DNA of 64,000 nucleotides from Apoderus coryli. Taxonomy: Eukaryota; Arthropoda; Insecta; Coleoptera; Attelabidae. The position numbers were made by a program, and so were the translations under genes. Shown one piece after another: positions 1-64,000 of this stretch. Within the stretch, counting starts at the first letter, position 1. The number at the start of each line of letters is the position of its first letter. The notes under the pieces were generated by a model, which did no database searches, had not been told where the DNA came from, and saw nothing but the letters and a program-made list of their open reading frames with translations. Location of the stretch: the NCBI GenBank assembly GCA_911728435.2, contig OU452198.1, positions 31,277,902 to 31,341,901 of the forward strand. Reading direction: 5' to 3'.

Positions 1-644
1 ATGTTGATTGGATTTCAACTTAAATAGCTTTAGCATTTTCATTCTCCGTTTTTTTTTTTTGTTAAGTATTGTATTAAGTACTAAATAATTTATTGATGAT
101 TAAGTATCAGTTTAGGTAATTTAAATTTACTGGGTGTCCAAATTAGACCTTCCGATTTTATTTAAAAATAAAATACAGAAGCTCGAAAAATAGTAATAAA
201 ATAATAATTAGTTATTAATCCGACAGCTGCATCACCGAAGAGTTGTGCGTTTGGCTTGTTTGGTGCATAAAATAATCCAAACCCAAGCTCCGGGATATTT
301 ATATTCCAAACTTATACGTAAGGTTTCATACCGGACCCCTTCATTATACAATTCTCTTCCACGAGAATTCAGGTCGCTATCGTGGAGTGGGTTTAAGTCA
401 AGAGTAAAAGGCTTGCGAATGTAGTTATGCATACTCAAAAAATAATTATTGAATTGTTATTGGTGTTTATTTTATGGTTGATTTTTGTTTTTCTTTGTCT
501 TAAACTACAATGCTGATTGGGAACTGTCTCCCTCTGCTCCTTTAGTATGCACACATTCTTTTTCCAAAATTTTCTCTGTTCTATTTTTCCAAATTTCTGA
601 ATAATGTGAAATCGCAGATATTCAGGTCTTTTATAGGTTTGGTA
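1..644. other. Unassigned AT-rich stretch with two short unrecognised minus-strand ORFs
   Basis: Two minus-strand ORFs (68 codons at 232-438 and 75 codons at 435-662) lie end to end. The first reads LYNEGVRYETLRISLEYKYP near its middle and follows a TTTTTTGAG acceptor-like run, so it could be a terminal exon. The second is Lys/Arg/Asn-rich and probably spurious. I recognise neither family. No promoter or poly(A) signal ties them together, so no gene is called. Confidence 0.25.
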
Positions 645-1699
645 GTTGTACAATTTAAACACCTTTTAATTGGTGTTTTCAAAAGTAAACTAACTTTAGC
701 CGTTTTCCAGAATTTTCTAACAAACGATTTTTTTGCAATTTTAGTACTTCTGACATTATTTTTAATGTTATAAAAAGAATAAAAGCACTTTTGTTACTTT
801 TTGAGGAGAAAAAGATAGCGTTTACCATATTTCACTACGATGTTTTCTTTTTCAAAAACCATCAACTTGTTTTTTAAATACGGCCCTCGATTTTTTATTG
901 TTAAATTTAAAGCCATTTTTGATTCAAAAATATGTGGTATATCACACGTAATGGTTTAAGCAAGTTTTCAGTGTTTTTAGATGTTATTTAAAATTATTCG
1001 AGAAAAAATTCCATAGTTTGGCACTAATTTTGCGTAAAACATTCATCTGAGAAAGGCGTTTTTTCCATAACTTTAAAAAGCACAAAAATTTCAACTAAAT
1101 TTAAAATCTGCGTACAGAATAAAATGTTGTACTGAGACAGAAATAAATTGTCATATAATAATAAATAATTGTTAGTAACGACGAAAGAATGTTTTTGCAA
1201 AACCTACTGCTCTGCATTCAGTCAGTTAAGTGCGAAACTATGACGATTTTTCTTGAATAATTTTAATTAATAGCTAAAAACACTGAAAACTTGTTTAAAC
1301 CATTCCATGTGATATACCACGTATTTTTGAACTGAAAATGGCTTTAAATTTAACAATAGAAAATCGATGGCCGTCTGTAAAAAAACCAAGTTGATGAAGG
1401 TTTCTCAAAAACGAAACGTCGTAGTGAAAATGTGTAAACGCTATCTTATTCTCCTGAAAGAGTAACAATAAGAAAGAGCTTTTCATTTGTTTATATCTGT
1501 AAAAATAATGTCAGAAATAAATAAAAACTAAAATCGCACAAAATCGTTTGTTCAAAAATTCTCGAAAAAGTTAGTCATTTTGAAAAACCATTTAAAAAGT
1601 GTTTAAATTGTACAACTTTTCTCTAATTTAACCGACATTGTAACTCCTACCGTTTCCAAGATTTCAATGCTATCCCACTCTTATCTTGGATACAGTGTA
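645..1699. repeat. Foldback (long inverted repeat) element, family FB1, copy A
   Basis: The left half (about 645-1010) returns inverted in the right half (about 1215-1699). The shared text includes the segment around AAACGATTTTTT, the CACTACGA block and the GTTTTCAGTGTTTTTAG block. The right end finishes with TATCTTGGATACAGTGTAT, the same terminus as the copies at 33188-34147 and 57511-58931. The left terminus is truncated near 645. It has no coding capacity and is a non-autonomous hairpin element. Confidence 0.8.
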
Positions 1700-2575
1700 T
1701 TTGATACTCTTGTCAAAAAACCTAAAAAGACCCTTTAATGTTGACATACTTTTATTGATCGTACTGACTAACAGGAGTATTTTGAAGAATCCCGTTTGTT
1801 ATGTTAATCTTCTTCTAATAGGCAATCAAACGTATACTAACAAAGCTATAAACCTGAAACTTGGAACAGGCGTTAGGCTGGTTTAGTATTATAGCAATCA
1901 GCAAAAAATCATATCTGTTGGGGCCATCTCTGCCGGGAAATTTCCTCGTATTAGGGAATTTCTCAACTCAGCAGATGATAGATCACAGGATAAAAAGATC
2001 AAATTAAAAATACCAAATGTCGTTAGATATTTCGAAATCGGTAATTGAGTTTCAAACTTGGTACATCTACTGATAAATTAGTCGATTCGGCAGCACTGCA
2101 ACAGTAAAGTTTTACTTCACATAGACACCTTTGGAAAGTTAAATTTGGACACACTGTATGTTATGTTAAAAAAATGCAACACTACGGCAATTATTAGAAT
2201 TTGACGGTGTATTTGGATAGCATGTTAGATTGTCTATCATGTATTTAAAAATACGGTATAAATAATTGAAATATACAGTGAGGATCACTGTCTGGACATC
2301 AAAACAATTTGAACTTTAGATTTCAGTTTTTTCAAATTAATCAATTTAGGTATAATTAATGGAAATTGGAAAAAGGTGTTTTGATCAAAATTATAGCAAA
2401 TGTACGTAGAATCTACCAAGGATTTAAAAATTTAAAATTGTTTTGATTTGCAGACAGACTAAGCTGGCAACAACGCCAATATAGGGTCTCACGCATCCTT
2501 TTCTTAGACTTTATACGCACACTGTATGTATAACATCACATTTAACTTTACGAAAACATAAATAACTTTGTAATA
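1700..2575. other. No gene seen; AT-rich spacer
   Basis: No convincing coding region. A short ORF in FB1 copy A and the first part of this spacer (1686-1886) lacks family features. A TACAGTGAGG motif near 2275 matches transposon-terminus-like text at 34164, 53089 and 55697. The rest is simple AT-rich DNA. Confidence 0.5.
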
Positions 2576-2579
2576 GGAA

Positions 2580-3060
2580 TAAAAGTCCTCCACGAAATAA
2601 ATTCAATATATTACTCTATCTACCAAACATGTTTCGGGGCTTCAAGCTCCATCATCAGTGGCTACGTAACTATATATGTTGACAAAAAGCTGCATTGCTG
2701 CAAAGAAATTTTTAATCTTGATAATTAATAGATTAGATCCAGATCATTTCGTGAAAATTATGTAAAATTAATAAAATTAAAATTTTTGTCAAATAAAATA
2801 CATCACAGTATTATTTTAATTTGACAAAAAAAAATAATTTTATTAATTTTATATAATTTCCACGAAATGACCTGGATGTATTGCAATGTAGCTTTTTGTA
2901 AACATACAGTATGTCCACAGATGCGGTTAACAAGAGGACCAATGGACCAAAAATTGAAAGATACGAAAAAAAGTTATTCTTTATAAAAAATTTTGCTTGA
3001 CGAAAAAATAAGAACTACTATGAAAAAAAATATTTTTATTAAACAGGGGCGTCTCAAAAA
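2580..3060 (-). mobile_element. Penelope-like terminal region (pLTR-like) fragment
   Basis: Read on the minus strand, the segment carries CCACTGATGA, a hairpin GGAGC-loop-GCCCC, then GAAACATG and a GGTAGAT tract. This arrangement recurs in insect Penelope-like element termini. Its inverse copy is at 7690-7960, including the text GGACCAATGGACCAAAAATT. Between the two copies lie about 4.6 kb of other repeats, so the pair may bound one composite foldback. No reverse transcriptase is present here. The assignment rests on the motif and on memory of such elements. Confidence 0.5.
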
Positions 3061-3109
3061 TGCGTAAACATAAAATTAAACAAATTAAAATGAAAATTAA
3101 TAAACATAA

Positions 3110-3625
3110 TGCAATCATAATTATAGTTCAAAAACCCCTCTGCCATATTCAACACACTTTTCCAACTGCTTCTTAATATCTTCAAAACTGGCTCGAATTT
3201 CTTGAATCGTCAATGATTCCACGGCTCGCCTAATTCTTAATTTTAAAAGTTCAACATTGGTATCTAGTGGTTGCGCATACGTAAGCTGCTTTAGACGGCC
3301 CCAAAGGCAAGAATCGGCTTATGTCAGGTCGGGACTTGGGGTCCATTTCTGCCTATCCATTTGACACCGAATTTCTGGTTCACCCATTCGCTAACCTCTC
3401 CAGCGCAATGTGCATGGCACCCATCGCGTTGAACATAGATTGCGTTGCGATAATCCAGGGGCAGCTCTTCGAGATGATCGCAAAATAATGTATCTATTAG
3501 TTGCAAATAGCTTGCTCTGTTACAAGTACCTTCACAAAAATAAGGACCAATGATACCGTAATATGAAATAGCACACCACACATTGACTTTTTGCAGTACT
3601 GTCGTCTTGCGGGAGTTCGAAATTC
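3110..3625 (-). pseudogene. C-terminal half of a Tc1/mariner-superfamily transposase, degenerate
   Basis: The best open piece (3324-3581) contains WCAISYYGIIGPYF followed by an RDGCHAHCA block, where the canonical catalytic aspartate of the QxDGAxxH motif is kept, and WIGRNGP further on. Downstream on the minus strand, frame-broken text resembles the usual C-terminus but holds several stops. The same family is represented at 14390-14656 and 43110-44020. The N-terminal DNA-binding part appears next door as a tandem array (3790-5050). Clearly non-functional. Confidence 0.75.
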
Positions 3626-3789
3626 TGGATTTTCTTTACTCTAATATCTGACATGTTGGGAAGCTACAGTTCCGTTGGTTGAAAATATTGATTAATCAAA
3701 AAATATAAGCTTGCGAAAATTTCTATTGCCGTTTAAAATCTTATTTCCAATCCACAAACAAAAATTCTAGCCTTTATGCTTCATCCCAT

Positions 3790-5050
3790 GCTAAAACTTT
3801 TTGAATGGTAGATTTTCCCACCACCTCTAACTTCTTAAAGAAAGCAATGGATTTTCATTTACAGGTTGCAATATCAAAACTGTACTGGCATCGTCCTCAT
3901 TATATGGTTTCTTTTCTATTTAATATCAAAAACTCTTGTTCTTTCAAATTTTTTCACCAATTTGTGAACAGCAACCTTCGAAACGTAGACGCCAGGAAAT
4001 TTGCGGTGGAATTCCTCCACTACATAACGATAAGAGCAGAGACTACTTCCATAGCATTGTACTATATCCTTTTTGCTTCATGTCCAGAGTCCAAAGTGGG
4101 TTGAAACGAGGCTGGTAAGGATAAATTTCATTTTGTTTTAAAACTTTTTGAATGGTAGAGTTTCCCACCACCTCTAAATTCTTAGCCCTGTATCTTAAAC
4201 AGAGCAATGGATTTTCATTTGCAGATTCCTATATCAAAACTGTACTGGCATCGTCCTCATTATATGGTTTCTTTTCTATTTAATATCAAAAACTGCTCCT
4301 GTTCTTTCAAAGTTTTTCACCAATTTGTGAACAGCAACTTTCGAAACGTATACGCCAGGAAATTTGCGGTTAAATTCCTCCACTACATAACGATAAGAGC
4401 AGAGACTATTTCCATAGCATTGCACTATATCCTTTTTGCTTCATCCTCAGACTCCAAAGTGGGTTGAAACGAGGCTGGTAAGGATAAATTTTATTTTGTT
4501 TTAAAACTTTTTGAATGGTAGATTTTCCCACCACTTTTAAATTCGTAGCCCTGTATATTAAAGAAAGCAATGGATTTTCATTTACCGATTGCAATATCAA
4601 AACTGTACTGGCATCGTCCTCATTATATGGTTTCTTTTCTATTTAATATCAAAAACTGGTCCTGTTTTTTGAAATTTTTTCACCAATTTGTGAACAGCAA
4701 CTTTCGAAACGTATACGCCAAGAAATTTGCGGTGGAATTCCTCCACTACATAAGGATAAGAGCAGAGACTACTTCCATAGCATTGCACTATATCCTTTTT
4801 GCTTCATCCCCAGACTCCAAAGTGGGTTGAAACGACGATGGTAAGGATACATTTTATTTTGTTACAAAACTTTTTTAATGGTAAGTTTTCTCACCACCTC
4901 TAAATTCTTAGCCCTGTATCTTAAAGAACGCAATGGATTTTCATTTACAGATTCTTATAGCAAAACTGTACTGTCATCGTCCTCATTACATTGTTTCGTT
5001 TCTTTTTTAATATCAAACTTTCGAAACGTGTACGCCAGGAAACTCTTTGT
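3790..5050 (-). repeat. Four tandem copies of a transposase N-terminal (HTH) segment
   Basis: The block beginning AAAACTTTTTGAATGGTAGA recurs at about 3793, 4140, 4502 and 4866, giving spacings of about 347, 362 and 364 bp; the fourth unit is shortened. On the minus strand each unit encodes the DNA-binding half of a mariner-superfamily transposase, with pieces such as KSTIQKVLKQNKIYPYQPRF and KVAVHKLVKKFERTG separated by stops. Units differ by scattered substitutions. With the C-terminal remnant at 3110-3625 this looks like one transposase gene whose 5' coding part was duplicated in tandem after death. Confidence 0.8.
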
Positions 5051-5059
5051 TTGACGCTC

Positions 5060-5560
5060 AGCAATTTAGGGAATACTTTTCACACTGACAAGACAACTTT
5101 TTTTTGAATACTGACTACTACAAACACAATAAGGTAACTAACAACATTACTAATCTCCAATTTTTCTACGCAGCAAACTTCACTTCGATAGTCTATTTTA
5201 GAATTTTGTTCACATTTTACGTAGTATTTTATTTTTTAGACTGCAAATGTGTTTTATTAAACATTGGTGCATTAGTTAGGTAAATAAACGTCTATAGAAG
5301 ATAACTTAGTGTTAATATATTATATTTTGATTCAATCTTTATGAAAAAAGTGACAAATTTACTAGGTATGTAATAGGTGAAAGAGTCGATTTTTATGGGA
5401 ATTAAATTTTGATTTTTGGCTTTAATAATGCTTTTACCACACATTTTGTTTGAAATGTACTATTTCAAATGTTGTCTTTCTAATAAACAGGAAAAAACCA
5501 GAAGGTTCCACTGTCCCTAAAGTCGTCCGTAACCAAAAAGAATATTTTCATATATTCAAA
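5060..5560. other. No gene seen between transposase array and next foldback
   Basis: AT-rich sequence without a supported coding region. The plus-strand ORF ending at 5653 runs into the inverted-repeat arm and has no recognisable domain. Confidence 0.5.
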
Positions 5561-6129
5561 TATATTCTTGAAATAAAAGTCGACATCCACGTAATAAATT
5601 TAATAGATTTCTCTAAAAATCTTTACATCTACCAAACATGTTTTGCAGCATGAAGCCGCATCATCAGTGGTTATCAATATTACGAAAATCTATTTCATCA
5701 TTGTTGTTACAATTATTTAGTTACTAATTAGGAGAAATGCATTAATCCTGCAAGGAAGGATGTCTTTAATATTTTACAACAATTAAGATTTTTACATTTA
5801 ATTAATGATTTATAAAAAGAAAAGTCCTTGTAAGGCTGAATAATGAGTAAAACAAAGTTTTTTGACAATAGATTTCATATCATAGATTAATGATTCAACA
5901 AATATTTTAATAGATTTATAAGACAATTCCACTCATGTATAATAATTCCCATTTGTAAGTACAAATATCGTAGTTTACTATCGGCTAAATAGGAAGGAAC
6001 AGAAATGCAAGTGGATAAAAATATCGGATAAATTACGTTACCGTAGCAACGCTAGCATTATTGCTTCAGATAATGAATTAGACACAGTGACACATCTATG
6101 TCAATGTCATCAACAAAATCTGCACCAGT

Positions 6130-6172
6130 AAAGGAGCAAATGTCTACTGGAAAGGAGCAAATGTCTACGGGA
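6130..6172. repeat. Short tandem direct repeat
   Basis: AAAGGAGCAAATGTCTAC occurs twice in succession with about 20 bp spacing. It has no coding context. Confidence 0.7.
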
Positions 6173-6303
6173 CGAATTGTATATAATAATTGTATTTTTC
6201 ACAATAATTGTTCTTTCTAAACATTATTCATCTTCTTATTGTTCTTTCAGTTTGTTAAATAAAGGTTAATTGAATTGTGTTTTCTATTCATGGAATTGTC
6301 TTA

Positions 6304-6508
6304 CCAAATACCACGCGAGCTCAGATCTAGCAGGATATTTTTTACGATGGTTTTCTCATACTTACTTTCATATAAGTAATTTAACTCGATCTGTTCTAAA
6401 AAAATCACGAGAGCGTCAGTTGTCGTTAAATTGCCAATGAAAGTAAGTATTCGAAATAAATCGCAACAAAATATCCGGCTAAATCTGAGCTCTTTGTGGT
6501 ATTACCCC
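6304..6508. mobile_element. Small hairpin MITE-like element
   Basis: The two ends are inverted: ACCACGCGAGCTCAGAT with AGGATATTTT on the left, AAAATATCCGG and CTGAGCTCTTTGTGGT on the right. The ACTTACTTTCA / TGAAAGTAAGT blocks lie further in. About 205 bp, no ORF, so a non-autonomous foldback. The flanks give no clear target duplication. Confidence 0.65.
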
Positions 6509-7204
6509 CGAATATTATGTGATTTATTTATCAGAAATTTTTTTTCCCGTAACGGTGAGTTTGAAATTTAATACCTATTATAGGATACATCAAAATATTA
6601 AATACACCCTTCCTTCCAGGATTAGAAGCATTTCTCCTAATTAGTAAGTAAATAATTGTATATTCCTTATATTCTTATTTGAAATCATAAAAAAGCTTTC
6701 GGCGGCATGCTTCAATCAGTTTGGAGGCATGGGCGTACCATTATTTTAGGGATTATTGTTAAAGAAGACATACATTGATTATGTTTATGTCTGGCTTATG
6801 AATCATGAAACTAAATATTTTAGAAATCTTTATTTCATGAGATAGCTTCTCCCATTAGTAGTGTAGTAGATTTTTAAAATTTTTGATACCATTTATGGTC
6901 TCTGACAAGAGAGGATTGTAATTGTAAGCAAGTTTCCACACCACTCATGGAGATTTGCTAATGGCGCGTTACGTTTTTTATTGGGTGGTTCGCCAGTAGC
7001 CCTATTTAAAACATAATATACTAATTTTCATCATTCAGCACAATTAAGTGAACTGCTGCAATACTCCTTTTCTTTTTCAAGTCCACACATCACTATTTAG
7101 TTCCTAACCACTCTATGTATTTTTCCAGAACTACGACACTGGCAATTTACCAACGACCACTATCCAAGAGATAAAAATAATAAAATATTAACCCGAGTTA
7201 ATAA

Positions 7205-7415
7205 AAATGGTAATACGCTCAAGGTACATAATGTGGCACGTTTAAAATACTCATTGTGATTACTCAACTACTTGTCCACGTATATATCTGACCTGTTGGA
7301 TGTATCATCCATCGCTCGTCTCTCGGTGTTTTACAAATAAGCAGGTACGCTCATCAAGCGAACGCTCAATAACGTCATACTATTAACATATGAAATGCCC
7401 TGGTTTTTCGTAATT
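7205..7415. repeat. Repeat R, unbroken copy
   Basis: This segment contains GTGGCACGTTTAAAATACTC, then TATATATCTGACC, then CGTCTCTCGGTGTTTTACAA and TTAACATATGAAATGCC. The same text is split in two at 13997-14070 and 29858-29972. This copy therefore shows the empty target site of the mariner-like element that occupies 14071-29857. Confidence 0.8.
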
Positions 7416-7689
7416 TTGAGAACCACTGATGATGCGGCCTGTTGCTGCGAAAGATGTTTGGTAGATGCAAAAATTTTTAGAGAAATCTATTAAATTTATT
7501 ACGTGGAGGTTGATTTTTATTTCAAGAATATACGAGTATTATTCTACTCCACTTCAATATGGACTACTTCTTTAAAATAAATTCAAATATTCTTCTGTAA
7601 CTCTGGAATCAGGGTTAGAATTAAATTTGGAGCATTTTTTTTTATTGATCATTTGACGCTAAGACCCCAAAAAATAACTATTTGCTCTT

Positions 7690-7962
7690 GTTTAATTTTC
7701 TGTTTATGCCTTTTTGAGGGGTTTAATAAAAATAATTTTTTTCATGGTATTTCTTATTTTTTCGTCAAGCAAAATTTTTATCAAGAATAACTTTTTTTCG
7801 TATCTTTCAATTTTTGGTCCATTGGTCCTCTTGTTACCCGCATCCGTGGACATACTGTATATAGTTACGTAGCCACTGATGATCGAGCTTGAGCCCCGAA
7901 ACATCTTTCGTAGATAGAGTTTATTTCGTGGAGGATCGACTTTTATTGCTATTAGGTACATA
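7690..7962 (+). mobile_element. Penelope-like terminal fragment, inverse partner of 2580-3060
   Basis: This is the reverse complement of much of 2580-3060, with the CCACTGATGATCGAGCTTGAG tract split by a few substitutions and CCCCGAAACATC behind it. The 85-codon minus-strand ORF across it is a by-product of the repeat and not a gene. Confidence 0.5.
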
Positions 7963-7964
7963 TA

Positions 7965-8300
7965 ATTTCCTTCACGTCAGAATGTACTAAAAATAAATAA
8001 CTTTGTTCAAGATAGAGCGTTTTTATAAAAATTATATAGGTACAATTGAGGCGTTTCTGGGAAAAACATTATTAGTCCAAAATTAGCATATTTTTGATAA
8101 GAGCACTTTATTGGCATATCTAGTAGAAGTAAAAATATAAAAAATACTTCGTCCACAATTACTTATAGCTTTTTTGTCGACCGTATATGAACAAAACACA
8201 AAAAACACATGGTCAATTTTGGATAAATTAACTTCGAAACGATTTTTAAAAAATTATAAAATCTTTATTAACAGTAAAAACTTCAAATCTTTTCTTTACA
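7965..8300. other. Possible distal part of an errantivirus LTR; otherwise nothing seen
   Basis: AT-rich DNA downstream (minus sense) of the errantivirus polypurine tract. The LTR 3' boundary cannot be placed because no partner LTR is in the window. Confidence 0.3.
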
Positions 8301-8448
8301 GCTATTAGTTTGAGAATGAATTTATATTTAATTAGCAAAACAGTTTTATATGAAGTAAAATACAAACATAAGCGAAATATAATATTAAAGATAACAATAA
8401 TTCTTAAATACTAAGTAATTTATGGGCTCGTAACTCCTCCCTCCTTAA
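8300..8448 (-). mobile_element. Errantivirus polypurine tract and start of 3' LTR
   Basis: On the minus strand the env stop codon runs directly into a purine-rich tract (AAGGAGGGAGGAG, about 8434-8446). This is followed by AGTTACGAGCCC, a gypsy/errantivirus-style LTR start. About 80 bp further on, ATATAAAACTG near 8350 could be the LTR TATA box. The overlap of the env stop with the tract is normal compact retroelement layout. The far LTR end was not located. Confidence 0.55.
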
Positions 8449-9693
8449 GATGTGAAAATAATGGAGTTATTTTCGTCAGTGGGTTGTGGATTTGGCCTGT
8501 TTTTGAACATCTTCAAAATTTGGATTCTTCTATTCCAAATTTTCCATCCAAAATATGTGATGATTGTGATTGCTATGATGATGAGGATTGTAGTAAATAA
8601 TGTAGAATTTTCTTCAGTGATATTTCGTAACATGACCGGTTTGAGTTGCTTCGTTATTTCGTTTATTCGATACATTTCTTCTAAATTTAGTTTTGTAAAA
8701 TTTGAGGCTTCGAACATTTTTGGACTTTTTAATTTTGTAATTTCTAATTTCGGTAATATTAATGGTTTACCATGTTGCATTTCGTGATTGTTCATAAACT
8801 TTTCGTTATCGATGTGAACTTCACATGTTGGTGGTATTTTTATTAATACTGGAGAACTAATTTCCAAATATTGGTTGGATTGACATTTTGAATATATTTT
8901 TTTGTGGTTTTGGCGGTATTATCAGGATCATATTTTGGGTAACTTGATAAGTTATGGAGTTTTCAGCGTTGATTTCCCAGGTTTGACATTGTTCTGGGGT
9001 TTCGCCATTCATAAATTTAAGTGTACATTCGTCTGGTAACACAGGACTTTCTTGACAATAGTAAACGTCTTCCAAACGTGGACAATCTTCTTTTTGGAAT
9101 TGTGCGTTGGTTGCCGTTTGTGCCAAATAAGGATATTTTGGGGTATACATTTTGTGGTTTTGGATAATAGGATATAGATGGAAGTATTTAAGAACTTCGG
9201 TTTGTAAAATAGGAACATGAATAGCAAAAATTAGTTTTAAATTTGAAATGGTCACTTGTGTGCCTAAAAACTGATAATAGGTTATGATATTTGTAAAAGT
9301 TGGAATTTCATCTTTCCCGTAGAGTTTACCTAAATAATTTATCATTTCCTTAACTTCATAGCTCGATATGATAGAATTATGTAGCGTATTTAATTTTGAA
9401 AATATGATAGCATTTTCGATATTATCGATAAATGTTATTATGTTTTGACAATCTAAGTTTATTTGTGAAATAGTCCCGTGAAAACTAATGTAATCATTAA
9501 CATCTTTAATACTAGATTGAACTGTTGTTTGAAACCTTGTTAAATCTTGTAAAAACTTCTTGAAAGAAAAAATGAAGAAGCGTCCCGAATAAAACACTAA
9601 AAAAATAAAAAACAACTCTGACACAAAAAACAAAGTGAAAATAAAAATAAACATATGCCCTAATACAAACACGACCAAACTCAGTCTTCGCAA
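8445..9693 (-). pseudogene. Endogenous errantivirus envelope (baculovirus F-like) gene, 5'-truncated and frameshifted
   Basis: Two minus-strand reading frames overlap at about 8857-8867 and together resemble the insect errantivirus Env, the F-like fusion glycoprotein family. The upstream piece (278 codons) carries the conserved ectodomain with CPRLEDVYYC and further cysteines. The downstream piece (140 codons) holds the membrane-proximal region and a long hydrophobic segment (roughly residues 89-110) followed by a basic tail. The frame break separates ectodomain from membrane anchor. The N-terminal part is missing or unrecognisable upstream of about 9640. No gag or pol is nearby. A dead fragment; the product would not be functional. 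Confidence 0.75.
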
Positions 9694-9699
9694 CCACTG

Positions 9700-10030
9700 C
9701 TGTTATCATCGTTTTATTGACACTCCTGCTAACATCATCATTGGATGGGAGTGTCAGGCGCTATGGTATTCTGGTGTGTTGTCAAGTCTTCATAAAATTT
9801 TCTGTTGCTGTTGTTATGTAGAAGAGGTAGAAGTTTTTCTAATGCATCTAATTTTGTTTTCTTAAATTTCGTTTGTCATGGTTACTTTTGATGCTACCAT
9901 TCACCACCATAACTATCTTTCAGAAAAATGCATCTGTTTTTTTATTTTAATAGCAGCTTTTGGATTATTTAGAAAAAAATTGTCAGTTGCATTTTTAATG
10001 TCAAAAATCATTGACCGATCTACTTTGACA
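9700..10030. other. No gene seen
   Basis: Sequence between the env remnant and the next transposon fragment shows only short ORFs in both strands and no recognisable domain. Confidence 0.5.
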
Positions 10031-10033
10031 AGT

Positions 10034-10362
10034 TTAAAGGAAATGGCTTAGCTCTTGCTCTCGCTCAACTCGTTCAGTTTTTCGTTTCTTTCTTGAGATA
10101 ATAGAAAAATACTGATCATTGGGCAAATATGATTGTCCTCTCACAGGGAATATGTAAGTTATGGAATTAAACATTTTTAGCACATGATCTAATACATATA
10201 AAAAATGTAACATGGTATAGTTCTTGTTTTGGCCTGGACAGCTATCACTAATCAAAACCAAATTTATGCACAAATCATTAGTATTAAAGTAGTTTAATAA
10301 CATCGAAGTAACATCGTTTGATCCCTTTTTAGCTTGACCCTCTGTATAAGTTGTATACATGA
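10034..10362 (-). pseudogene. Fragment of a DUF7869-like (transposon-derived nuclease-type) protein
   Basis: The 108-codon frame contains SDSCPGQNKNYTMLHFL and later LPNDQYFSIISRKKRK. This pairing (Asp...GQNKN, then LPND with a basic run) matches a widespread insect protein type usually annotated as DUF7869 and thought to come from a DDE-type transposon. Only the C-terminal part is present; no start region or introns can be placed. Assignment is from memory of the motif. Confidence 0.55.
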
Positions 10363-10364
10363 CT

Positions 10365-10705
10365 GCTTCATTACTTCCTATTTTTATTTATAAGTACTAT
10401 CGAACCTATGACATTTTTACGGGAAATAATGATGTGTGAACCACGGAGGTTAGGAATGAATTGGCGCCATTATCTCAATTTCGGTGATACTGGACTTACG
10501 AGGTTTTTCCGAGAAACGTCTCAATTGTTTACAAAAAAATTTAAATGGAAAATAGGGTATTAATAACAAGACTGACTGCGAATATATATATTTTTTTATT
10601 CAATCAATTTTTTAATGTATTTTCTTATATCAATGTTTTTTCGTATGCAATTTTTTGCAATATGTAAGTATCATTCATAGTTTACAAAATTGTTATATTT
10701 TATTT
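10365..10705. other. No gene seen
   Basis: AT-rich DNA with no supported feature. Confidence 0.5.
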
Positions 10706-10707
10706 GT

Positions 10708-10838
10708 ACACGGTGTCTCACGAATAAGATGTTCCTTAATAGAAAATCTTTAAAATTACCCCAGCCATCAAGTACTATATGAAACCATTACTGAACATTA
10801 AAGGGAGCATTTTAAGTGAGACACCTTGTACAAGTAAT
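10708..10838. mobile_element. Short MITE with GGTGTCTCAC termini
   Basis: TACACGGTGTCTCAC on the left and GTGAGACACCTTGTA on the right are inverted about 115 bp apart. The size and the A/T-rich inside fit a miniature inverted-repeat element. No ORF. Confidence 0.65.
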
Positions 10839-10839
10839 G

Positions 10840-11390
10840 TGTCATTGCAATAATTTATACAAATAGAATGTACATGTACACTGTTAACACTATTTTAATT
10901 AAAAAAATAATAAATAAATAATCGTTTTATTCTTGTATTTGGCAGTCTTATAACATAAACCTTTATTGGCCTACCCTCCTGACATCAATTACACTTTTTG
11001 GGGGATACAATGATTTCAAGACGCGGTCAGCGTAACAAGTGTGATAGTTAGCAACAGCGCTATGACATAATGGCGTATTCGAGTAGTCCCGACCGAAACT
11101 TCGGCAATCGTTGAAAATTTTGTTATACTATTTTATGAGATAAAAAATAAGGTTAGCTCCTACAACGGAAGAGCCTGGTTTTGCTTCTGCCAAAATTTCA
11201 CCTTCAGTCGGAAACTAGTACGATATACAGCAGGATGCAATAATACTAATTGTTTGAAAAAATATTCAACTTAAACTCCACAAAATATCCCCTGTTTTTA
11301 TTCACCCATCCATACATGTTTCCGATACACAATACTCATCTTCAGCTTGCTGCATCAACGAACATCATAATCGAAATTGCACAACCCATA
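10840..11390. other. No gene seen
   Basis: Only short ORFs; no recognisable protein and no clear repeat. Confidence 0.45.
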
Positions 11391-11394
11391 TCTG

Positions 11395-12200
11395 TCGAGT
11401 CACCTTTCTTCGGAGCTCTTCCAGCTGCGTAAAACGCACTCCAAAGGGGTCGGGAAGAGATCGAAATGGGGTGGACACAGATTGGGAGTATAGCCCTGTT
11501 TTTTTGATGTTCGATTATAGGTACACTGCTGTGCAAAGGCACACACCACTTTGCAAAAAACTTCTGTTGGGGAGCAAGACATTTTGTAGTTTAGCGAGGA
11601 TACGAATGTATAGCGTGCGCAATCAGTAGATGCGTACAATTTAACCTGCACAGGAATCATCGGAAGTGCGACATTTCGATCGATATCATCTGATAGCCAG
11701 GCGACCATATTAGCACTGAGTTGAAATGTCATCAGCGGGGAATGCTTAAGATATCTTAACGAACTTAGCAAGAATATCAGCGATTTACCCGGACATTCTG
11801 GTATTAGGGAAAACGAAGAAGCCAAAAAGAAAGGGGGTGTCAACCCCTTTTGTAGGGTTTGAACCGTTCTGCGACTTAGGGAAATTAAGAAGGAAACAGA
11901 CAGACCAACACTCTGGCAAAATCTTCTTGAACTGATACATTTCAATAAATTCCTTGGAAACTTCAATCATGAAAGATCCAAAATCTGTTTGGATCTCAGT
12001 AAGAACGGGCTACGTATTCTCACAGGACATTGTCACCTTAAAGAACATATGGCTAGATTAGGCCAAGAAGAGAGCGATGAATGCAATTCCGTAGGGAGAA
12101 ACTCCTGAGCACCTCGTAACAGACTGCGCCGCTATCCGAAGCCAACGCAAGGAATACTTGAGGCATGAGAGAGTTGTAACACAGTTCAAGTAATTCAAGA
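11395..12200 (+). pseudogene. LINE remnant, C-terminal (RNase H-bearing type) region, decayed
   Basis: On the plus strand, frame-broken translation near 11980-12180 gives pieces typical of the C-terminal end of insect non-LTR retrotransposons with RNase H, such as SVRTGYVFSQDIVTLKN (a frameshifted LRILTGHCHLKEH) and TPEHLVTDCAA. The upstream part (11395-11950) has many stops. The 188-codon minus-strand ORF over the same stretch is antisense to this and looks spurious. Old and non-functional. Confidence 0.45.
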
Positions 12201-12644
12201 CAGGCAGACACCATAGACCATCAGGTTGCAGTGTATGAGATTTTAATCTTATAGTGAGCGTATCATCTTCAATACTTGTTCGAGAGTAAATATTTTTTCT
12301 AACGTAACACTTTGCTGAATTTCGACCCCATGGACTGTTCTCGTTGGCTATTCGAACTTTTGACATTTTGCCTTTAACGGAAGGCCCACAATGCCCACTA
12401 AAGCCGCCCACTGTGCATTGCTATTAAAACATTTCTGGTAATGACTGATCTGAATTAAATTTTAGTAAGTTCTTATGAAAAGTAAAATATCACGGTATCA
12501 ATTCTTGAACCTAAATCTGAAAGCTAGAGCCTGTTGATGGGATGAGGAGTAATCGTCATTAAAGTAGACCAAGTTGTATATTTGTAGATTGAGAGAAAGT
12601 GAACGAAGGAAATGATCCTTTCCTATAAAGAAATGTATTTTATT
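12200..12644. other. 3' flank of rhomboid gene 1
   Basis: No separate gene. It probably contains the 3' UTR and terminator of rhomboid gene 1 (minus strand), but no unambiguous AATAAA could be assigned. Confidence 0.35.
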
Positions 12645-12959
12645 TTAAATTGTCAGTTTTGGTTTTAAAAAATGATCAGTCCACACAACATTTAGCACAA
12701 TAGCTGTACCCATCAACGTTAGATAGAGTACAAAAGCTATCCACCAGATATATTTTTCCTTAGTTGTCACTTCGATGTTTCTCAATATCCATATGCCGAC
12801 TAGTAGTCCTGCTACAGCCCCACCAAAATGTGCAGCATATCCGATTTGTTCATTTTTATCCAAATAATGGCGATTGTAGATAGCGGTGCCAACATCAGTG
12901 GATGCAATTAGGATGAAAATAAAGAGTTGGACTCCCGGGAAAGCCATTTCGTGCCAGTT
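12645..12959 (-). CDS. rho-4: Rhomboid gene 1, exon 5 (catalytic His, stop)
   Basis: The exon starts with NWHEMAFPGVQLFIF after a TTTTAG acceptor and ends at the stop TAA. It encodes residues 267-370: the last transmembrane segments, AHFGGAVAGLLVG with the catalytic His310, and a short cytosolic or luminal tail. It aligns residue for residue with exon 50183-50483 of gene 2 except for the tail. Confidence 0.92.
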   Translation of the reverse strand, partial: NWHEMAFPGVQLFIFILIASTDVGTAIYNRHYLDKNEQIGYAAHFGGAVAGLLVGIWILRNIEVTTKEKYIWWIAFVLYLTLMGTAIVLNVVWTDHFLKPKLTI

Positions 12960-15900
12960 CTAAAACAACATTGACTTCCTTTAACTTATGTGCTAATAAA
13001 GTTTTTACTAATGATATTCACCATTATTATTGTTGAAATATGTGCTGTAATTATTGAATACACTCCGCCACTAGCTCCTGCTAGAAACACCGCTGAATCC
13101 ACAATAGACGTACATAGTGAACCGGCTATAACTCCAGCAAAATAAATTAGTAAGACACGCCACCAGCTATGGACCATTTCCAAAGGAATTCCTAACATTA
13201 CCTGTACTATCAGGTTGACGATTAAATGCATTTTACTGGAAAAAGAAAAACTACAAATTAAATTACGCAACTGGTGGAAAATTTGTAACAAGACATTGGA
13301 AAGTTAATTTTATTATTATTAATCCACCCTTTATGAGGAAAAATAAAATAAAAAATAGTTTCACGGCTCTAAAATGTTTTGACGGAATAATGGAGAATTG
13401 AATATTTTTGACTGTTTATGAGAGTATTGCAACGTTTCAACCCTTAAAAACCACCCTTATTGCAGAAAATATAGGAAACATTGTATCCACATCTTAATTG
13501 CATTTATAATTAATGGAAGACTCATCACTGTTTATAATAGTACTGATGATTCATTGCAAAGTTTCATCCCTTAAAAACAACTCTTAATGATGAATTGAAG
13601 ATTTTTTACTGACTTCAAAACACTGAACTAAATTCAACGAGAGACTTAAATCGATCCAACAATTTTCACTGAATAATACAATTCGATTTTTCACCATAAC
13701 TTTTTTCATTTTTAATATTTTTAGTCGCTCCAAAAAGCAATTTGCAGGGAATTGCAAAAGCTACAAATCAACTTTTATAGTTGAAGGAGCTGAACTCGTT
13801 TTTGAAATTGAAATTTTTAGGCTTTAAGGTGGTCCTTACACACAAATGCAAACTAAAAAACGTAGTAACTCAGTTAATTTTGGCTCTACAGATAAATTGA
13901 AAGAGAGCATAAACTAAAGACCTTTAATGTTGAACCCTTGCATTTTTCACGTATCTGGTTTAGTTTTTGAGTTTATTTTGAAAAAAAGGAAAAAAAAAAT
14001 ACGCCCATAATGCATAAAGTGGCACGTTTAAAATACTCATTGTGATTAAGCAACTACTTGATCACCTATACCGGGTGGTCCATTTATCTTGAGACAGCCT
14101 TATATCTTAAAAACGGCATATTTTTCAGAAAAAAAGTTCAAATAAGAGTTGTTTGCTATTATGGAGCAAATGCAGTGGTGGTATCCATTTGCGAATTTGA
14201 CAACTGTTTCAAGGTTATCTCAAGGTTAACTTTGTTTTTTTAAATAGAAACATAGATTTTTTTATTACAGAATCGTATTCTACAGAAAAAACAAATAACT
14301 TTTGTTAACAAAATTTTTTTATTCCGATTGAAATAAAAACATTTTTTACAACATTTATTTGCTATTACACGAAAGAAAAACCTTGAAATTTATTATAATC
14401 AATGCTCAAAATGACCTCCAACTTCAATGCACTTATAAATTTGCTTTATGAAGGATTCCTGACTCTGAAAAATATTCTCTCTGGTCACATTTCTGCAAGC
14501 ATTTCTAATGCGTTCCATCGTATTTTCCGGTGCAGTTCTAAAAGACTACTTCTTTAATACTTCCCCATAAAAAAAAAACAAATTGAGGGCGTTAAATCAG
14601 GTATCCAAGGCCACACAACGGGGCCACCCCTTCCAATCCATGGGTCAGGATATTCACTTCTCTTAACCGATATTATCAAACTTAATACCAAAACTGAGAA
14701 AAGCTTGCTGCCGTTTCGTACTTCGCGATTTTACACATGGTGGTAGAACACACCGAATATCTGAAATGCTTACAAAGGCCGTATCTGCAACCGTTGGAAA
14801 TACAAACGAGTTTTTTATTTTAGAACTGTGTCGCAAAAAACTAACATTAAAATCATTATCTTTCTTTTCCAAAACCTTGGCCACATAAAACACACGATTT
14901 TTTATCATGAAATTCGATCAAAACATATGCGTTAATATCAATGTTTTCGTCAATATTTAGGGCAAAATCAGTAAATGACTGACAGTCTGATGAGTCAGAC
15001 ACAAATGAATTTACTTCGCTGTCCGATGACGAAATATTTGCTGTTCTTTTTTAATTTAATTCAATTTTTCTTTTTGTTCCTTGCGAGCGTTTCAAAGATT
15101 CCTTCCTCTTCTTACTTTTCTGCTCGATTTCCTCCTTTTCTGGAGTGTCCGTTATAATTTTGCTTCGACCTGTATTTCTTCTTGTTTTAATTTTTCGTTT
15201 CGTGGCCTTTGGAAATCCAAAAAGTTCCTCGGGAGATTTGAAATCGCCGGAACTGTTACTCTTTTTTTCGGGTGTTATATTATTTCCTACCACTATCACA
15301 TTTTGTGTATCGCATTCTTTTTGTAAGCCACTTGGTCCTGGTTGAGGTTCACTGTCATTTGCTTCTATTGCTTCCGTATAGGCTGGTGGCCGATCGGTAA
15401 CACTGTTCATCAAAAATATGTTTATCAAATGGCATTCTGCCACATTTTCGAAACCCAGAACTGATCCACATTATACTTATTAAATGAGGTTGCTCTGGAC
15501 AAATTACATCCTTCTGGCTGTCGCACACTTAAATCTGTATGCCTCTTTTTAAACCCGTGAAGCAGATCCCAGCAGATCTACATTATTTTGCTATCTGCCG
15601 GAGAATGTTTGGTTTTTTGAACATATCTAGCAAGTGTCTGATATTTTACGTTGTTTCTCTCCGCAGCAATCCTTAACTCATTTTATGCGTTATGACATCA
15701 TCCACAGCTTTCTTCAATGAATCTGGACTAAACATGCCCTTTTGAGATCTTCTCTTTCTACCTCTCGACATCCTAAACATTTAGAGAGTTTAAAAATTGT
15801 AAAAAAAGTGAAGGACCACCTTGAGACAGAGTCTCAAAGTGGCCCACATCATGTGTCTCAAGGTAGCCCAAAAGCATACCGATCAGTTTTATGAAATTTT

Positions 15901-18900
15901 CTAAATAAAATCTTAGAAGATATGCATTAATATGACCAAAATTCATAAGCTGAATAATTACTTGTTCCAATAAAATTATATAAATGGCACAATGTCACTT
16001 GAAAAATGTATATCGATGATTTTTCTATAAATGTATAAAAAACTTACCTGACACTATACTAAATTTTTCGCTTAAAATTTGTATTTGGCCACGTGCGTTC
16101 CCGCCGAGAACATAAGTAATACTAACTTTTGGAATGATGCACGCGGTGAAGAAAACTTACGGCTTTGGCGCCAAACTTAAAAATGGCGGCGTTTATCTCA
16201 TGGTGAGCTTGTCTCAAGGTGGCCCACTCTCCCCTAGGTTGTGGCGATTCACCTGTACATGGTTTGTAAAACCAGATTCGTTCGAAAACAATACACTATA
16301 GAAAAAGTTTCTGTTTAATCGAATTTGCTATCGTGCCCACTGACAAAATCTGACTCGATTCTCAAAATCATCACCATGAAGTTCTTGCTGATGCAAAGCA
16401 ATGTGATACGGGTGAAATTTATGCCGCTTTAATATCCTAAGAATGCTTGATTTAGAAATTCTAGTGTCTTGAGAAATTCTTCGACAAGAAACATGCGGAT
16501 TCACAGCAATAGCCGCCAATACTGCGATTTCATTATTTTCACCACTGACAGTAGCTCGTCGACTTCGTTTATTCGGCTGTACATTTCCGGTTTCTCTAAA
16601 ATCCTTCACAACACGGTAAAATGTAGCTCGGGTGATAGGATTTCTTTCTGGAATACGTTGCATATACAATGCTACGGGATTATCGACATTTCTGTGACAT
16701 TCTCCATAGAGCAATATCATCTCAACCTTTTGTGCTACAGAAACTACAAAAACTAACTTATTGTTTATTGTCTCTCACAAGTGTAAAGATATTATGAATG
16801 AGTTCGTTTTTTCGGCTGTACCTACTTTTCCGGTCTGTCTAAAATCCTTCACCGCACGGTAAAATGTAGCGCGAGTTATAGGATTTCTTTCTGGAAAACG
16901 TTGCATATACAATGCTACACTACAAAAAATTGCTGTAAATCCTGGTGATTCTACATAATAAATCAATATCGACTATGTAATATTTACCATAACATCCAAG
17001 TAATTTATAAGTTACAGATACTTAGATGTATTATTACATCATAAAAGTACATGTCCACAAAAGTACACAGTTTTACATATTTTTCCATTTGTATGTGTAA
17101 TAGAATGTGATTGTATGTAAAAAGATGTAATTTTATGTGAGAGAATGTAGAAATACGCTGAATTACATCAAACCACGTAAAATCTCCTGTTTCACCGTTT
17201 AAAATTGAAGACGTCCAGAAGCCAGCAGGGGTCGCATCCTCGCATGCTTTATTTTTAATCTTGCCGTTTGTGGTTGTGTATATAGGAGTTAGGGGTATAC
17301 GAGATTTATAATAATAATAATAATGCCTAATAGATTTAATACATGTACTGGGTTTTGATGTGCCGCGTAAAACGTAATAAGCAGTTTTTGATTTGGAAAC
17401 TTCAGAATAAGGTAAGTACGTAACAATAGAGATAATATTTTTGGTAAGGGCCATTTTACCATTATCAGGAAATATTGTATACACCAACATTCTCACAGAA
17501 AGCAGCAACAATATTCGATGTCTATTTGGAAGTTTCAAAATGGTGTTTAAAACGTATGGTGCCTTTTATCCACATTTAACGATCTCACAACTGCTTTGGT
17601 AAGGAAGATACCAAACCTCTTTTGCAAAATCTGACTAATTTTAAGTGCGCATTAACAAACTATTTATTTATGACCTATTTTGTACATGATTACAAGAAAC
17701 ATTCCTTTTTACTAGTTGCTGTATTTTTACAATATTATAAGCTAACCGTAAAGAATAGGTATTTTGTTACTGTTTATATAAGTACGTCCACATACGTACT
17801 TATACACTGTTTATTACTATGATGTGTATTGTTTTTCTTTTTAATATAGCTGTAGTTTAAATTTTACTACTTGTGTTTTTATCTAAATATAATATGCTAA
17901 AGATGGTTATTTTTCAGATAAATTTCTGCCCAACGTTTACGGTACATCCTGTATCAGGGCGATTCAAATTTTAATAGGGAAAATTCACCAGCTACTTATA
18001 TGGTTATGAACATGAAGAAAAGGACCAAGGTCGGTAAATGCTTCGTATTCAACATAGCTATACAAGGTGTTAAAAGTGAAGCTCTGATGATATTTTATTG
18101 CTCCTAAACGTTTAGAGATAAATTAAAGACAAGACAGAGTAAAAAGTTTAGTAGCTGTCCTAAATTTAGTTAATGTAATGTAATGTTAAGATAAGAAAGC
18201 ATAATCGGAGCTTCACTTTTAACAGCATGTATGTTGAATACGACCCATTTTCCCACCTATGTCTATATTATGCTTTTCATCATATTTTGAGCCATATAAC
18301 TCGCAGGTGAAGATTCCACATTAAAAGTTAAATCACCCTGTATAGGTATAACTTGGAGTATCTTGTATTTATACGTGTTCAACTACGTAATTGTAAACAT
18401 ATACAGAATGGGAATTTTACATTAAATTTCATGCACAAATAATTAAAAATACATAAAGGTTGTATTAATGGTTACATAACTGAACATGTAAATTTACCTA
18501 TCAAGACATTACTTTACATGTCCATAATGGGATTCTTACATTAAATTTCATTCACAAATAATTAAAACTACATAATCCTTGTATTAATTATTAAACAACT
18601 GAATGTGTAAATTTACCTATCAATACATGCTTTTATTTTGCATGTATAACAATGTAATTTTTACATGGTAAACCAGGGCATAATATTACCTATGATTTTT
18701 TTGGTAATTTTACACAAATTTTAGTTGTAGTGTACACTACAACTAAAATTTGTGTAAAATTACCAAAAAAATCATAGGTAGTGTACACTACAACTAAAAT
18801 TTGTGTAAAATTACCAAAAAAATCATAGGTAATATTATGCCCTGGTTTACCATGTAAAAATTACATTGTTATACATGCAAAATAAAAGCATGTATTGATA

Positions 18901-21900
18901 GGTAAATTTACACATTCAGTTGTTTAATAATTAATACAAGGATTATGTAGTTTTAATTATTTGTGAATGAAATTTAATGTAAGAATCCCATTATGGACAT
19001 GTAAAGTAATGTCTTGATAGGTAAATTTACATGTTCAGTTATGTAACCATTAATACAACCTTTATGTATTTTTAATTATTTGTGCATGAAATTTAATGTA
19101 AAATTCCCATTCTGTATATGTTTACAATTACGTAGTTGAACACGTATAAATACAAGATACTCCAAGTTATACCTATACAGGGTGATTTAACTTTTAATGT
19201 GGAATCTTCACCTGCGAGTTATATGGCTCAAAATATGATGAAAAGCATAATATAGACATAGGTGGGAAAATGGGTCGTATTCAACATACATGCTGTTAAA
19301 AGTGAAGCTCCGATTATGCTTTCTTATCTTAACATTACATTACATTAACTAAATTTAGGACAGCTACTAAACTTTTTACTCTGTCTTGTCTTTAATTTAT
19401 CTCTAAACGTTTAGGAGCAATAAAATATCATCAGAGCTTCACTTTTAACACCTTGTATAGCTATGTTGAATACGAAGCATTTACCGACCTTGGTCCTTTT
19501 CTTCATGTTCATAACCATATAAGTAGCTGGTGAATTTTCCCTATTAAAATTTGAATCGCCCTGATACAGGATGTACCGTAAACGTTGGGCAGAAATTTAT
19601 CTGAAAAATAACCATCTTTAGCATATTATATTTAGATAAAAACACAAGTAGTAAAATTTAAACTACAGCTATATTAAAAAGAAAAACAATACACATCATA
19701 GTAATAAACAGTGTATAAGTACGTATGTGGACGTACTTATATAAACAGTAACAAAATACCTATTCTTTACGGTTAGCTTATAATATTGTAAAAATACAGC
19801 AACTAGTAAAAAGGAATGTTTCTTGTAATCATGTACAAAATAGGTCATAAATAAATAGTTTGTTAATGCGCACTTAAAATTAGTCAGATTTTGCAAAAGA
19901 GGTTTGGTATCTTCCTTACCAAAGCAGTTGTGAGATCGTTAAATGTGGATAAAAGGCACCATACGTTTTAAACACCATTTTGAAACTTCCAAATAGACAT
20001 CGAATATTGTTGCTGCTTTCTGTGAGAATGTTGGTGTATACAATATTTCCTGATAATGGTAAAATGGCCCTTACCAAAAATATTATCTCTATTGTTACGT
20101 ACTTACCTTATTCTGAAGTTTCCAAATCAAAAACTGCTTATTACGTTTTACGCGGCACATCAAAACCCAGTACATGTATTAAATCTATTAGGCATTATTA
20201 TTATTATTATAAATCTCGTATACCCCTAACTCCTATATACACAACCACAAACGGCAAGATTAAAAATAAAGCATGCGAGGATGCGACCCCTGCTGGCTTC
20301 TGGACGTCTTCAATTTTAAACGGTGAAACAGGAGATTTTACGTGGTTTGATGTAATTCAGCGTATTTCTACATTCTCTCACATAAAATTACATCTTTTTA
20401 CATACAATCACATTCTATTACACATACAAATGGAAAAATATGTAAAACTGTGTACTTTTGTGGACATGTACTTTTATGATGTAATAATACATCTAAGTAT
20501 CTGTAACTTATAAATTACTTGGATGTTATGGTAAATATTACATAGTCGATATTGATTTATTATGTAGAATCACCAGGATTTACAGCAATTTTTTGTAGTG
20601 TACGGCATTATCGACATTTTTGTGACATTCTCCATAGAGCAATATAATCTCAACCTTTCATGCTACATAAAAATGTTTCATATTTTCTCAAAACTAACTT
20701 ATTGTTTATTGTCACTCACAAGTGTAAAGATATTATGAATGATTTCTTTGCTATAAATATGCAAAAATGGTTACCAGATGAAAAATTTACTACTTTTTAG
20801 CTCTCCATATCATATACAGGGTGGTCCAACGAAAAGTTTGCACCTAGCTTTTCTCTTTTTTTTGTAGTCGAATGCGAAAATGCTCGGACACGTCGATTTT
20901 GCTTTTGAGGGGGACACATTTTAAACATATTTTTCGATCTGCGCCTTTAACCCCCTAGCGGGGGTGAGTAACAACCCTAAAATTTTAAATGGAAAGAGGG
21001 GTCTAATGACATATCATTTGAAAGGACACAAAATTGTCTTTCTAATGATACCCTATTTGTCGAATTTTACTAAAACAGTTAATACGAAAACGACTTTAAA
21101 GACATTAAGCCGATAATTTTGGTATTAATGAGAAATACAAATAAGTTTTAATTATTACGACTGAAAACAACTACAATCATTTCTAAATTATTTACTTTGA
21201 AGAAAAACGGGATTTCAAAAACACTATCTTATTTATCAGAACTAAATTCCTCACTAATCGTTTGCGTTTTTTGTTGAAATAAAAACTGCAGATACGTGTA
21301 GGAAAAGAATTTACACCGTTTATTTTAGTCTTTTCATTGATTCAGTTTGGTTGCTTCTCAAGTTATTTTACTTTTACCGTACAAAATGATTTATTCCATT
21401 CTAGAACGAGTTGAAATTGTTAAACTTGATACACACCTGATATGCTACAAAATGTTAGAAATAGATTTGAACAAAATCTGTATTATTGTATGGAATCAAA
21501 TGGGTCACATTTTCAACATTTGTTAATGTAACGTTTTAATAAATCAATTTAACAGCTTGTTTACTTTTTTTACAAAGCAATGTTAAAACTAACAAACATT
21601 GGAATGTACTAACGATTGCAGGTGTTTTCACTCGCAATAATTAAAACTTATTTGTATTTCTCATTAATACCAAAATTATCGGCTTAATGTCTTTAAAGTC
21701 GTTTTCGTATTAACTGTTTTAGTAAAATTCGACAAATAGGGTATCATTAGAAAGACAATTTTGTGTCCTTTCAAATGATATGTCATTAGACCCCTCTTTC
21801 CATTTAAAATTTTAGGGTTGTTACTCACCCCCGCTAGGGGGTTAAAGGCGCAGATCGAAAAATATGTTTAAAATGTGTCCCCCTCAAAAGCAAAATCGAC

Positions 21901-24900
21901 GTGTCCGAGCATTTTCGCATTCGACTACAAAAAAAAGAGAAAAGCTAGGTGCAAACTTTTCGTTGGACCACCCTGTATGTAATACGAGTATATGTATATA
22001 TGGAGACTATTAGTTTCATGAAAAAAAAAATTTTTTTAATTTCACCGGAAATACTTCTTTTTGGTCATTTTATACATAAATAAGTAGTTTTAAAAAAATG
22101 TCTGTCTGTCTGTCTGTCTGTCTGTATCCACGAAAACGCAAAAACCGCTTAACAGATTTTAACCAAATTTGGTACAAAAATACTATTGGACATGGCAAGG
22201 AGCTGATTAGATTTTGGGAAACATTGAGCGTAGGCAAAGGGTTTAAAAGAGGGTTCAAAAATTAAAAAAATTCATAGTTCTTAAACTTATCGGAAATACT
22301 GCATAATTTTTTACGCATTTAATTGAATATAACCTAAAATATTGAACATAAAATATTAGACCACATTGGCGTTCGAAAATAGTGTAAAATGGGGTAAAAA
22401 AGATTAAAAAAAAAACGTATTTCTTAAAAATAGCAGAAATATTAACTAGTTATTTATAGTTTTGATAGAATATAACCTATAAAATGTGTCATGAATAACT
22501 TACTTTCATAGGCGTTCGTAAATAGTGGAAAAGGGGTCAAAACATAAAAAATATATATTTCCTAAACTTATTCGGAATATGGAATAATTTTTCATAGTTG
22601 TGATACAATATAAGCTAAAAAATATTCCATAAAAGAATTGGTTCACACAGGCGTTCGAAAATAGTTTAAAAAAAGGGTCAAAAACGAAAAAAAAAAATGT
22701 TTCTCAAATATACCAGAAAAATTGGCTAATTATATATAGCTTTGATATAAGATAACCTAACAAATGCAGCATAAAATTTGTATTTCCATAGGCGTTCGTA
22801 AATAGTAGAAAAAGGGGTAAAATAAAAAAAATTAAAATGTAAAAATTTTTATATTTAACTAGATGAATTGGTGTTAAAATAGACGACAAAAATTAATGTA
22901 CCATAGGCGTCCGTGAAAATTCTATAAAAGGGTCAGAAAAAAATTGTATCCGTGATAACTCAGAAACCACTTAACGGATTTTAACCACATTTGATACGAA
23001 AATACTACAGGATATTTATAGGTGGTGATTAACATTGTGCGTAGGCAAGAGGTTTAAAAGAGGGTTCAAAAATCATAGTTCTTAAACTTATCCGAAATAT
23101 TGAATAATTTTTTATAGTTGTGATAGAATATAACCTAAAAAATGTTACATAAAAGAATTAGTTCACACAGGCGTTCGAAAATAGTCTTAAAAAAGGGTCA
23201 AAAACGAAAAAAAAATGTTTCCCAAATATACCAGAAAAATAGGCTAATTATATATAGCTTTCATATAAGATAACCTAAAAAATGCAGTATAAAATTTTTA
23301 TTTACATAGGCGTTCGTAAATAGTAAAAAAAGGGGTAAAATAAAAAAAAATTAAAATGTAAAAAAATTTATATTTAACTAGTTGAATTGGTGTTAAAAAT
23401 ACACGACAAAAATTAATGTTCCATAGGCGTCCGTGAAAATTCTATAAAAGGGTCAGAAAAAATTTGTATCCGTGATAACTCAAAAACCACTTAACGGATA
23501 ACCTAATTTATTAAATTTAGATAAATGACAAAAAGGTCATAAAATTATTACTTTTACACTTAAATATGGAGAGCTATTCGTGCCTCGAGGGCAACAGTTT
23601 ATTTTAAATAATTTTAATTTTTTCTACTAATTAAACGAAATTTATTTAAACGTTAGAACAAGTAACAAAACCAAACTAACTTCATAATTGCAAAATTAAA
23701 AAAAAAAAAACAATAAAAAACCATACACAGTTAAATTAAATGTTAAAAATGTCCGCCGGTATTTTCAATGCACGCAGCAAGTCTTCGACTATTTTTACGG
23801 TTTGGAGAAAAAAAGTTGTTTTTTATAATTATAAAAAACAACTTTTTTAGAAGGATAAGCTGAAGAAAAGTCGTAATTTTTTTTAAATTTTGCAATTATA
23901 AAGTTAACGTTTAATTAGTAGAAAAAGTTAAATTTATTTCAACAAACTTTCAACAGGTGATTTTGCTCGAAAACGGCCAACTTTAGAGCTTAAGCCCAAG
24001 AGTACCTTTTTTGTGTAGAAAATATTGGCGGTTTAACTAGGTATCTTAAAAACGTACATTTTCCAGTGGCGTAGAAATTGGGGAGAAAAACACCCACTAC
24101 CCCTTCAAAATCTTCACCAATTATGAATTAATAAAAAACATTCTTGCACAAAACACAGCTTATTATGAGTAGAACATGCTTAAAAAAGCTGTGTTCTGGT
24201 TCCGGAGATATCCGCAAAAAACAGATATTTTTTCCAACTTCAACACCCTGTATCTCGAAAATGGTGCAGGGTTAGTTAATAGAGACTTTTTTCATATTTT
24301 TGAACGAGCTTCAAAATTTGTTGTAAAAACAAAAAAAAAAGAAATCATCCATGGATTATTGGGTAAGTTTAATACGTCCACAAAGCAGAGGATGTTTGGT
24401 TTAATACATCTCCTGTCAAATATAATTCGGTTAGGTTCCGTTAAGTTAGATATCGGTACCAGTAGCGTATCATTTATTTACTAAAGACCAATATTAAATA
24501 AAAACATTTTGAGTTTTATGCTCAAAATTGGTGAGTCAAAAACGTGTTGTAACCGTTATCGATTATTTTTCACCGCTGCATGCCGCTTATACTTAACCAA
24601 TCACATAGGTACGTCCACGTAGTGTGTGTGAGCGGAGCTAACACCCTATTGGCTGCGCAGCGTACGGGTAGGCGTATATAAACCAGTGCCGCGCGCGATA
24701 TAGTCAGTTAAAATTTAATAATTATAGTGTGCGAATTTTAGTGAGGAAGTTAATTAATTCGACGAATATGTATAAGTTATTCAGACGTATCAAGTCTCCG
24801 GCCCAGTTGGCGAGTTTACCAGTGGAAATGTGGTGTGCGATATTGCGCTTATTAGATGGAACATCTTTATTATCGATGGTACGTGGTTTTTCAATTTTAT

Positions 24901-27900
24901 TGAGTATTTGTTATGGTGATCCATTGCTGAAGAAAAGAATATGTGAGGCAATAGTACAAGAGAAGAAGACTATGTTGGAGTTTAAGTTTAATCCGAAGTT
25001 GACGACGAGTATAAGAAGAACTGATGAATCAAAAGCTGCGACTCACGGACAAAATGTTGTTAAGGATGTCAGGGTGAGAGATATGCCTAGGAATAATAAG
25101 CCGACGGGAGAGAATTTGTTGAAGAAGTGTGACAAAAATCAGAAAATGGTTAGATCGAAGACAAGACAGCATCGTTTCAATCCGTACAGGTTGTAATTGG
25201 TGAGTAGAATATAGCTTTTGTATATATTAAAATTAATTGTAAATAATAATTTAGCTTAGGTTTGTACATATTAGATTATTTAGTACCTAGTGTTGTAGTT
25301 TGTAAAAATATAGATTTAGATGTATATTATTGTATCTTATTTCTGTGTATATTTTGTAATAAGGTTTATAAGACAGTAAATATGAAACCATGATTTACTT
25401 TCACTGGTTGTAGGATTTTTCTTGATGAAAATCTTCCCGGTGAACATAAGTGAAAAATCAAGTATAACATGTGGTTGAACATATCGATAATAGGATATTA
25501 CCATATGCCAGAAGGAAAGTGTGTAGGCCGTTTAGTTTTTTTAATAAGTGTTGGGGATTACACAAAAATTAAAATATACTCTTGAAAAATGTTTTTTTAG
25601 TTAAAAGTTAGTTTTTTTGATTTTTGTTTTAATGGTCCCACGAGGCCAGGCGATATCTCAAACAGCCGGGTTGGCCGCATGAATCCAAAGTGTCACCAGC
25701 ACGATATCCTACCACACTAAAAATAAAATGTCGATAACAACTTCCCGAGAAGAAGTAATTCACTCCAGGTATAAAATACTAATTATATCGATGACCAAAT
25801 ACCAAATACTATGCAAAAATATAATAAAAAAAACAAACATATCTCTCTATAGGTTTACCAAATAGACCATAAATATTTAACTAAAAATGTTCCAATACAA
25901 ACGCCACAAAAGTAAGAACTTAACTCAAATTTAACTTCAAAATAAATGTAACTTATTAGTGTGGGGAATTTGGGCACGTCCTGTCTCCTAACTCATTCAC
26001 TCTAACATTATTAACTAAATAATCCTACCTATAGCAATCCCAATGTCCTTTTGGTATATCGCTGGTTGCGACCAAACCGAAATGTTTCTTACTTACTTTA
26101 AATAAATTAATATGTTCGTATAGGAATATAATAATAATAGTAACTGTAACAAGTAAGTTTTCGATGAAAATCAAATTGTCGAGAAACATGGTCAATTTTT
26201 TTAAATAATTTTAATTTTTTCTACTAATTAAATGAAATTTATTTAAACGTTAGAACAAGTAACAAAACCAAACTAACTTCATAATTGCAAAATTAATGCT
26301 GCGTGCATTGAAGCTAACGGCGGACATTTTCAACATTTAATAAATTTCTATTTTTACGGTTTGGAGAATTAAAAAAAAAACTTTTTTTTATAAGGATAAG
26401 TCTTCATTTTTTTTAAATTTTGCAATTATGAAGTTAACGTTTAATTAGTAGAAAAAGTTAAATTTATTTCAACAAATTTTCAACAGGTGATTTTACACCA
26501 TGCTATATGGCTTTCCTAGCCATACTGATGAGAACTGTCCGAGTTCGAAAGCAGATAGAATATCCATCCCCAATGTGTAACTCCATTGTTACACGCAACA
26601 GAAAATTGTTTTGGGCATGCGTTTTCTAGTACACTAACTGTTAATATCCAGTCAGTCAAAGTTTTGAGCTTTCTGTTGGAGAAGACATAAATCTACTGTT
26701 TGGACTTCGATTCGTCTCTTCGGGTGCGGAATACCTCAAGACAGCGTTATTTTTCAATTATACAGGGTGTCCGGAAAAAGGAGGTCAATCCGTTAACCAC
26801 AGATTCCTTGAGCAAAAATAATATGAGTTTTAAGATGTCATTTTTCATTTTAGCCCTCCATGTTCGATATACAGGGCGTCAAAGTTGAAAATTTAAAACC
26901 AATATTTTTAAATAATTCTAGTATTTATTGAGATATTGGATTCAAATTTAGTGTGTTGCTTCAGCATAAAGAGCTACTTCTTTCCAAAAAACAACAGAAA
27001 AAACAATGTCTTAATAGCCAAAATACGAGATGTTCAGTACCTATTGACCCTCCCAAGTTTTTATTACGTACGCCAATGACTTTTAAACTAATTATTTATA
27101 AGTTACTATGTATTTGTGATTATTTGTTAACTCTTATAAAATTTGGATAAAATCATTTGTTTTTGAGATATTTGGAAAAGTATTGGCTCTTGTTTGATGC
27201 CTCGGCGGCTCTGGCTATTCTTGAAATATCAAGCAACTCTGGTGTTACCTTGGATACCTACTTAAGCAATGTTTTATTGTTGTCAAATTAGTTATCACAA
27301 TTTGACAGTAGTTTAAGGTTTAAAAGTTAATATTTTTAATTATCGGTAATTTTATAAGTAAACACAACGAAAATGGATCGTAGACGAAACAATTTTATAT
27401 GTTTTTCGGAAATGATGGATATTGTCTTAATCATGGGTAAGATTTAAAGACATTTGATTGATTATAATCAGTTAAATTTTATTGTTGTTTATTTACTAGG
27501 AAAATGTAACTCTAACGCTAGTTTAGCCGCTAGGCGGAACGCAGAAAAGTTCCCTAATTGAATTCATCCAAGACGAAGGTATTTTTCAAATTTAGTTAGG
27601 CGACTAAGGCACAGTGGAAGTTTTAGGGAAGACCGTAAAGGGAACTGCGGTCGACCCCGTCTAATTCAACCGGAAAAGGAGGAGAGTATTTTAACAAGCA
27701 TCGAGGAAACACCAAATATTAGTACCAGAGTTCTTGCCCGACAGGTTGAAAATATTGGGAAATCTGAAGTACACCAGATTTTAAAAAGATAGCAGCTTTA
27801 CCCCTACCACATTCAAGAAGTACAATCTCTGCTGCCTCAAGACCTTGAGATGAGATCTAGGCTATGTAGGTGGATATGCGAAATGCATGACAGAGATATA

Positions 27901-30900
27901 CACTTCATCAAAAATATTTTATTTACGGACGAAGCTACCTTTACTAGAAACGTGGTCACAAATATTCATAATATACATATCTGGGCAGAAGAAAATTCTC
28001 ATGCCGTAGTAGAGACACATCATCAAGTAAACTTTAAAGTCAACGTGTGGGTTGGTGTCGTGAATAATTTCTTTTTGGGTCCTATAATTTTACCAGGGAA
28101 TTTGACTGGTGATTCATTTTTAGCATTTCTTCAAAACATACTGCCCGATTTACTTGACGATTTGCCTCTCTTAATTAGACAAAATATTTGGTTTCAACTT
28201 GATGGTGCATCAGCGCATTTTGCTAGGAATGTAAGGAGATACTTACATGAAAACTTTTCCCAACGGCGAGGCCAAGATGCTCCTGTTAAATAGCCACCCC
28301 GATCTCCAGATCTTACTCACTTGGACTATTCAGTCTGGGGTTGTATGAAAGACTTTGTTTATAAGGTTCCGATTTTGAGTAAAAATCATTTAATAGAGAG
28401 AATCTTACAAGCTGGGTAAGACTTTAGGTTGAAGCCTCATATTTTTCAAAGACTAAGATTTTCTTTACTAAAAAGAGCTCGCATATGCATTGAAAAGAAT
28501 GGGGGTCATATCGAGCAATTTCTTTAGAATGGTAGTTTATCTAATGTTTATTTAGTTACTTTTTCATGTTTTTAAAATAATATGTTTAAATAATTAATAT
28601 TTGACTATGATGCTTCAAATTAAGTTAAAAATAATAAACAATTTCGTGTTCGTAGTGTTTAGTTTTATTACCTTTTCGAAAACTTTACTTAATTTGATGC
28701 ACAATAATGGTAATTTGAGTTAAATATGCTTGATTTAGTAGTGAAAATACCGTGAGCCGCGTAGACAACAAGAGCCAATACTTTTCAAAATATCTCAAAA
28801 ACAAATGATTTTATCCAAATTTTATAACAGTTAAAAAATAATCAAAAATACATAGTAACCTATAAAAACTTAGTTCAAAAGTCATTGGCTTAGGTGATAA
28901 AAACTTGGGGGGGTCAATAGGTACTGATCATCCCGTATTTCGGCTATTAAGGAATTGTTTTTTGTGTTCTTTTTTGGAAAGAAGTACCTCTTTATGCCGA
29001 AGCAACAAACTCAATTTGAATCCAATATCTCAATAAATACTAGTCTTATTTAAAAATATTGGTTTTAAATTTTCAACTTTGACGCCCTGTATATCGAACA
29101 TGGAGGGCTAAAATGAAAAATGACATCTTAAAACTCATATTATTTTTGCCCAAGGAATCTGTGGTTAATGGATTGACCTCCTTTTTCCGGACACCCGTAT
29201 ATAAAAAAAATAAAAATTAAATATTTGGTATGAGGAATTATTAACTTTTACTTCCAAATGACGCTCAGTAGGTACGTTCGTTAGTCTGTTATAAATGTTG
29301 CTATTTTTAACAAAATATGGAATATCTTTCTATCTCAGAAAAAGTTTTGATATTACCTGTGGTTTTGCAGATAAAAATGCTATATCCCATGAATTCTATT
29401 ACTGTGTTGCGAAGAAGTTTACGTGAACGTATTTTACTAAATTCCTGATGAAGACAGGTGGTCTTGTCGAAACGTTGAAACACAGAAATAAATAATGGCA
29501 TTTAAATAATTATCTAAAATCAAATAATCAGTCGATGATTTTTTCAATTGTTGAACATCAGTTCCAAGAACAAAAAACAGAGAAATTAACCCAAATTATT
29601 ATCGGAATCACAAAAATTTATTAACAAAAGTTATTTGTTTTTTATGTAGAATCCGATTCGGTAATGAAAAATATATATTTCCATTAAGAAAAAACGAATT
29701 GACCTTGAGATAACCTTGAAACAGTTGACAAACTCGAAAATGGGTGCCACCATTGTTTTTCCCTCACAATAGCAAACAATTTTTATTTGAACTTTTTTTC
29801 CGAAAAATGTGCTGTTTTTAAGATATCAGGCTGTCTCAAGATAAATGGACCACCCGGTATATTATCTGACTGGTTGCATCGTTCGTCTCTCGGTGTTTTA
29901 CAAATATGCAGAGTACGCTCATCAAGTGATCGCTCAATAAGAATTTGCTATTAACATATGAAATGCCTTGATTTTGATCAGTACCTGGTAGAAGCCCCAT
30001 TTCCAACTGATAATATCTAAACTATCATTTTTTTTTACAAGTTTACTGTCTTAAAACTCTGATTGTCAACAAACTGCATCGATTTCTAAGCAGTCGCGCA
30101 TTTCGCCTTAACAAAAAATGTCAAAATGTATTAGTGATGAGTCGTGCCAAAAGCAAAGGTCGTTTCTAAAATTATAAAAGGCGACCTTCGTATTAGTTTG
30201 AATGATTAACATACCCGATATGAACCAACATATACGTAAGAAACCGCCAACACTCATAACGTTTATAAGGATCATAGATAAAGAGATTCGCCGTGATTCC
30301 CGTTCCATACAATGTGGAATTTTTCTCAGTAAATTCATCAATCACGAAACAAGCGATTTCAATCAGAGATATCAACAGCATACCGATTGGTGGTGGGCAG
30401 CAGCTGTATTGATCTTCAAACGCACCATCTTGCTGATCTACAGCATCTTCAGTTACCGAAATACCTCTCGCTAGCTTAAACCGTTGTTTCTTGTATCTTG
30501 GTACCACGAATCTCACATAACTGAAAACATAGGTACTTTAATTTGCGAAATAGAGCTTAAAGAGTGAACTTCATTTACTTTTGGACGTATTCTCCAAATA
30601 ACTGCCTGAACTTTTTGTTTTGCACCATATTCATAAATTCATCTAAATCAATTTTATTGTCTCTGTTAACATCTGATGCTATAAAAACTTTTTTGACAAT
30701 CTTCTTTGGTACTTCATCGTCACTTTTTAACATTTCTCTTAATTCTTCTAGTTCTATGTAACCGTCATTGTCATGATCGTACTAAATGGAAATTCAAAGG
30801 AAATTAAGAAATAATTCTTTCAAATTAATAATCTTTAATTATAATTTAAATTACGAGTTGATTGTTACATAATGTACCAGGACTTTAAGTTATGTTGGAA

Positions 30901-33900
30901 ATTTGCTTCACACTACCATGCGTTCACCACACTTCACACTTGATCACAACTCATCAATGTGATCGGCTGGCAATGTGACTCAAATTTCCAACATTTACGA
31001 AGAGCTTATGTACTAGCACGAGATACCGAATGACAACAAGATGTATGGGGCGAAATCTAGGGAGCAGGCAATATGCCCGGTGAAACAAAGTTCACAACCG
31101 ATGGCCGGACAAGCAGTAACAACTCCATTAAATCCTATACGATCGATTTCCCTAGCGGGAGGCTTTTATTACGGATTGCTTGGTACTTAATGTAGATGTC
31201 GCTACATACATCTTGTCAGAATTTAAATTATTTAATCCCTAATGCAGTTAACGAAGAAGAAAGGCACATTGGCTAATTTTACACCTTTTGCAAATCCATA
31301 TTAAAGATCTATCCTAATAATCAGACTTTTACAGAAGAATTGCAGCGTTGGTTCCAAATACGACGAATCTTTGCAAACGCCAAGGCTATGGAAAACACTA
31401 TTTTATTTTTATACCTATATACCAGCGATTCCCAAAGTCTTCCAGGTGGACCCCAGGGGTCCACGGGAGACTTGACGAAGGTCTACGTGAGCGTGAAAAA
31501 AAATGAGGGTTCACAAGTAAGTGGGGGTCTACGAAAATGTATCTGGTTTCGATAGTAAAGAACAACAATGTTGGCTTGGCTTTACCTATCAGTGTAGGCA
31601 GATAAACCACTCAAAAAAATTAAAGGACCAACAATATTTCCAAATTTTTCGGTTGCTGTGTGCTGTATTTTGGTGAAAAATGATCGTATTGAGGCTTTAA
31701 GAAAAGCATTTTGAAGCTTTAAGATTTTAGTATTGAGAAAAAAATGTTTTCAGTTAGGATCATAATATTAATTTCTTTTTTTTTTAAGCTCCTTTAATTT
31801 GGTGCATGTTTAACAAGATTTTACTCATTTTTTGAATAAGTTTTAGAGTTTCTGAAATGTAAAGAATCGTGATCAAATTAAAAGCAGACATTGCGTATTT
31901 GACAGATTTGTTCAAGGAATATAAAGAAATGAACTTGCAGTTACAAGGGACCAACCTAAATTTAATAAAACGAAAGGGTGTAATTTCGGCTTTTCTTGGA
32001 AAAGTGAAATTTATAAAGCAAAATATTAGTCGGCACGAATTCTCCCAGTTTCCAAACTTATCACATGCAGAATGTCTTGATGAGGATATTCAGACATACG
32101 TTCAACATTTAAATAGAGTTGAAGATATTCTGACGATGGAAATACCACCATGGATCGTTCTCTCTCCATTTGATGAAACTGAAGTGGTGAATGTGGTATT
32201 ACAGCAGGAGTTACTCTAGTTTAGCACCAATAAGGAGCTGAAGATGAAATTTAAAAAAGGCTATCAAACATTTTGGCACCAGGCTGAAATACCCCAAAAA
32301 TACGCTGGACTCTATCGGAAAATGCAAGAAAACTTTTGATAGTGTTTCCTTCGTCATACCTAGTCGAAAAAAAATTGTGTCGTTACAAACCTATTAACAA
32401 AAAAAGGGAGCAGATTGAACAACACAGAAGGGGGTCCTTTGCGGTTTTTCATTACAAATCAAGTATATCCCTCCCATTAGAATTCTTAAATTATTTAATT
32501 ATTTTAATAAATAGTACACAAGGAAACATACTATTTTACTCCAAATTTAGGGTTGGAATTTCCATCATTAGATCTAATATTCACATTTTAATCTTGTATT
32601 TTTTCTTGAACCTTGTTACAATTTTTTTTTGTTTCTTTTTCTTGGGATAAAGGTTCTGTTTTAAAACGGGAAAATTTTCTTTGAAATATTTTTTTTATTT
32701 CATGTCTGTAGGTACTACGTTTCGGCTGCCTTCTTCGTAAACAACGTGGTGTTTGATAAAAATAGTAATATAAAAACAAATCCAACTAATATACGATTTG
32801 TACATATACACATTAATGAAATAAAATTGTCATTGAAATAAAAGTACCCACTAAAACTGGTGTACACAAAAAAAATGCGATGTTGGAGGTAAAAAATAAA
32901 AACAGAAAAATGAAACATAAATAAGAATATCTGTAATTTGTATGTTGTTATGTTTAAGATCACCTATTTAAGAAGAAATGTACCTGAAGAAGGCATACCA
33001 GCCGAAACGTAGTACCTACAGACACGAAATAAAAAAAATATTTCAAAGAAAATTTTCCCGTTTTAAAACAGTACCTTTATCCCAACAAAAAGAAACAAAA
33101 AAAATAGTCACATTTGTTGATGAGTTTTGGGAATATGGTAGAAAGTGGTCTACGAGAAAAAAAAGTTTGGGAACCGCTGCTATATAGGTACTGTGTCCAA
33201 AATAAGAATGGGGTAGCATTGGAATCTTTTAAATGGTCTTTCGAAAAGTAAACTAACTTTAGCCGTTTTCGAGAATTTTTGAAAAAACGATTTTTGCCGA
33301 TTTTTGTTTTTATTTATTTCTGACATTAGGTTTACAGATATAAAAAAATGAAAAGCACTTTCTCGTTTATACTTTTTCAGAAGAATAAAATAGTGTTTAC
33401 AAATTTTCACTACGACATTTCGTTTTTGAAAAACCATCATCAACTTCATTTTTTTAAATACGGCCTTGGAGTTTTTATTGTTAAATTTAAAGTCATTTTC
33501 AATTTAAAACAAGGTGTAATGGTTTTAACAAGTTTTCAGTGTTTTTTGCTGTTATTTAAAATTATTCAAGAAAAATCGCCAAGTTGCCACTTAACAGACA
33601 GAATGCAGAGTAGGTTTGGCGAAAACATTCTTTCGTCATTACTCACAATTATTTATTATTATTTGACAATTTATTTCGGTCTCAGTAAAACAGTTTATTC
33701 TGTACGCGGTTTTTTAAATTTAGTTGAAATTTTTGCGCTTACTTAAAAAACGCCTCAGATAATGTTTTACGCAAAATAAGTGACAAACTAATTTTAAATA
33801 ACAGTTAATAACACTGAAAACTTGTTTAAACCATTACGTGTGATATACTTTTTTTTTTTTTAATTGAAAATGGCTTTAAATTTACCAATGATAAATCCAG

Positions 33901-36900
33901 GAACGTATTGAAAAAAAACAAGTTGATGATAGTTTTTCAAAAGCGAAACGTCGTAGTGAAAAAATGTCTGAAATAAATAAATACTAAAATAGCAAAAAAT
34001 CGTTTTTTCAAATATTCTCGAAAACTGCTAAATTTGGTATATTTTTGAAAACACCATTTAAATTGTACAACTTTTTCTGATTTAACCGACATTGTAACTC
34101 CTAGCGTTTCCAAGATTCCAATGCTATCCCATTGGACCCAGTGTATACCTACATATCAGATACAGTGAGGGCATAAAGTATCGCATAAATTCGATAATAT
34201 ACAGGGTTATTCACGCCGTACGACACGGAATAGTGTGGCTAAACTATTTAATTTCCTAAGAGTGTTATTCATGGGTTTGATAAAAATGATTTATGGCTAC
34301 ATATTAAAAATATAGTGAATCTATACAGGGTGTCCCAAATATAAGAAATGAACCATAGTTGTGTTTTTTCAAATAGAATGCCCTGCATATGAATATATTT
34401 TTAAATTCCCCGTTCAAAATAAACCTAACTTTCATTAAAGTACTGTCCTCGGTTGCTGAGGCAGATATGATTTCGGGTTCCTCGCTTGCAGGCAAGAAAT
34501 TCACATGTTTTAGGTGCCTCACATTACAAATTATGAAGGCAGAGCCTCCCTTTTTTGGGCTTGCACCTACTGCAATCGTCTGAATTTGCACAATAATGTT
34601 AATTACTTCAGTGGCTCACTTAAATCATTTAAACATCATTTGCGTGTGTGTCTGCAAGCTAACGGAATGGATATTGTTTGATTAATTAATTGTTCGCCAT
34701 GGAATTGTTTTCCTTTAATGCATTTTTGTTTGATTTTTTCATTTTTCTTTCTAATTAATTCCTATTTTGTGAATTTACATATGAATACCTATGCTTAGTT
34801 TAGTTATATATAATTGTCTTGTAATTGGGCAGCAATGCCTGTTATACAGTTTTTTTAATATTTTAATTTTTATAAAAATATAGGCATAATTTGAATGAAA
34901 AAATTCACACCGATTCGTTTGTTCTTTTTAAGCCAGTCTGGGCTGATAAATATACCCACTCATCACTTTTTACGCCCGTATATGAGGTCAAAATTAGATG
35001 CACTAAGTAATTATTTGTCAAATAATATTATAATACTTTCCTATGGATAACTCTTGACGTTTTCGTGGAAAATGCACATATTGGTATAGTAATAGGAAAA
35101 ATTTTTCAAAATTATAATATTTGTCAAGTGAGAATTTGACAAACCATAATAAATAAATACATTTTTAACTTAAATTAAATAACAAGATAAACATAAATTC
35201 TGATAAATTTTAATTCTAAAATGTTCAAAATGATTGGATTATAGGCACATTTGAATTATTTTCTTAAATCCTTCAACAACTTTAACCTGGTGTAACGCTT
35301 CTAAACGCTTCGTTTATTTGCTCCTTCATCTCCTCTATTAAAAAAGTCTTAGGTAAGAATTTTCAAATGACTATTTGACAGTAAATATCGAATTAAAATA
35401 GTATATTGTGCAACGAACATGAAATGACATATATTTCCTACGAGTATGATCGTTTGCAGCATGAGCCGCAGGCTGAATCATACGAGTAGGAAATGGTCAT
35501 TTCATGTGAGTTTCACACTATACTTTTTCTACGACTGTTTTAATGCTTTTGAATAAATTTAACATAATTTTTAGGGAAATATTTGTTTTTCGAAACTTAC
35601 CCCTGTTAACGTCTTCGCCTAATATTATAAATATGTGCATTTTCCACGAAAACGTCGAGGAAAGTATTATAATATTTGACAGATAATTACTTTGTGCATC
35701 TAATTTTGACCTCATATATCGGGTGTTCCATTTGAAATAAACAAGTTATTTAGAATTAAAGTTTACGTTCATACAACTTATATTATTGGACACCCTGTAT
35801 TTAGTATTGAGGGTTTCTTATATTTGGCGTAACAAGTGATGTGTGGGTATATCTATCAGCCCAGACTGGCTTAAAAAGAACAAACGAATAGGTGTGAATT
35901 TTTTCATATTTGGGAGACCCTGTAAAGATTCACAAGATTTTTAAAATGTAGCCATTTTTATCGAACCCATGAATAAGACTTTTAGGGAATTAAATAGTTT
36001 AGCCACATTATTACGTGTCGTTTATAACCCTGTAATACAGGGTGCGGCATCATAACTTCATTTTTTGAAAGATCGAAATGAGGGGAGACTGCTCTTATTC
36101 GGTAGGAGTGCATCTAAAGTTTTGTTCCCCATCCGGTCAGTCGCCACGATGCGTTGGAACAGTGAGCAACGTGCATTTGCCGGCGAGGCGAACTTTTCGA
36201 ATGGACGTTCTGTGATCGCAACTCTGCGTGCCTTTCGAAATCGATTTAATATTGCCCCGGCAGGGCCTGTGCCAGATCTCAATCGATAACGATATGGGTC
36301 GCTACATTCAGACAAAGCGGGAGTGTGACTAGACGATGAATTGGAGTCCGTCTGTCCATTAGAACACCTGAGAAATGAAGAAACAGTGACAGTGAATTCT
36401 AACCGATATGCAAACATGTTGGAAGATTTTTTTCATTCAAAAAGATGGCGCAACGGCTTACACTTCAAGGGTATCAATGGCTGTTGGAACACTTTCCGGG
36501 GTGCCTAATCTCAATAAGGGGCGATTTGCAGTAGTCAGCTCGTTCCCCCGATTTGACCCCTTGCGATTTTTTATGGGGATTTTTGAAATCCCTTGTTTAT
36601 GTCAATCGTCCAAGAACTCTAGAAGATCACAAAGCCAACATCCGGGACGAAATGGTCAACATACCAGCTGCCATGCTGGAAAGGGTTATGACAAATGCCA
36701 GAAAAAGGCTTATTCAGTTGATCGAGAATGGAGGGCGTCACCTACCTGACATGATTTTTAAAACTGTTTGAAGCAAAACTTTACATATGTACCTACATTA
36801 TTTAGAAAAATAATAAAAGATTCTAATCCATAAAATGAGTTTTATTGCGTTTTGAAATAAGGAAGTTATGCTGCCGCACCCTGTATGAAGAAAAAATTTT

Positions 36901-37238
36901 CTAGCTCGCACATGTCAATTTTGGGTTTAAGTTGCCCGTTTTAAAAAATAGTTTTAGATAAACATCTAAAGGAACTTCGAAAACAATACAAAATGATGGA
37001 TTATCGCTTTAAAAGATAAGTAAGTAGAAGGTCACATATTATATTAATCCAAATATTGTTTTACATGAAATAATAAATTGTTTATAATAACTGTCTAAAA
37101 CAAAAGACAGATGTGTCTGGGCTGTCGTATTAAAACACAAATGCATACACTTAGGTACATTACCTTTTTGAAAATACTTGCGTAGAATTCCCGTTTATCA
37201 CGTTTTTCTTCAGGGGTGATGTCTCTCTCGTCAGCCAT
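12645..37238 (-). CDS. rho-4: EF-hand rhomboid serine protease, gene 1 (five exons, complete)
   Basis: Exons (minus): 37238-37164, 30781-30579, 30520-30215, 13235-13022, 12959-12645. All junctions have GT/AG and the phases agree, giving 370 aa. Two canonical EF-hand loops lie at D27-E38 and D62-E73, so calcium binding is expected. The rhomboid core follows: WRFLTYMLVH ends in H193, then H198 and N202 (His-x4-His-x3-Asn, the oxyanion pattern), GASG with nucleophile S250, and AHFGG with H310 completing the Ser-His dyad. The family cleaves membrane proteins within the bilayer; Drosophila rho-4 and RHBDL1/3 share the EF-hand plus rhomboid layout. A paralogue lies upstream at 50184-55592. Intron 3 (about 17 kb) is filled by transposons and contains an F-box gene on the opposite strand. 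Orthology to rho-4 in particular is inferred. Confidence 0.9.
13022..13235 (-). CDS. rho-4: Rhomboid gene 1, exon 4 (GASG exon)
   Basis: 214 nt, phase 2 to 0, bounded by TTCCAG and GTGAAT. It carries MHLIVN, the LGIPLEMVHSWWR loop and LAGASGG with Ser250. It has exactly the same length and phase as exon 53172-53385 of gene 2. Confidence 0.92.
13240..13990. other. Intron 3 of rhomboid gene 1, host-like part
   Basis: No gene. Degenerate repeats of the type TTTCAACCCTTAAAAACCA and TTTCATCCCTTAAAAACAA occur at about 13435 and 13562, suggesting a small old duplication. Confidence 0.45.
13997..14070. repeat. Repeat R, left half, ending at TA
   Basis: GTGGCACGTTTAAAATACTC through ATCACCTATA matches the first part of the unbroken copy at 7205-7415. 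It stops exactly where the mariner terminus begins; the missing half resumes at 29858. Confidence 0.8.
14390..14656 (-). pseudogene. Mariner-like transposase, C-terminal part
   Basis: Reverse-complement text matches the C-terminus of the copy at 43765-44020 (the FIKRIDKCIEVAGHHFEH-type ending, next to a long TIR) and reaches back to the GRGGP block. It then stops where the pogo-like element begins. Stops and frameshifts are present. About 290 bp of the middle of the transposase is missing between here and 16236. Confidence 0.75.
14657..16235 (-). mobile_element. Pogo/Tigger-like transposon, internally deleted and decayed
   Basis: On the minus strand a start MSRGRKRRSQKGMFSPDSLK (about 15772) resembles the HTH N-terminus of pogo-like transposases. 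Next comes the low-complexity C-terminal region in several frames, including QPGPSGL and EEIEQKSKKRKESLKRS (15051-15443), then YVAKVLEKKDNDFNVSF (14663-14908), which is the C-terminal domain often attached to insect pogo-like proteins. The catalytic core is absent. The outer part (15790-16235) repeats GTCTCAAGGTGGCCCAC and may be its terminus. It interrupts the mariner transposase. Confidence 0.6.
16236..16795 (-). pseudogene. Mariner-like transposase, N-terminal DNA-binding part
   Basis: An open frame of 130 codons reads MILLYGECHRNVDN, ERNPITRATFYRVVKDFRET (first HTH), then NPHVSCRRISQDTRISKSS and ILRILKRHKFHPYHI (second HTH with linker). It matches the copy beginning at 42566. Upstream 5' UTR text ATAATATCTTTACACTTGTG is kept. 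The reading frame continues toward the first catalytic Asp region but is cut at 16236. The bipartite paired-like HTH marks the IS630-Tc1-mariner superfamily. Confidence 0.85.
16775..16915 (-). pseudogene. Second partial mariner transposase N-terminus, interrupted by the palindrome
   Basis: VALYMQRFPERNPITRATFY duplicates the first HTH of the neighbouring copy, then breaks after QTGKVGTAEK. Its upstream part (GECHKNVDNA and 5' UTR) resumes at 20603. The 16918-20600 element has therefore inserted between the Asn-Ala and Val-Ala-Leu codons. Confidence 0.8.
17005..17538 (-). CDS. Unrecognised 177-codon ORF in palindrome arm (left)
   Basis: Begins MKLPNRHRILLLLSVRMLVY and has a run of five tyrosines (HYYYYYK) that comes from an ATA/TTA microsatellite. 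It overlaps the subterminal region rich in ATGTAA/TTACAT motifs, so its last 60 residues are probably fortuitous translation. An identical copy lies at 19980-20513 (+). No family recognised; coding status doubtful. Confidence 0.2.
   Translation of the reverse strand: MKLPNRHRILLLLSVRMLVYTIFPDNGKMALTKNIISIVTYLPYSEVSKSKTAYYVLRGTSKPSTCIKSIRHYYYYYKSRIPLTPIYTTTNGKIKNKACEDATPAGFWTSSILNGETGDFTWFDVIQRISTFSHIKLHLFTYNHILLHIQMEKYVKLCTFVDMYFYDVIIHLSICNL
17945..18345. repeat. Foldback nested in the left palindrome arm
   Basis: ATCCTGTATCAGGGCGATTC with CACCAGCTACTTATATGG on the left is answered by GCCATATAACTCGCAGGTG and AATCACCCTGTATAGG on the right, imperfectly inverted. GTATTCAACATAGC / CATGTATGTTGAATAC lies inside. 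The same structure occurs mirrored at 19173-19573. This is an older element captured before the arms were duplicated. Confidence 0.65.
18407..18645. repeat. Two tandem ~119 bp units in the palindrome arm
   Basis: AATGGGAATTTTACATTAAA (18407) and AATGGGATTCTTACATTAAA (18526) start two similar units. Each contains CACAAATAATTAAAA, a TTGTATTAAT block and GTAAATTTACCTATCAA. The mirror copy is in the right arm (about 18873-19111). Confidence 0.75.
19980..20513 (+). CDS. Unrecognised 177-codon ORF in palindrome arm (right), identical to left copy
   Basis: Mirror image of 17005-17538 with no amino-acid difference. It is useful mainly as evidence that the arms are sequence-identical. No known domain. 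Confidence 0.2.
   Translation: MKLPNRHRILLLLSVRMLVYTIFPDNGKMALTKNIISIVTYLPYSEVSKSKTAYYVLRGTSKPSTCIKSIRHYYYYYKSRIPLTPIYTTTNGKIKNKACEDATPAGFWTSSILNGETGDFTWFDVIQRISTFSHIKLHLFTYNHILLHIQMEKYVKLCTFVDMYFYDVIIHLSICNL
20603..20795 (-). pseudogene. 5' UTR and start of mariner transposase, continuation across the palindrome
   Basis: On the minus strand this carries the sequence matching 42466-42655: TTTTTCATCTGGTAA, ATAATATCTTTACACTTGTG, then a frame-damaged start and LLYGECHKNVDN. It joins to 16915 when the palindrome is excised in silico, sharing TA. Confidence 0.8.
20799..23600. mobile_element. Satellite-like element, copy 1 (TIR AGCTCTCCATAT, internal 140 bp repeats)
   Basis: The ends are AGCTCTCCATAT (20799, then foldback insertion) and ATATGGAGAGCT (about 23565), followed by ATTCGTGCCTCGAGGGCAAC as in copy 2 (37999-39850). 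Inside are a (CTGT)n tract (22098-22128), an AACCGCTTAACAGATTTTAA block, and a tandem series of GGCGTT(C)CG-AAATAGT-AAAAGGGGT modules roughly every 140 bp (22368, 22508, 22649, 22789, 22903, 23168, 23308, 23422). No protein is encoded. Modular internal repeats between short termini fit a Helitron-like or other non-autonomous element, but no CTRR end was confirmed. Confidence 0.65.
20814..21978. mobile_element. Foldback element with ATACAGGGTGGTCC termini
   Basis: The arms 20814-21165 and 21630-21978 are almost perfect inverses (x pairs with 42792-x), including CTAGCGGGGGTGAG and its complement. The central 465 bp is only weakly symmetrical. It interrupts the CTCTCCATATCAT terminus of the satellite-like element; the undisturbed terminus is at 37999-38050. 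No ORF. Confidence 0.85.
23590..23985. mobile_element. Foldback element, CTACTAATTAAACG family, copy 1
   Basis: The TTTCTACTAATTAAACG arm with TTCATAATTGCAAAATTA is inverted later as AATTTTGCAATTATAAAG and CGTTTAATTAGTAGAAAA. Between them is a perfect small hairpin around AAAGTTGTTTTTTATAATTA. A shortened relative is at 26195-26497 in the same orientation, so the pair flanks the F-box gene. Confidence 0.65.
24000..24560. other. Spacer upstream of the F-box gene; transposon-like debris
   Basis: A 102-codon plus-strand ORF (24176-24484) contains text such as CTGTATCTCGAAAATGGTGC that is typical of insect MITE ends, so I do not call it a gene. Nothing else is supported. Confidence 0.4.
24675..24709 (+). 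promoter_or_regulatory. Core promoter: TATA box and TCAGTT initiator
   Basis: TATATAAA at 24675-24682 precedes TCAGTT at 24704-24709. The initiator A (24706) is 31 bp from the first T of the TATA box, the standard RNA polymerase II spacing, and TCAGT is the arthropod initiator consensus. The preceding 80 bp (24600-24680) is unusually GC-rich for this window. It points at the F-box ORF, leaving a 5' UTR of about 62 nt. Confidence 0.75.
24768..25196 (+). CDS. Small F-box-like protein (142 aa), intronless
   Basis: The first ATG downstream of the TATA/initiator opens a 142-codon frame. Residues 14-50 (LASLPVEMWCAILRLLDGTS and following) fit an F-box: LP-x-E start, hydrophobic spacing and a second helix ending near LKKRIC. 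F-box proteins recruit substrates to SCF ubiquitin ligases through Skp1; that role is inferred here. The rest has no LRR or WD repeats. It is Lys/Arg-rich and ends TRQHRFNPYRL, a compact basic tail that could be a docking peptide. A consensus donor GTGAGTAG lies 5 nt past the stop, so the 3' UTR may be spliced. The gene sits opposite to and within intron 3 of rhomboid gene 1, inside the nested transposon block, between two related foldbacks. Confidence 0.65.
   Translation: MYKLFRRIKSPAQLASLPVEMWCAILRLLDGTSLLSMVRGFSILLSICYGDPLLKKRICEAIVQEKKTMLEFKFNPKLTTSIRRTDESKAATHGQNVVKDVRVRDMPRNNKPTGENLLKKCDKNQKMVRSKTRQHRFNPYRL
25200..26190. other. 3' flank of the F-box gene; no further gene seen
   Basis: AT-rich DNA with a few poly(A)-like motifs (AATAAGG near 25360) but no clear terminator. 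No ORF of note and no recognised repeat between 25400 and 26190. Confidence 0.45.
26195..26497. mobile_element. Foldback element, CTACTAATTAAACG family, copy 2 (shortened)
   Basis: Same arms as 23590-23985, including TTTCTACTAATTAAATG and CGTTTAATTAGTAG. It ends in CAACAGGTGATTTT, after which the sequence changes abruptly to the ribozyme-bearing segment. Confidence 0.65.
26501..26553 (+). ncRNA. Hammerhead self-cleaving ribozyme (stem III open)
   Basis: All parts of a hammerhead are present in order. Stem III TGCT (26501-26504), H17 = A26505, stem I TATGGCT with loop TTCCT and AGCCATA (26506-26524, 7 perfect pairs), core CTGATGA (26525-26531), stem II GAACT with loop GTCCG and AGTTC (5 perfect pairs), GAA (26547-26549), stem III AGCA (26550-26553). 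The cleavage triplet is CUA, an allowed NUH, so cleavage is predicted between 26505 and 26506. All invariant core bases are there. Stem III is only 4 bp, as in satellite or retrozyme-type units that usually cut best as dimers. It lies in a roughly 260 bp segment between a foldback and a DNA transposon. Confidence 0.88.
26554..26760. other. Remainder of the ribozyme-bearing segment
   Basis: No ORF. A hairpin TGTGTAACTCCATTGTTACACG (split stem GTGTAAC / GTTACAC) sits about 24 bp downstream of the ribozyme. No second ribozyme copy was found in the window. Confidence 0.4.
26763..29197 (+). mobile_element. Tc1/mariner-superfamily DNA transposon with ~430 bp TIRs, almost complete
   Basis: The termini CAGGGTGTCCGGAAAAAGGA and TCCTTTTTCCGGACACCCG are flanked by TA. 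The inverted arms continue to about 27199 and from about 28765, an unusually long TIR. A single transposase gene fills the middle (27373-28527). It interrupts the large mariner composite and may be among the younger insertions, as arm similarity is high and the transposase has few lesions. Confidence 0.85.
27373..28527 (+). pseudogene. Transposase (DDE/D, IS630-Tc1-mariner superfamily), four in-frame stops
   Basis: Starts MDRRRNNFICFSEMMDIVL; a 63 nt intron (27437-27499, GTAAGA...CTAG) fits the frame and joins IMG to KCNSNASLAARR. A HTH pair follows (CGRPRLIQPEKEE linker, then QVENIGKSEVHQILKR). The catalytic acids are visible: FTDEATF (first D), FQLDGASAHFA (second D) and SPDLTHLD (third D), with 40 residues between the second and third, longer than the 34 of classical mariner. 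In-frame stops occur after KFPN, after ILKR, before PPRSPD and after LQAG. C-terminus HIEQFL. Inactive, but could be a recent source of non-autonomous relatives. Confidence 0.85.
29205..29560 (+). mobile_element. 5' region of mariner composite with Penelope-like hairpin
   Basis: The same block occurs inverted at 42110-42430. It contains CCTGATGAAGACAGGTGGTC and TTGTCGAAACG: CTGATGA, a spacer A, a perfect 6 bp hairpin (GACAGG-TGGT-CTTGTC) and GAAAC. In both loci it lies between the long mariner TIR and the transposase 5' UTR, so it was present before the copies diverged. Confidence 0.55.
29590..29857 (-). repeat. Long TIR of the mariner composite (right end)
   Basis: Inverse of 14071-14335 and of the TIRs at 40893-41098 and 44100-44310. 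Shared landmarks are GACCTTGAGATAACCTTGAA, the TTTTTTTCCGAAAAATGTGC segment and CTGTCTCAAGATAAATGG. Confidence 0.85.
29858..29972. repeat. Repeat R, right half
   Basis: Resumes from TA with TTATCTGACTGG and CGTCTCTCGGTGTTTTACAA, continuing the copy broken at 14070. It ends near TATGAAATGCCTTG. Confidence 0.8.
30215..30520 (-). CDS. rho-4: Rhomboid gene 1, exon 3 (linker and first TM segment)
   Basis: 306 nt between TTTTCAG and GTATGT. It encodes YVRFVVPRYKKQRFKLARG, a short acidic linker, CCPPPIGMLLISLIEIACF (first TM), the NSTLYG loop and YECWRFLTYMLVHIG with His193. In gene 2 the same protein region is split over two exons and has a longer linker. Confidence 0.92.
30579..30781 (-). CDS. 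rho-4: Rhomboid gene 1, exon 2 (two EF-hands)
   Basis: 203 nt between ATTTAG and GTAAAT. It begins YDHDNDGYIELEEL (loop 1) and later SDVNRDNKIDLDEF (loop 2); all six ligand positions of each loop are conventional. It joins exon 1 in phase 0 and exon 3 across the Asn93 codon. Confidence 0.92.
30892..30994. repeat. Small inverted repeat (MITE-like)
   Basis: ATGTTGGAAATTTG and CAAATTTCCAACAT are perfect 14 bp inverses 75 bp apart. Adjacent text TTTGCTTCACACTACCATG recurs at 53565 in an intron of rhomboid gene 2. Confidence 0.6.
31000..31422. other. Intron 1 of rhomboid gene 1, no feature
   Basis: No ORF or repeat recognised between 31000 and the hAT element. The last 8 bp (CTATATAC, 31415-31422) are its target duplication. 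Confidence 0.45.
31869..32219 (+). pseudogene. hAT transposase fragment (FAM200/ZBED5-like)
   Basis: 116 codons with TDLFKEYKEMNLQLQGTNLN, then SQFPNLSHAECLDE and PPWIVLSPFDETEVVN. This order is typical of the central to C-terminal region of hAT transposases of the FAM200/ZBED5/SCAN-D3 type, upstream of the dimerisation domain. The catalytic N-terminal part and C-terminal domain are missing. No function expected. Confidence 0.7.
32635..33112. repeat. Inverted pair of Penelope-like terminal hairpins inside the hAT element
   Basis: The tract AGCCGAAACGTAGTACCTAC with GAAATAAAAAAAATATTTC occurs on the plus strand at 32999-33050 and inverted at about 32685-32730. The flanking AAAATTTTC / GTTTTAAAAC also pair. 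The plus copy is preceded by CCTGAAGAAGGC, closing a GGC-loop-GCC hairpin before GAAAC. Confidence 0.65.
33188..34147. mobile_element. Foldback element FB1, copy B
   Basis: The termini TACTGTGTCCAAAATAAGAA and CCATTGGACCCAGTGTATAC are inverted. The interior matches copies A and C (GTTTTCAGTG, CACTACGAC and AGTTGATGATAGTTTTTCAA blocks). It begins just after the hAT target duplication. The 132-codon ORF within is a repeat artefact. Confidence 0.8.
34164..36037. mobile_element. Nested foldback with TACAGGGTTAT termini
   Basis: The left arm (from 34201: TACAGGGTTATTCACG, then TGTGGCTAAACTATTTAATT) is inverted at the right end (36037 backwards). A second inverted pair inside (34885-35090 versus 35580-35900) shares AAGCCAGTCTGGGCTGATA and GACGTTTTCGTGG or its variants. 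Fragments with TACAGGGTGTCCCAAATATA and ATTGGACACCCTGTAT show further nesting. A stretch at 34590-34670 reads KSFKHHLRVCLQANGMDIV on the plus strand, possibly a LINE C-terminus. Confidence 0.65.
36038..36883 (+). mobile_element. Mariner-superfamily transposon with internal deletion
   Basis: The termini CAGGGTGCGGCATCATAACT and AGTTATGCTGCCGCACCCTG are flanked by TA. N-terminal transposase text MRWNSEQRAFAGEANFSNGR (36149 on) is followed by a gap, then QKDGATAYTS (36440; second catalytic Asp motif), a PCDFLWGFLK block in another frame, and the intact C-terminus ERVMTNARKRLIQLIENGGR ending about 36771. The first catalytic domain part is lost and there are at least two frameshifts. A different family from the 14071 and 40893 copies. 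Confidence 0.8.
37164..37238 (-). CDS. rho-4: Rhomboid gene 1, exon 1 (start codon)
   Basis: 75 nt: MADERDITPEEKRDKREFYA then SIFKK, followed by GTAATG. It ends in phase 0, as exon 2 needs, and supplies the entering helix of the first EF-hand. No upstream in-frame ATG without a stop was noted. Exon 1 is the least supported of the five because it is short. Confidence 0.8.
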
Positions 37239-37998
37239 AACTTACACATTAACTTAGTAAAACTAGACAAAGAATTTTTTCAATATTAAAACTAAAACGC
37301 ACGAACTGTGTTTTTAATTAAATTTGAACTAATAAAAATATTTAATTTGTTGTGTTGTATAGAACCAAAATTCACTTATTATAAAACTAGATTAAATACT
37401 ACAGTTTAAAAATAAAGCTTTAAATATAACACAGTTATTTTAAACGTTAGTCAGTTACTTTTCAATCAGTCATTGAATAAATAAACCAAATATAACAAAA
37501 TGAGCATTTTAAATAATAACGATTAATAAAAGCATTTTATCTAATCTCCACTTAAGGTGTTCGATAAGTACCTTCATAATATCTATAGTATTTGACTGCA
37601 AATTGTGACTGTTTCCTAATAATGAACCTCAAATATTACTAATACTTTTTGGGTACCAACATAATCAATCACGCCTCGAAATAAAAATTATTTAAAACTT
37701 AGATAAACATGATTTATCGTTTAAGCTTTGCGTAATTTTAATAATAGACAGGTACATAATTTCGTAAGTAGCAAAACTTTGATACCTGTTGATTTTATCC
37801 CTGGTTTTGGTTAACTCTTGGATGAGTTTTTTATTGAATTAAAATATTAATTATCGCTAAAATTTAAAAACTGTCAGGGATATTGCGATAACTTTAAATT
37901 TAAAAGAAACGTGGAAAATATAACTACAAATATGCAGGTAATATTTTATTGAATCTGATTTATTTTTCTTTTGGTTCGTCAAACATCATGCTTATAAT
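37239..37998. other. 5' flank of rhomboid gene 1
   Basis: AT-rich, without a clear TATA box or initiator; the promoter probably lies here. No other feature. Confidence 0.35.
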
Positions 37999-39850
37999 TT
38001 TTAGCTCTCCATATCATATAATATAATATGTAATATATGTATATATGGAGACTATTAGTTTCATGAAAAAAAAATTTTTTTTAATTTCACCGGAAATACT
38101 TGTTTTTTGGTCATTTTATACATAAATAAGTAGTTTTAAAAATATGTCTGTCTGTCTGTCTTCTGTATGCACGAAAACGCAAAAACCGCTTAACAGATTT
38201 TAACCAAATTTGGTACAAAAATACTATTGGACATGGCAAGGAGCTGATTAGATTTTGGGAAACATTGAGCGTAGGCAAGGGGTTTAAAAGAGGGTTCAAA
38301 AATTAAATTAAAAAAATTCATAGTTCTTAAACTTATCCGAAATACTGCATAATTTTTACGCATTTAATTGAATATAACCTAAAATATGGAACATAAAATA
38401 TTAGACCACATTGGCGTTCGAAAATAGTGTAAAATGGGGTAAAAAAGATTTTAAAAAAACGTATTTCTTAAACATAGCAGAAATATTAACTAGTTATTTA
38501 TAGTTGTGAATATAACCTATAAAATGTGTTATAAATAACTTACTTTCATAGGCGTTCGTAAATAGTATAAAAGGGGTCAAAACATAAAAAATATATATTT
38601 CCTAAACTTATTCGAAATATGGAATAATTTTTCATAGTTGTGATACAATATAAGCTAAAAAATATTCCATAAAAGAATTGGTTCACACAGGCGTCCGAAA
38701 ATAGTTTAAAAAAGGGTCAAAAACGAAAAAAAAACGTTTCCCAAATATACCAGAAGAATTGGCTAATTATAGATGGCTTTGATATAAGATAGCCTACAAC
38801 ATGCAGCATAAAACTTCTATTTACATAAGCGTTCGTAAATAGTAGACAAGGGGGTAAAATAAAAAACATAATTGAAATGTAATTTTTTTTTATACTAACT
38901 AGTTGAATTGGTGTTAAAAATACACGACAAAAATTAATGTACCATAGGCGTCCGTGAAAATTCTATAAGGGTCAGAAAAATATTGTATCCGTGATAACTC
39001 AAAAACCACTTAACGGATTTTAGCCACATTTGGTCCGAAAATACTACAGGATATTTATAGGGGGTGATTAACATTGAGCGTAGGCAAGGGGTTTAAAAGG
39101 GGGTTCAAAAATTAAAAAAATCATAGTTCTTAAACTTATCCGAAATGTTGATTAATTCTTTGGGCGTTTTATTAAATATAACCTAAAATATTTAACCTAA
39201 ACAATTAGACCACATTGACATACTAATAAAGTGTAAAATGGGGTGAAAAGGTTAGAAAAAAACGTACCTCTTAAAAATAGCAGAAATATTGACTAGTTAT
39301 TTATAGCTTTGATAGAAGATAACCGATAAAATGTGTTATAAATAACTTGTTTTCATAGGCGTTCATAAATAGTGAAAAAGGGGTCGAAATAAAAAAATAT
39401 GTGTACTTCCTAAGCTTATTCGAAATACAGAATGATTTTTCATAGTTGTAATAGAATATAACCTAAAAAATGTTACATAAATGAGCTGGTTCACACAGGC
39501 GAGGCGTTAGAAAATAGTGTAAAAAAGGGTCAAAAACGAAAAAAAAATTCCAAATATAACAGAAAAATTGGCTAATTATATATAGCTTTGATATAAGATA
39601 ACCTACAACATGCAGCATAACAATTTTGTTTACATAGGCCTTCGTAAATAGTAGAAAAGGAGACAAAATAATTTTTATTATAAAAAAAATCAACCTCCAA
39701 AGAAGAAAAAGGAACAAAACCGGATACTTGCTGATGTCTAAAACAAAAAAAAATACATATAAATTTTAGATAAATGACAAAAAGGTCATAAAATTATTAG
39801 TTTTACACTTAAATATGGAGAGCTATTCGTGCCTCGAGGGCAACAATTTA
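37999..39850. mobile_element. Satellite-like element, copy 2
   Basis: Uninterrupted relative of 20799-23600: AGCTCTCCATAT start, CTGT microsatellite (38143-38162), AACCGCTTAACAGATTTTAA, and the series of GGCGTT(C)CG modules (38413, 38551, 38691, 38826, 38947 and others). It ends with ATATGGAGAGCTATTCGTGC and CTCGAGGGCAAC. No coding content. Confidence 0.7.
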
Positions 39851-40890
39851 TTTGTTACATTTTTGCAAACAAATAAATTTTTTTGAATTTAGAAAAATAT
39901 AATGTAATTCCAACTTTTTTTTCTTCCGTAATATGGACTGATGAAGCCCGCATAAATAGCCCGGACTTTTTCGCGCGGAATTCAATGGCGTCCCCAAAAT
40001 AAATTTTTGGGGCACCGTTTCTGAGAATGGACCAAAAGTTGGAATTTTTTAAATGGAATACCCTGTATATCTTAACGTCAAATGTTTCCATTTTTTTGCT
40101 AATCACATTGATGCATCACAGACTACATTTTTTGCCGTCAAAGTCACAAATTTAATGTTTTACTGTTTTTTTTTACCTGGTTTAACGGCTTTGACATCCA
40201 TTGTTGATATAATGGTTGTCAAGTAAATGAATTTGGTTCAAAAGTTAAACCGGGATTGTATAACTGGCCCTTAAAAGTTCAAACAATGTACCAATTCATT
40301 TCTTTGAAACATAAACATAATAGGATGTTTTTTATTTTATAATAAAAATCTGCCACTGGATGATTCAATATTACTCGATATTCTAAGAAAGGCGGCAAAA
40401 ATTGCAGTTTCCACCAATTGCGACTTGAACACCCGCATGGCGATAAAACGTGTGAGGGTCTACGCACCAATTAGGACCATTCAGGTGGCGTCTAAACACC
40501 AATTTCCCGAGGTATTGCCGATTTTACAAAAGATCATAATTTCTTTTTTCGCCTGCCTGCACTTAAACAGAGTTTTACCGCCCGCATATGCGGGCTGCAA
40601 CGAATGCTTTACCGCCCTTTATACTTAATATACTATTCCCTATTTTAATATTCAGTGGTAAAATTTTTAGTTATTAAATAAAACTAACAACCACTTAACA
40701 ATGCTGAGCTTTTTTCATTATTTTTTTTATTATTATAATTTCTTTATATTTACTTCTTGCCTAGAACTAGTGCTGAAATTGGTGAAATTTGGCAATATCG
40801 GATTTTTTTGCCCGAATTCCTTTCGCTGTTACAAATTCGTTTGCCACACAGAAGATGGTACGGTTTACATAATGTATGTCTGCTGGTGTA
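39851..40890. other. Spacer with transposon debris; no gene
   Basis: Around 39935-40060 the plus strand reads TDEARINSPDFFARNSMASP, a fragment of a DDE transposase core (first catalytic Asp region) beside GAATACCCTGTATATCTTAA. A perfect 16 bp palindrome lies at 40580-40595. The other ORFs are not supported. Confidence 0.4.
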
Positions 40891-41099
40891 TACCAGGCGG
40901 TCCATTGATCTTGAAACAGCCTTATATCTTAAAAACGGCAAATTTTTCGGAAAAAAAGTTCAAATAAAAGTTGTTTGCTATTGTGGGGGGAAAACAATGG
41001 TGGCACCCATTGGCGGGTTTGTCAACCGTTTCAAGGTTATCTCAAGTGCCAACTCGTTTTTTCTTAACGGAAACATATATTTTTCATTTCCGCTGTGAC

Positions 41100-42045
41100 G
41101 TAATCGTGCCTCCGTAGCTCAAGCTGGTGGTGGTCTTTAGGTTTCACAACAACCCTCAGGCCTGGGCGCCAGCTAAAATTAAAATTTTAGCAAAGGATAG
41201 GGAAAAGGAACTGTACAAGATATGCCACCTACGTTTAATAAAAATATTATTTATTTAATATTATGTAGCAACAAAAAAATTAGTTAAATAACAAGATTAA
41301 TACAATGAGAAACTATTTAAATAAAAAGAAATATAGGTACTTATAATATGTGTCTTTGATTTTATTAGGTTTAATCCCACTCTTAAATTTAGTAAACTAT
41401 AAAAATAATAAAAATAAAAAACTTACAAACTTTAGTACTAGCTACCAAGATTGGTTAACAAAGTCTCGTACCGGTCCTCACGTAATGTGATTGGGACTCC
41501 TTTTGGTCGACAACAGGATACAAGGAGTATGAACAGATTTGGTCTGTATTTGCTGGGTGATGCGTTATTGTTCAATATGTCAACACACAGGTAGTCAAAG
41601 TTCCAATATTTTAACTATAGCCAAGAAGCCTAAAATTTGCGAAGCCACCGTTATGAAATGAATCTATTAAAAACTACTGCCCATTCTTACCTAATCGGTA
41701 ATTAGGCTTCGCTAATTTAATCAGTAATATTTTCTTAATTTTCAAAATTAAACTCTGTATCGGTGCGTTTGCTGTTTCGCTTCTCGCTTCTAAATGCCTC
41801 TTTTTAACCCGCAAATTTACACACTTTCTACCTATTTTAGTATCAGGCATAGGTACTCTCTTTGAAAAACTCTCAGTGGTTCGAAATGACAAAAAAAGAA
41901 AAGGAACCAATGTATGTGGACATATTGAAACTTTACATACTTTAAACAGGTTGAAATATTTACAAAAAAATTACTTAAATTGAAACGCAAAATACGAGGG
42001 TCGTTAGTAAAGTACTCATTAATTTTAAATCCAAAAATCTGACCG
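41100..42045. other. Unidentified insert in the mariner copy
   Basis: About 945 bp that has no counterpart in the other copy. Near its left end TCCGTAGCTCAAGCTGG resembles a tRNA A-box, and GGTTTCACAACAACCC about 15 bp later is a poor B-box, so a tRNA-derived SINE head is possible. ORFs on the minus strand (41674-42056) are unrecognised. Confidence 0.3.
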
Positions 42046-42109
42046 TTACACCGCATCGGATTCTAAATAAAAAAACAAACAACTTTTATCAATATTTTTT
42101 TTTTGATTC

Positions 42110-42430
42110 CTATAATAATTTGGGTTAATTTCTCTGTTTTTTGTTCTTGAAACTGTGATTCAATAATTTAAAAATCATCGACTGATTATTTGATTTTAGA
42201 TAATTATTTAAATGCCATTATTTATTATTTCTTTGTTTCAACGTTTCGACAAGACCACCTGTCTTCGTCAGCAATTTAGTAAAATACGTTCTCGTAAAAA
42301 TCTTCGCAACACAGTAATAAAATGCATGGGATATAGCATTTTTATCTGCAAATTGACAACAAACGTACCTACTGATCGTCATTCGGAAGTAAAAGTTAAT
42401 AATTCCTCATACCAAATATTTAATTTGAAT
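42110..42430 (-). mobile_element. Penelope-like hairpin block, inverse of 29205-29560
   Basis: The minus strand reads CTGACGAAGACAGGTGGTC and TTGTCGAAACG: the 6 bp hairpin is intact, but the first core has ACG in place of ATG compared with the partner. Flanking CCATTATTTATT and ATCGACTGATTATTTGATTT also match. Confidence 0.55.
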
Positions 42431-42565
42431 TTTTTTATACTTAAAGAAAAAAGTAGTAAATTTTTCATCTGGTAAACATTTTTGCACATTTATAGCAAAG
42501 AAATCATTCATAATATCTTTACACTTGTGAGTGACAAAAAATAATAAGTTAGTTTTGAGAAAATA

Positions 42566-44018
42566 TGGAACATCTTTCTGTAGCACAAAAGGTTGAGATG
42601 ATATTGCTCTATGGAGAATGTCACAGACATGTCGATAATGCCGTAGCATTGTATATTGTATAAGCAACGTTTTCCAGAAAGAATAGACGGATTAAATTGA
42701 GGAAACTGCGCAATTTTATTAAACTGACAGAAAATTGCCCCATTTATTATCCTACTTACTATCAACCTGACTAACCAGATTGTTTTGCTTAGAACCGGTA
42801 TTATTACATCCGCTATTATTAGAGGAGTAATGAGGTTTAGCCAAAAAATTCTAGCCTATTCATCGATTAACCATATTGCATGAATGCTCTCAAGGATTTT
42901 AATTTCAACCTCAATTTGAGTGATTTATTTCTTAACCTACTCACTAATCATGATTAATCGCATCATAATTCTATCACTATCCCGATCATTTATTGTGAAT
43001 CAATTAATATCAACCCTAAACAACGATAAAACAATGAAACTTTTCCTAATAATCAATATACTTTCCCTATTAATTTAATAACGGGTATCCCGCGCTATAT
43101 TTTACCGTATTGTGAAGGATTTTAGAGAAACCGGAAATATACAGCCGAAAAAACGAACTCGCTACGGTCAGTGGCGAAAATAATGAAATCGCAGTATTGG
43201 CGGCTATTGCTGTGAATCCGCATGTTTCTTGTCGAAGAATTTCTTGAGACTCTGGAATTTCTAAATCAAGTATTCTTAGGATATTAAAGCGGCATAAATT
43301 TCATCCGTATCACATTGCTTTGCATGAAGAACTTCATGGTGACGATTTTCAGAATCGAGTCAGATTTTGTAAGTGGGCACGAGAACAAATTTGATTAAAC
43401 AGAAACTATTTCTTTAGTGTGTTGTTTACGGAGGAATCTGGTTTCACAAACCATGGACAGGTGAATCGCCACAACCTGCATTATAAATATATTGGGGTGT
43501 CGAAATTCCGCGGTGGTTAAGAGAAGTGGAACAACAGCGCCCTTGTACGGTGAATGTATGGTGTGGAATTCTTGGAGATAGGTTGATTGGTCCATATTTT
43601 ATTGAAGAACATTGGATGGACAAAAATATCAGCAGTTTTTAGAGCAGCATTTACCCCTTCTACTATAAGATATACCACAACAAGAACCGGCAAATGTGTG
43701 GTTTCAACATGATGGCTGTCCTGCACATTCTGCCAGAATTTCCCGTGAAGTGTTAGATCATGAATACCCTGATCGATGGATTGGAAGAGGTGGCCCCGTT
43801 GTGTGGCCTTGGATACCTGATTTAACGCCTCTCGATTTCTTTTTATGGGGAAGTATTAAAGAAGTAGTCAATCAGAACTACACCTGAAAATATGATGGAA
43901 CGCATTAGAAATGCTTGCAGAAATGTGACCAGAGAGAATATTTTTCAGAGTCAGGAATCCTTTATAAAGCGAATTGATAAGTGCATTGAAGTTGCAGGTC
44001 ATCATTTTGAGCATTGAT
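42566..44018 (+). pseudogene. Mariner-like transposase, interrupted and frameshifted
   Basis: Starts MEHLSVAQKVEMILLYGECH; the frame breaks at IV* just before the nad2 insertion. It resumes with YRIVKDFRETGNIQPKKR, then NPHVSCRRIS, ILRILKRHKFHPYHIALH, a region with FTEESGFTNHGQVNRHN (first catalytic acid region), WCGILGDRLIGPYF, FQHDGCPAHSARISREVLD (second Asp) and PDLTPLDFFLWGSIK (third Asp), ending CIEVAGHHFEH. The spacing between second and third Asp is 40 residues. Several frameshifts and the insertion inactivate it. The frame order confirms that the fragments at 14390-16915 are the same family. Confidence 0.85.
42683..43080 (+). pseudogene. nad2: NUMT: nuclear copy of mitochondrial nad2 (3' part)
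   Basis: In the invertebrate mitochondrial code one frame stays open for 131 codons and ends at TAA (43076-43078). TGA appears four times, all as Trp (for example LNWGNC, LLNWQKIAP, HIAWML), and AGA/AGG four times as Ser. The pieces NWQKIAPFIILLTIN and KILAYSSINHIAWMLSS are the conserved core of NADH dehydrogenase subunit 2. Base composition (C-rich third positions, few runs) differs from the surroundings. The insertion replaced about 4 bp of the transposase (after GAAAGA). It cannot be translated in the nucleus. Confidence 0.92.
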
Positions 44019-44314
44019 TATAATAAATTTCAAGGTTTTGTCGAGACCTTTTTCTTTCGTGTAATAGCAAATAAATGTTGTAAAAAATGTTATTATTTCA
44101 CTCGGAATAAAAACTGTTGTTAACGAAAGTTATTTGTTTTTTCTGTAGAATACGATTCTGTAATAAAAAAATCTATGCTTCTATCTCAAAAACCAAAGTT
44201 GACCTTGAGATAACCTTGAAACGGTTGTCAACTTCGCAAATGGATACCACCACAACACACAAACAACTTTTATTTGAACTTTTTTTCCGAAAAATGTGCC
44301 GGTTTTAAGATGTG

Positions 44315-45730
44315 GGGTTTTGATTCTACTGGATTTCAGCAAAGCTTTTGACACTATTAATCACAATATACTATTATCATTGTTTAAATTTGCAGGATTC
44401 GATGTATCATCAGTGCTACTACTAAGTGACTATCTGAGTGGTAGATCGCAAAGAGTACTTATTCTGGACAATTGTCTTCCGCGACATCTATAAACAAGGG
44501 CGTTCCACAAGGCTCAATCCTGGGCCCACTTTTTTTTACCCTTTACACTAGTCATTTCTCCTCCGTCTTGAAAGAATGTAAAATGCACATGTACGCGGAT
44601 GACACGCGTTTGTATTGTTTTTTCCCAAAAGATAAACACATGGGGTATTTACATTTAATCAACTCTGAACTCAATCGGTTGGTGGATCTTTCGAATTCAC
44701 ATAATCTGTTGATAAATCATGAGAAGTCTAGTGTGATTTACTTTGGTGATTTAACAAATATACATTTCCCAATAAAATTACAAAATAACTGTTTAACTGT
44801 ATCTACTAAATCAAAAAATCTTGGTGTCTTGGTCGATAAAGAGCTCAAATTTGTTGATCACGTCTCTAGCTTGCTTCAGAAAAGTTATTCTAAATTAAAA
44901 TTAATATATTCAAATCGCCATATACGAAGTTCTAATATTAAAAGTTTACTGTGTGAAACATTTGTTTTATCTCAATTTAATTATTGCGATTTTGTCTATG
45001 GCCCATGTCTGCTACAAAAAGAGTGTTCTAGAATACAAAAAGTACAAAATTCCTGTTTGAGACTAATGTATGGCATAAGAAAATATGAGCGAATAAGCCA
45101 TACACTGAAAACCGCAAAATGGCTTAATATGGTTAATCGAAGACGATTACATGAATTATGTACATTTCATGAAGTAATTACTAAAAGGATTCCCCCATAA
45201 TAAGATTACATTCAGAACCGATGTCCATAATTTAAATGTTAGACAAAAAGATATGATTGATATACCGCCCCACAGAACCACATTATTTAAGAAATCATTT
45301 TCATATCGTATAGCCACAGAATATAATAAACTGCCTCACAATTTTAGGTCTTTCTCGATATCCAAGTTTCGGTCAAAAATATGCGACAAGTTGTTCAACG
45401 AGCAATGTTCTCTTCTCAATAATTAATCTAAATTTTCTTTCTCTTCTGTCTAACTTTTATTCTTCCCACCACATAGTCCTTGCGAATTTGTAAATAATTA
45501 AGTTAGTTGGTTTGTAAATAATCAAATTAGTTAAGATTAAATTTTCAATAGTTTTTTTTTTGGTGTGTTCATTGATGTTCTTACCTAACATATTTTTTTT
45601 TCTCTTAGGTTCATGTAGAATATCAGCTATACTGAACATGCACCTTTTAGCAATTTTTTTTTAAAAAGTATGTATTACCGAATGTATTTTTTTTACTTTT
45701 ATTAATTGCTGATAAAGATTATTATTATAA
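44315..45730 (+). pseudogene. LINE reverse transcriptase fragment (CR1-like), 5'-truncated
   Basis: Begins at the RT finger/palm: LLDFSKAFDTINHNILLSL, then after a frameshift GVPQGSILGPLFFTLYTS, MYADDTRLYC (catalytic YADD) and the thumb/C-terminal KNLGVLVDKELKF, QFNYCDFVYGPCL, SRIQKVQNSCLRLMYGIRK. It ends with the YNKLPHNFR-type C-terminus and a GATTATTATTATAAA tail. Truncated at its 5' end, inserted in the mariner TIR without clear duplication. Closely related fragments: 48815-50160, 57966-58380, 62085-63440. Confidence 0.85.
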
Positions 45731-45763
45731 AAGGCTGTCTCAAGATAAATGACCCACCCGGTA

Positions 45764-45990
45764 TACATCTCGCTGTGCTTAAGTACAGGCCGATATTGTA
45801 CATGGGCAACGACTATGGTACTCTGACGAGCTCGTAATACTCGTAAGAGCGAAACGAATTAGTCACTACCTATCTGTAGACCCAATCCGCGGTCTGGTTC
45901 AACTGAATTAGACTGAGGTCCTGCTAAATTAAACAAAATCTCTTGTGTAGGTAAAACCAGCAATTTTCTCCGCTATGCCACAAAATTATT
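45764..45990. repeat. Repeat S, partial copy
   Basis: Matches 48600-48830: GCTTAAGTACAGGCCGATAT, GGGCAACGACTATGGTACTC, ATTAAACAAAAT and GTGTAGGTAAAACCAGCA. The mariner copy ends exactly at its left border, suggesting insertion into repeat S. Confidence 0.7.
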
Positions 45991-46037
45991 TTTGTTTTTA
46001 TTGTTTATAATATTTTATATTCACTTTATCAAAAAAA

Positions 46038-46585
46038 TATACCGGGTGCGTCAGGTTTTTGTAGCAGGACTTTAACAATTTATAGAATATAGTTTTTTAA
46101 GATGAAAATCTTATGGAAACATAAATCCATGGAAGCTTTATTTCTGAGATACAGAGTGTCAAAGTTTCAGGATTGATTTAATTATTTATTTTTTTTTATT
46201 AATTTACAATTACTTTGTTCTTTGCATTTAAAAAATAAAATGTAGTCTCTACTTTTAACTGGTCCTAAATTTCATAAGTCTCATTTTAAAAAATACCATT
46301 TTATTACAAATAAATTTCATTTCTCTCCAAATCAGTACAGTTCTCGAAAAACATACAAGAGACCAAAGAGTTTCCAAATTAAACAGATATTCTATTACTT
46401 AACTATTTATTTAATAAGAAGCAGAGACGAAGAAGAGAAGTCAGTACGAACCCCAAAAATGTACCACCCTGTATGTTTTGAAAAATACTCAATAACCCCA
46501 GATCTTCATGATATGTTTGTATAATATTTTCATCTTAAAGAATTATGTAAGTCCTTCTATAAAAACCTGACTCACCCTGTATATC
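46038..46585. mobile_element. Foldback MITE with (AC)CGGGTG...CACCCTGTA ends
   Basis: The left end GGGTGCGTCAGGTTTTTGTA and ATTTATAGAATATAG with TTAAGATGAAAATCTTA is inverted at the right as ATTTTCATCTTAAAGAATTA and AAAACCTGACTCACCCTG. A relative of its right end closes 47228-47712. Confidence 0.65.
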
Positions 46586-46589
46586 TCTA

Positions 46590-47225
46590 CAACCAACGCA
46601 GAACATATAAATTCCACATTTTCCGATTTATAGAATTCCAGTTTGAAATCACTACACATAGAATGTTTAAATTTACATTAAAAAATCCAAATAAATTTAT
46701 AGGTGGTAATTTAAACAACGACATACGCGTAGTAACTGTACGGTATTTTTATCGATACACGCATTAAACAACCTGTTAATTGAATAAATCTTAGATTAAT
46801 AGTCGCAAACATTTACATAATAAAAAAATTAGACAACGACCTCGCTTAATTATAGTCGAAATTTACTAAAGAGAAATGTAAAACAAACGTAACATGTTTC
46901 GGTTTTTATTTTGTATTTTGGCATTGAACTAGAATTAACAAAAGTATTTTTATTGTTTTTAAAACATAAATGTTTGGCAATCAGGAAGGAACGATTAGGT
47001 ATTTTTGGGATATTATTGTAAAATGTGTCTAAGTCTGTGATCGCATCAAACAAAAATAGCATCAAATTAAACTACGTGATGATTAAACAAAATGTTTATT
47101 TTTGTAAAAACACTTGATATACAACGTGTCCGTGTCGCGCGGAAAACGCATCAATTATTTAGGTTCCCAATAGACGGCTATGAATCACATTTATTTAGTG
47201 GGACAAAAACACTAGCAACCAAGAT
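46590..47225. other. No gene seen
   Basis: Short ORFs only. No recognised repeat. Confidence 0.45.
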
Positions 47226-47227
47226 AA

Positions 47228-47712
47228 AGGATGTAATTTATACAGGGTGTTTGAAAAGGACGGCTGTCACAACTTAGGTGACATTAGGAAATTTGTCACT
47301 CAGACGACTGTCATCTATAGCGTTATTCTTTTGCATTGTTTAAGTCAGATAAATATCTCCTTAATTATATGTATATATTGTATATATATATTAAATTTGT
47401 CAACGTTGTTGCTAGAAATAGGGAGGTTATATGGCCCTAACTAGACCAAAATTATTAAGACCAGTGGCTTTAGGATGGGCAACTTAATAAGAATTATGGA
47501 CAAAAAATATGTACGCCACTGACTGTAATTAAGTTCGATATTGTCTTCAGATAAAACAACTAAAACTACAACTTTTTTTACATATCTTGTATCTTGAGGA
47601 AAATTCCTGAAACAAAGATTCCACGGATATATGTTTGTATAATATTTTATCTTAAAAAATTATATTCTATAAGTTGTTAAAGTGCTGCTACAAAAACATG
47701 ACTCACCCTGTA
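47228..47712. mobile_element. Possible composite MITE
   Basis: Left end TATACAGGGTGTTTGAAAAG; right end ACATGACTCACCCTGTATAT preceded by ATATTTTATCTTAAAAAATT, as in the 46038 element. The two ends belong to different families, so this may be two broken copies. Confidence 0.4.
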
Positions 47713-48350
47713 TATTAGTGGAGATTCCTATGTCTGCACTGTGATTATATTTGAATCCCGCTCATAATTTTTTACAGATAACTTAAAGTATTACTAAGAA
47801 GATTACAGTTTATCTTAATATTACAATTTATTTATTGTAGTTGGAAATAAAATTACATCCTAAGTAGGAAATAATTCCCGAAACAAAAATAATAATAATA
47901 ATAACAAATAATAACACTAATAATAAAAGAACTACAAACAGACCTAGGAAAACAATTTGGAAAAGATGAAGTCCTAAGCCTGGCAGAAATACTTATACAT
48001 ATACTTTATATATACCTAATACATTACAAATCTTAATAATAAACAAATAGTACATCAAAATTAAATAGTATTGAATTAAGTTAATTAGGTGCGAATGAAA
48101 TTCCCTTTCTCTCTCTCACATGAATCTATCAACACAGAAGAATCAATCAGTTTTATGGGAGGTTATTCCGAAGCAAGAGGTTTTTGTTTTCTTTTCTGAA
48201 TTTAATTGGAAGAAACGAATTGAGGCAGTCAGGAAGTTGATTTAAATGCCAGTAAACGTTATATGTAAACATAAAAGGATTTCATGTCCGTAAATATAAT
48301 AAATGAAAAATAATTTAATGGCAAAGCGGACTGTTTTCATTATTTGGCAT
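47713..48350. other. No gene seen; AAT microsatellite
   Basis: An (AAT)n-like tract sits at about 47888-47909. No coding region supported. Confidence 0.5.
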
Positions 48351-48354
48351 TAAA

Positions 48355-48835
48355 CATCGACGGCAGAACGCTTGGAGACCACCGTCCGAGCATTGCTGAA
48401 ACCCAAATATTTGGGAGATGCTGGAAGAAGGATAAAATGGTCTCCTGCTAGCGTTTTGTGTTCATACTATTTTTATTTATATTTATTTCTATACGACTGG
48501 TTTTACCTATACATTGCGTTTGTTCGGCCTCTGCATGGTATAGGATATGCATTACTATGTATATGTAGATGATACGTGTTTACATGTGTCTACTATTGTG
48601 TATCCTATTGTGCTTAAATGCAGGCCGATATTTGTAGATGGGCAACGACTATGGTACTCTGACGAGCTCATAACAAGAGCGAAACGAATTCGTCAGTATC
48701 TGTCGACCCATGCCTCGGTCTGGTTCTATTGAATTAGACTGGGGCCGTACTAAATTAAACAAAATTCCTTGTGTAGGTAAAACCAGCATTTTAGTCCGCT
48801 TTGCCATTAAATTATTTTTCATTTGTTATATGTAA
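48355..48835. repeat. Repeat S, longer copy
   Basis: Carries the text shared with 45764-45990 plus about 240 bp to its left (GACGGCAGAACGCTTGGAGA onward). The short ORFs across it are not conserved between the copies. The class is unknown. Confidence 0.55.
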
Positions 48836-48837
48836 AT

Positions 48838-50160
48838 CCTCGACGAAAAAGTCTAGTGTGATGACCTGGCGGAGAAATTAAGCCCTTGTGTCTCAGATTC
48901 AAAGCATGTACATCTGTACGAAAACGTATTTTATTATATAAATATGGAGGGCATTGGTTAATAATAACTTTGTGGCAAAAGGTAACAAAAAGAAATCTTC
49001 GTCTAGTCTCCATGCTCAGCCAGGTAGCCTCAGCAATCTTATATGAAATTCTTTCGTATTTACTGATGTTATAAATGAACCTTAAACATGATTTTTGTAC
49101 CCTTTCGATACGGTTGGAATCAATTTTGTGAAGACAAGGGCCATAAACAACATCAGCGAAATTAAAATGACTTAAAACCAATATATCAGTCAACTGAATT
49201 TTAAGTTTTTCGGATATAATGTATTGATGTGGATACAAAATTTTTAAGCCAGCATATGCTTTTTGGAGACACTTAGTAACATGATCTTTAAAACAAAGAT
49301 AGACAATAATAAGCAGACCCAAATTTTTGGCTTTGGTTACTGCGTGGAAATGAGAACTGCCCAAGACGAGATTAAGAGAATCCCTGACGGTATCACGATG
49401 TTTACCAAAAACCATTAATGTAGAATTGCTAGGATTTATGTGTCGAGTGTGCTGAACAGAGGAACTGTGTACCGCTTCCAAGTCCGAATTAATCACTCGC
49501 TCAGCCTGTGCACACATTTTCGACGAAAAAGAATGGTAAAGCATCGGCATATAGGTGTGTTTTAACATGCTTTACAGAATCTAGGATATTAGAGGTATAT
49601 ATTGAAAACAGTAGTGGACCTAAAATAGAACCTTGCGGGATGCCGCACTCAATATTACCGAGACCAGATCTGCCTTTATTAGTCTCCACATACTGAGAAC
49701 GGTCTGTCAAATAGCAGTCTAGGAGTTGAATTGAGTTTCGTGAAAAACCTGAATAATGCAAAATACTTTTTAAAATTATAAAATTAATCGTATCAAAGGC
49801 TTTTGAATAATCAAGCATTATAAGAGCTGTAGTTCTACCATTGTCAGTTTCACGCAAAATATCGTCGACAATGTTGCCCAGTGCTGTAGCGCAACTATAC
49901 CCTGATCTAAATCCAGATTGTATAGGGGGAAGAATACGGAACTACCCTCGATACTTTCCATGTTGTAGGAAATTTTTAATTTAATATTCAACTGTTCACT
50001 ATATTGACTACATATGGAATAATATACTTATCAATCTCAGACTCTGAAACCATGGTGAAACTAAACAATTCAACAAAATTCCTCTTTTGATTATTAAGAT
50101 AAAACTCCAACAAATCATTATCAGGCGCGGTAGACAACGCAGAATGTCTTAAAAAGAATA
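48838..50160 (-). pseudogene. LINE reverse transcriptase fragment (CR1-like), 5'-truncated
   Basis: From the minus-strand 5' end: VELFSFTMVSESEIDKY, PPIQSGFRSGYSCATALGN, MLDYSKAFDTINFIILKS, GIPQGSILGPLLFSIYTSN, then HLYADALPFFF (the YADD position reads YADA) and, after a frameshift, KNLGLLIIVYLCFKDHV, LSHFNFADVVYGPCL and a C-terminus ending RRGFTYNK. Its 5' end lies about 25 bp beyond the stop of rhomboid gene 2. Inactive, because the second catalytic Asp is lost and the frame broken. Confidence 0.85.
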
Positions 50161-50183
50161 AAAATAAAGAAATAATAAATTTG

Positions 50184-50483
50184 TCAACTTGGAAAATAGT
50201 TTGTCCAAAAGATATTGATCAAAATAGCAGTACTCATAAGTAAAATATAGAGTACTAAAGCAATCCACCAAACGTACTTCTCAATTGTAGTTACATTTAA
50301 ATTTTTAAGAATGTAAATACCAACAAGGAGTCCTGCCACTGCACCACCAAAATGGGCTGATATGCCGATCTGATCATTAGTGTTTCTGAAGAATCTATCA
50401 TAGACTGAACTCCCGATATCAGATGATGCTATCAGACCAAAAATGAAGAGCTGTATGCCTGGAAATGTCATTTCCCGCCAGTT
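50184..50483 (-). CDS. rho-4: Rhomboid gene 2, last exon
   Basis: NWREMTFPGIQLFIFGLIAS to FWTNYFPS, then stop. Acceptor TTTTCAG. Contains the catalytic His motif AHFGG. Confidence 0.9.
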   Translation of the reverse strand, partial: NWREMTFPGIQLFIFGLIASSDIGSSVYDRFFRNTNDQIGISAHFGGAVAGLLVGIYILKNLNVTTIEKYVWWIALVLYILLMSTAILINIFWTNYFPS

Positions 50484-53400
50484 CTGAAAAAAAAAACACC
50501 GTTATTTAAATAAACCAATATGAATTAATTTATCATTATTTTAGTTCTAACAATGTTAGAACTAGAACTTATAACTTTCTTTCACCTAGACAATCGATAG
50601 TTGCATTCTTCTCTAAATCACAGATCTAGTCTGATAGGAATTCAAAATGTGTAAAATTAGTTGTAACCTTTGCCGTGTCGAAACGTCAGTGGATCCAGCA
50701 AACTACTTTGTAAATGCCCACATAGTCACTGCCTATCAAGAATGTTTCAGGAAGGTCCCTCTTTAGCAAGGGAGTTTGCCCACATCTTTTATAGATAATA
50801 AAGATCTAAATGGCAATAAGTTTTATGAACTATTAATAATGGTAGTGAACTTTTCTTCAAGTTTGTTTATCGTATGCATTCAAGGAATGTAGAACGAGAA
50901 GAACTGAAGTTTTAAGATATATGTGTCCACGGATAGAGTTTGGAAGAGGAAAAACATTTTTATTTGTCGATTTAGAAGAAAAAGTCATTCTTTATAAAAA
51001 CGTCTGCTTGTGTCGAAACTACAATTTCAAATAACAAATTTACGATTACCATACAGGGTATATCAAAAATAACATTTTTAATGATTTTGATTTTTTTGTT
51101 TTTTTTTAATTTTATGAAAATATTTTCAAAACCGTGATTTATTACACCAATTGTGCAAAAAACACTAATAAACTTTTTTCTCAAAGTGGTTAATTTTATA
51201 GCTACTATTAAAATAATAAAATTAAAAAAAAAACAAGGAAATCAAAATCATTAAAAATGTTAGTTTTGATATACCCTGTATAGTAATCGTAAATTTCGTA
51301 CTCGAAATTGTAGTTTTGACACAAGCAGACGTTTTTATAAAGAATGACTATTTCTTCTAAATCTACAAATAAAAAAGTTTTTGCTCTTCCAAACTCTATC
51401 CGTGGACACATAGAGTTTGGAAGAAGAAAAACTTTTTTATTTGTAGATTTAGAAGAAAAAGTCATTCTTTATAAAAACGTCTGCTTGTGTCAAAACTACA
51501 ATTTCAAATACCAAATTTACGATTACTATACAGGGTATATCAAAAATAATATTTTTAATGATTTTGATTTTCTGGGTTTTTAATTTTATTATTTTAATAG
51601 TAGCTATGAAATTAACCAATTTGAGAAAAAAGTTTATAAGTGTTTTTTGCACAATTGGTGTAATAAATCACGGTTTTGAAAATATTTTCATAAAATTAAG
51701 AAAAACCAAAAAAATCTAAATCATTAAAAATGTTATTTTTGATATACCCTGTATAGTAATCGTAAATTTGGTATTTGAAGTTGTAGTTTCGACACAAGCA
51801 GACGTTTTTATAAAGAATTACTTTTTCTTCTAAATCGACAAATAAAAAAGTTTTTCCTCTTCCAAACTCTATCCGTGGACACATTGTATAATCCTGTTTA
51901 CACCATCGGCATCGTGCTACCCTGAATTTTGGAAGAACCAGTTCTATCGGAACTTCATCTCGACAATATGAGCAAGTGATCAAAGTATGATTAGAATTCA
52001 ACTACATCTAGCTTTCAGTCTGTCAGCAAGTTAAAATTCAACCAGCAAAAGTTGCGGCAAATGGAAGAAACAATTCCAGTTTCTTTCGCGTGACAAAAAA
52101 TATTCGTCATTACCATATTCGTCAATAAAAGTTCTATTTACGCAAAAATTCCCTGGGATTTCGCTTGTATAGTGGCGGTTGACGGTTTTGTGATGCAATT
52201 TTTAGTCAAGTATTTTAGTTAGCAAACGCGGTCCACTTAGTGCTGAACAAATCACGGTCCTCTAGCACTATTTGAAGACATTGTTTATTATTTTACGAGT
52301 TTGCATTTGTTTAAGGTAGATTGGCTGAATTGAACTTGCTGGAGTTTGTCGAGGACTATGGAGAATGCATGAACAGCAAATTCATGCTGATTTTAGACAG
52401 AGTAAGCCATGATGTTTTGATTACAAATCTTAGATTTACTGGTCTTTCCGGTAACTTCAAGTTACAATGGATGGACCACTATTAGTTTCTTCGGGTGTAT
52501 CACAAGGCTCACACCTCGGTCCATTTTTATTCACTATATTTTTAATAGTGATAAGAGTGATTGTTTCAGGAATGCAGATTACAAGTTTTTTGCAGACAAC
52601 CTTAAACTAAATCTGAGGATCTTGTTGTGTTTTCTTTAAGTGGTGCTTATTAAATGGTTCAGACCTGAATATAGTGTGCCATGTAATGAACTTTAGTCGG
52701 TGGATTAGCGTTAACTTAATTATGAACTACTTGTAAAGACTTTGGGAGTTTTAATTTTTATCAAGCACCTCACTCCAGAATTTTACAAAATAGCCACTAT
52801 TAAGTTACTGTACACGACACTATACTAGTGAGACTGCATTTGGTGTACGCATCCTGCGTTTGGAGCCAAGTATTGAGCAAGTTCAGTGAAAATTTTTAAG
52901 AAACATATATTTTAAGATCAGTCGACAATTGCGTAATGATCCGACATAGTCAAGATAAGTTATTGGAAGAAATTGCTTTGAAATCCATAGCGGAGCTTAG
53001 AAATTTGAATTCTCCGAAACTGAATCTGATTTTTCTATTTTTACGTAAGCAACCAACACGTCTACTCTGATGGGCTATCAAACATACAGTGAGGGCGAAA
53101 AGTCACGCATAAATTCTCACATTCTATTATAATTAATTGACTCTGTGAATTGTATTCTCGAAAAGACTTACCATAATAATTGTCGCGATGTGCGCAGTAA
53201 GTAAAGCATATACTCCTCCGCTAGCTCCTGCTAGTCGCATCCATGGATCCGTTATTGATGTAGCTAGTGAACCAGCTATAACACCAGCAAAATAAACTAA
53301 TAGAACACGCCACCATTTATGTACCATTTCCAATGGAATGCCCAGAAGTAGTTGTACAGCTAAATTCACGATGATATGAAAATATCTTGAATAGAAAATA

Positions 53401-55592
53401 TCAGAAAAAAATAAGAAATGTGAATAACAATTCTTCAGCGTTATTATAAATTTTAAATAGTAATATTCAATGGTCAATCATAGTTCATTCGCAAAACTAG
53501 TTCGTTGAACTAGTTCGCTATTGCCAGATAGTTCATTAAAAGGAACTATTTTGTCCAACTCTAATTTGCTTCACACTACCATGGAATATTTACTACATAA
53601 ACTACTGACTTTAGAAAAAAATGTTAGTACAAATGTTTATTGGTTTTAAAGAAATTTTTAAATTATTTGAGTGTTAATAATACAGGGCATTCGAAAAGAG
53701 CTGCACCGACATTAACTCTTCTGAGAAAAGATACTGTCCCCTAATAAATTGCCCACCTTGTAGGTAGGTATTTATTAATTTAAATACAGCATAATATAAT
53801 GTGTTCCAGATAAAAATAATGGTAAATACTTACCCAATATGAACAAACATGTATGTCAAATATCGCCAAATCTCGTAACGTTTAAATGGATCGTAAATGA
53901 AAATTAATGCTGTGACACCACTACCGGACAACGTAGAGTTCTTTTGAGTGAGTTCATCAACCAAAAAAAATGTGAGTTCTAACAGTGAGATGATAAACAT
54001 TGCAACTGGTGGTGGACAACATTGAAATTCATCAACATAGTATAATTCATCAAAATCTGGAGCAGCAAAACTAAAAAAATAATATACAAGATATACAGAA
54101 GAAGTTCTGGATGAAACAGATCTAAAGCATTAAATTACTTACGGTTTTTTCATAAGCAGGTTCTCCTCCTCTATGGTAACGACTTGTGTTGGTATTTCAC
54201 TGGTAATTTGACGCATAGGGACTGCCCTAGCCATTCTTGTCGCTGGTTTGACATCTCCAAGTAGTGTTTCTACTCCTGTTTCTGGTTGACCTAGGTCTGG
54301 TATTCCAAGTTCCTCTTCTTCTACCCGTGGACGTACAACAGGCTTATGGCGTGGTATTAAAAAATTAACGTAGCTAAAAAATATTTAGAATAAAATTACA
54401 ATAAATGTTTCATAGACCCAGGGTTTCTTAATTATGTTTAAACAAGCGGCCAATAATAGCTTTTACTCTTAATAAAAGAAGAACATGTGCGAATATGATC
54501 TAGATTTCTCGTTTACTATTAACTTGAAGATCATATAAAAGTCAAGGTCATTTTACTGGGGACGATTTAGTTCTGATTTTACCTTCAGGCGAACTCGACC
54601 TATCATCTTGGAAGACCTTACGGGTCTTTTTAATCTTCTATATAATATGATCTATGTAGAGAACATAAAGCAAGCAGTGCAAGGTCAACGAGCTACAACT
54701 TTATAATATGAATGTTTAGGACTTAGTTGCCCTTGGACATTTTGATCTACTAGCTATGATCTACCAAAATCAATTGGTTTCAAACAGTTTGACTGAAAAT
54801 AATTTCCCATAAGGTTTCCTTTTCCAAAAATTTTTTGAGTAGGTATTATATGATTTTTGAACAAAGTTGAAGTGAAGAGAAAGCTTTATTTTATTAGTAA
54901 TAATAAACAAAACGGAATAAAAAAAACATCCAAATATTTCCTTACAGGATTTAACAAAAGCTTAGAGATTTCTGTTTGCCAGTTAGCCTATATCTCTAAT
55001 AACTTAAAATCTTTGAATGCACCAATGAATTCGGTTTGATTGATTACACCTTGTGTTACCTATGAGGGTGATTTGATAAATCCGTGACCTTCAAAAATAA
55101 ACCATTTTTTGGCAATAAATCACTTTATATTTCTATATAGCACGATACATTTCGTCCAACGTGTTTCTAATTTTTTTATTCCTTCTAAATTTCCTCAAGA
55201 CCCTCAATATAAACGTTTGTTTCCACGATGATAGATGGCAGTTGACGTGAGCATTAAAGGTACTGCGTGGGAAATTCAATAAATTACGGACTTATCAAAC
55301 GACCCTCGTATTATAGCTCTTGAGATCCGATGTGTCTTCTGCCTTTACAGGTGATTCTTAAGCATAAAACATAATATTACCTGTTTATCCAATGGGAGAA
55401 TAGATGTTCTAAATCTGGATGTTCTATCATTTCAACAAATTCGTCGAAATCCAGCTTTTTATCACCATCTTTGTCCGCCACGGTATGAATATGGTTTATT
55501 ACATGCTTAGGTAGTCTTACTGGGCAGTTTTTGGCATGGATAAATGCATCAAGTTCACCAACACAAATGAGATTATCACCGTCGAGATCACA
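50184..55592 (-). CDS. rho-4: EF-hand rhomboid serine protease, gene 2 (first exon not found)
   Basis: Exons (minus): 55592-55381, 54373-54143, 54070-53834, 53385-53172, 50483-50184; phases 0/2/2/2/0 agree, giving 397 codons plus stop without exon 1. The two EF-hand loops are DLDGDNLICVGE and DKDGDKKLDFDE. A long linker exon (MRQITSEIPTQVV, acidic and Pro-containing) precedes the membrane core: WRYLTYMFVHIGYFHIIVN (His-His-Asn), LAGASGGVYAL (Ser), AHFGGAVAGLLVG (His). Same exon lengths as gene 1 for the GASG exon (214 nt). The upstream exon should end in phase 0; none was found before 64000, so it may be far away or missing. The two genes lie in the same orientation about 18 kb apart, an old tandem duplication with divergent linkers. 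Confidence 0.88.
50921..51893. repeat. Two foldback units in tandem (four alternating arms)
   Basis: GTGTCCACGGATAGAGTTTG with CAAGCAGACG-type inner text reads A, A-inverse, A, A-inverse across 50921-51165, 51180-51405, 51408-51650 and 51650-51893. Each unit is about 485 bp. The arms meet at CCGTGGACACATAGAGTTTG, sharing the ACA/TGT end. Arms differ by a few percent. No protein; the short ORFs are echoes of one another. Confidence 0.8.
51900..52135. other. Spacer, no gene
   Basis: Minus-strand text LITCSYCRDEVPIELVLPKF (51696-52001 frame) has a CxxC...CxxC look (CSYCRDE, CRWCKQD) and could be a zinc-knuckle remnant from a transposon. Not enough to call a gene. Confidence 0.3.
52140..53065 (+). 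pseudogene. Ancient LINE reverse transcriptase remnant
   Basis: Frame-shifted plus-strand text: LDRVSHDVLITNLRFTGLSG, VSSGVSQGSHLGPFLFTIF (the GVPQGS-LGPLLF motif), FFADN-like catalytic region and a YCTRHYTSETAF stretch. More decayed than the other LINE copies and possibly of jockey/CR1 type. It lies in the last intron of rhomboid gene 2. Confidence 0.55.
53172..53385 (-). CDS. rho-4: Rhomboid gene 2, GASG exon
   Basis: 214 nt, acceptor CAAG, donor GTAAGT. YFHIIVNLAVQLLLGIPLEM to TAHIATIIM with LAGASGG. Confidence 0.9.
53834..54070 (-). CDS. rho-4: Rhomboid gene 2, first-TM exon
   Basis: 237 nt, TTTTTAG / GTAAGT. FQCCPPPVAMFIISLLELTF then FKRYEIWRYLTYMFVHIG. The CCPPP motif and the QKNSTLSG loop match gene 1. 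Confidence 0.9.
54143..54373 (-). CDS. rho-4: Rhomboid gene 2, linker exon
   Basis: 231 nt, TTTTTAG / GTAAGT, in phase with both neighbours. It begins YVNFLIPRHKPVVRPRVEEE and continues with ELGIPDLGQPETGVETLLGD; low-complexity, charged, probably disordered. Gene 1 has no intron here and a much shorter linker. Confidence 0.88.
54420..55370. other. Intron of rhomboid gene 2, no gene
   Basis: No supported ORF; the plus-strand frame at 54857-55039 lacks features. Confidence 0.45.
55381..55592 (-). CDS. rho-4: Rhomboid gene 2, EF-hand exon
   Basis: 212 nt, ATTTTAG / GTAATA, phase 0 in and 2 out, homologous to 30579-30781 of gene 1. Two EF loops with all liganding positions filled by D/N/E or a permissive residue. 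Confidence 0.9.
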
Positions 55593-55764
55593 CTAAAATA
55601 AAAAAAAAATCTGCATACTTTTCTGTTACGTCAAAAAAAACGATCAACAATCCAAACGTGAATTTTGGCCCTCACTCTAATACTATTAACAAATGATACA
55701 GTGAGGACGCGTGAGTTGGAATAAATTCATTCGTCGATTTTAGGCTAAAACTTTATTAAAACCG

Positions 55765-56306
55765 TATTATTTGCAATTGATGTCAAAATTTGAAATGAAA
55801 GATATGGGACATGTGAATCAGATTTTAGGATTGAGAATTAGACGAGACACTCAAGGTACTCGTATTTATGTTGATCAGCGAAAATATGTAGAATCAGTTT
55901 TGAAAAAATTCAATATAGAGAACTGCAAACCTGTGAAGACAACTTTAGAGCAAAACATCAAATTAGAGAAAAGCCAAAATTGCAAGCCTGATCCAAAATT
56001 GCCTTACCAGAATATTATTGGTTCCCTTATGTATGTATCAGTTTGTACCAGGACTGACATAGCTTATGCAACCAGTTTTCTGAGTCAGTTTAACACATGC
56101 TACGATTCAGGGCATTTTACAGCTGCTTAACGAGTTTTAAGGTATCTTAAAGGTACTATGGATCAGTTCGTTAGAGAAGCCATCCAGAAAAATTAACTGG
56201 AATACTTACCTACTAATCAGATGGTGGCTGATGTTTTAACGAAAAGCCTAGGAAGTTCAAAGCATGAAGCGTTTTGTGATGAACTTGGTCTTGTTCTACG
56301 ACAGTA
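55765..56306 (+). pseudogene. Ty1/copia retrotransposon pol 3' end with internal deletion
   Basis: QLMSKFEMKDMGHVNQILGL starts in the RT thumb/connection. It continues through IYVDQRKYVESVLKKFNIEN and YQNIIGSLMYVSVCTRTDIA. After a stop, RVLRYLKGTMD marks entry to RNase H; most of RNase H is then missing and the protein resumes as LPTNQMVADVLTKSLGSSKH, the copia C-terminus, up to VLRQ and stop. Two stops plus the deletion make it dead. The 5' region, including the YVDD catalytic site, is absent. Confidence 0.85.
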
Positions 56307-56309
56307 ATG

Positions 56310-56650
56310 ATTAAGGGCTGGTGTTGGATTTAAATATATCACCATGTATTTTATATAATCATTATTGTTAGAACCAATTATTAAACATTTTTGAACTTGT
56401 CATTGTATATAAAATAAAACTCTCACTGTGTTATAAAAATTTGTTAAATATATAAATATATTATAAAACTATAAATAAACAATAATATATTTCTAACTCC
56501 TTGCTGTTCGAACACAGAATACAGAACGTGTGCATCTATGTCTAAACTTCTAAAAACAAAAAGAGTCTTTTGCAGCGTAAGTTTATATGTTGCCGTGTTC
56601 GAACAACAAGGAAAAATACAGTATACTTTTATACAAATGAACATACAATT
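56310..56650 (+). mobile_element. Candidate copia 3' LTR
   Basis: After the pol stop comes TTAAGGGCTGG (polypurine-like) and then TGTTGGATTTAAATATATC at 56322, a classic copia LTR start. ATAAAATAAAACTC near 56408 could be a poly(A) signal. The 3' boundary is uncertain (about 56600-56650); no second LTR is in the window. Confidence 0.5.
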
Positions 56651-56936
56651 GTTAAAACATAAAGAATTTTTAAAATATCGTAGGGCATGTATTGTTATGA
56701 AAAGTTAAAAGGGTGCGCCTATAGACGGCTGCGTTGGCATTGACATTACAAAGGGATGTCGAGTTGTGGTTTTTTATATAATTTTAAACTAGGATTAGAA
56801 AGACTATATCGTCTTTTTGTATTCTCCATATATGATTCGAAAACTATTTGATATGATAACATTCACCTAAAATCAACGGTTATCGAGATATTTACTGAAA
56901 TTGTTAAAAAACTAAACTTCCTATTTCTGGTAAATT

Positions 56937-57068
56937 ACCTTGCATTTCTTTCTCATTTTCAGACATTTCGGTCCATTCTTCATACATTTTTTCTCCTATC
57001 ATAACCCACCTTTTTTCTCGTACCGTCCTGTCACTGTAGTCGTACGAAGATTTCTCCCAAATTGAATT
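56937..57068 (-). other. Possible protein-coding exon, unidentified
   Basis: A minus-strand frame reads SSYDYSDRTVREKRWVMIGE then KMYEEWTEMSENEKEMQ. It is followed immediately by GGTAATTT, a usable donor (phase 1). The EKRWVMIGE piece is reminiscent of the EKKWVT(I/V)GD motif of BCL7 proteins, but the likeness is short. It cannot be exon 1 of rhomboid gene 2, because the phase is wrong. No start or partner exon was found. Confidence 0.25.
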
Positions 57069-57069
57069 G

Positions 57070-57508
57070 AAGGTATAAATTTATCGGTATCAAACAACTT
57101 TTTGCAAAAAAATCACCACCGCAACCGCCCTCTGTGATCCCTATAATTCGACCTCAATTCATCCCGTCGCGTCGTTCTCTTCGAGTAATTTTCTCCCTAC
57201 ATTACACTCTTCCTAACAATGTTTAGATAATTTTGCATTTAAGCGTATTTCCTTTAAAAAACAACATTTGAGTTTCAAAATTTTGCAAAATTTGAAAATG
57301 AACTCTTGTTGTTTTTAGGTAATACGCTTTCATGCAAAATTACAGAAATTTTTAGACACTAGTGGAATTACCTCCGATCATACAGTGCGGTTGTGGTGGT
57401 GTTTTTTTTGCAAAATGATGTTTGACACCGACAAATTTATTCACTTTGTACAGTAAAACCCTTCAATTTGGGAAAAAATCTTTGACTTACGCCTTAGCGT
57501 TATGGTAA
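57070..57508. other. No gene seen
   Basis: No supported ORF or repeat. Confidence 0.45.
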
Positions 57509-57510
57509 TA

Positions 57511-58931
57511 TACACTGTGTCCAAGATAAGAATGGGATAGCACTGGAATCTTGAAAACGGTAGGAGTTACAATGTCGGTTAAATTAGGGAAAAGTTGTAC
57601 AATTTCAACACCTTTCAAATTTGTGTTTTCAAAAGTAAACTACCTTTAGCTGTTTTCGAGAATTTTTGAAAAAATCTTTTTTCGATTTTAGTTTTTATTT
57701 ATTTCTGACATTATTTTTACACATAAAAAAAATTAAAAGCACTTTCTGATTGATAATTTTTGAGGAGAATAAGATAGCGTTTACAAATTGCCACTACGAC
57801 GTTTCGTTTTTGAAAAACAATCCTCAACTTTGTTTTTTTAAATACGGCCCTGAATTTTTTATTGTTAGATTTAAAGCCGTTTTAAATTCAAAAACAGGTG
57901 GCATATCACATGCCATAGTTTGGCACTTATTTTGCGTAAAACATGCATCCGAGAAAGGCGTTTTTTTAATAATAATAATAATGACTTTATTCAATGAATT
58001 AATAACACAAATATAGCAAAAATATAGCACAAAAAACAATTAATTGAAATGGCGCACATGAATCCAAGTCAGGAGCAATACAGATCGTCATCCTTTTAGC
58101 CCTCAGTTAATCTGACTATAGTACAACGTGAGTCTTTTTTTAAAATTCAATAAAGAAATATTTTTCAGGTACTCGGGCAGTGCATTATAATATTTGCAAG
58201 CTGCATAAACGAAACTACGTTTATACATATTTGAAACATGTCTTGGGATAACAAGCATTTGTCCCTGCCTTGTGTTTCTCGCAGTAACGTTTGCAAATTT
58301 CTTAAATTTGTTGAATAGATAAATAGGTTTCCCAGTGGTTAGAATTTTATGTGTTAATAACTTCAAAAAGCACAAAAATTCCAACTAAATTAAAAAACCC
58401 CGTACAGAATAAAATGTTGTACTGAGACAGAAATAAATTGGAAAACAATTATATATAATTATGAGTAGAATGTTTTTGCTAAACCTACCACTCTGCATTC
58501 AGTCAGTTAAGTGCCAAACTATGGCGATTTTTCTTGAAGAAGTTTAAATATCAGCTAAAAATACTGAAAACTTGTTTACACCATTACGTGTGATATACCA
58601 CCTATTTTTGAATTGAAAATAGCTTTAAATTTAACAATAAAAAATTTAAAAAAGAAAGTTGATGATGGTTTTTCAAAAACGAAACGTCGTAGTAAAAATT
58701 TGTAAACGCTATCTTATCAGTAAAAATAATGTCAGAAATAAATAAAAAGTAAAATCGCAAAAAAATCGTTTTTTCAAAAATCCTTGAAAACGCCTAAAGT
58801 TAGTTGACTTTTGAAAACACCATTTAAAAAGTGTTTAAATTGTACAACTTTTCTCTAATTTAACCGACATTGTAACTCCTACCGTTTCCAAGATTCCAAT
58901 GCTATCCCATTCTTATCTTGGACAAAGTGTA
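57511..58931. mobile_element. Foldback element FB1, copy C, split by a LINE
   Basis: Complete termini TACACTGTGTCCAAGATAAG and CTTATCTTGGACAAAGTGTA with long inverted arms. Interrupted at GAAAGGCGTTTTTT (57966) by a LINE tail; the element resumes with AAAAAGCACAAAAATT at about 58367. The best copy for defining the family. Confidence 0.85.
57966..58380 (-). pseudogene. LINE 3' end (CR1-like), inserted in FB1 copy C
   Basis: On the minus strand the C-terminal protein tail FVYAACKYYNALPEYLKNIS then FKKRLTLYYSQIN, followed by a 3' tail with ATTATTATTATTA. Strongly 5'-truncated (about 400 bp). It belongs to the same LINE group as 44315-45730. Confidence 0.75.
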
Positions 58932-58934
58932 AAA

Positions 58935-60440
58935 TATTCAAAAGTTCGACCAAAGATTTAATTGTATTATTCAAAAAACTATATTTCATATTTCCTTATA
59001 TTCTACTTAAAATTTAAAAATCTTTTGATACTTTCGCGTTTTTGATGGAAATGTTGAAGCCAATATTTTCCCCATTAAGGATTCTCCAGTAAATTAGCAG
59101 CCCCCAACATGCAAATTTTTTACTAATTTAACATCAGCAGTAGCACGATTTTCTCACGTGCCAGCGATTCATATACAGAAAAGTACGTAGCCTTTTTACC
59201 AGGAAATTTGTATTTAATGGTCCTTTTTCCAGATAAAACGGACCCACTTAAACGCAATGTGTGGCCCGACACTTAAAGGTTCCTTATTGTTTACTTTCTT
59301 GACGACTTTCGCGACCTGCTAGACGTCCACGTCAACGAAAAGAAATGGGGGATTATGAAATATAAGTGGTGGTCAAAGATACTTAGCGGATCTCATTTCA
59401 GCAGGTCGTGTCTTTGATTTTGGCTTTCTTTTTCCTCGGATTTAAAGGAGAAGCGAACGAATGAAACAAAATCTTTATCCAGAGTTAGTTCGGCAATTAT
59501 TAAATTAACGTACCTACCCTGTTAAAAATTTGTCTGTAATACGCCAACAGCTTCTGCGTCCGCACATTTTGGTCGTTTTCTCGTCCAGTAGGCATTCTTA
59601 ACTCGTCAAATACCTACCCACTTATACTTCTGGTTTACCGAAACATTTTTTAATTAATATTGTTGTCAAACCATTAAACAACAGTCAACATCTAGATGGT
59701 TCAGTACCGGTAAGAAATAATACTACTACTACTAAATAACATCGATTATTACTAAACGATTCTAATGTTTATTAGGTGTATCTATGATGTTATTGGAAAT
59801 GAAATGATAAGATAACACTAATCGATAAATGAATCAAAAAGGATTACCTATAGTTATTTATCAACGGAATTATAAAGATCTTAATAATCGAGGGCAAAAT
59901 TTCATTCCCGAGGGGCAGAAATGTTTGTAATAATTATTCTTTCCGGTATATGTATTTGCATTGTTGTTAAACTATGCTAACAATGTCTCAATTTTATATT
60001 AAAAAGGGTAGGTAAGTAGGTAGGTTCAAAATGAGTGAGTCTACGCCGGACCCTACACTGCGACCACCGAGTGTGGCTCATACCTATTCATATTTCACCT
60101 AGCAGCTCAATCTTCTTAATAGAGTCGCTGGTAGAAGGGATTAAAAAGGATAATTAATAAGGGTATTGAACCCTCCCAGCATTTTCAAACAACCCAAAGT
60201 ATTTTTGAACTGACATTACATATCAAAGAAACCGGTTGTGTCGCCCCAAAACTTTCCCGACAAGATATAAATTATTAACAACTTAAAACATAGAGCCTTA
60301 TCTTTGTCTGATGAATAGTTTCATGAAAAAAATTTAACACTTACCTTTTGAAAGTTTTGAGAGAATAGTTATCCAGAAAAACTTAAAAATACTACTTCAA
60401 ACCTGAAACCAATGAAAATAGTTTGCCTAATTCAAATCAA
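58935..60440. other. Long stretch without recognised genes
   Basis: No domain-bearing ORF on either strand. GCGACCTGCTAGACG (59310) and TTTCAGCAGGTCGTG (59398) form a small inverted repeat. A (TAC)n tract sits at 59721-59735. Otherwise featureless AT-rich DNA. Confidence 0.5.
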
Positions 60441-60463
60441 ATAATAACAAAAGATATTTAAAA

Positions 60464-60910
60464 ATGCCCTATGTCTGTGGTTTATCTGAAAAATTATGTA
60501 AAGTATTTATACTAACACTAATATCAAAGTTGCTTTTAAGAACGAAAACACGACTAAGAAATAATTTAGTAAACAAAAATCAGAAGTTTGAGAGCAACGT
60601 TGTTTATAAAATACCCTGTAAATACTGTAATAAAGTCTATATAGGACAAACTTCTCGGTATTTAGGAACAAGGATAAAAGAGCATCAAGTGAACATCAGA
60701 CCCCAAAACTTAGTTAATGCTCCAAAAAAATCTGGTCTAACTGAACTTGTTAATGCGCGGTTAAATGACATTGAATAAGAAAAGACAGAAATTCTTGGTG
60801 GACAGCAAAACTACAAAAAAAGACTTTTGAAAGAAATGATAAATATAAAAAGCATCAAAATAACGTAAACAAACAAGTTGACACCCAAAATTTGAGCTCT
60901 GCATGTATAA
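60464..60910 (+). pseudogene. Penelope-like element, C-terminal GIY-YIG endonuclease remnant
   Basis: LSEKLCKVFILTLISKLLLR is followed by NVVYKIPCKYCNKVYIGQTS and RYLGTRIKEHQ. The CxxC zinc pair and the VYIGQT..R motif are the hallmark of the Penelope GIY-YIG domain. A stop after NARLNDIE breaks the frame, then KTEILGGQQNYKKRLLKEMI and degenerate tail text continue the usual C-terminus. No RT is nearby. The only protein evidence in the window for the element class that I assign to the CTGATGA-type hairpins. Confidence 0.85.
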
Positions 60911-60914
60911 ATTT

Positions 60915-61180
60915 AATTAATAGGATCCCGCGAAGAAAATAATCCATTTAATATAAATAAAGATGGAATATTATTTAAAAAATTAGATGTATCATTTTCT
61001 GTTCATCTGTGCCTATTCGGTTTTAGTTTATACACCAAAATATATTATGAAAAGAAACCCTTTTTGATATCATTATATGTATATGTAAATTTCCTATGTA
61101 ATTGAGCATATTGCCAAAGAAGCAAATTGTTCACGTGAGTATGGAGAAGCCGTTGTAGTAGGTATATAGTTTTATATGTG
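60915..61180. other. No gene seen
   Basis: Probable tail of the Penelope fragment; nothing further recognised. Confidence 0.4.
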
Positions 61181-61266
61181 TTTAAACAAAGAAAAAAGGG
61201 AAAAATTACATTACATGTCTTGATGTTTTTATTTATGTATATTAATTGTAAATTTCAAGTCACCCT

Positions 61267-61680
61267 TTACGTTTTTCTTTTTTGTTTGCATTCTAGTGTC
61301 CTGGACTTCAATTTGAAAATATATAAAAACTCATTCAACATAGTTGCCTTCCAGGGCAATACAACCAGTATAGCGATTTTACAACTTTTCGATACCACTT
61401 TTATAGTACGATGTCTCTTTCTCGTCAAAATAGGCTCAGTTTCAGCGATTACTTCATCGTTGGACTTAAATTTATTTCCAGTAAGCATTCTCTTGCGATC
61501 TGAAAACAGGGAAAAGTCGCTGGGGGCTAAATCTGGAGAATACGGTGGGTTCATCCTAGGACTCTCCCAAATTCATACACCAAAATTTAGCTCGTTCACA
61601 ATACTCAATATACTGTCCCTGTGCGGGAAAGTAAAATCGTCGTTTATTTCGCAAAATAATCTTTCAACTTTCAAATAATA
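61267..61680 (-). pseudogene. Classical mariner (DD34D-type) transposase C-terminal remnant
   Basis: MNPPYSPDLAPSDFSLFSDR (third catalytic Asp in SPDLAPSD), then GNKFKSNDEVIAETEPI. The upstream catalytic part is degraded (VERLFCEINDDFTFP). A different mariner lineage from the long-TIR copies. The 166-codon plus-strand ORF is its antisense shadow. Confidence 0.75.
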
Positions 61681-61689
61681 TTCTATTAC

Positions 61690-62080
61690 GAATATTATAA
61701 AAGTTATGATATCATTTCATTCCTATGTGACACATTTTATTTATTACTATATCAATTTATTTATTGGATGAATTTTGGGAATAATAGGTACTAATATAAA
61801 TTGCACCATGATGTTACATAATATTCAGAAATAAGTATGAGCTTTGCAATTAATCCCTTAAATCAAGATTAATTTCTAAGAAATACTACTTTTTACAGGG
61901 GCATACAAAAAATTGCAGTTTTTTTTATTTAAAGTTAATAATCCCAATTTCTGTATAGATATTTTTGTCATGTTTGAATTTTTTGGGTTATCTTATAATT
62001 AAAAGAAACAAACAAATTTATTTTAATTTTGTTATGTTATTTCGCGATAATTTTTATACATGTTGTGTGTCAGCTCTCAG
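61690..62080. other. No gene seen
   Basis: AT-rich spacer before the next LINE tail. Confidence 0.5.
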
Positions 62081-62084
62081 TCCT

Positions 62085-63440
62085 GGTTATAATAATAATA
62101 ATAATAAATGTCTTTATTCATGGGCGAGTTTCAGTACTGTAATATTCAAAGAATATAACAGTCTGCTCAGCTAACCCAAAATGCATTCATACAGTAGCTT
62201 ACATGACATATAACACATTCATTAGACCACTCTAAAATTATACATATAATACAGCAAACAGCATAAGCAGAATCTGTATATAAAGGAAAAACATAATATA
62301 ACAGAATATACGTAGATTGGTGCTTATATCAAGAGAACATAAAAAAAGTAACAATTTATTAGTACAATTCGATCAAGCTTTGTTAAACCACACTTGAACC
62401 AGCGCCATACCAAAATCAGTAAAAAGGAAAAATCATGAGCCTGAGTCACTGCACCAGCATACAAAGGATTGGAAGCTAACCGAGCTGACCATTAAACAAC
62501 ACAACACTTTGTTATGGCATAATAAAAGGATCTCTTAAATAGTTCAATGGAGTGGGCCGGAGGTGTTAGCGTGTTTTTATGGCGTATATTAATATTATGT
62601 ATATCCGTTCTAAAACGGATTTTCTCGTATAGATACGGTGGAGATTTGTCGCACAGTACGTTATAGAACCGACAGGCAGTATGGAGATATCTCCGTTGTT
62701 CCATGTTTAACCCACCCACTAGTCGAAAAGTATGGCTAATCCTTTCAGTTCTTCTAATTCCGAAGATCAGGCGTAAACATGCATTCTGTAGCTTTTGAAT
62801 GCGCGTTTTCATGGCATAAGGGGAGGCATGGCGAATATATGACGTCGCAATAGTTCAAGTGCGATAATACTATAGCCTCACAGAGCTTTGCCTTCAGTGA
62901 CCTAGTTAATATATGGCGATGCTGGAAAATTAATTTTAAATTGATGAAACCCATTTGAATTGATCGAGTTATATGATTGCCAAATCTGAAGTCCACATCG
63001 ATGGTGAGCCCAAGACCGAGGATTTAAAATGAATAGTAGATGACTCCATCGTAATGGAGTGTTGATGGCTTTCCAAAAAACGCAGTCTATCGTTCTTTGC
63101 CCCGAACAGAACTGCTACCGTTTTATCCGGGTTGAGCTTAAGACAGTGATCCCTTGAGTAACAAGACAACGCGTCCAAATCGGCATTAATTGCAGCAACT
63201 GCTCCCAAAGTATCACCAGCTGCGTATCATCCGCATATAATAGTGCTGATCACAAGACACAAATGCTGCTGGAAAGTTGGATGTGTATAAGGTAAATAAA
63301 AGCGGAGATAGTGCTGAACCTTGTGGAACACCTCCAGTTTTTGCTTTGTAGTTCGATCTATTGCCTCCCAGATCCACTGCTTGATGTCGCTTAGCAATGT
63401 AATTTGCCATAAGTTCCAAGGCATTTCGAGATAAACCAAG
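62085..63440 (-). pseudogene. LINE reverse transcriptase fragment (CR1-like), 5'-truncated
   Basis: From the minus-strand 5' end: LELMANYIAKRHQAVDLGG, KTGGVPQGSALSPLLFTLYT, YMRMIRSW (in the place of YADD, out of frame), LKLNPDKTVAVLFGAKNDR, LSHLNYCDVIYSPCLP, then QKLQNACLRLIFGIRRTERI and the C-terminus with CRFYNVLCDKSPPYLYEKIRF. It ends with an (AATA)n-like tail at 62088-62105. At least three frameshifts. Same 3' arrangement as the other LINE copies. Confidence 0.85.
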
Positions 63441-63489
63441 TCGTCCCTCCCCCGTAATATACGCTACGTAAACTTCTCGTTGCTGTACT

Positions 63490-64000
63490 GGTGGTATACG
63501 TCACAATATCGATGGTCGACCTTGAGCCGACCAATGACAATTGAGAATTATTTTATTCTATGTAGTTTTTATTGACGAGTGATGACGTATACACACAGAG
63601 CTGCAGTATATTATTTATTAGACTATGGTATAGGTGTAGAACAGGGGCGAAGCGTTCATATAACCACTGTTACCATTGGTAACAGTTCAAAAAATCTTGA
63701 AAATAAATATTTTATGACTACTAACTGTAAAATAATTTTATTTATTTTTTTACCAACAGCAATATGTAATAATTCAGTAATTAATCAATGAAATTAACCA
63801 AATCGACGAAAATAATGCGCTCTACACCTACTGTCTGGCTTATGCATTTCGTAGATAAGATATTGATAATAAACAAAATGCGTATATAATAAACACCGCC
63901 TCACTATAAATCTGCCTCGCTTCGACTAGATTGAATGTTACCACTTTCGTTTATGGATACGCGAAATGGTCTCTCGGCCCCTGGTCGTTGCCGACTCGTG
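63490..64000. other. Right margin, no gene
   Basis: GGTATACGTCAC (63492) and GTGATGACGTATACAC (about 63580) form a loose inverted repeat around GGTCGACCTTGAGCCGACC, possibly a small MITE. The remaining ORFs are unsupported. Confidence 0.35.

What the first reader, a model, noticed from the sequence alone, without database searches (positions are those of the whole stretch)
26501..26553. Complete hammerhead ribozyme inside a rhomboid intron
Seen directly: 4 bp stem III, NUH site CUA, 7 bp stem I with 5 nt loop, CTGATGA, 5 bp stem II with 5 nt loop, GAA and the closing strand, all without mismatch. Known: this is the full hammerhead consensus, in the topology where stems I and II carry the loops. 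Inference: self-cleaving RNA, possibly the mark of a small circular retrozyme-like repeat or SINE. It may cut the rhomboid antisense transcript or an F-box read-through transcript, since it lies on the plus strand, downstream of the F-box gene. I know of no description of it at this locus.
Basis: partly seen in the sequence, partly recalled or inferred. Interest (0 to 1): 0.88.

Follow-up and report, generated by a model that had tools for sequence, protein, structure and literature searches.

The report
Two-sided hammerhead jumping element, insect genome

Summary
Confirmed: window 26501-26553 (+) is a complete type III hammerhead without mismatch, in a truncated copy (26492-26760) of a multicopy element, "W" (45 matches). 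Penelope-like elements (PLEs) here end likewise. (2) W has a second type III hammerhead on the opposite strand: 15 of 20 loci by strict descriptor, 13 of 20 on both strands; Rfam 24.2 bits, E 0.001 on 69 bases. An unrelated family, A, has both polarities, though no single A locus is strict on both. Two type I families show one polarity. The window copy's minus ribozyme is broken, and the window shows no clear duplication. Best reading: a retroviroid-like circular RNA mobilised by PLE reverse transcriptase. Circles, cleavage, the PLE partner and RNA-RNA copying are inferred. Rfam support for the window ribozyme alone is weak (12.3 bits, E 3).

The parts
26492..26760 (+). W-family element copy, 5'-truncated just upstream of the hammerhead, 3' end near internal RT start site 1 (unit position about 277); no clear target duplication of its own
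   Evidence: similarity to other genomic copies starts at query 43-45 (window 26492-26494) and ends near 26760; other copies are 79-92% identical; longest shared flank word 6 bp
26501..26553 (+). complete type III hammerhead ribozyme (plus polarity)
26505..26506 (+). expected self-cleavage position (after H17 = A)
   Evidence: from the sequence and established hammerhead numbering (recalled); cleavage not tested
26696..26744 (-). remnant of the opposite-polarity type III hammerhead; in this copy both conserved core boxes are altered, so it is predicted dead; strict-descriptor versions exist in 15 of 20 other loci
26554..26695 (+). spacer between the two ribozymes, shared with other W copies and more variable than the plus ribozyme
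30193..30537 (-). exon-like ORF of a rhomboid-like paralog upstream of the supposed intron that holds the element
   Evidence: motif YECWRF at 30258; no Pfam hit by itself
60431..60778 (+). decayed Penelope-like element GIY-YIG endonuclease piece (same genome, candidate machinery)
   Evidence: PF01541 E 9.2e-4, 19.9 bits, below cut-off 22.6; 150 scored relatives of 2555 candidates

Best explanation
The window holds a decayed, truncated copy of a small non-autonomous retroelement (W) that works through a circular RNA of about 603 nt. Shown from sequence: W units occur in exact tandem in three loci; 13 of 20 loci hold an intact-looking type III hammerhead on both strands; most inserts examined are head-to-head, with one end at internal site 1 and the other at internal site 2, and about half of the places have 11-13-bp target duplications; Penelope-like elements in the same genome make inserts of the same kind. 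Inferred: multimeric transcripts of either strand cut themselves at the hammerheads, a host ligase closes the monomers, a Penelope-like protein nicks both target strands and starts reverse transcription at two internal sites, runs round the circle (giving tandem units), and the two cDNAs are joined head-to-head. The both-strand ribozymes further suggest that the RNA can also be copied RNA-to-RNA by a symmetric rolling circle, as in Avsunviroidae; that last step is the least secure.
For: Plus hammerhead passes the strict descriptor in 17 of 20 other loci, minus in 15 of 20, both in 13 of 20 (it checks four pairs each of stems I and III and three of stem II); 0 such hits in 20 Mb of random sequence of W composition. 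Minus ribozyme of L003 hits RF00008 at 24.2 bits, E 0.0011 on a chosen 69-base stretch; subfamilies differ by a matched U-A to C-G change in its stem I. Family A, with no similarity to W in the element (one weak 39-bp match elsewhere in L031), has plus hits of 36-38 bits in the own genome and a minus hit of 31.9 bits, E 7.3e-6 on 69 bases. Plus hammerhead divergence 0.029 against 0.067-0.068 in the rest. Exact 603-bp spacing in L009, L010, L011. Target duplications of 11-13 bp in 10 of 21 places against 0 of 420 mismatched flank pairs at 11 or more, 2 at 10. One end per site in 14 of 16 composite loci. PLE1: 7 of 7 loci with both ends anchored have one short and one tailed end; shared flanks of 11-14 bp in 6 of 7. 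Within-locus divergence 0.012 mean over 27 pairs, between loci 0.070. Anolis PLE protein starts RT at two internal sites and cuts both strands (PMC11167929, parts 1-2 of 4 read).
Against: No RNA data; circularity, cleavage and RNA-RNA copying are untested. The plus ribozyme scores badly in Rfam (12.3 bits), has a 4-bp stem III and an NUA site, and the predicted circle pairs 23 of its 52 nt with the minus-ribozyme region. Minus-ribozyme divergence (0.061) is hardly below the background (0.067) over 20 rows, partly through the matched stem change and the dead window copy. In family A no single locus is strict on both strands: L030 and L031 plus, L036 minus. RF00008 at E <= 10 also rings in 7 of 14 control genomes, and none of its 18 own-genome matches is a W locus I know (68 of 63124 candidates scored). 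No similarity between W and 30 fetched PLE loci, so the partner is unknown. Eleven of 21 places lack an 11-bp duplication by the automatic test, the window among them. Units of L026 and L015 differ as much as those of different loci (0.097, 0.062), against a single RNA template there. Tandem identity could also come from multimeric linear RNA. Loci were picked by similarity to the window copy.
Confidence: 0.6

Rival explanations
1. Ordinary metazoan non-LTR retrozyme: circular RNA from genomic tandem repeats, moved by PLE machinery, with the minus-strand hammerhead a functionless by-product (for example an old inverted duplication made by head-to-head insertion).
For: Genomic tandem repeats, GC 42%, no LTR pair seen, coexistence with PLEs; PLE inserts make inverted copies, which could put a ribozyme on both strands; minus-ribozyme divergence is near background.
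Against: The two ribozymes have quite different stems; the minus one passes the strict descriptor in 15 of 20 loci and shows a matched stem change; a second unrelated family has ribozyme cores on both strands in 4 of 5 loci, while type I families B (8 loci) and T1 do not. Known metazoan retrozymes carry type I ribozymes and units of about 170-400 nt (PMC7229834, parts 1-4 of 6 read).
Confidence: 0.27
2. Pieces of a Penelope-like element (its pseudo-LTR), not a separate element.
For: Same insert anatomy; a loose hammerhead-like core pattern occurs in 25 of 30 fetched PLE loci.
Against: My two stricter type I descriptors found nothing in those 30 PLE loci; W is type III; no similarity of W to them; W units repeat every 603 bp with no RT or EN frame seen.
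Confidence: 0.06
3. DNA transposon or foldback element with inverted repeats.
For: Inverted arms and target duplications.
Against: Arms end at two different unit positions, the junction between arms varies from locus to locus with -4 to +8 bp between arms in 12 of 13 loci and +28 in one, and 603-bp tandems occur in direct orientation.
Confidence: 0.03
4. Chance hammerhead-like match in an ordinary repeat.
For: Weak Rfam score of the window ribozyme.
Against: 0 strict hits in 19.2 Mb and in 20 Mb of random sequence; the ribozyme is less divergent than the rest across copies; opposite-strand ribozyme too.
Confidence: 0.03

Closest known systems
Carnation small viroid-like RNA (retroviroid-like element)
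   Same: small circular RNA with hammerheads in both polarity strands and homologous DNA in tandem repeats (PMC8865084, passages)
   Different: 275 nt, in a plant, DNA fused to pararetrovirus or host sequence; W is 603 bp, chromosomal, multicopy, in an insect or other arthropod genome, with PLE-type ends; no W RNA has been shown
Family Avsunviroidae viroids (ELVd, PLMVd)
   Same: hammerheads on both strands in one central region of a highly paired circle (PMC8865084 passages, PMC11888127 part 1; for W a prediction)
   Different: infectious plant RNAs with no DNA stage; W known here only as DNA
Plant LTR retrozymes
   Same: type III hammerhead, 600-800-nt circular RNA intermediates (PMC7229834 part 1)
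   Different: LTR, PBS and PPT; the minus polarity of the Jatropha retrozyme did not self-cleave (PMC4918200, passages); W shows no LTR pair and has a minus hammerhead
Metazoan non-LTR retrozymes
   Same: genomic tandem repeats with hammerhead, GC under 50%, coexistence with PLEs, proposed PLE mobilisation (PMC7229834 parts 1-4, PMC7761336 section 8)
   Different: type I hammerhead and about 170-400-nt units; W is type III, both polarities, 603 bp
Penelope-like elements (Poseidon_Ac; Adineta Pen families)
   Same: head-to-head inverted copies, an optional 'tail' at one end, two internal RT start sites, short target duplications (PMC11167929 parts 1-2; PMC3846280 section 6 and passages)
   Different: PLEs encode RT and GIY-YIG endonuclease and carry minimal type I hammerheads; the W start sites lie about 103 nt apart, not 30-40
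Delta-like agents of termite and toad with type III hammerheads, and related motifs in termite and fly genomes
   Same: type III hammerheads in animals, genomic and antigenomic in the RNA agents (PMC7936874, passages)
   Different: atypical long helices with pseudoknot, delta-like genome; W has a 6-7-bp stem I and no conserved ORF

Membership tests
Type III hammerhead ribozyme | conserved core, three helices, stem III open, stems I and II capped | tested here: met
Type III hammerhead ribozyme | Rfam RF00008 gathering score 48.5 | tested here: not met
   12.3 bits window plus, 24.2 W minus, 31.9 family A minus, 36-38 family A plus; no own-genome match passes the cut-off
Type III hammerhead ribozyme | self-cleavage | not testable with these tools
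   needs in vitro transcription
Metazoan non-LTR retrozyme | tandem repeats with a type I hammerhead | tested here: not met
   tandem yes, but type III
Metazoan non-LTR retrozyme | circular RNA intermediate | not testable with these tools
   no RNA data
Plant LTR retrozyme | LTR pair flanking the element | tested here: not met
   inserts end inside the unit at two sites, head-to-head
Plant LTR retrozyme | primer binding site and polypurine tract | not tested
   not searched for
Penelope-like element (member) | RT plus GIY-YIG frame | tested here: not met
   603-bp unit; longest ATG frames in the L010 unit are 195 aa (+) and 124 aa (-); the 195-aa frame is broken in other subfamilies
Works like a PLE insert | head-to-head copies, two fixed internal start sites, short target duplications | tested here: met
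   duplications clear in 10 of 21 places automatically, three more by eye
Retroviroid-like element | hammerheads in both polarities | tested here: met
   13 of 20 loci strict, Rfam; not in the window copy, whose minus ribozyme is broken
Retroviroid-like element | homologous DNA as tandem repeats | tested here: met
   exact 603-bp repeats in L009, L010, L011
Retroviroid-like element | circular RNA of both strands in the host | not testable with these tools
   no RNA data
Viroid (Avsunviroidae) | autonomous RNA-RNA replication and infectivity | not testable with these tools
   criteria from PMC11888127 part 1 of 3
Viroid (Avsunviroidae) | no protein-coding potential | tested here: inconclusive
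   195-aa near-full-circle frame in the L010/L011 subfamily, broken elsewhere
SINE | tRNA-derived head | tested here: not met
   ARAGORN 0 genes in L010, L011, L002, L006; 5S or 7SL heads and Pol III boxes not tested

The most novel reading that the evidence does not exclude
W and the unrelated family A are chromosomally integrated copies of viroid-like circular RNAs of an animal: RNAs that replicate, or once replicated, by symmetric rolling circle with a type III hammerhead on each strand, and that were captured into the genome again and again by Penelope-like reverse transcriptase. They would be animal counterparts of the carnation retroviroid-like element and a living link between viroids and retrozymes.
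Probability: 0.35. Interest if true: 0.95.

Novelty: new variant of a known kind. Interest (0 to 1): 0.85.

Why it matters
The literature I read names PLEs as a 'strong candidate' for moving animal retrozymes without showing it (PMC7229834 part 4) and leaves open whether viroids came from retrozymes or the reverse (PMC8865084 passages). Here a hammerhead element carries the PLE insertion signature at sequence level, in a genome with PLEs in long open frames, and two unrelated animal families carry type III hammerheads in both polarities. Each claim can be tested by RNA-seq and simple transcription assays in one animal. It also gives a host test: copies inside introns might lose the ribozyme that lies on the sense strand of the gene, as the single case in the window has.

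Tried and rejected
SINE origin: no tRNA by ARAGORN in four loci. Coding role: a 195-aa frame runs almost round the 603-nt circle in the L010/L011 subfamily, but L009 has a further stop and other loci are shifted or stopped; set aside as not conserved. Similarity of W to PLE loci: none in 30 loci at E <= 0.01. PLE ribozymes: two type I descriptors found none in 30 PLE loci; only a looser core pattern did, 25 of 30. Viral contigs: two exact ribozyme patterns, 0 matches. Rfam on seven loci at once (28.8 kb) gave no hammerhead at E <= 10, nor did 601 window bases; only short stretches chosen around a seen ribozyme did. Joint alignments of all ribozyme types (A1, A2) shift W-plus against the others, so no pair counts were taken from them. 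Genome-wide count of the W ribozyme by pattern, W-unit search and copies of the type I window element: asked for, never answered; the empty site of the window copy was not searched. No random control was run for type I hits.

Counting notes: L019-L025 repeat L002-L008 and were not counted; L001 is the window itself; that leaves 20 loci (L002-L018, L026-L028). L017 was left out of the divergence tables. Of 16 composite W loci, 14 have one end at each site (L003, L006, L007, L009-L016, L018, L026, L027), L017 is ambiguous and L005 has a shortened left arm; L002, L004, L008 and L028 are not composite. For L007, L015 and L027 the second end or the duplication was read by eye; L009 has an imperfect one. 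PLE1 loci L049 and L050 are 99.85% alike, so seven two-ended loci are six independent ones, and the two 14-bp values among 42 mismatched control pairs are those two against each other (their printed flanks are the same). L060's long end, missed by the anchor, shows and would be an eighth; L057's minus end leaves the anchor earlier and fits neither site.

Full report
What was claimed and what is there. The sequence shows exactly that: stem III TGCT/AGCA, A26505 before the expected cut, a 7-bp stem I with 5-nt loop, CTGATGA, a 5-bp stem II with 5-nt loop, GAA. A strict descriptor finds this one type III hit in the window on both strands; 150 random sequences of 128 kb gave none, and 2 under a looser descriptor. 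Rfam is lukewarm: nothing at gathering score, no hammerhead at E <= 10 over 601 bases, and RF00008 at 12.3 bits, E 3, over 81 bases, as the only family listed.

The element. The genome of the window (428 Mb, 129 contigs) holds many copies: 45 matches from 40 scored of 1266 first-look candidates. I worked with 20 loci besides the window. Similarity to the window begins at 26492-26494, about 12 bases before the cut, and ends near 26760. Three loci (L009, L010, L011) show exact 603-bp spacing, and the 603-nt unit of L010 is strongly self-paired (z -6.3 on 20 shuffles).

Insertion anatomy. In 16 of 20 loci copies lie head-to-head; I saw none tail-to-tail among them. In 14 of these 16 one outer end stops near unit position 277 and the other near 380 (exceptions L017 ambiguous, L005 shortened). 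The inner junction varies, with -4 to +8 bp between arms in 12 of 13 loci and +28 in one. Flanks share 11-13 bp in 10 of 21 places, against 0 of 420 mismatched pairs at 11 or more and 2 at 10; reading the ends by eye adds L007, L015 and L027. The window copy shows no clear duplication (6 bp). Units within a locus differ by 0.012 on average, between loci by 0.070; of 9 loci with two or more rows, 7 stay at or below 0.035 while L026 (0.097) and L015 (0.062) do not. In most inserts, then, the units seem to come from one RNA.

Who moves it. The window has a GIY-YIG endonuclease piece at 60431-60778 (below the family cut-off). Used as query it gives 150 scored matches of 2555 candidates, 20 of them in open frames of 700 aa or more, up to 848, a number of them in minus-then-plus pairs. 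PLE1 loci (my name) end at two sites about 30 nt apart; 7 of 7 loci with both ends anchored (6 independent) have one short and one long end, L060 would be an eighth and L057 is irregular. Flanks share 11-14 bp in 6 of 7; of 42 mismatched pairs two reach 14, both between the near-identical L049 and L050, and the rest stay at 9 or less. A loose hammerhead-like core pattern occurs in 25 of 30 PLE loci, although my stricter type I descriptors found none there. A purified Anolis PLE starts reverse transcription at two internal sites and cuts both strands (PMC11167929, parts 1-2 of 4), and head-to-head copies with an optional tail are described in Adineta (PMC3846280, section 6 and passages). W has the same signature with a wider gap between sites. 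No sequence shared between W and these 30 PLE loci was found.

Two polarities. Scanning both strands of the loci shows a second type III hammerhead on the minus strand of W: 15 of 20 loci by strict descriptor, plus strand 17 of 20, both 13 of 20. Random sequence of W composition gave 0 in 20 Mb. Rfam gives RF00008 24.2 bits, E 0.0011 on 69 bases of L003. Two subfamilies differ by a matched U-A to C-G change in its stem I. Of 20 rows (window plus 19 loci), 17 keep the minus core boxes; the window, L002 and L027 do not. The divergence of the minus ribozyme, 0.061, is close to the 0.067 of the spacer, unlike that of the plus ribozyme, 0.029. A family A with no similarity to W in the element, found through RF00008 in the own genome (36-38 bits for three copies; the same search rings at E <= 10 in 7 of 14 control genomes), has a minus ribozyme of 31.9 bits, E 7.3e-6 on 69 bases of L036, and ribozyme cores on both strands in 4 of 5 loci; by strict descriptor L030 and L031 pass on the plus strand and L036 on the minus, none on both. 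Two type I families, B (8 loci) and the second window element T1, show the ribozyme in one polarity (the two strands of L034 are inverted copies of the same motif). In the predicted circle 23 of 52 nt of the plus ribozyme pair into the minus-ribozyme region, the kind of blocking reported for plant retrozymes and viroids and not for most metazoan retrozymes (PMC7229834 part 4).

Reading. The best-supported account is a retroviroid-like element: transcripts of tandem copies cut themselves, are closed to circles, and are copied into new sites by PLE machinery. Sequence supports the ribozymes, the unit, the insertion sites and the duplications. Cleavage, circles, the PLE partner and RNA-RNA copying are inferred. 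The both-strand design is the reason to prefer 'retroviroid-like' over 'retrozyme': the Jatropha retrozyme showed no self-cleavage in the minus polarity (PMC4918200, passages), and metazoan ones are described with type I ribozymes of about 170-400 nt (PMC7229834, parts 1-4 of 6). A simpler origin for the second ribozyme, an inverted duplication made by head-to-head insertion, is possible, but would have to have happened twice and been kept.

At this locus. The + strand ribozyme is antisense to the rhomboid-like frames (minus strand), so it cannot cut their pre-mRNA. The minus-strand ribozyme could, and it is the one broken here. One case proves nothing, but the rule is testable.

Print status. 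My paper searches (open-licence full texts only, listings of the top hits) showed me no description of animal genomic elements with type III hammerheads on both strands. They did show delta-like agents with type III hammerheads and related motifs in termite and fly genomes (PMC7936874, passages) and a remark, given as in preparation, on elements with type III hammerheads in insects (PMC7761336, passages). Subscription papers are missing, so priority is not settled. The host is probably an insect: among the few named relatives of a rhomboid exon the best is Acanthoscelides obtectus, 72% identity; the genome itself is unnamed.

Noticed in passing
window 48300-48828 (+), ribozyme about 48650-48707: A second, type I hammerhead (4-bp stem II, stem III with palindromic tetraloop, GUC site) in an element whose ends look inverted over 32-33 bp by eye. 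Rfam RF02275 20.1 bits, E 0.0066 on 161 bases, below its cut-off of 52. One polarity only.
   Followed up: partly
L032-L035, L037, L038, L040, L041: Family B: type I hammerhead with an 8-nt nearly self-complementary stem III, a design suited to dimers, in tandem and inverted copies.
   Followed up: partly
L010, L011 (unit 603 bp): In one W subfamily a 195-aa frame runs almost the whole way round the circle because 603 is a multiple of three; one stop in 201 codons. Broken in other subfamilies.
   Followed up: partly
window 60431-60778 (+): Decayed Penelope-like GIY-YIG endonuclease piece; relatives with long open frames elsewhere in the genome.
   Followed up: yes
window 17005-17565 (-) and 19953-20513 (+): Identical 186-aa frames in opposite orientation: arms of a large inverted repeat.
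   Followed up: no
window 30193-30537, 13078, 53228, 53877 (all -): Rhomboid-like frames suggest two paralogs in the same orientation, each with separate N-terminal and GASGG exons: perhaps a tandem gene duplication with long introns.
   Followed up: no
window 26194-26478: Inverted repeat arms (39 nt at 90%, 21 nt at 100%) directly to the left of the W copy, possibly a separate small hairpin element.
   Followed up: no
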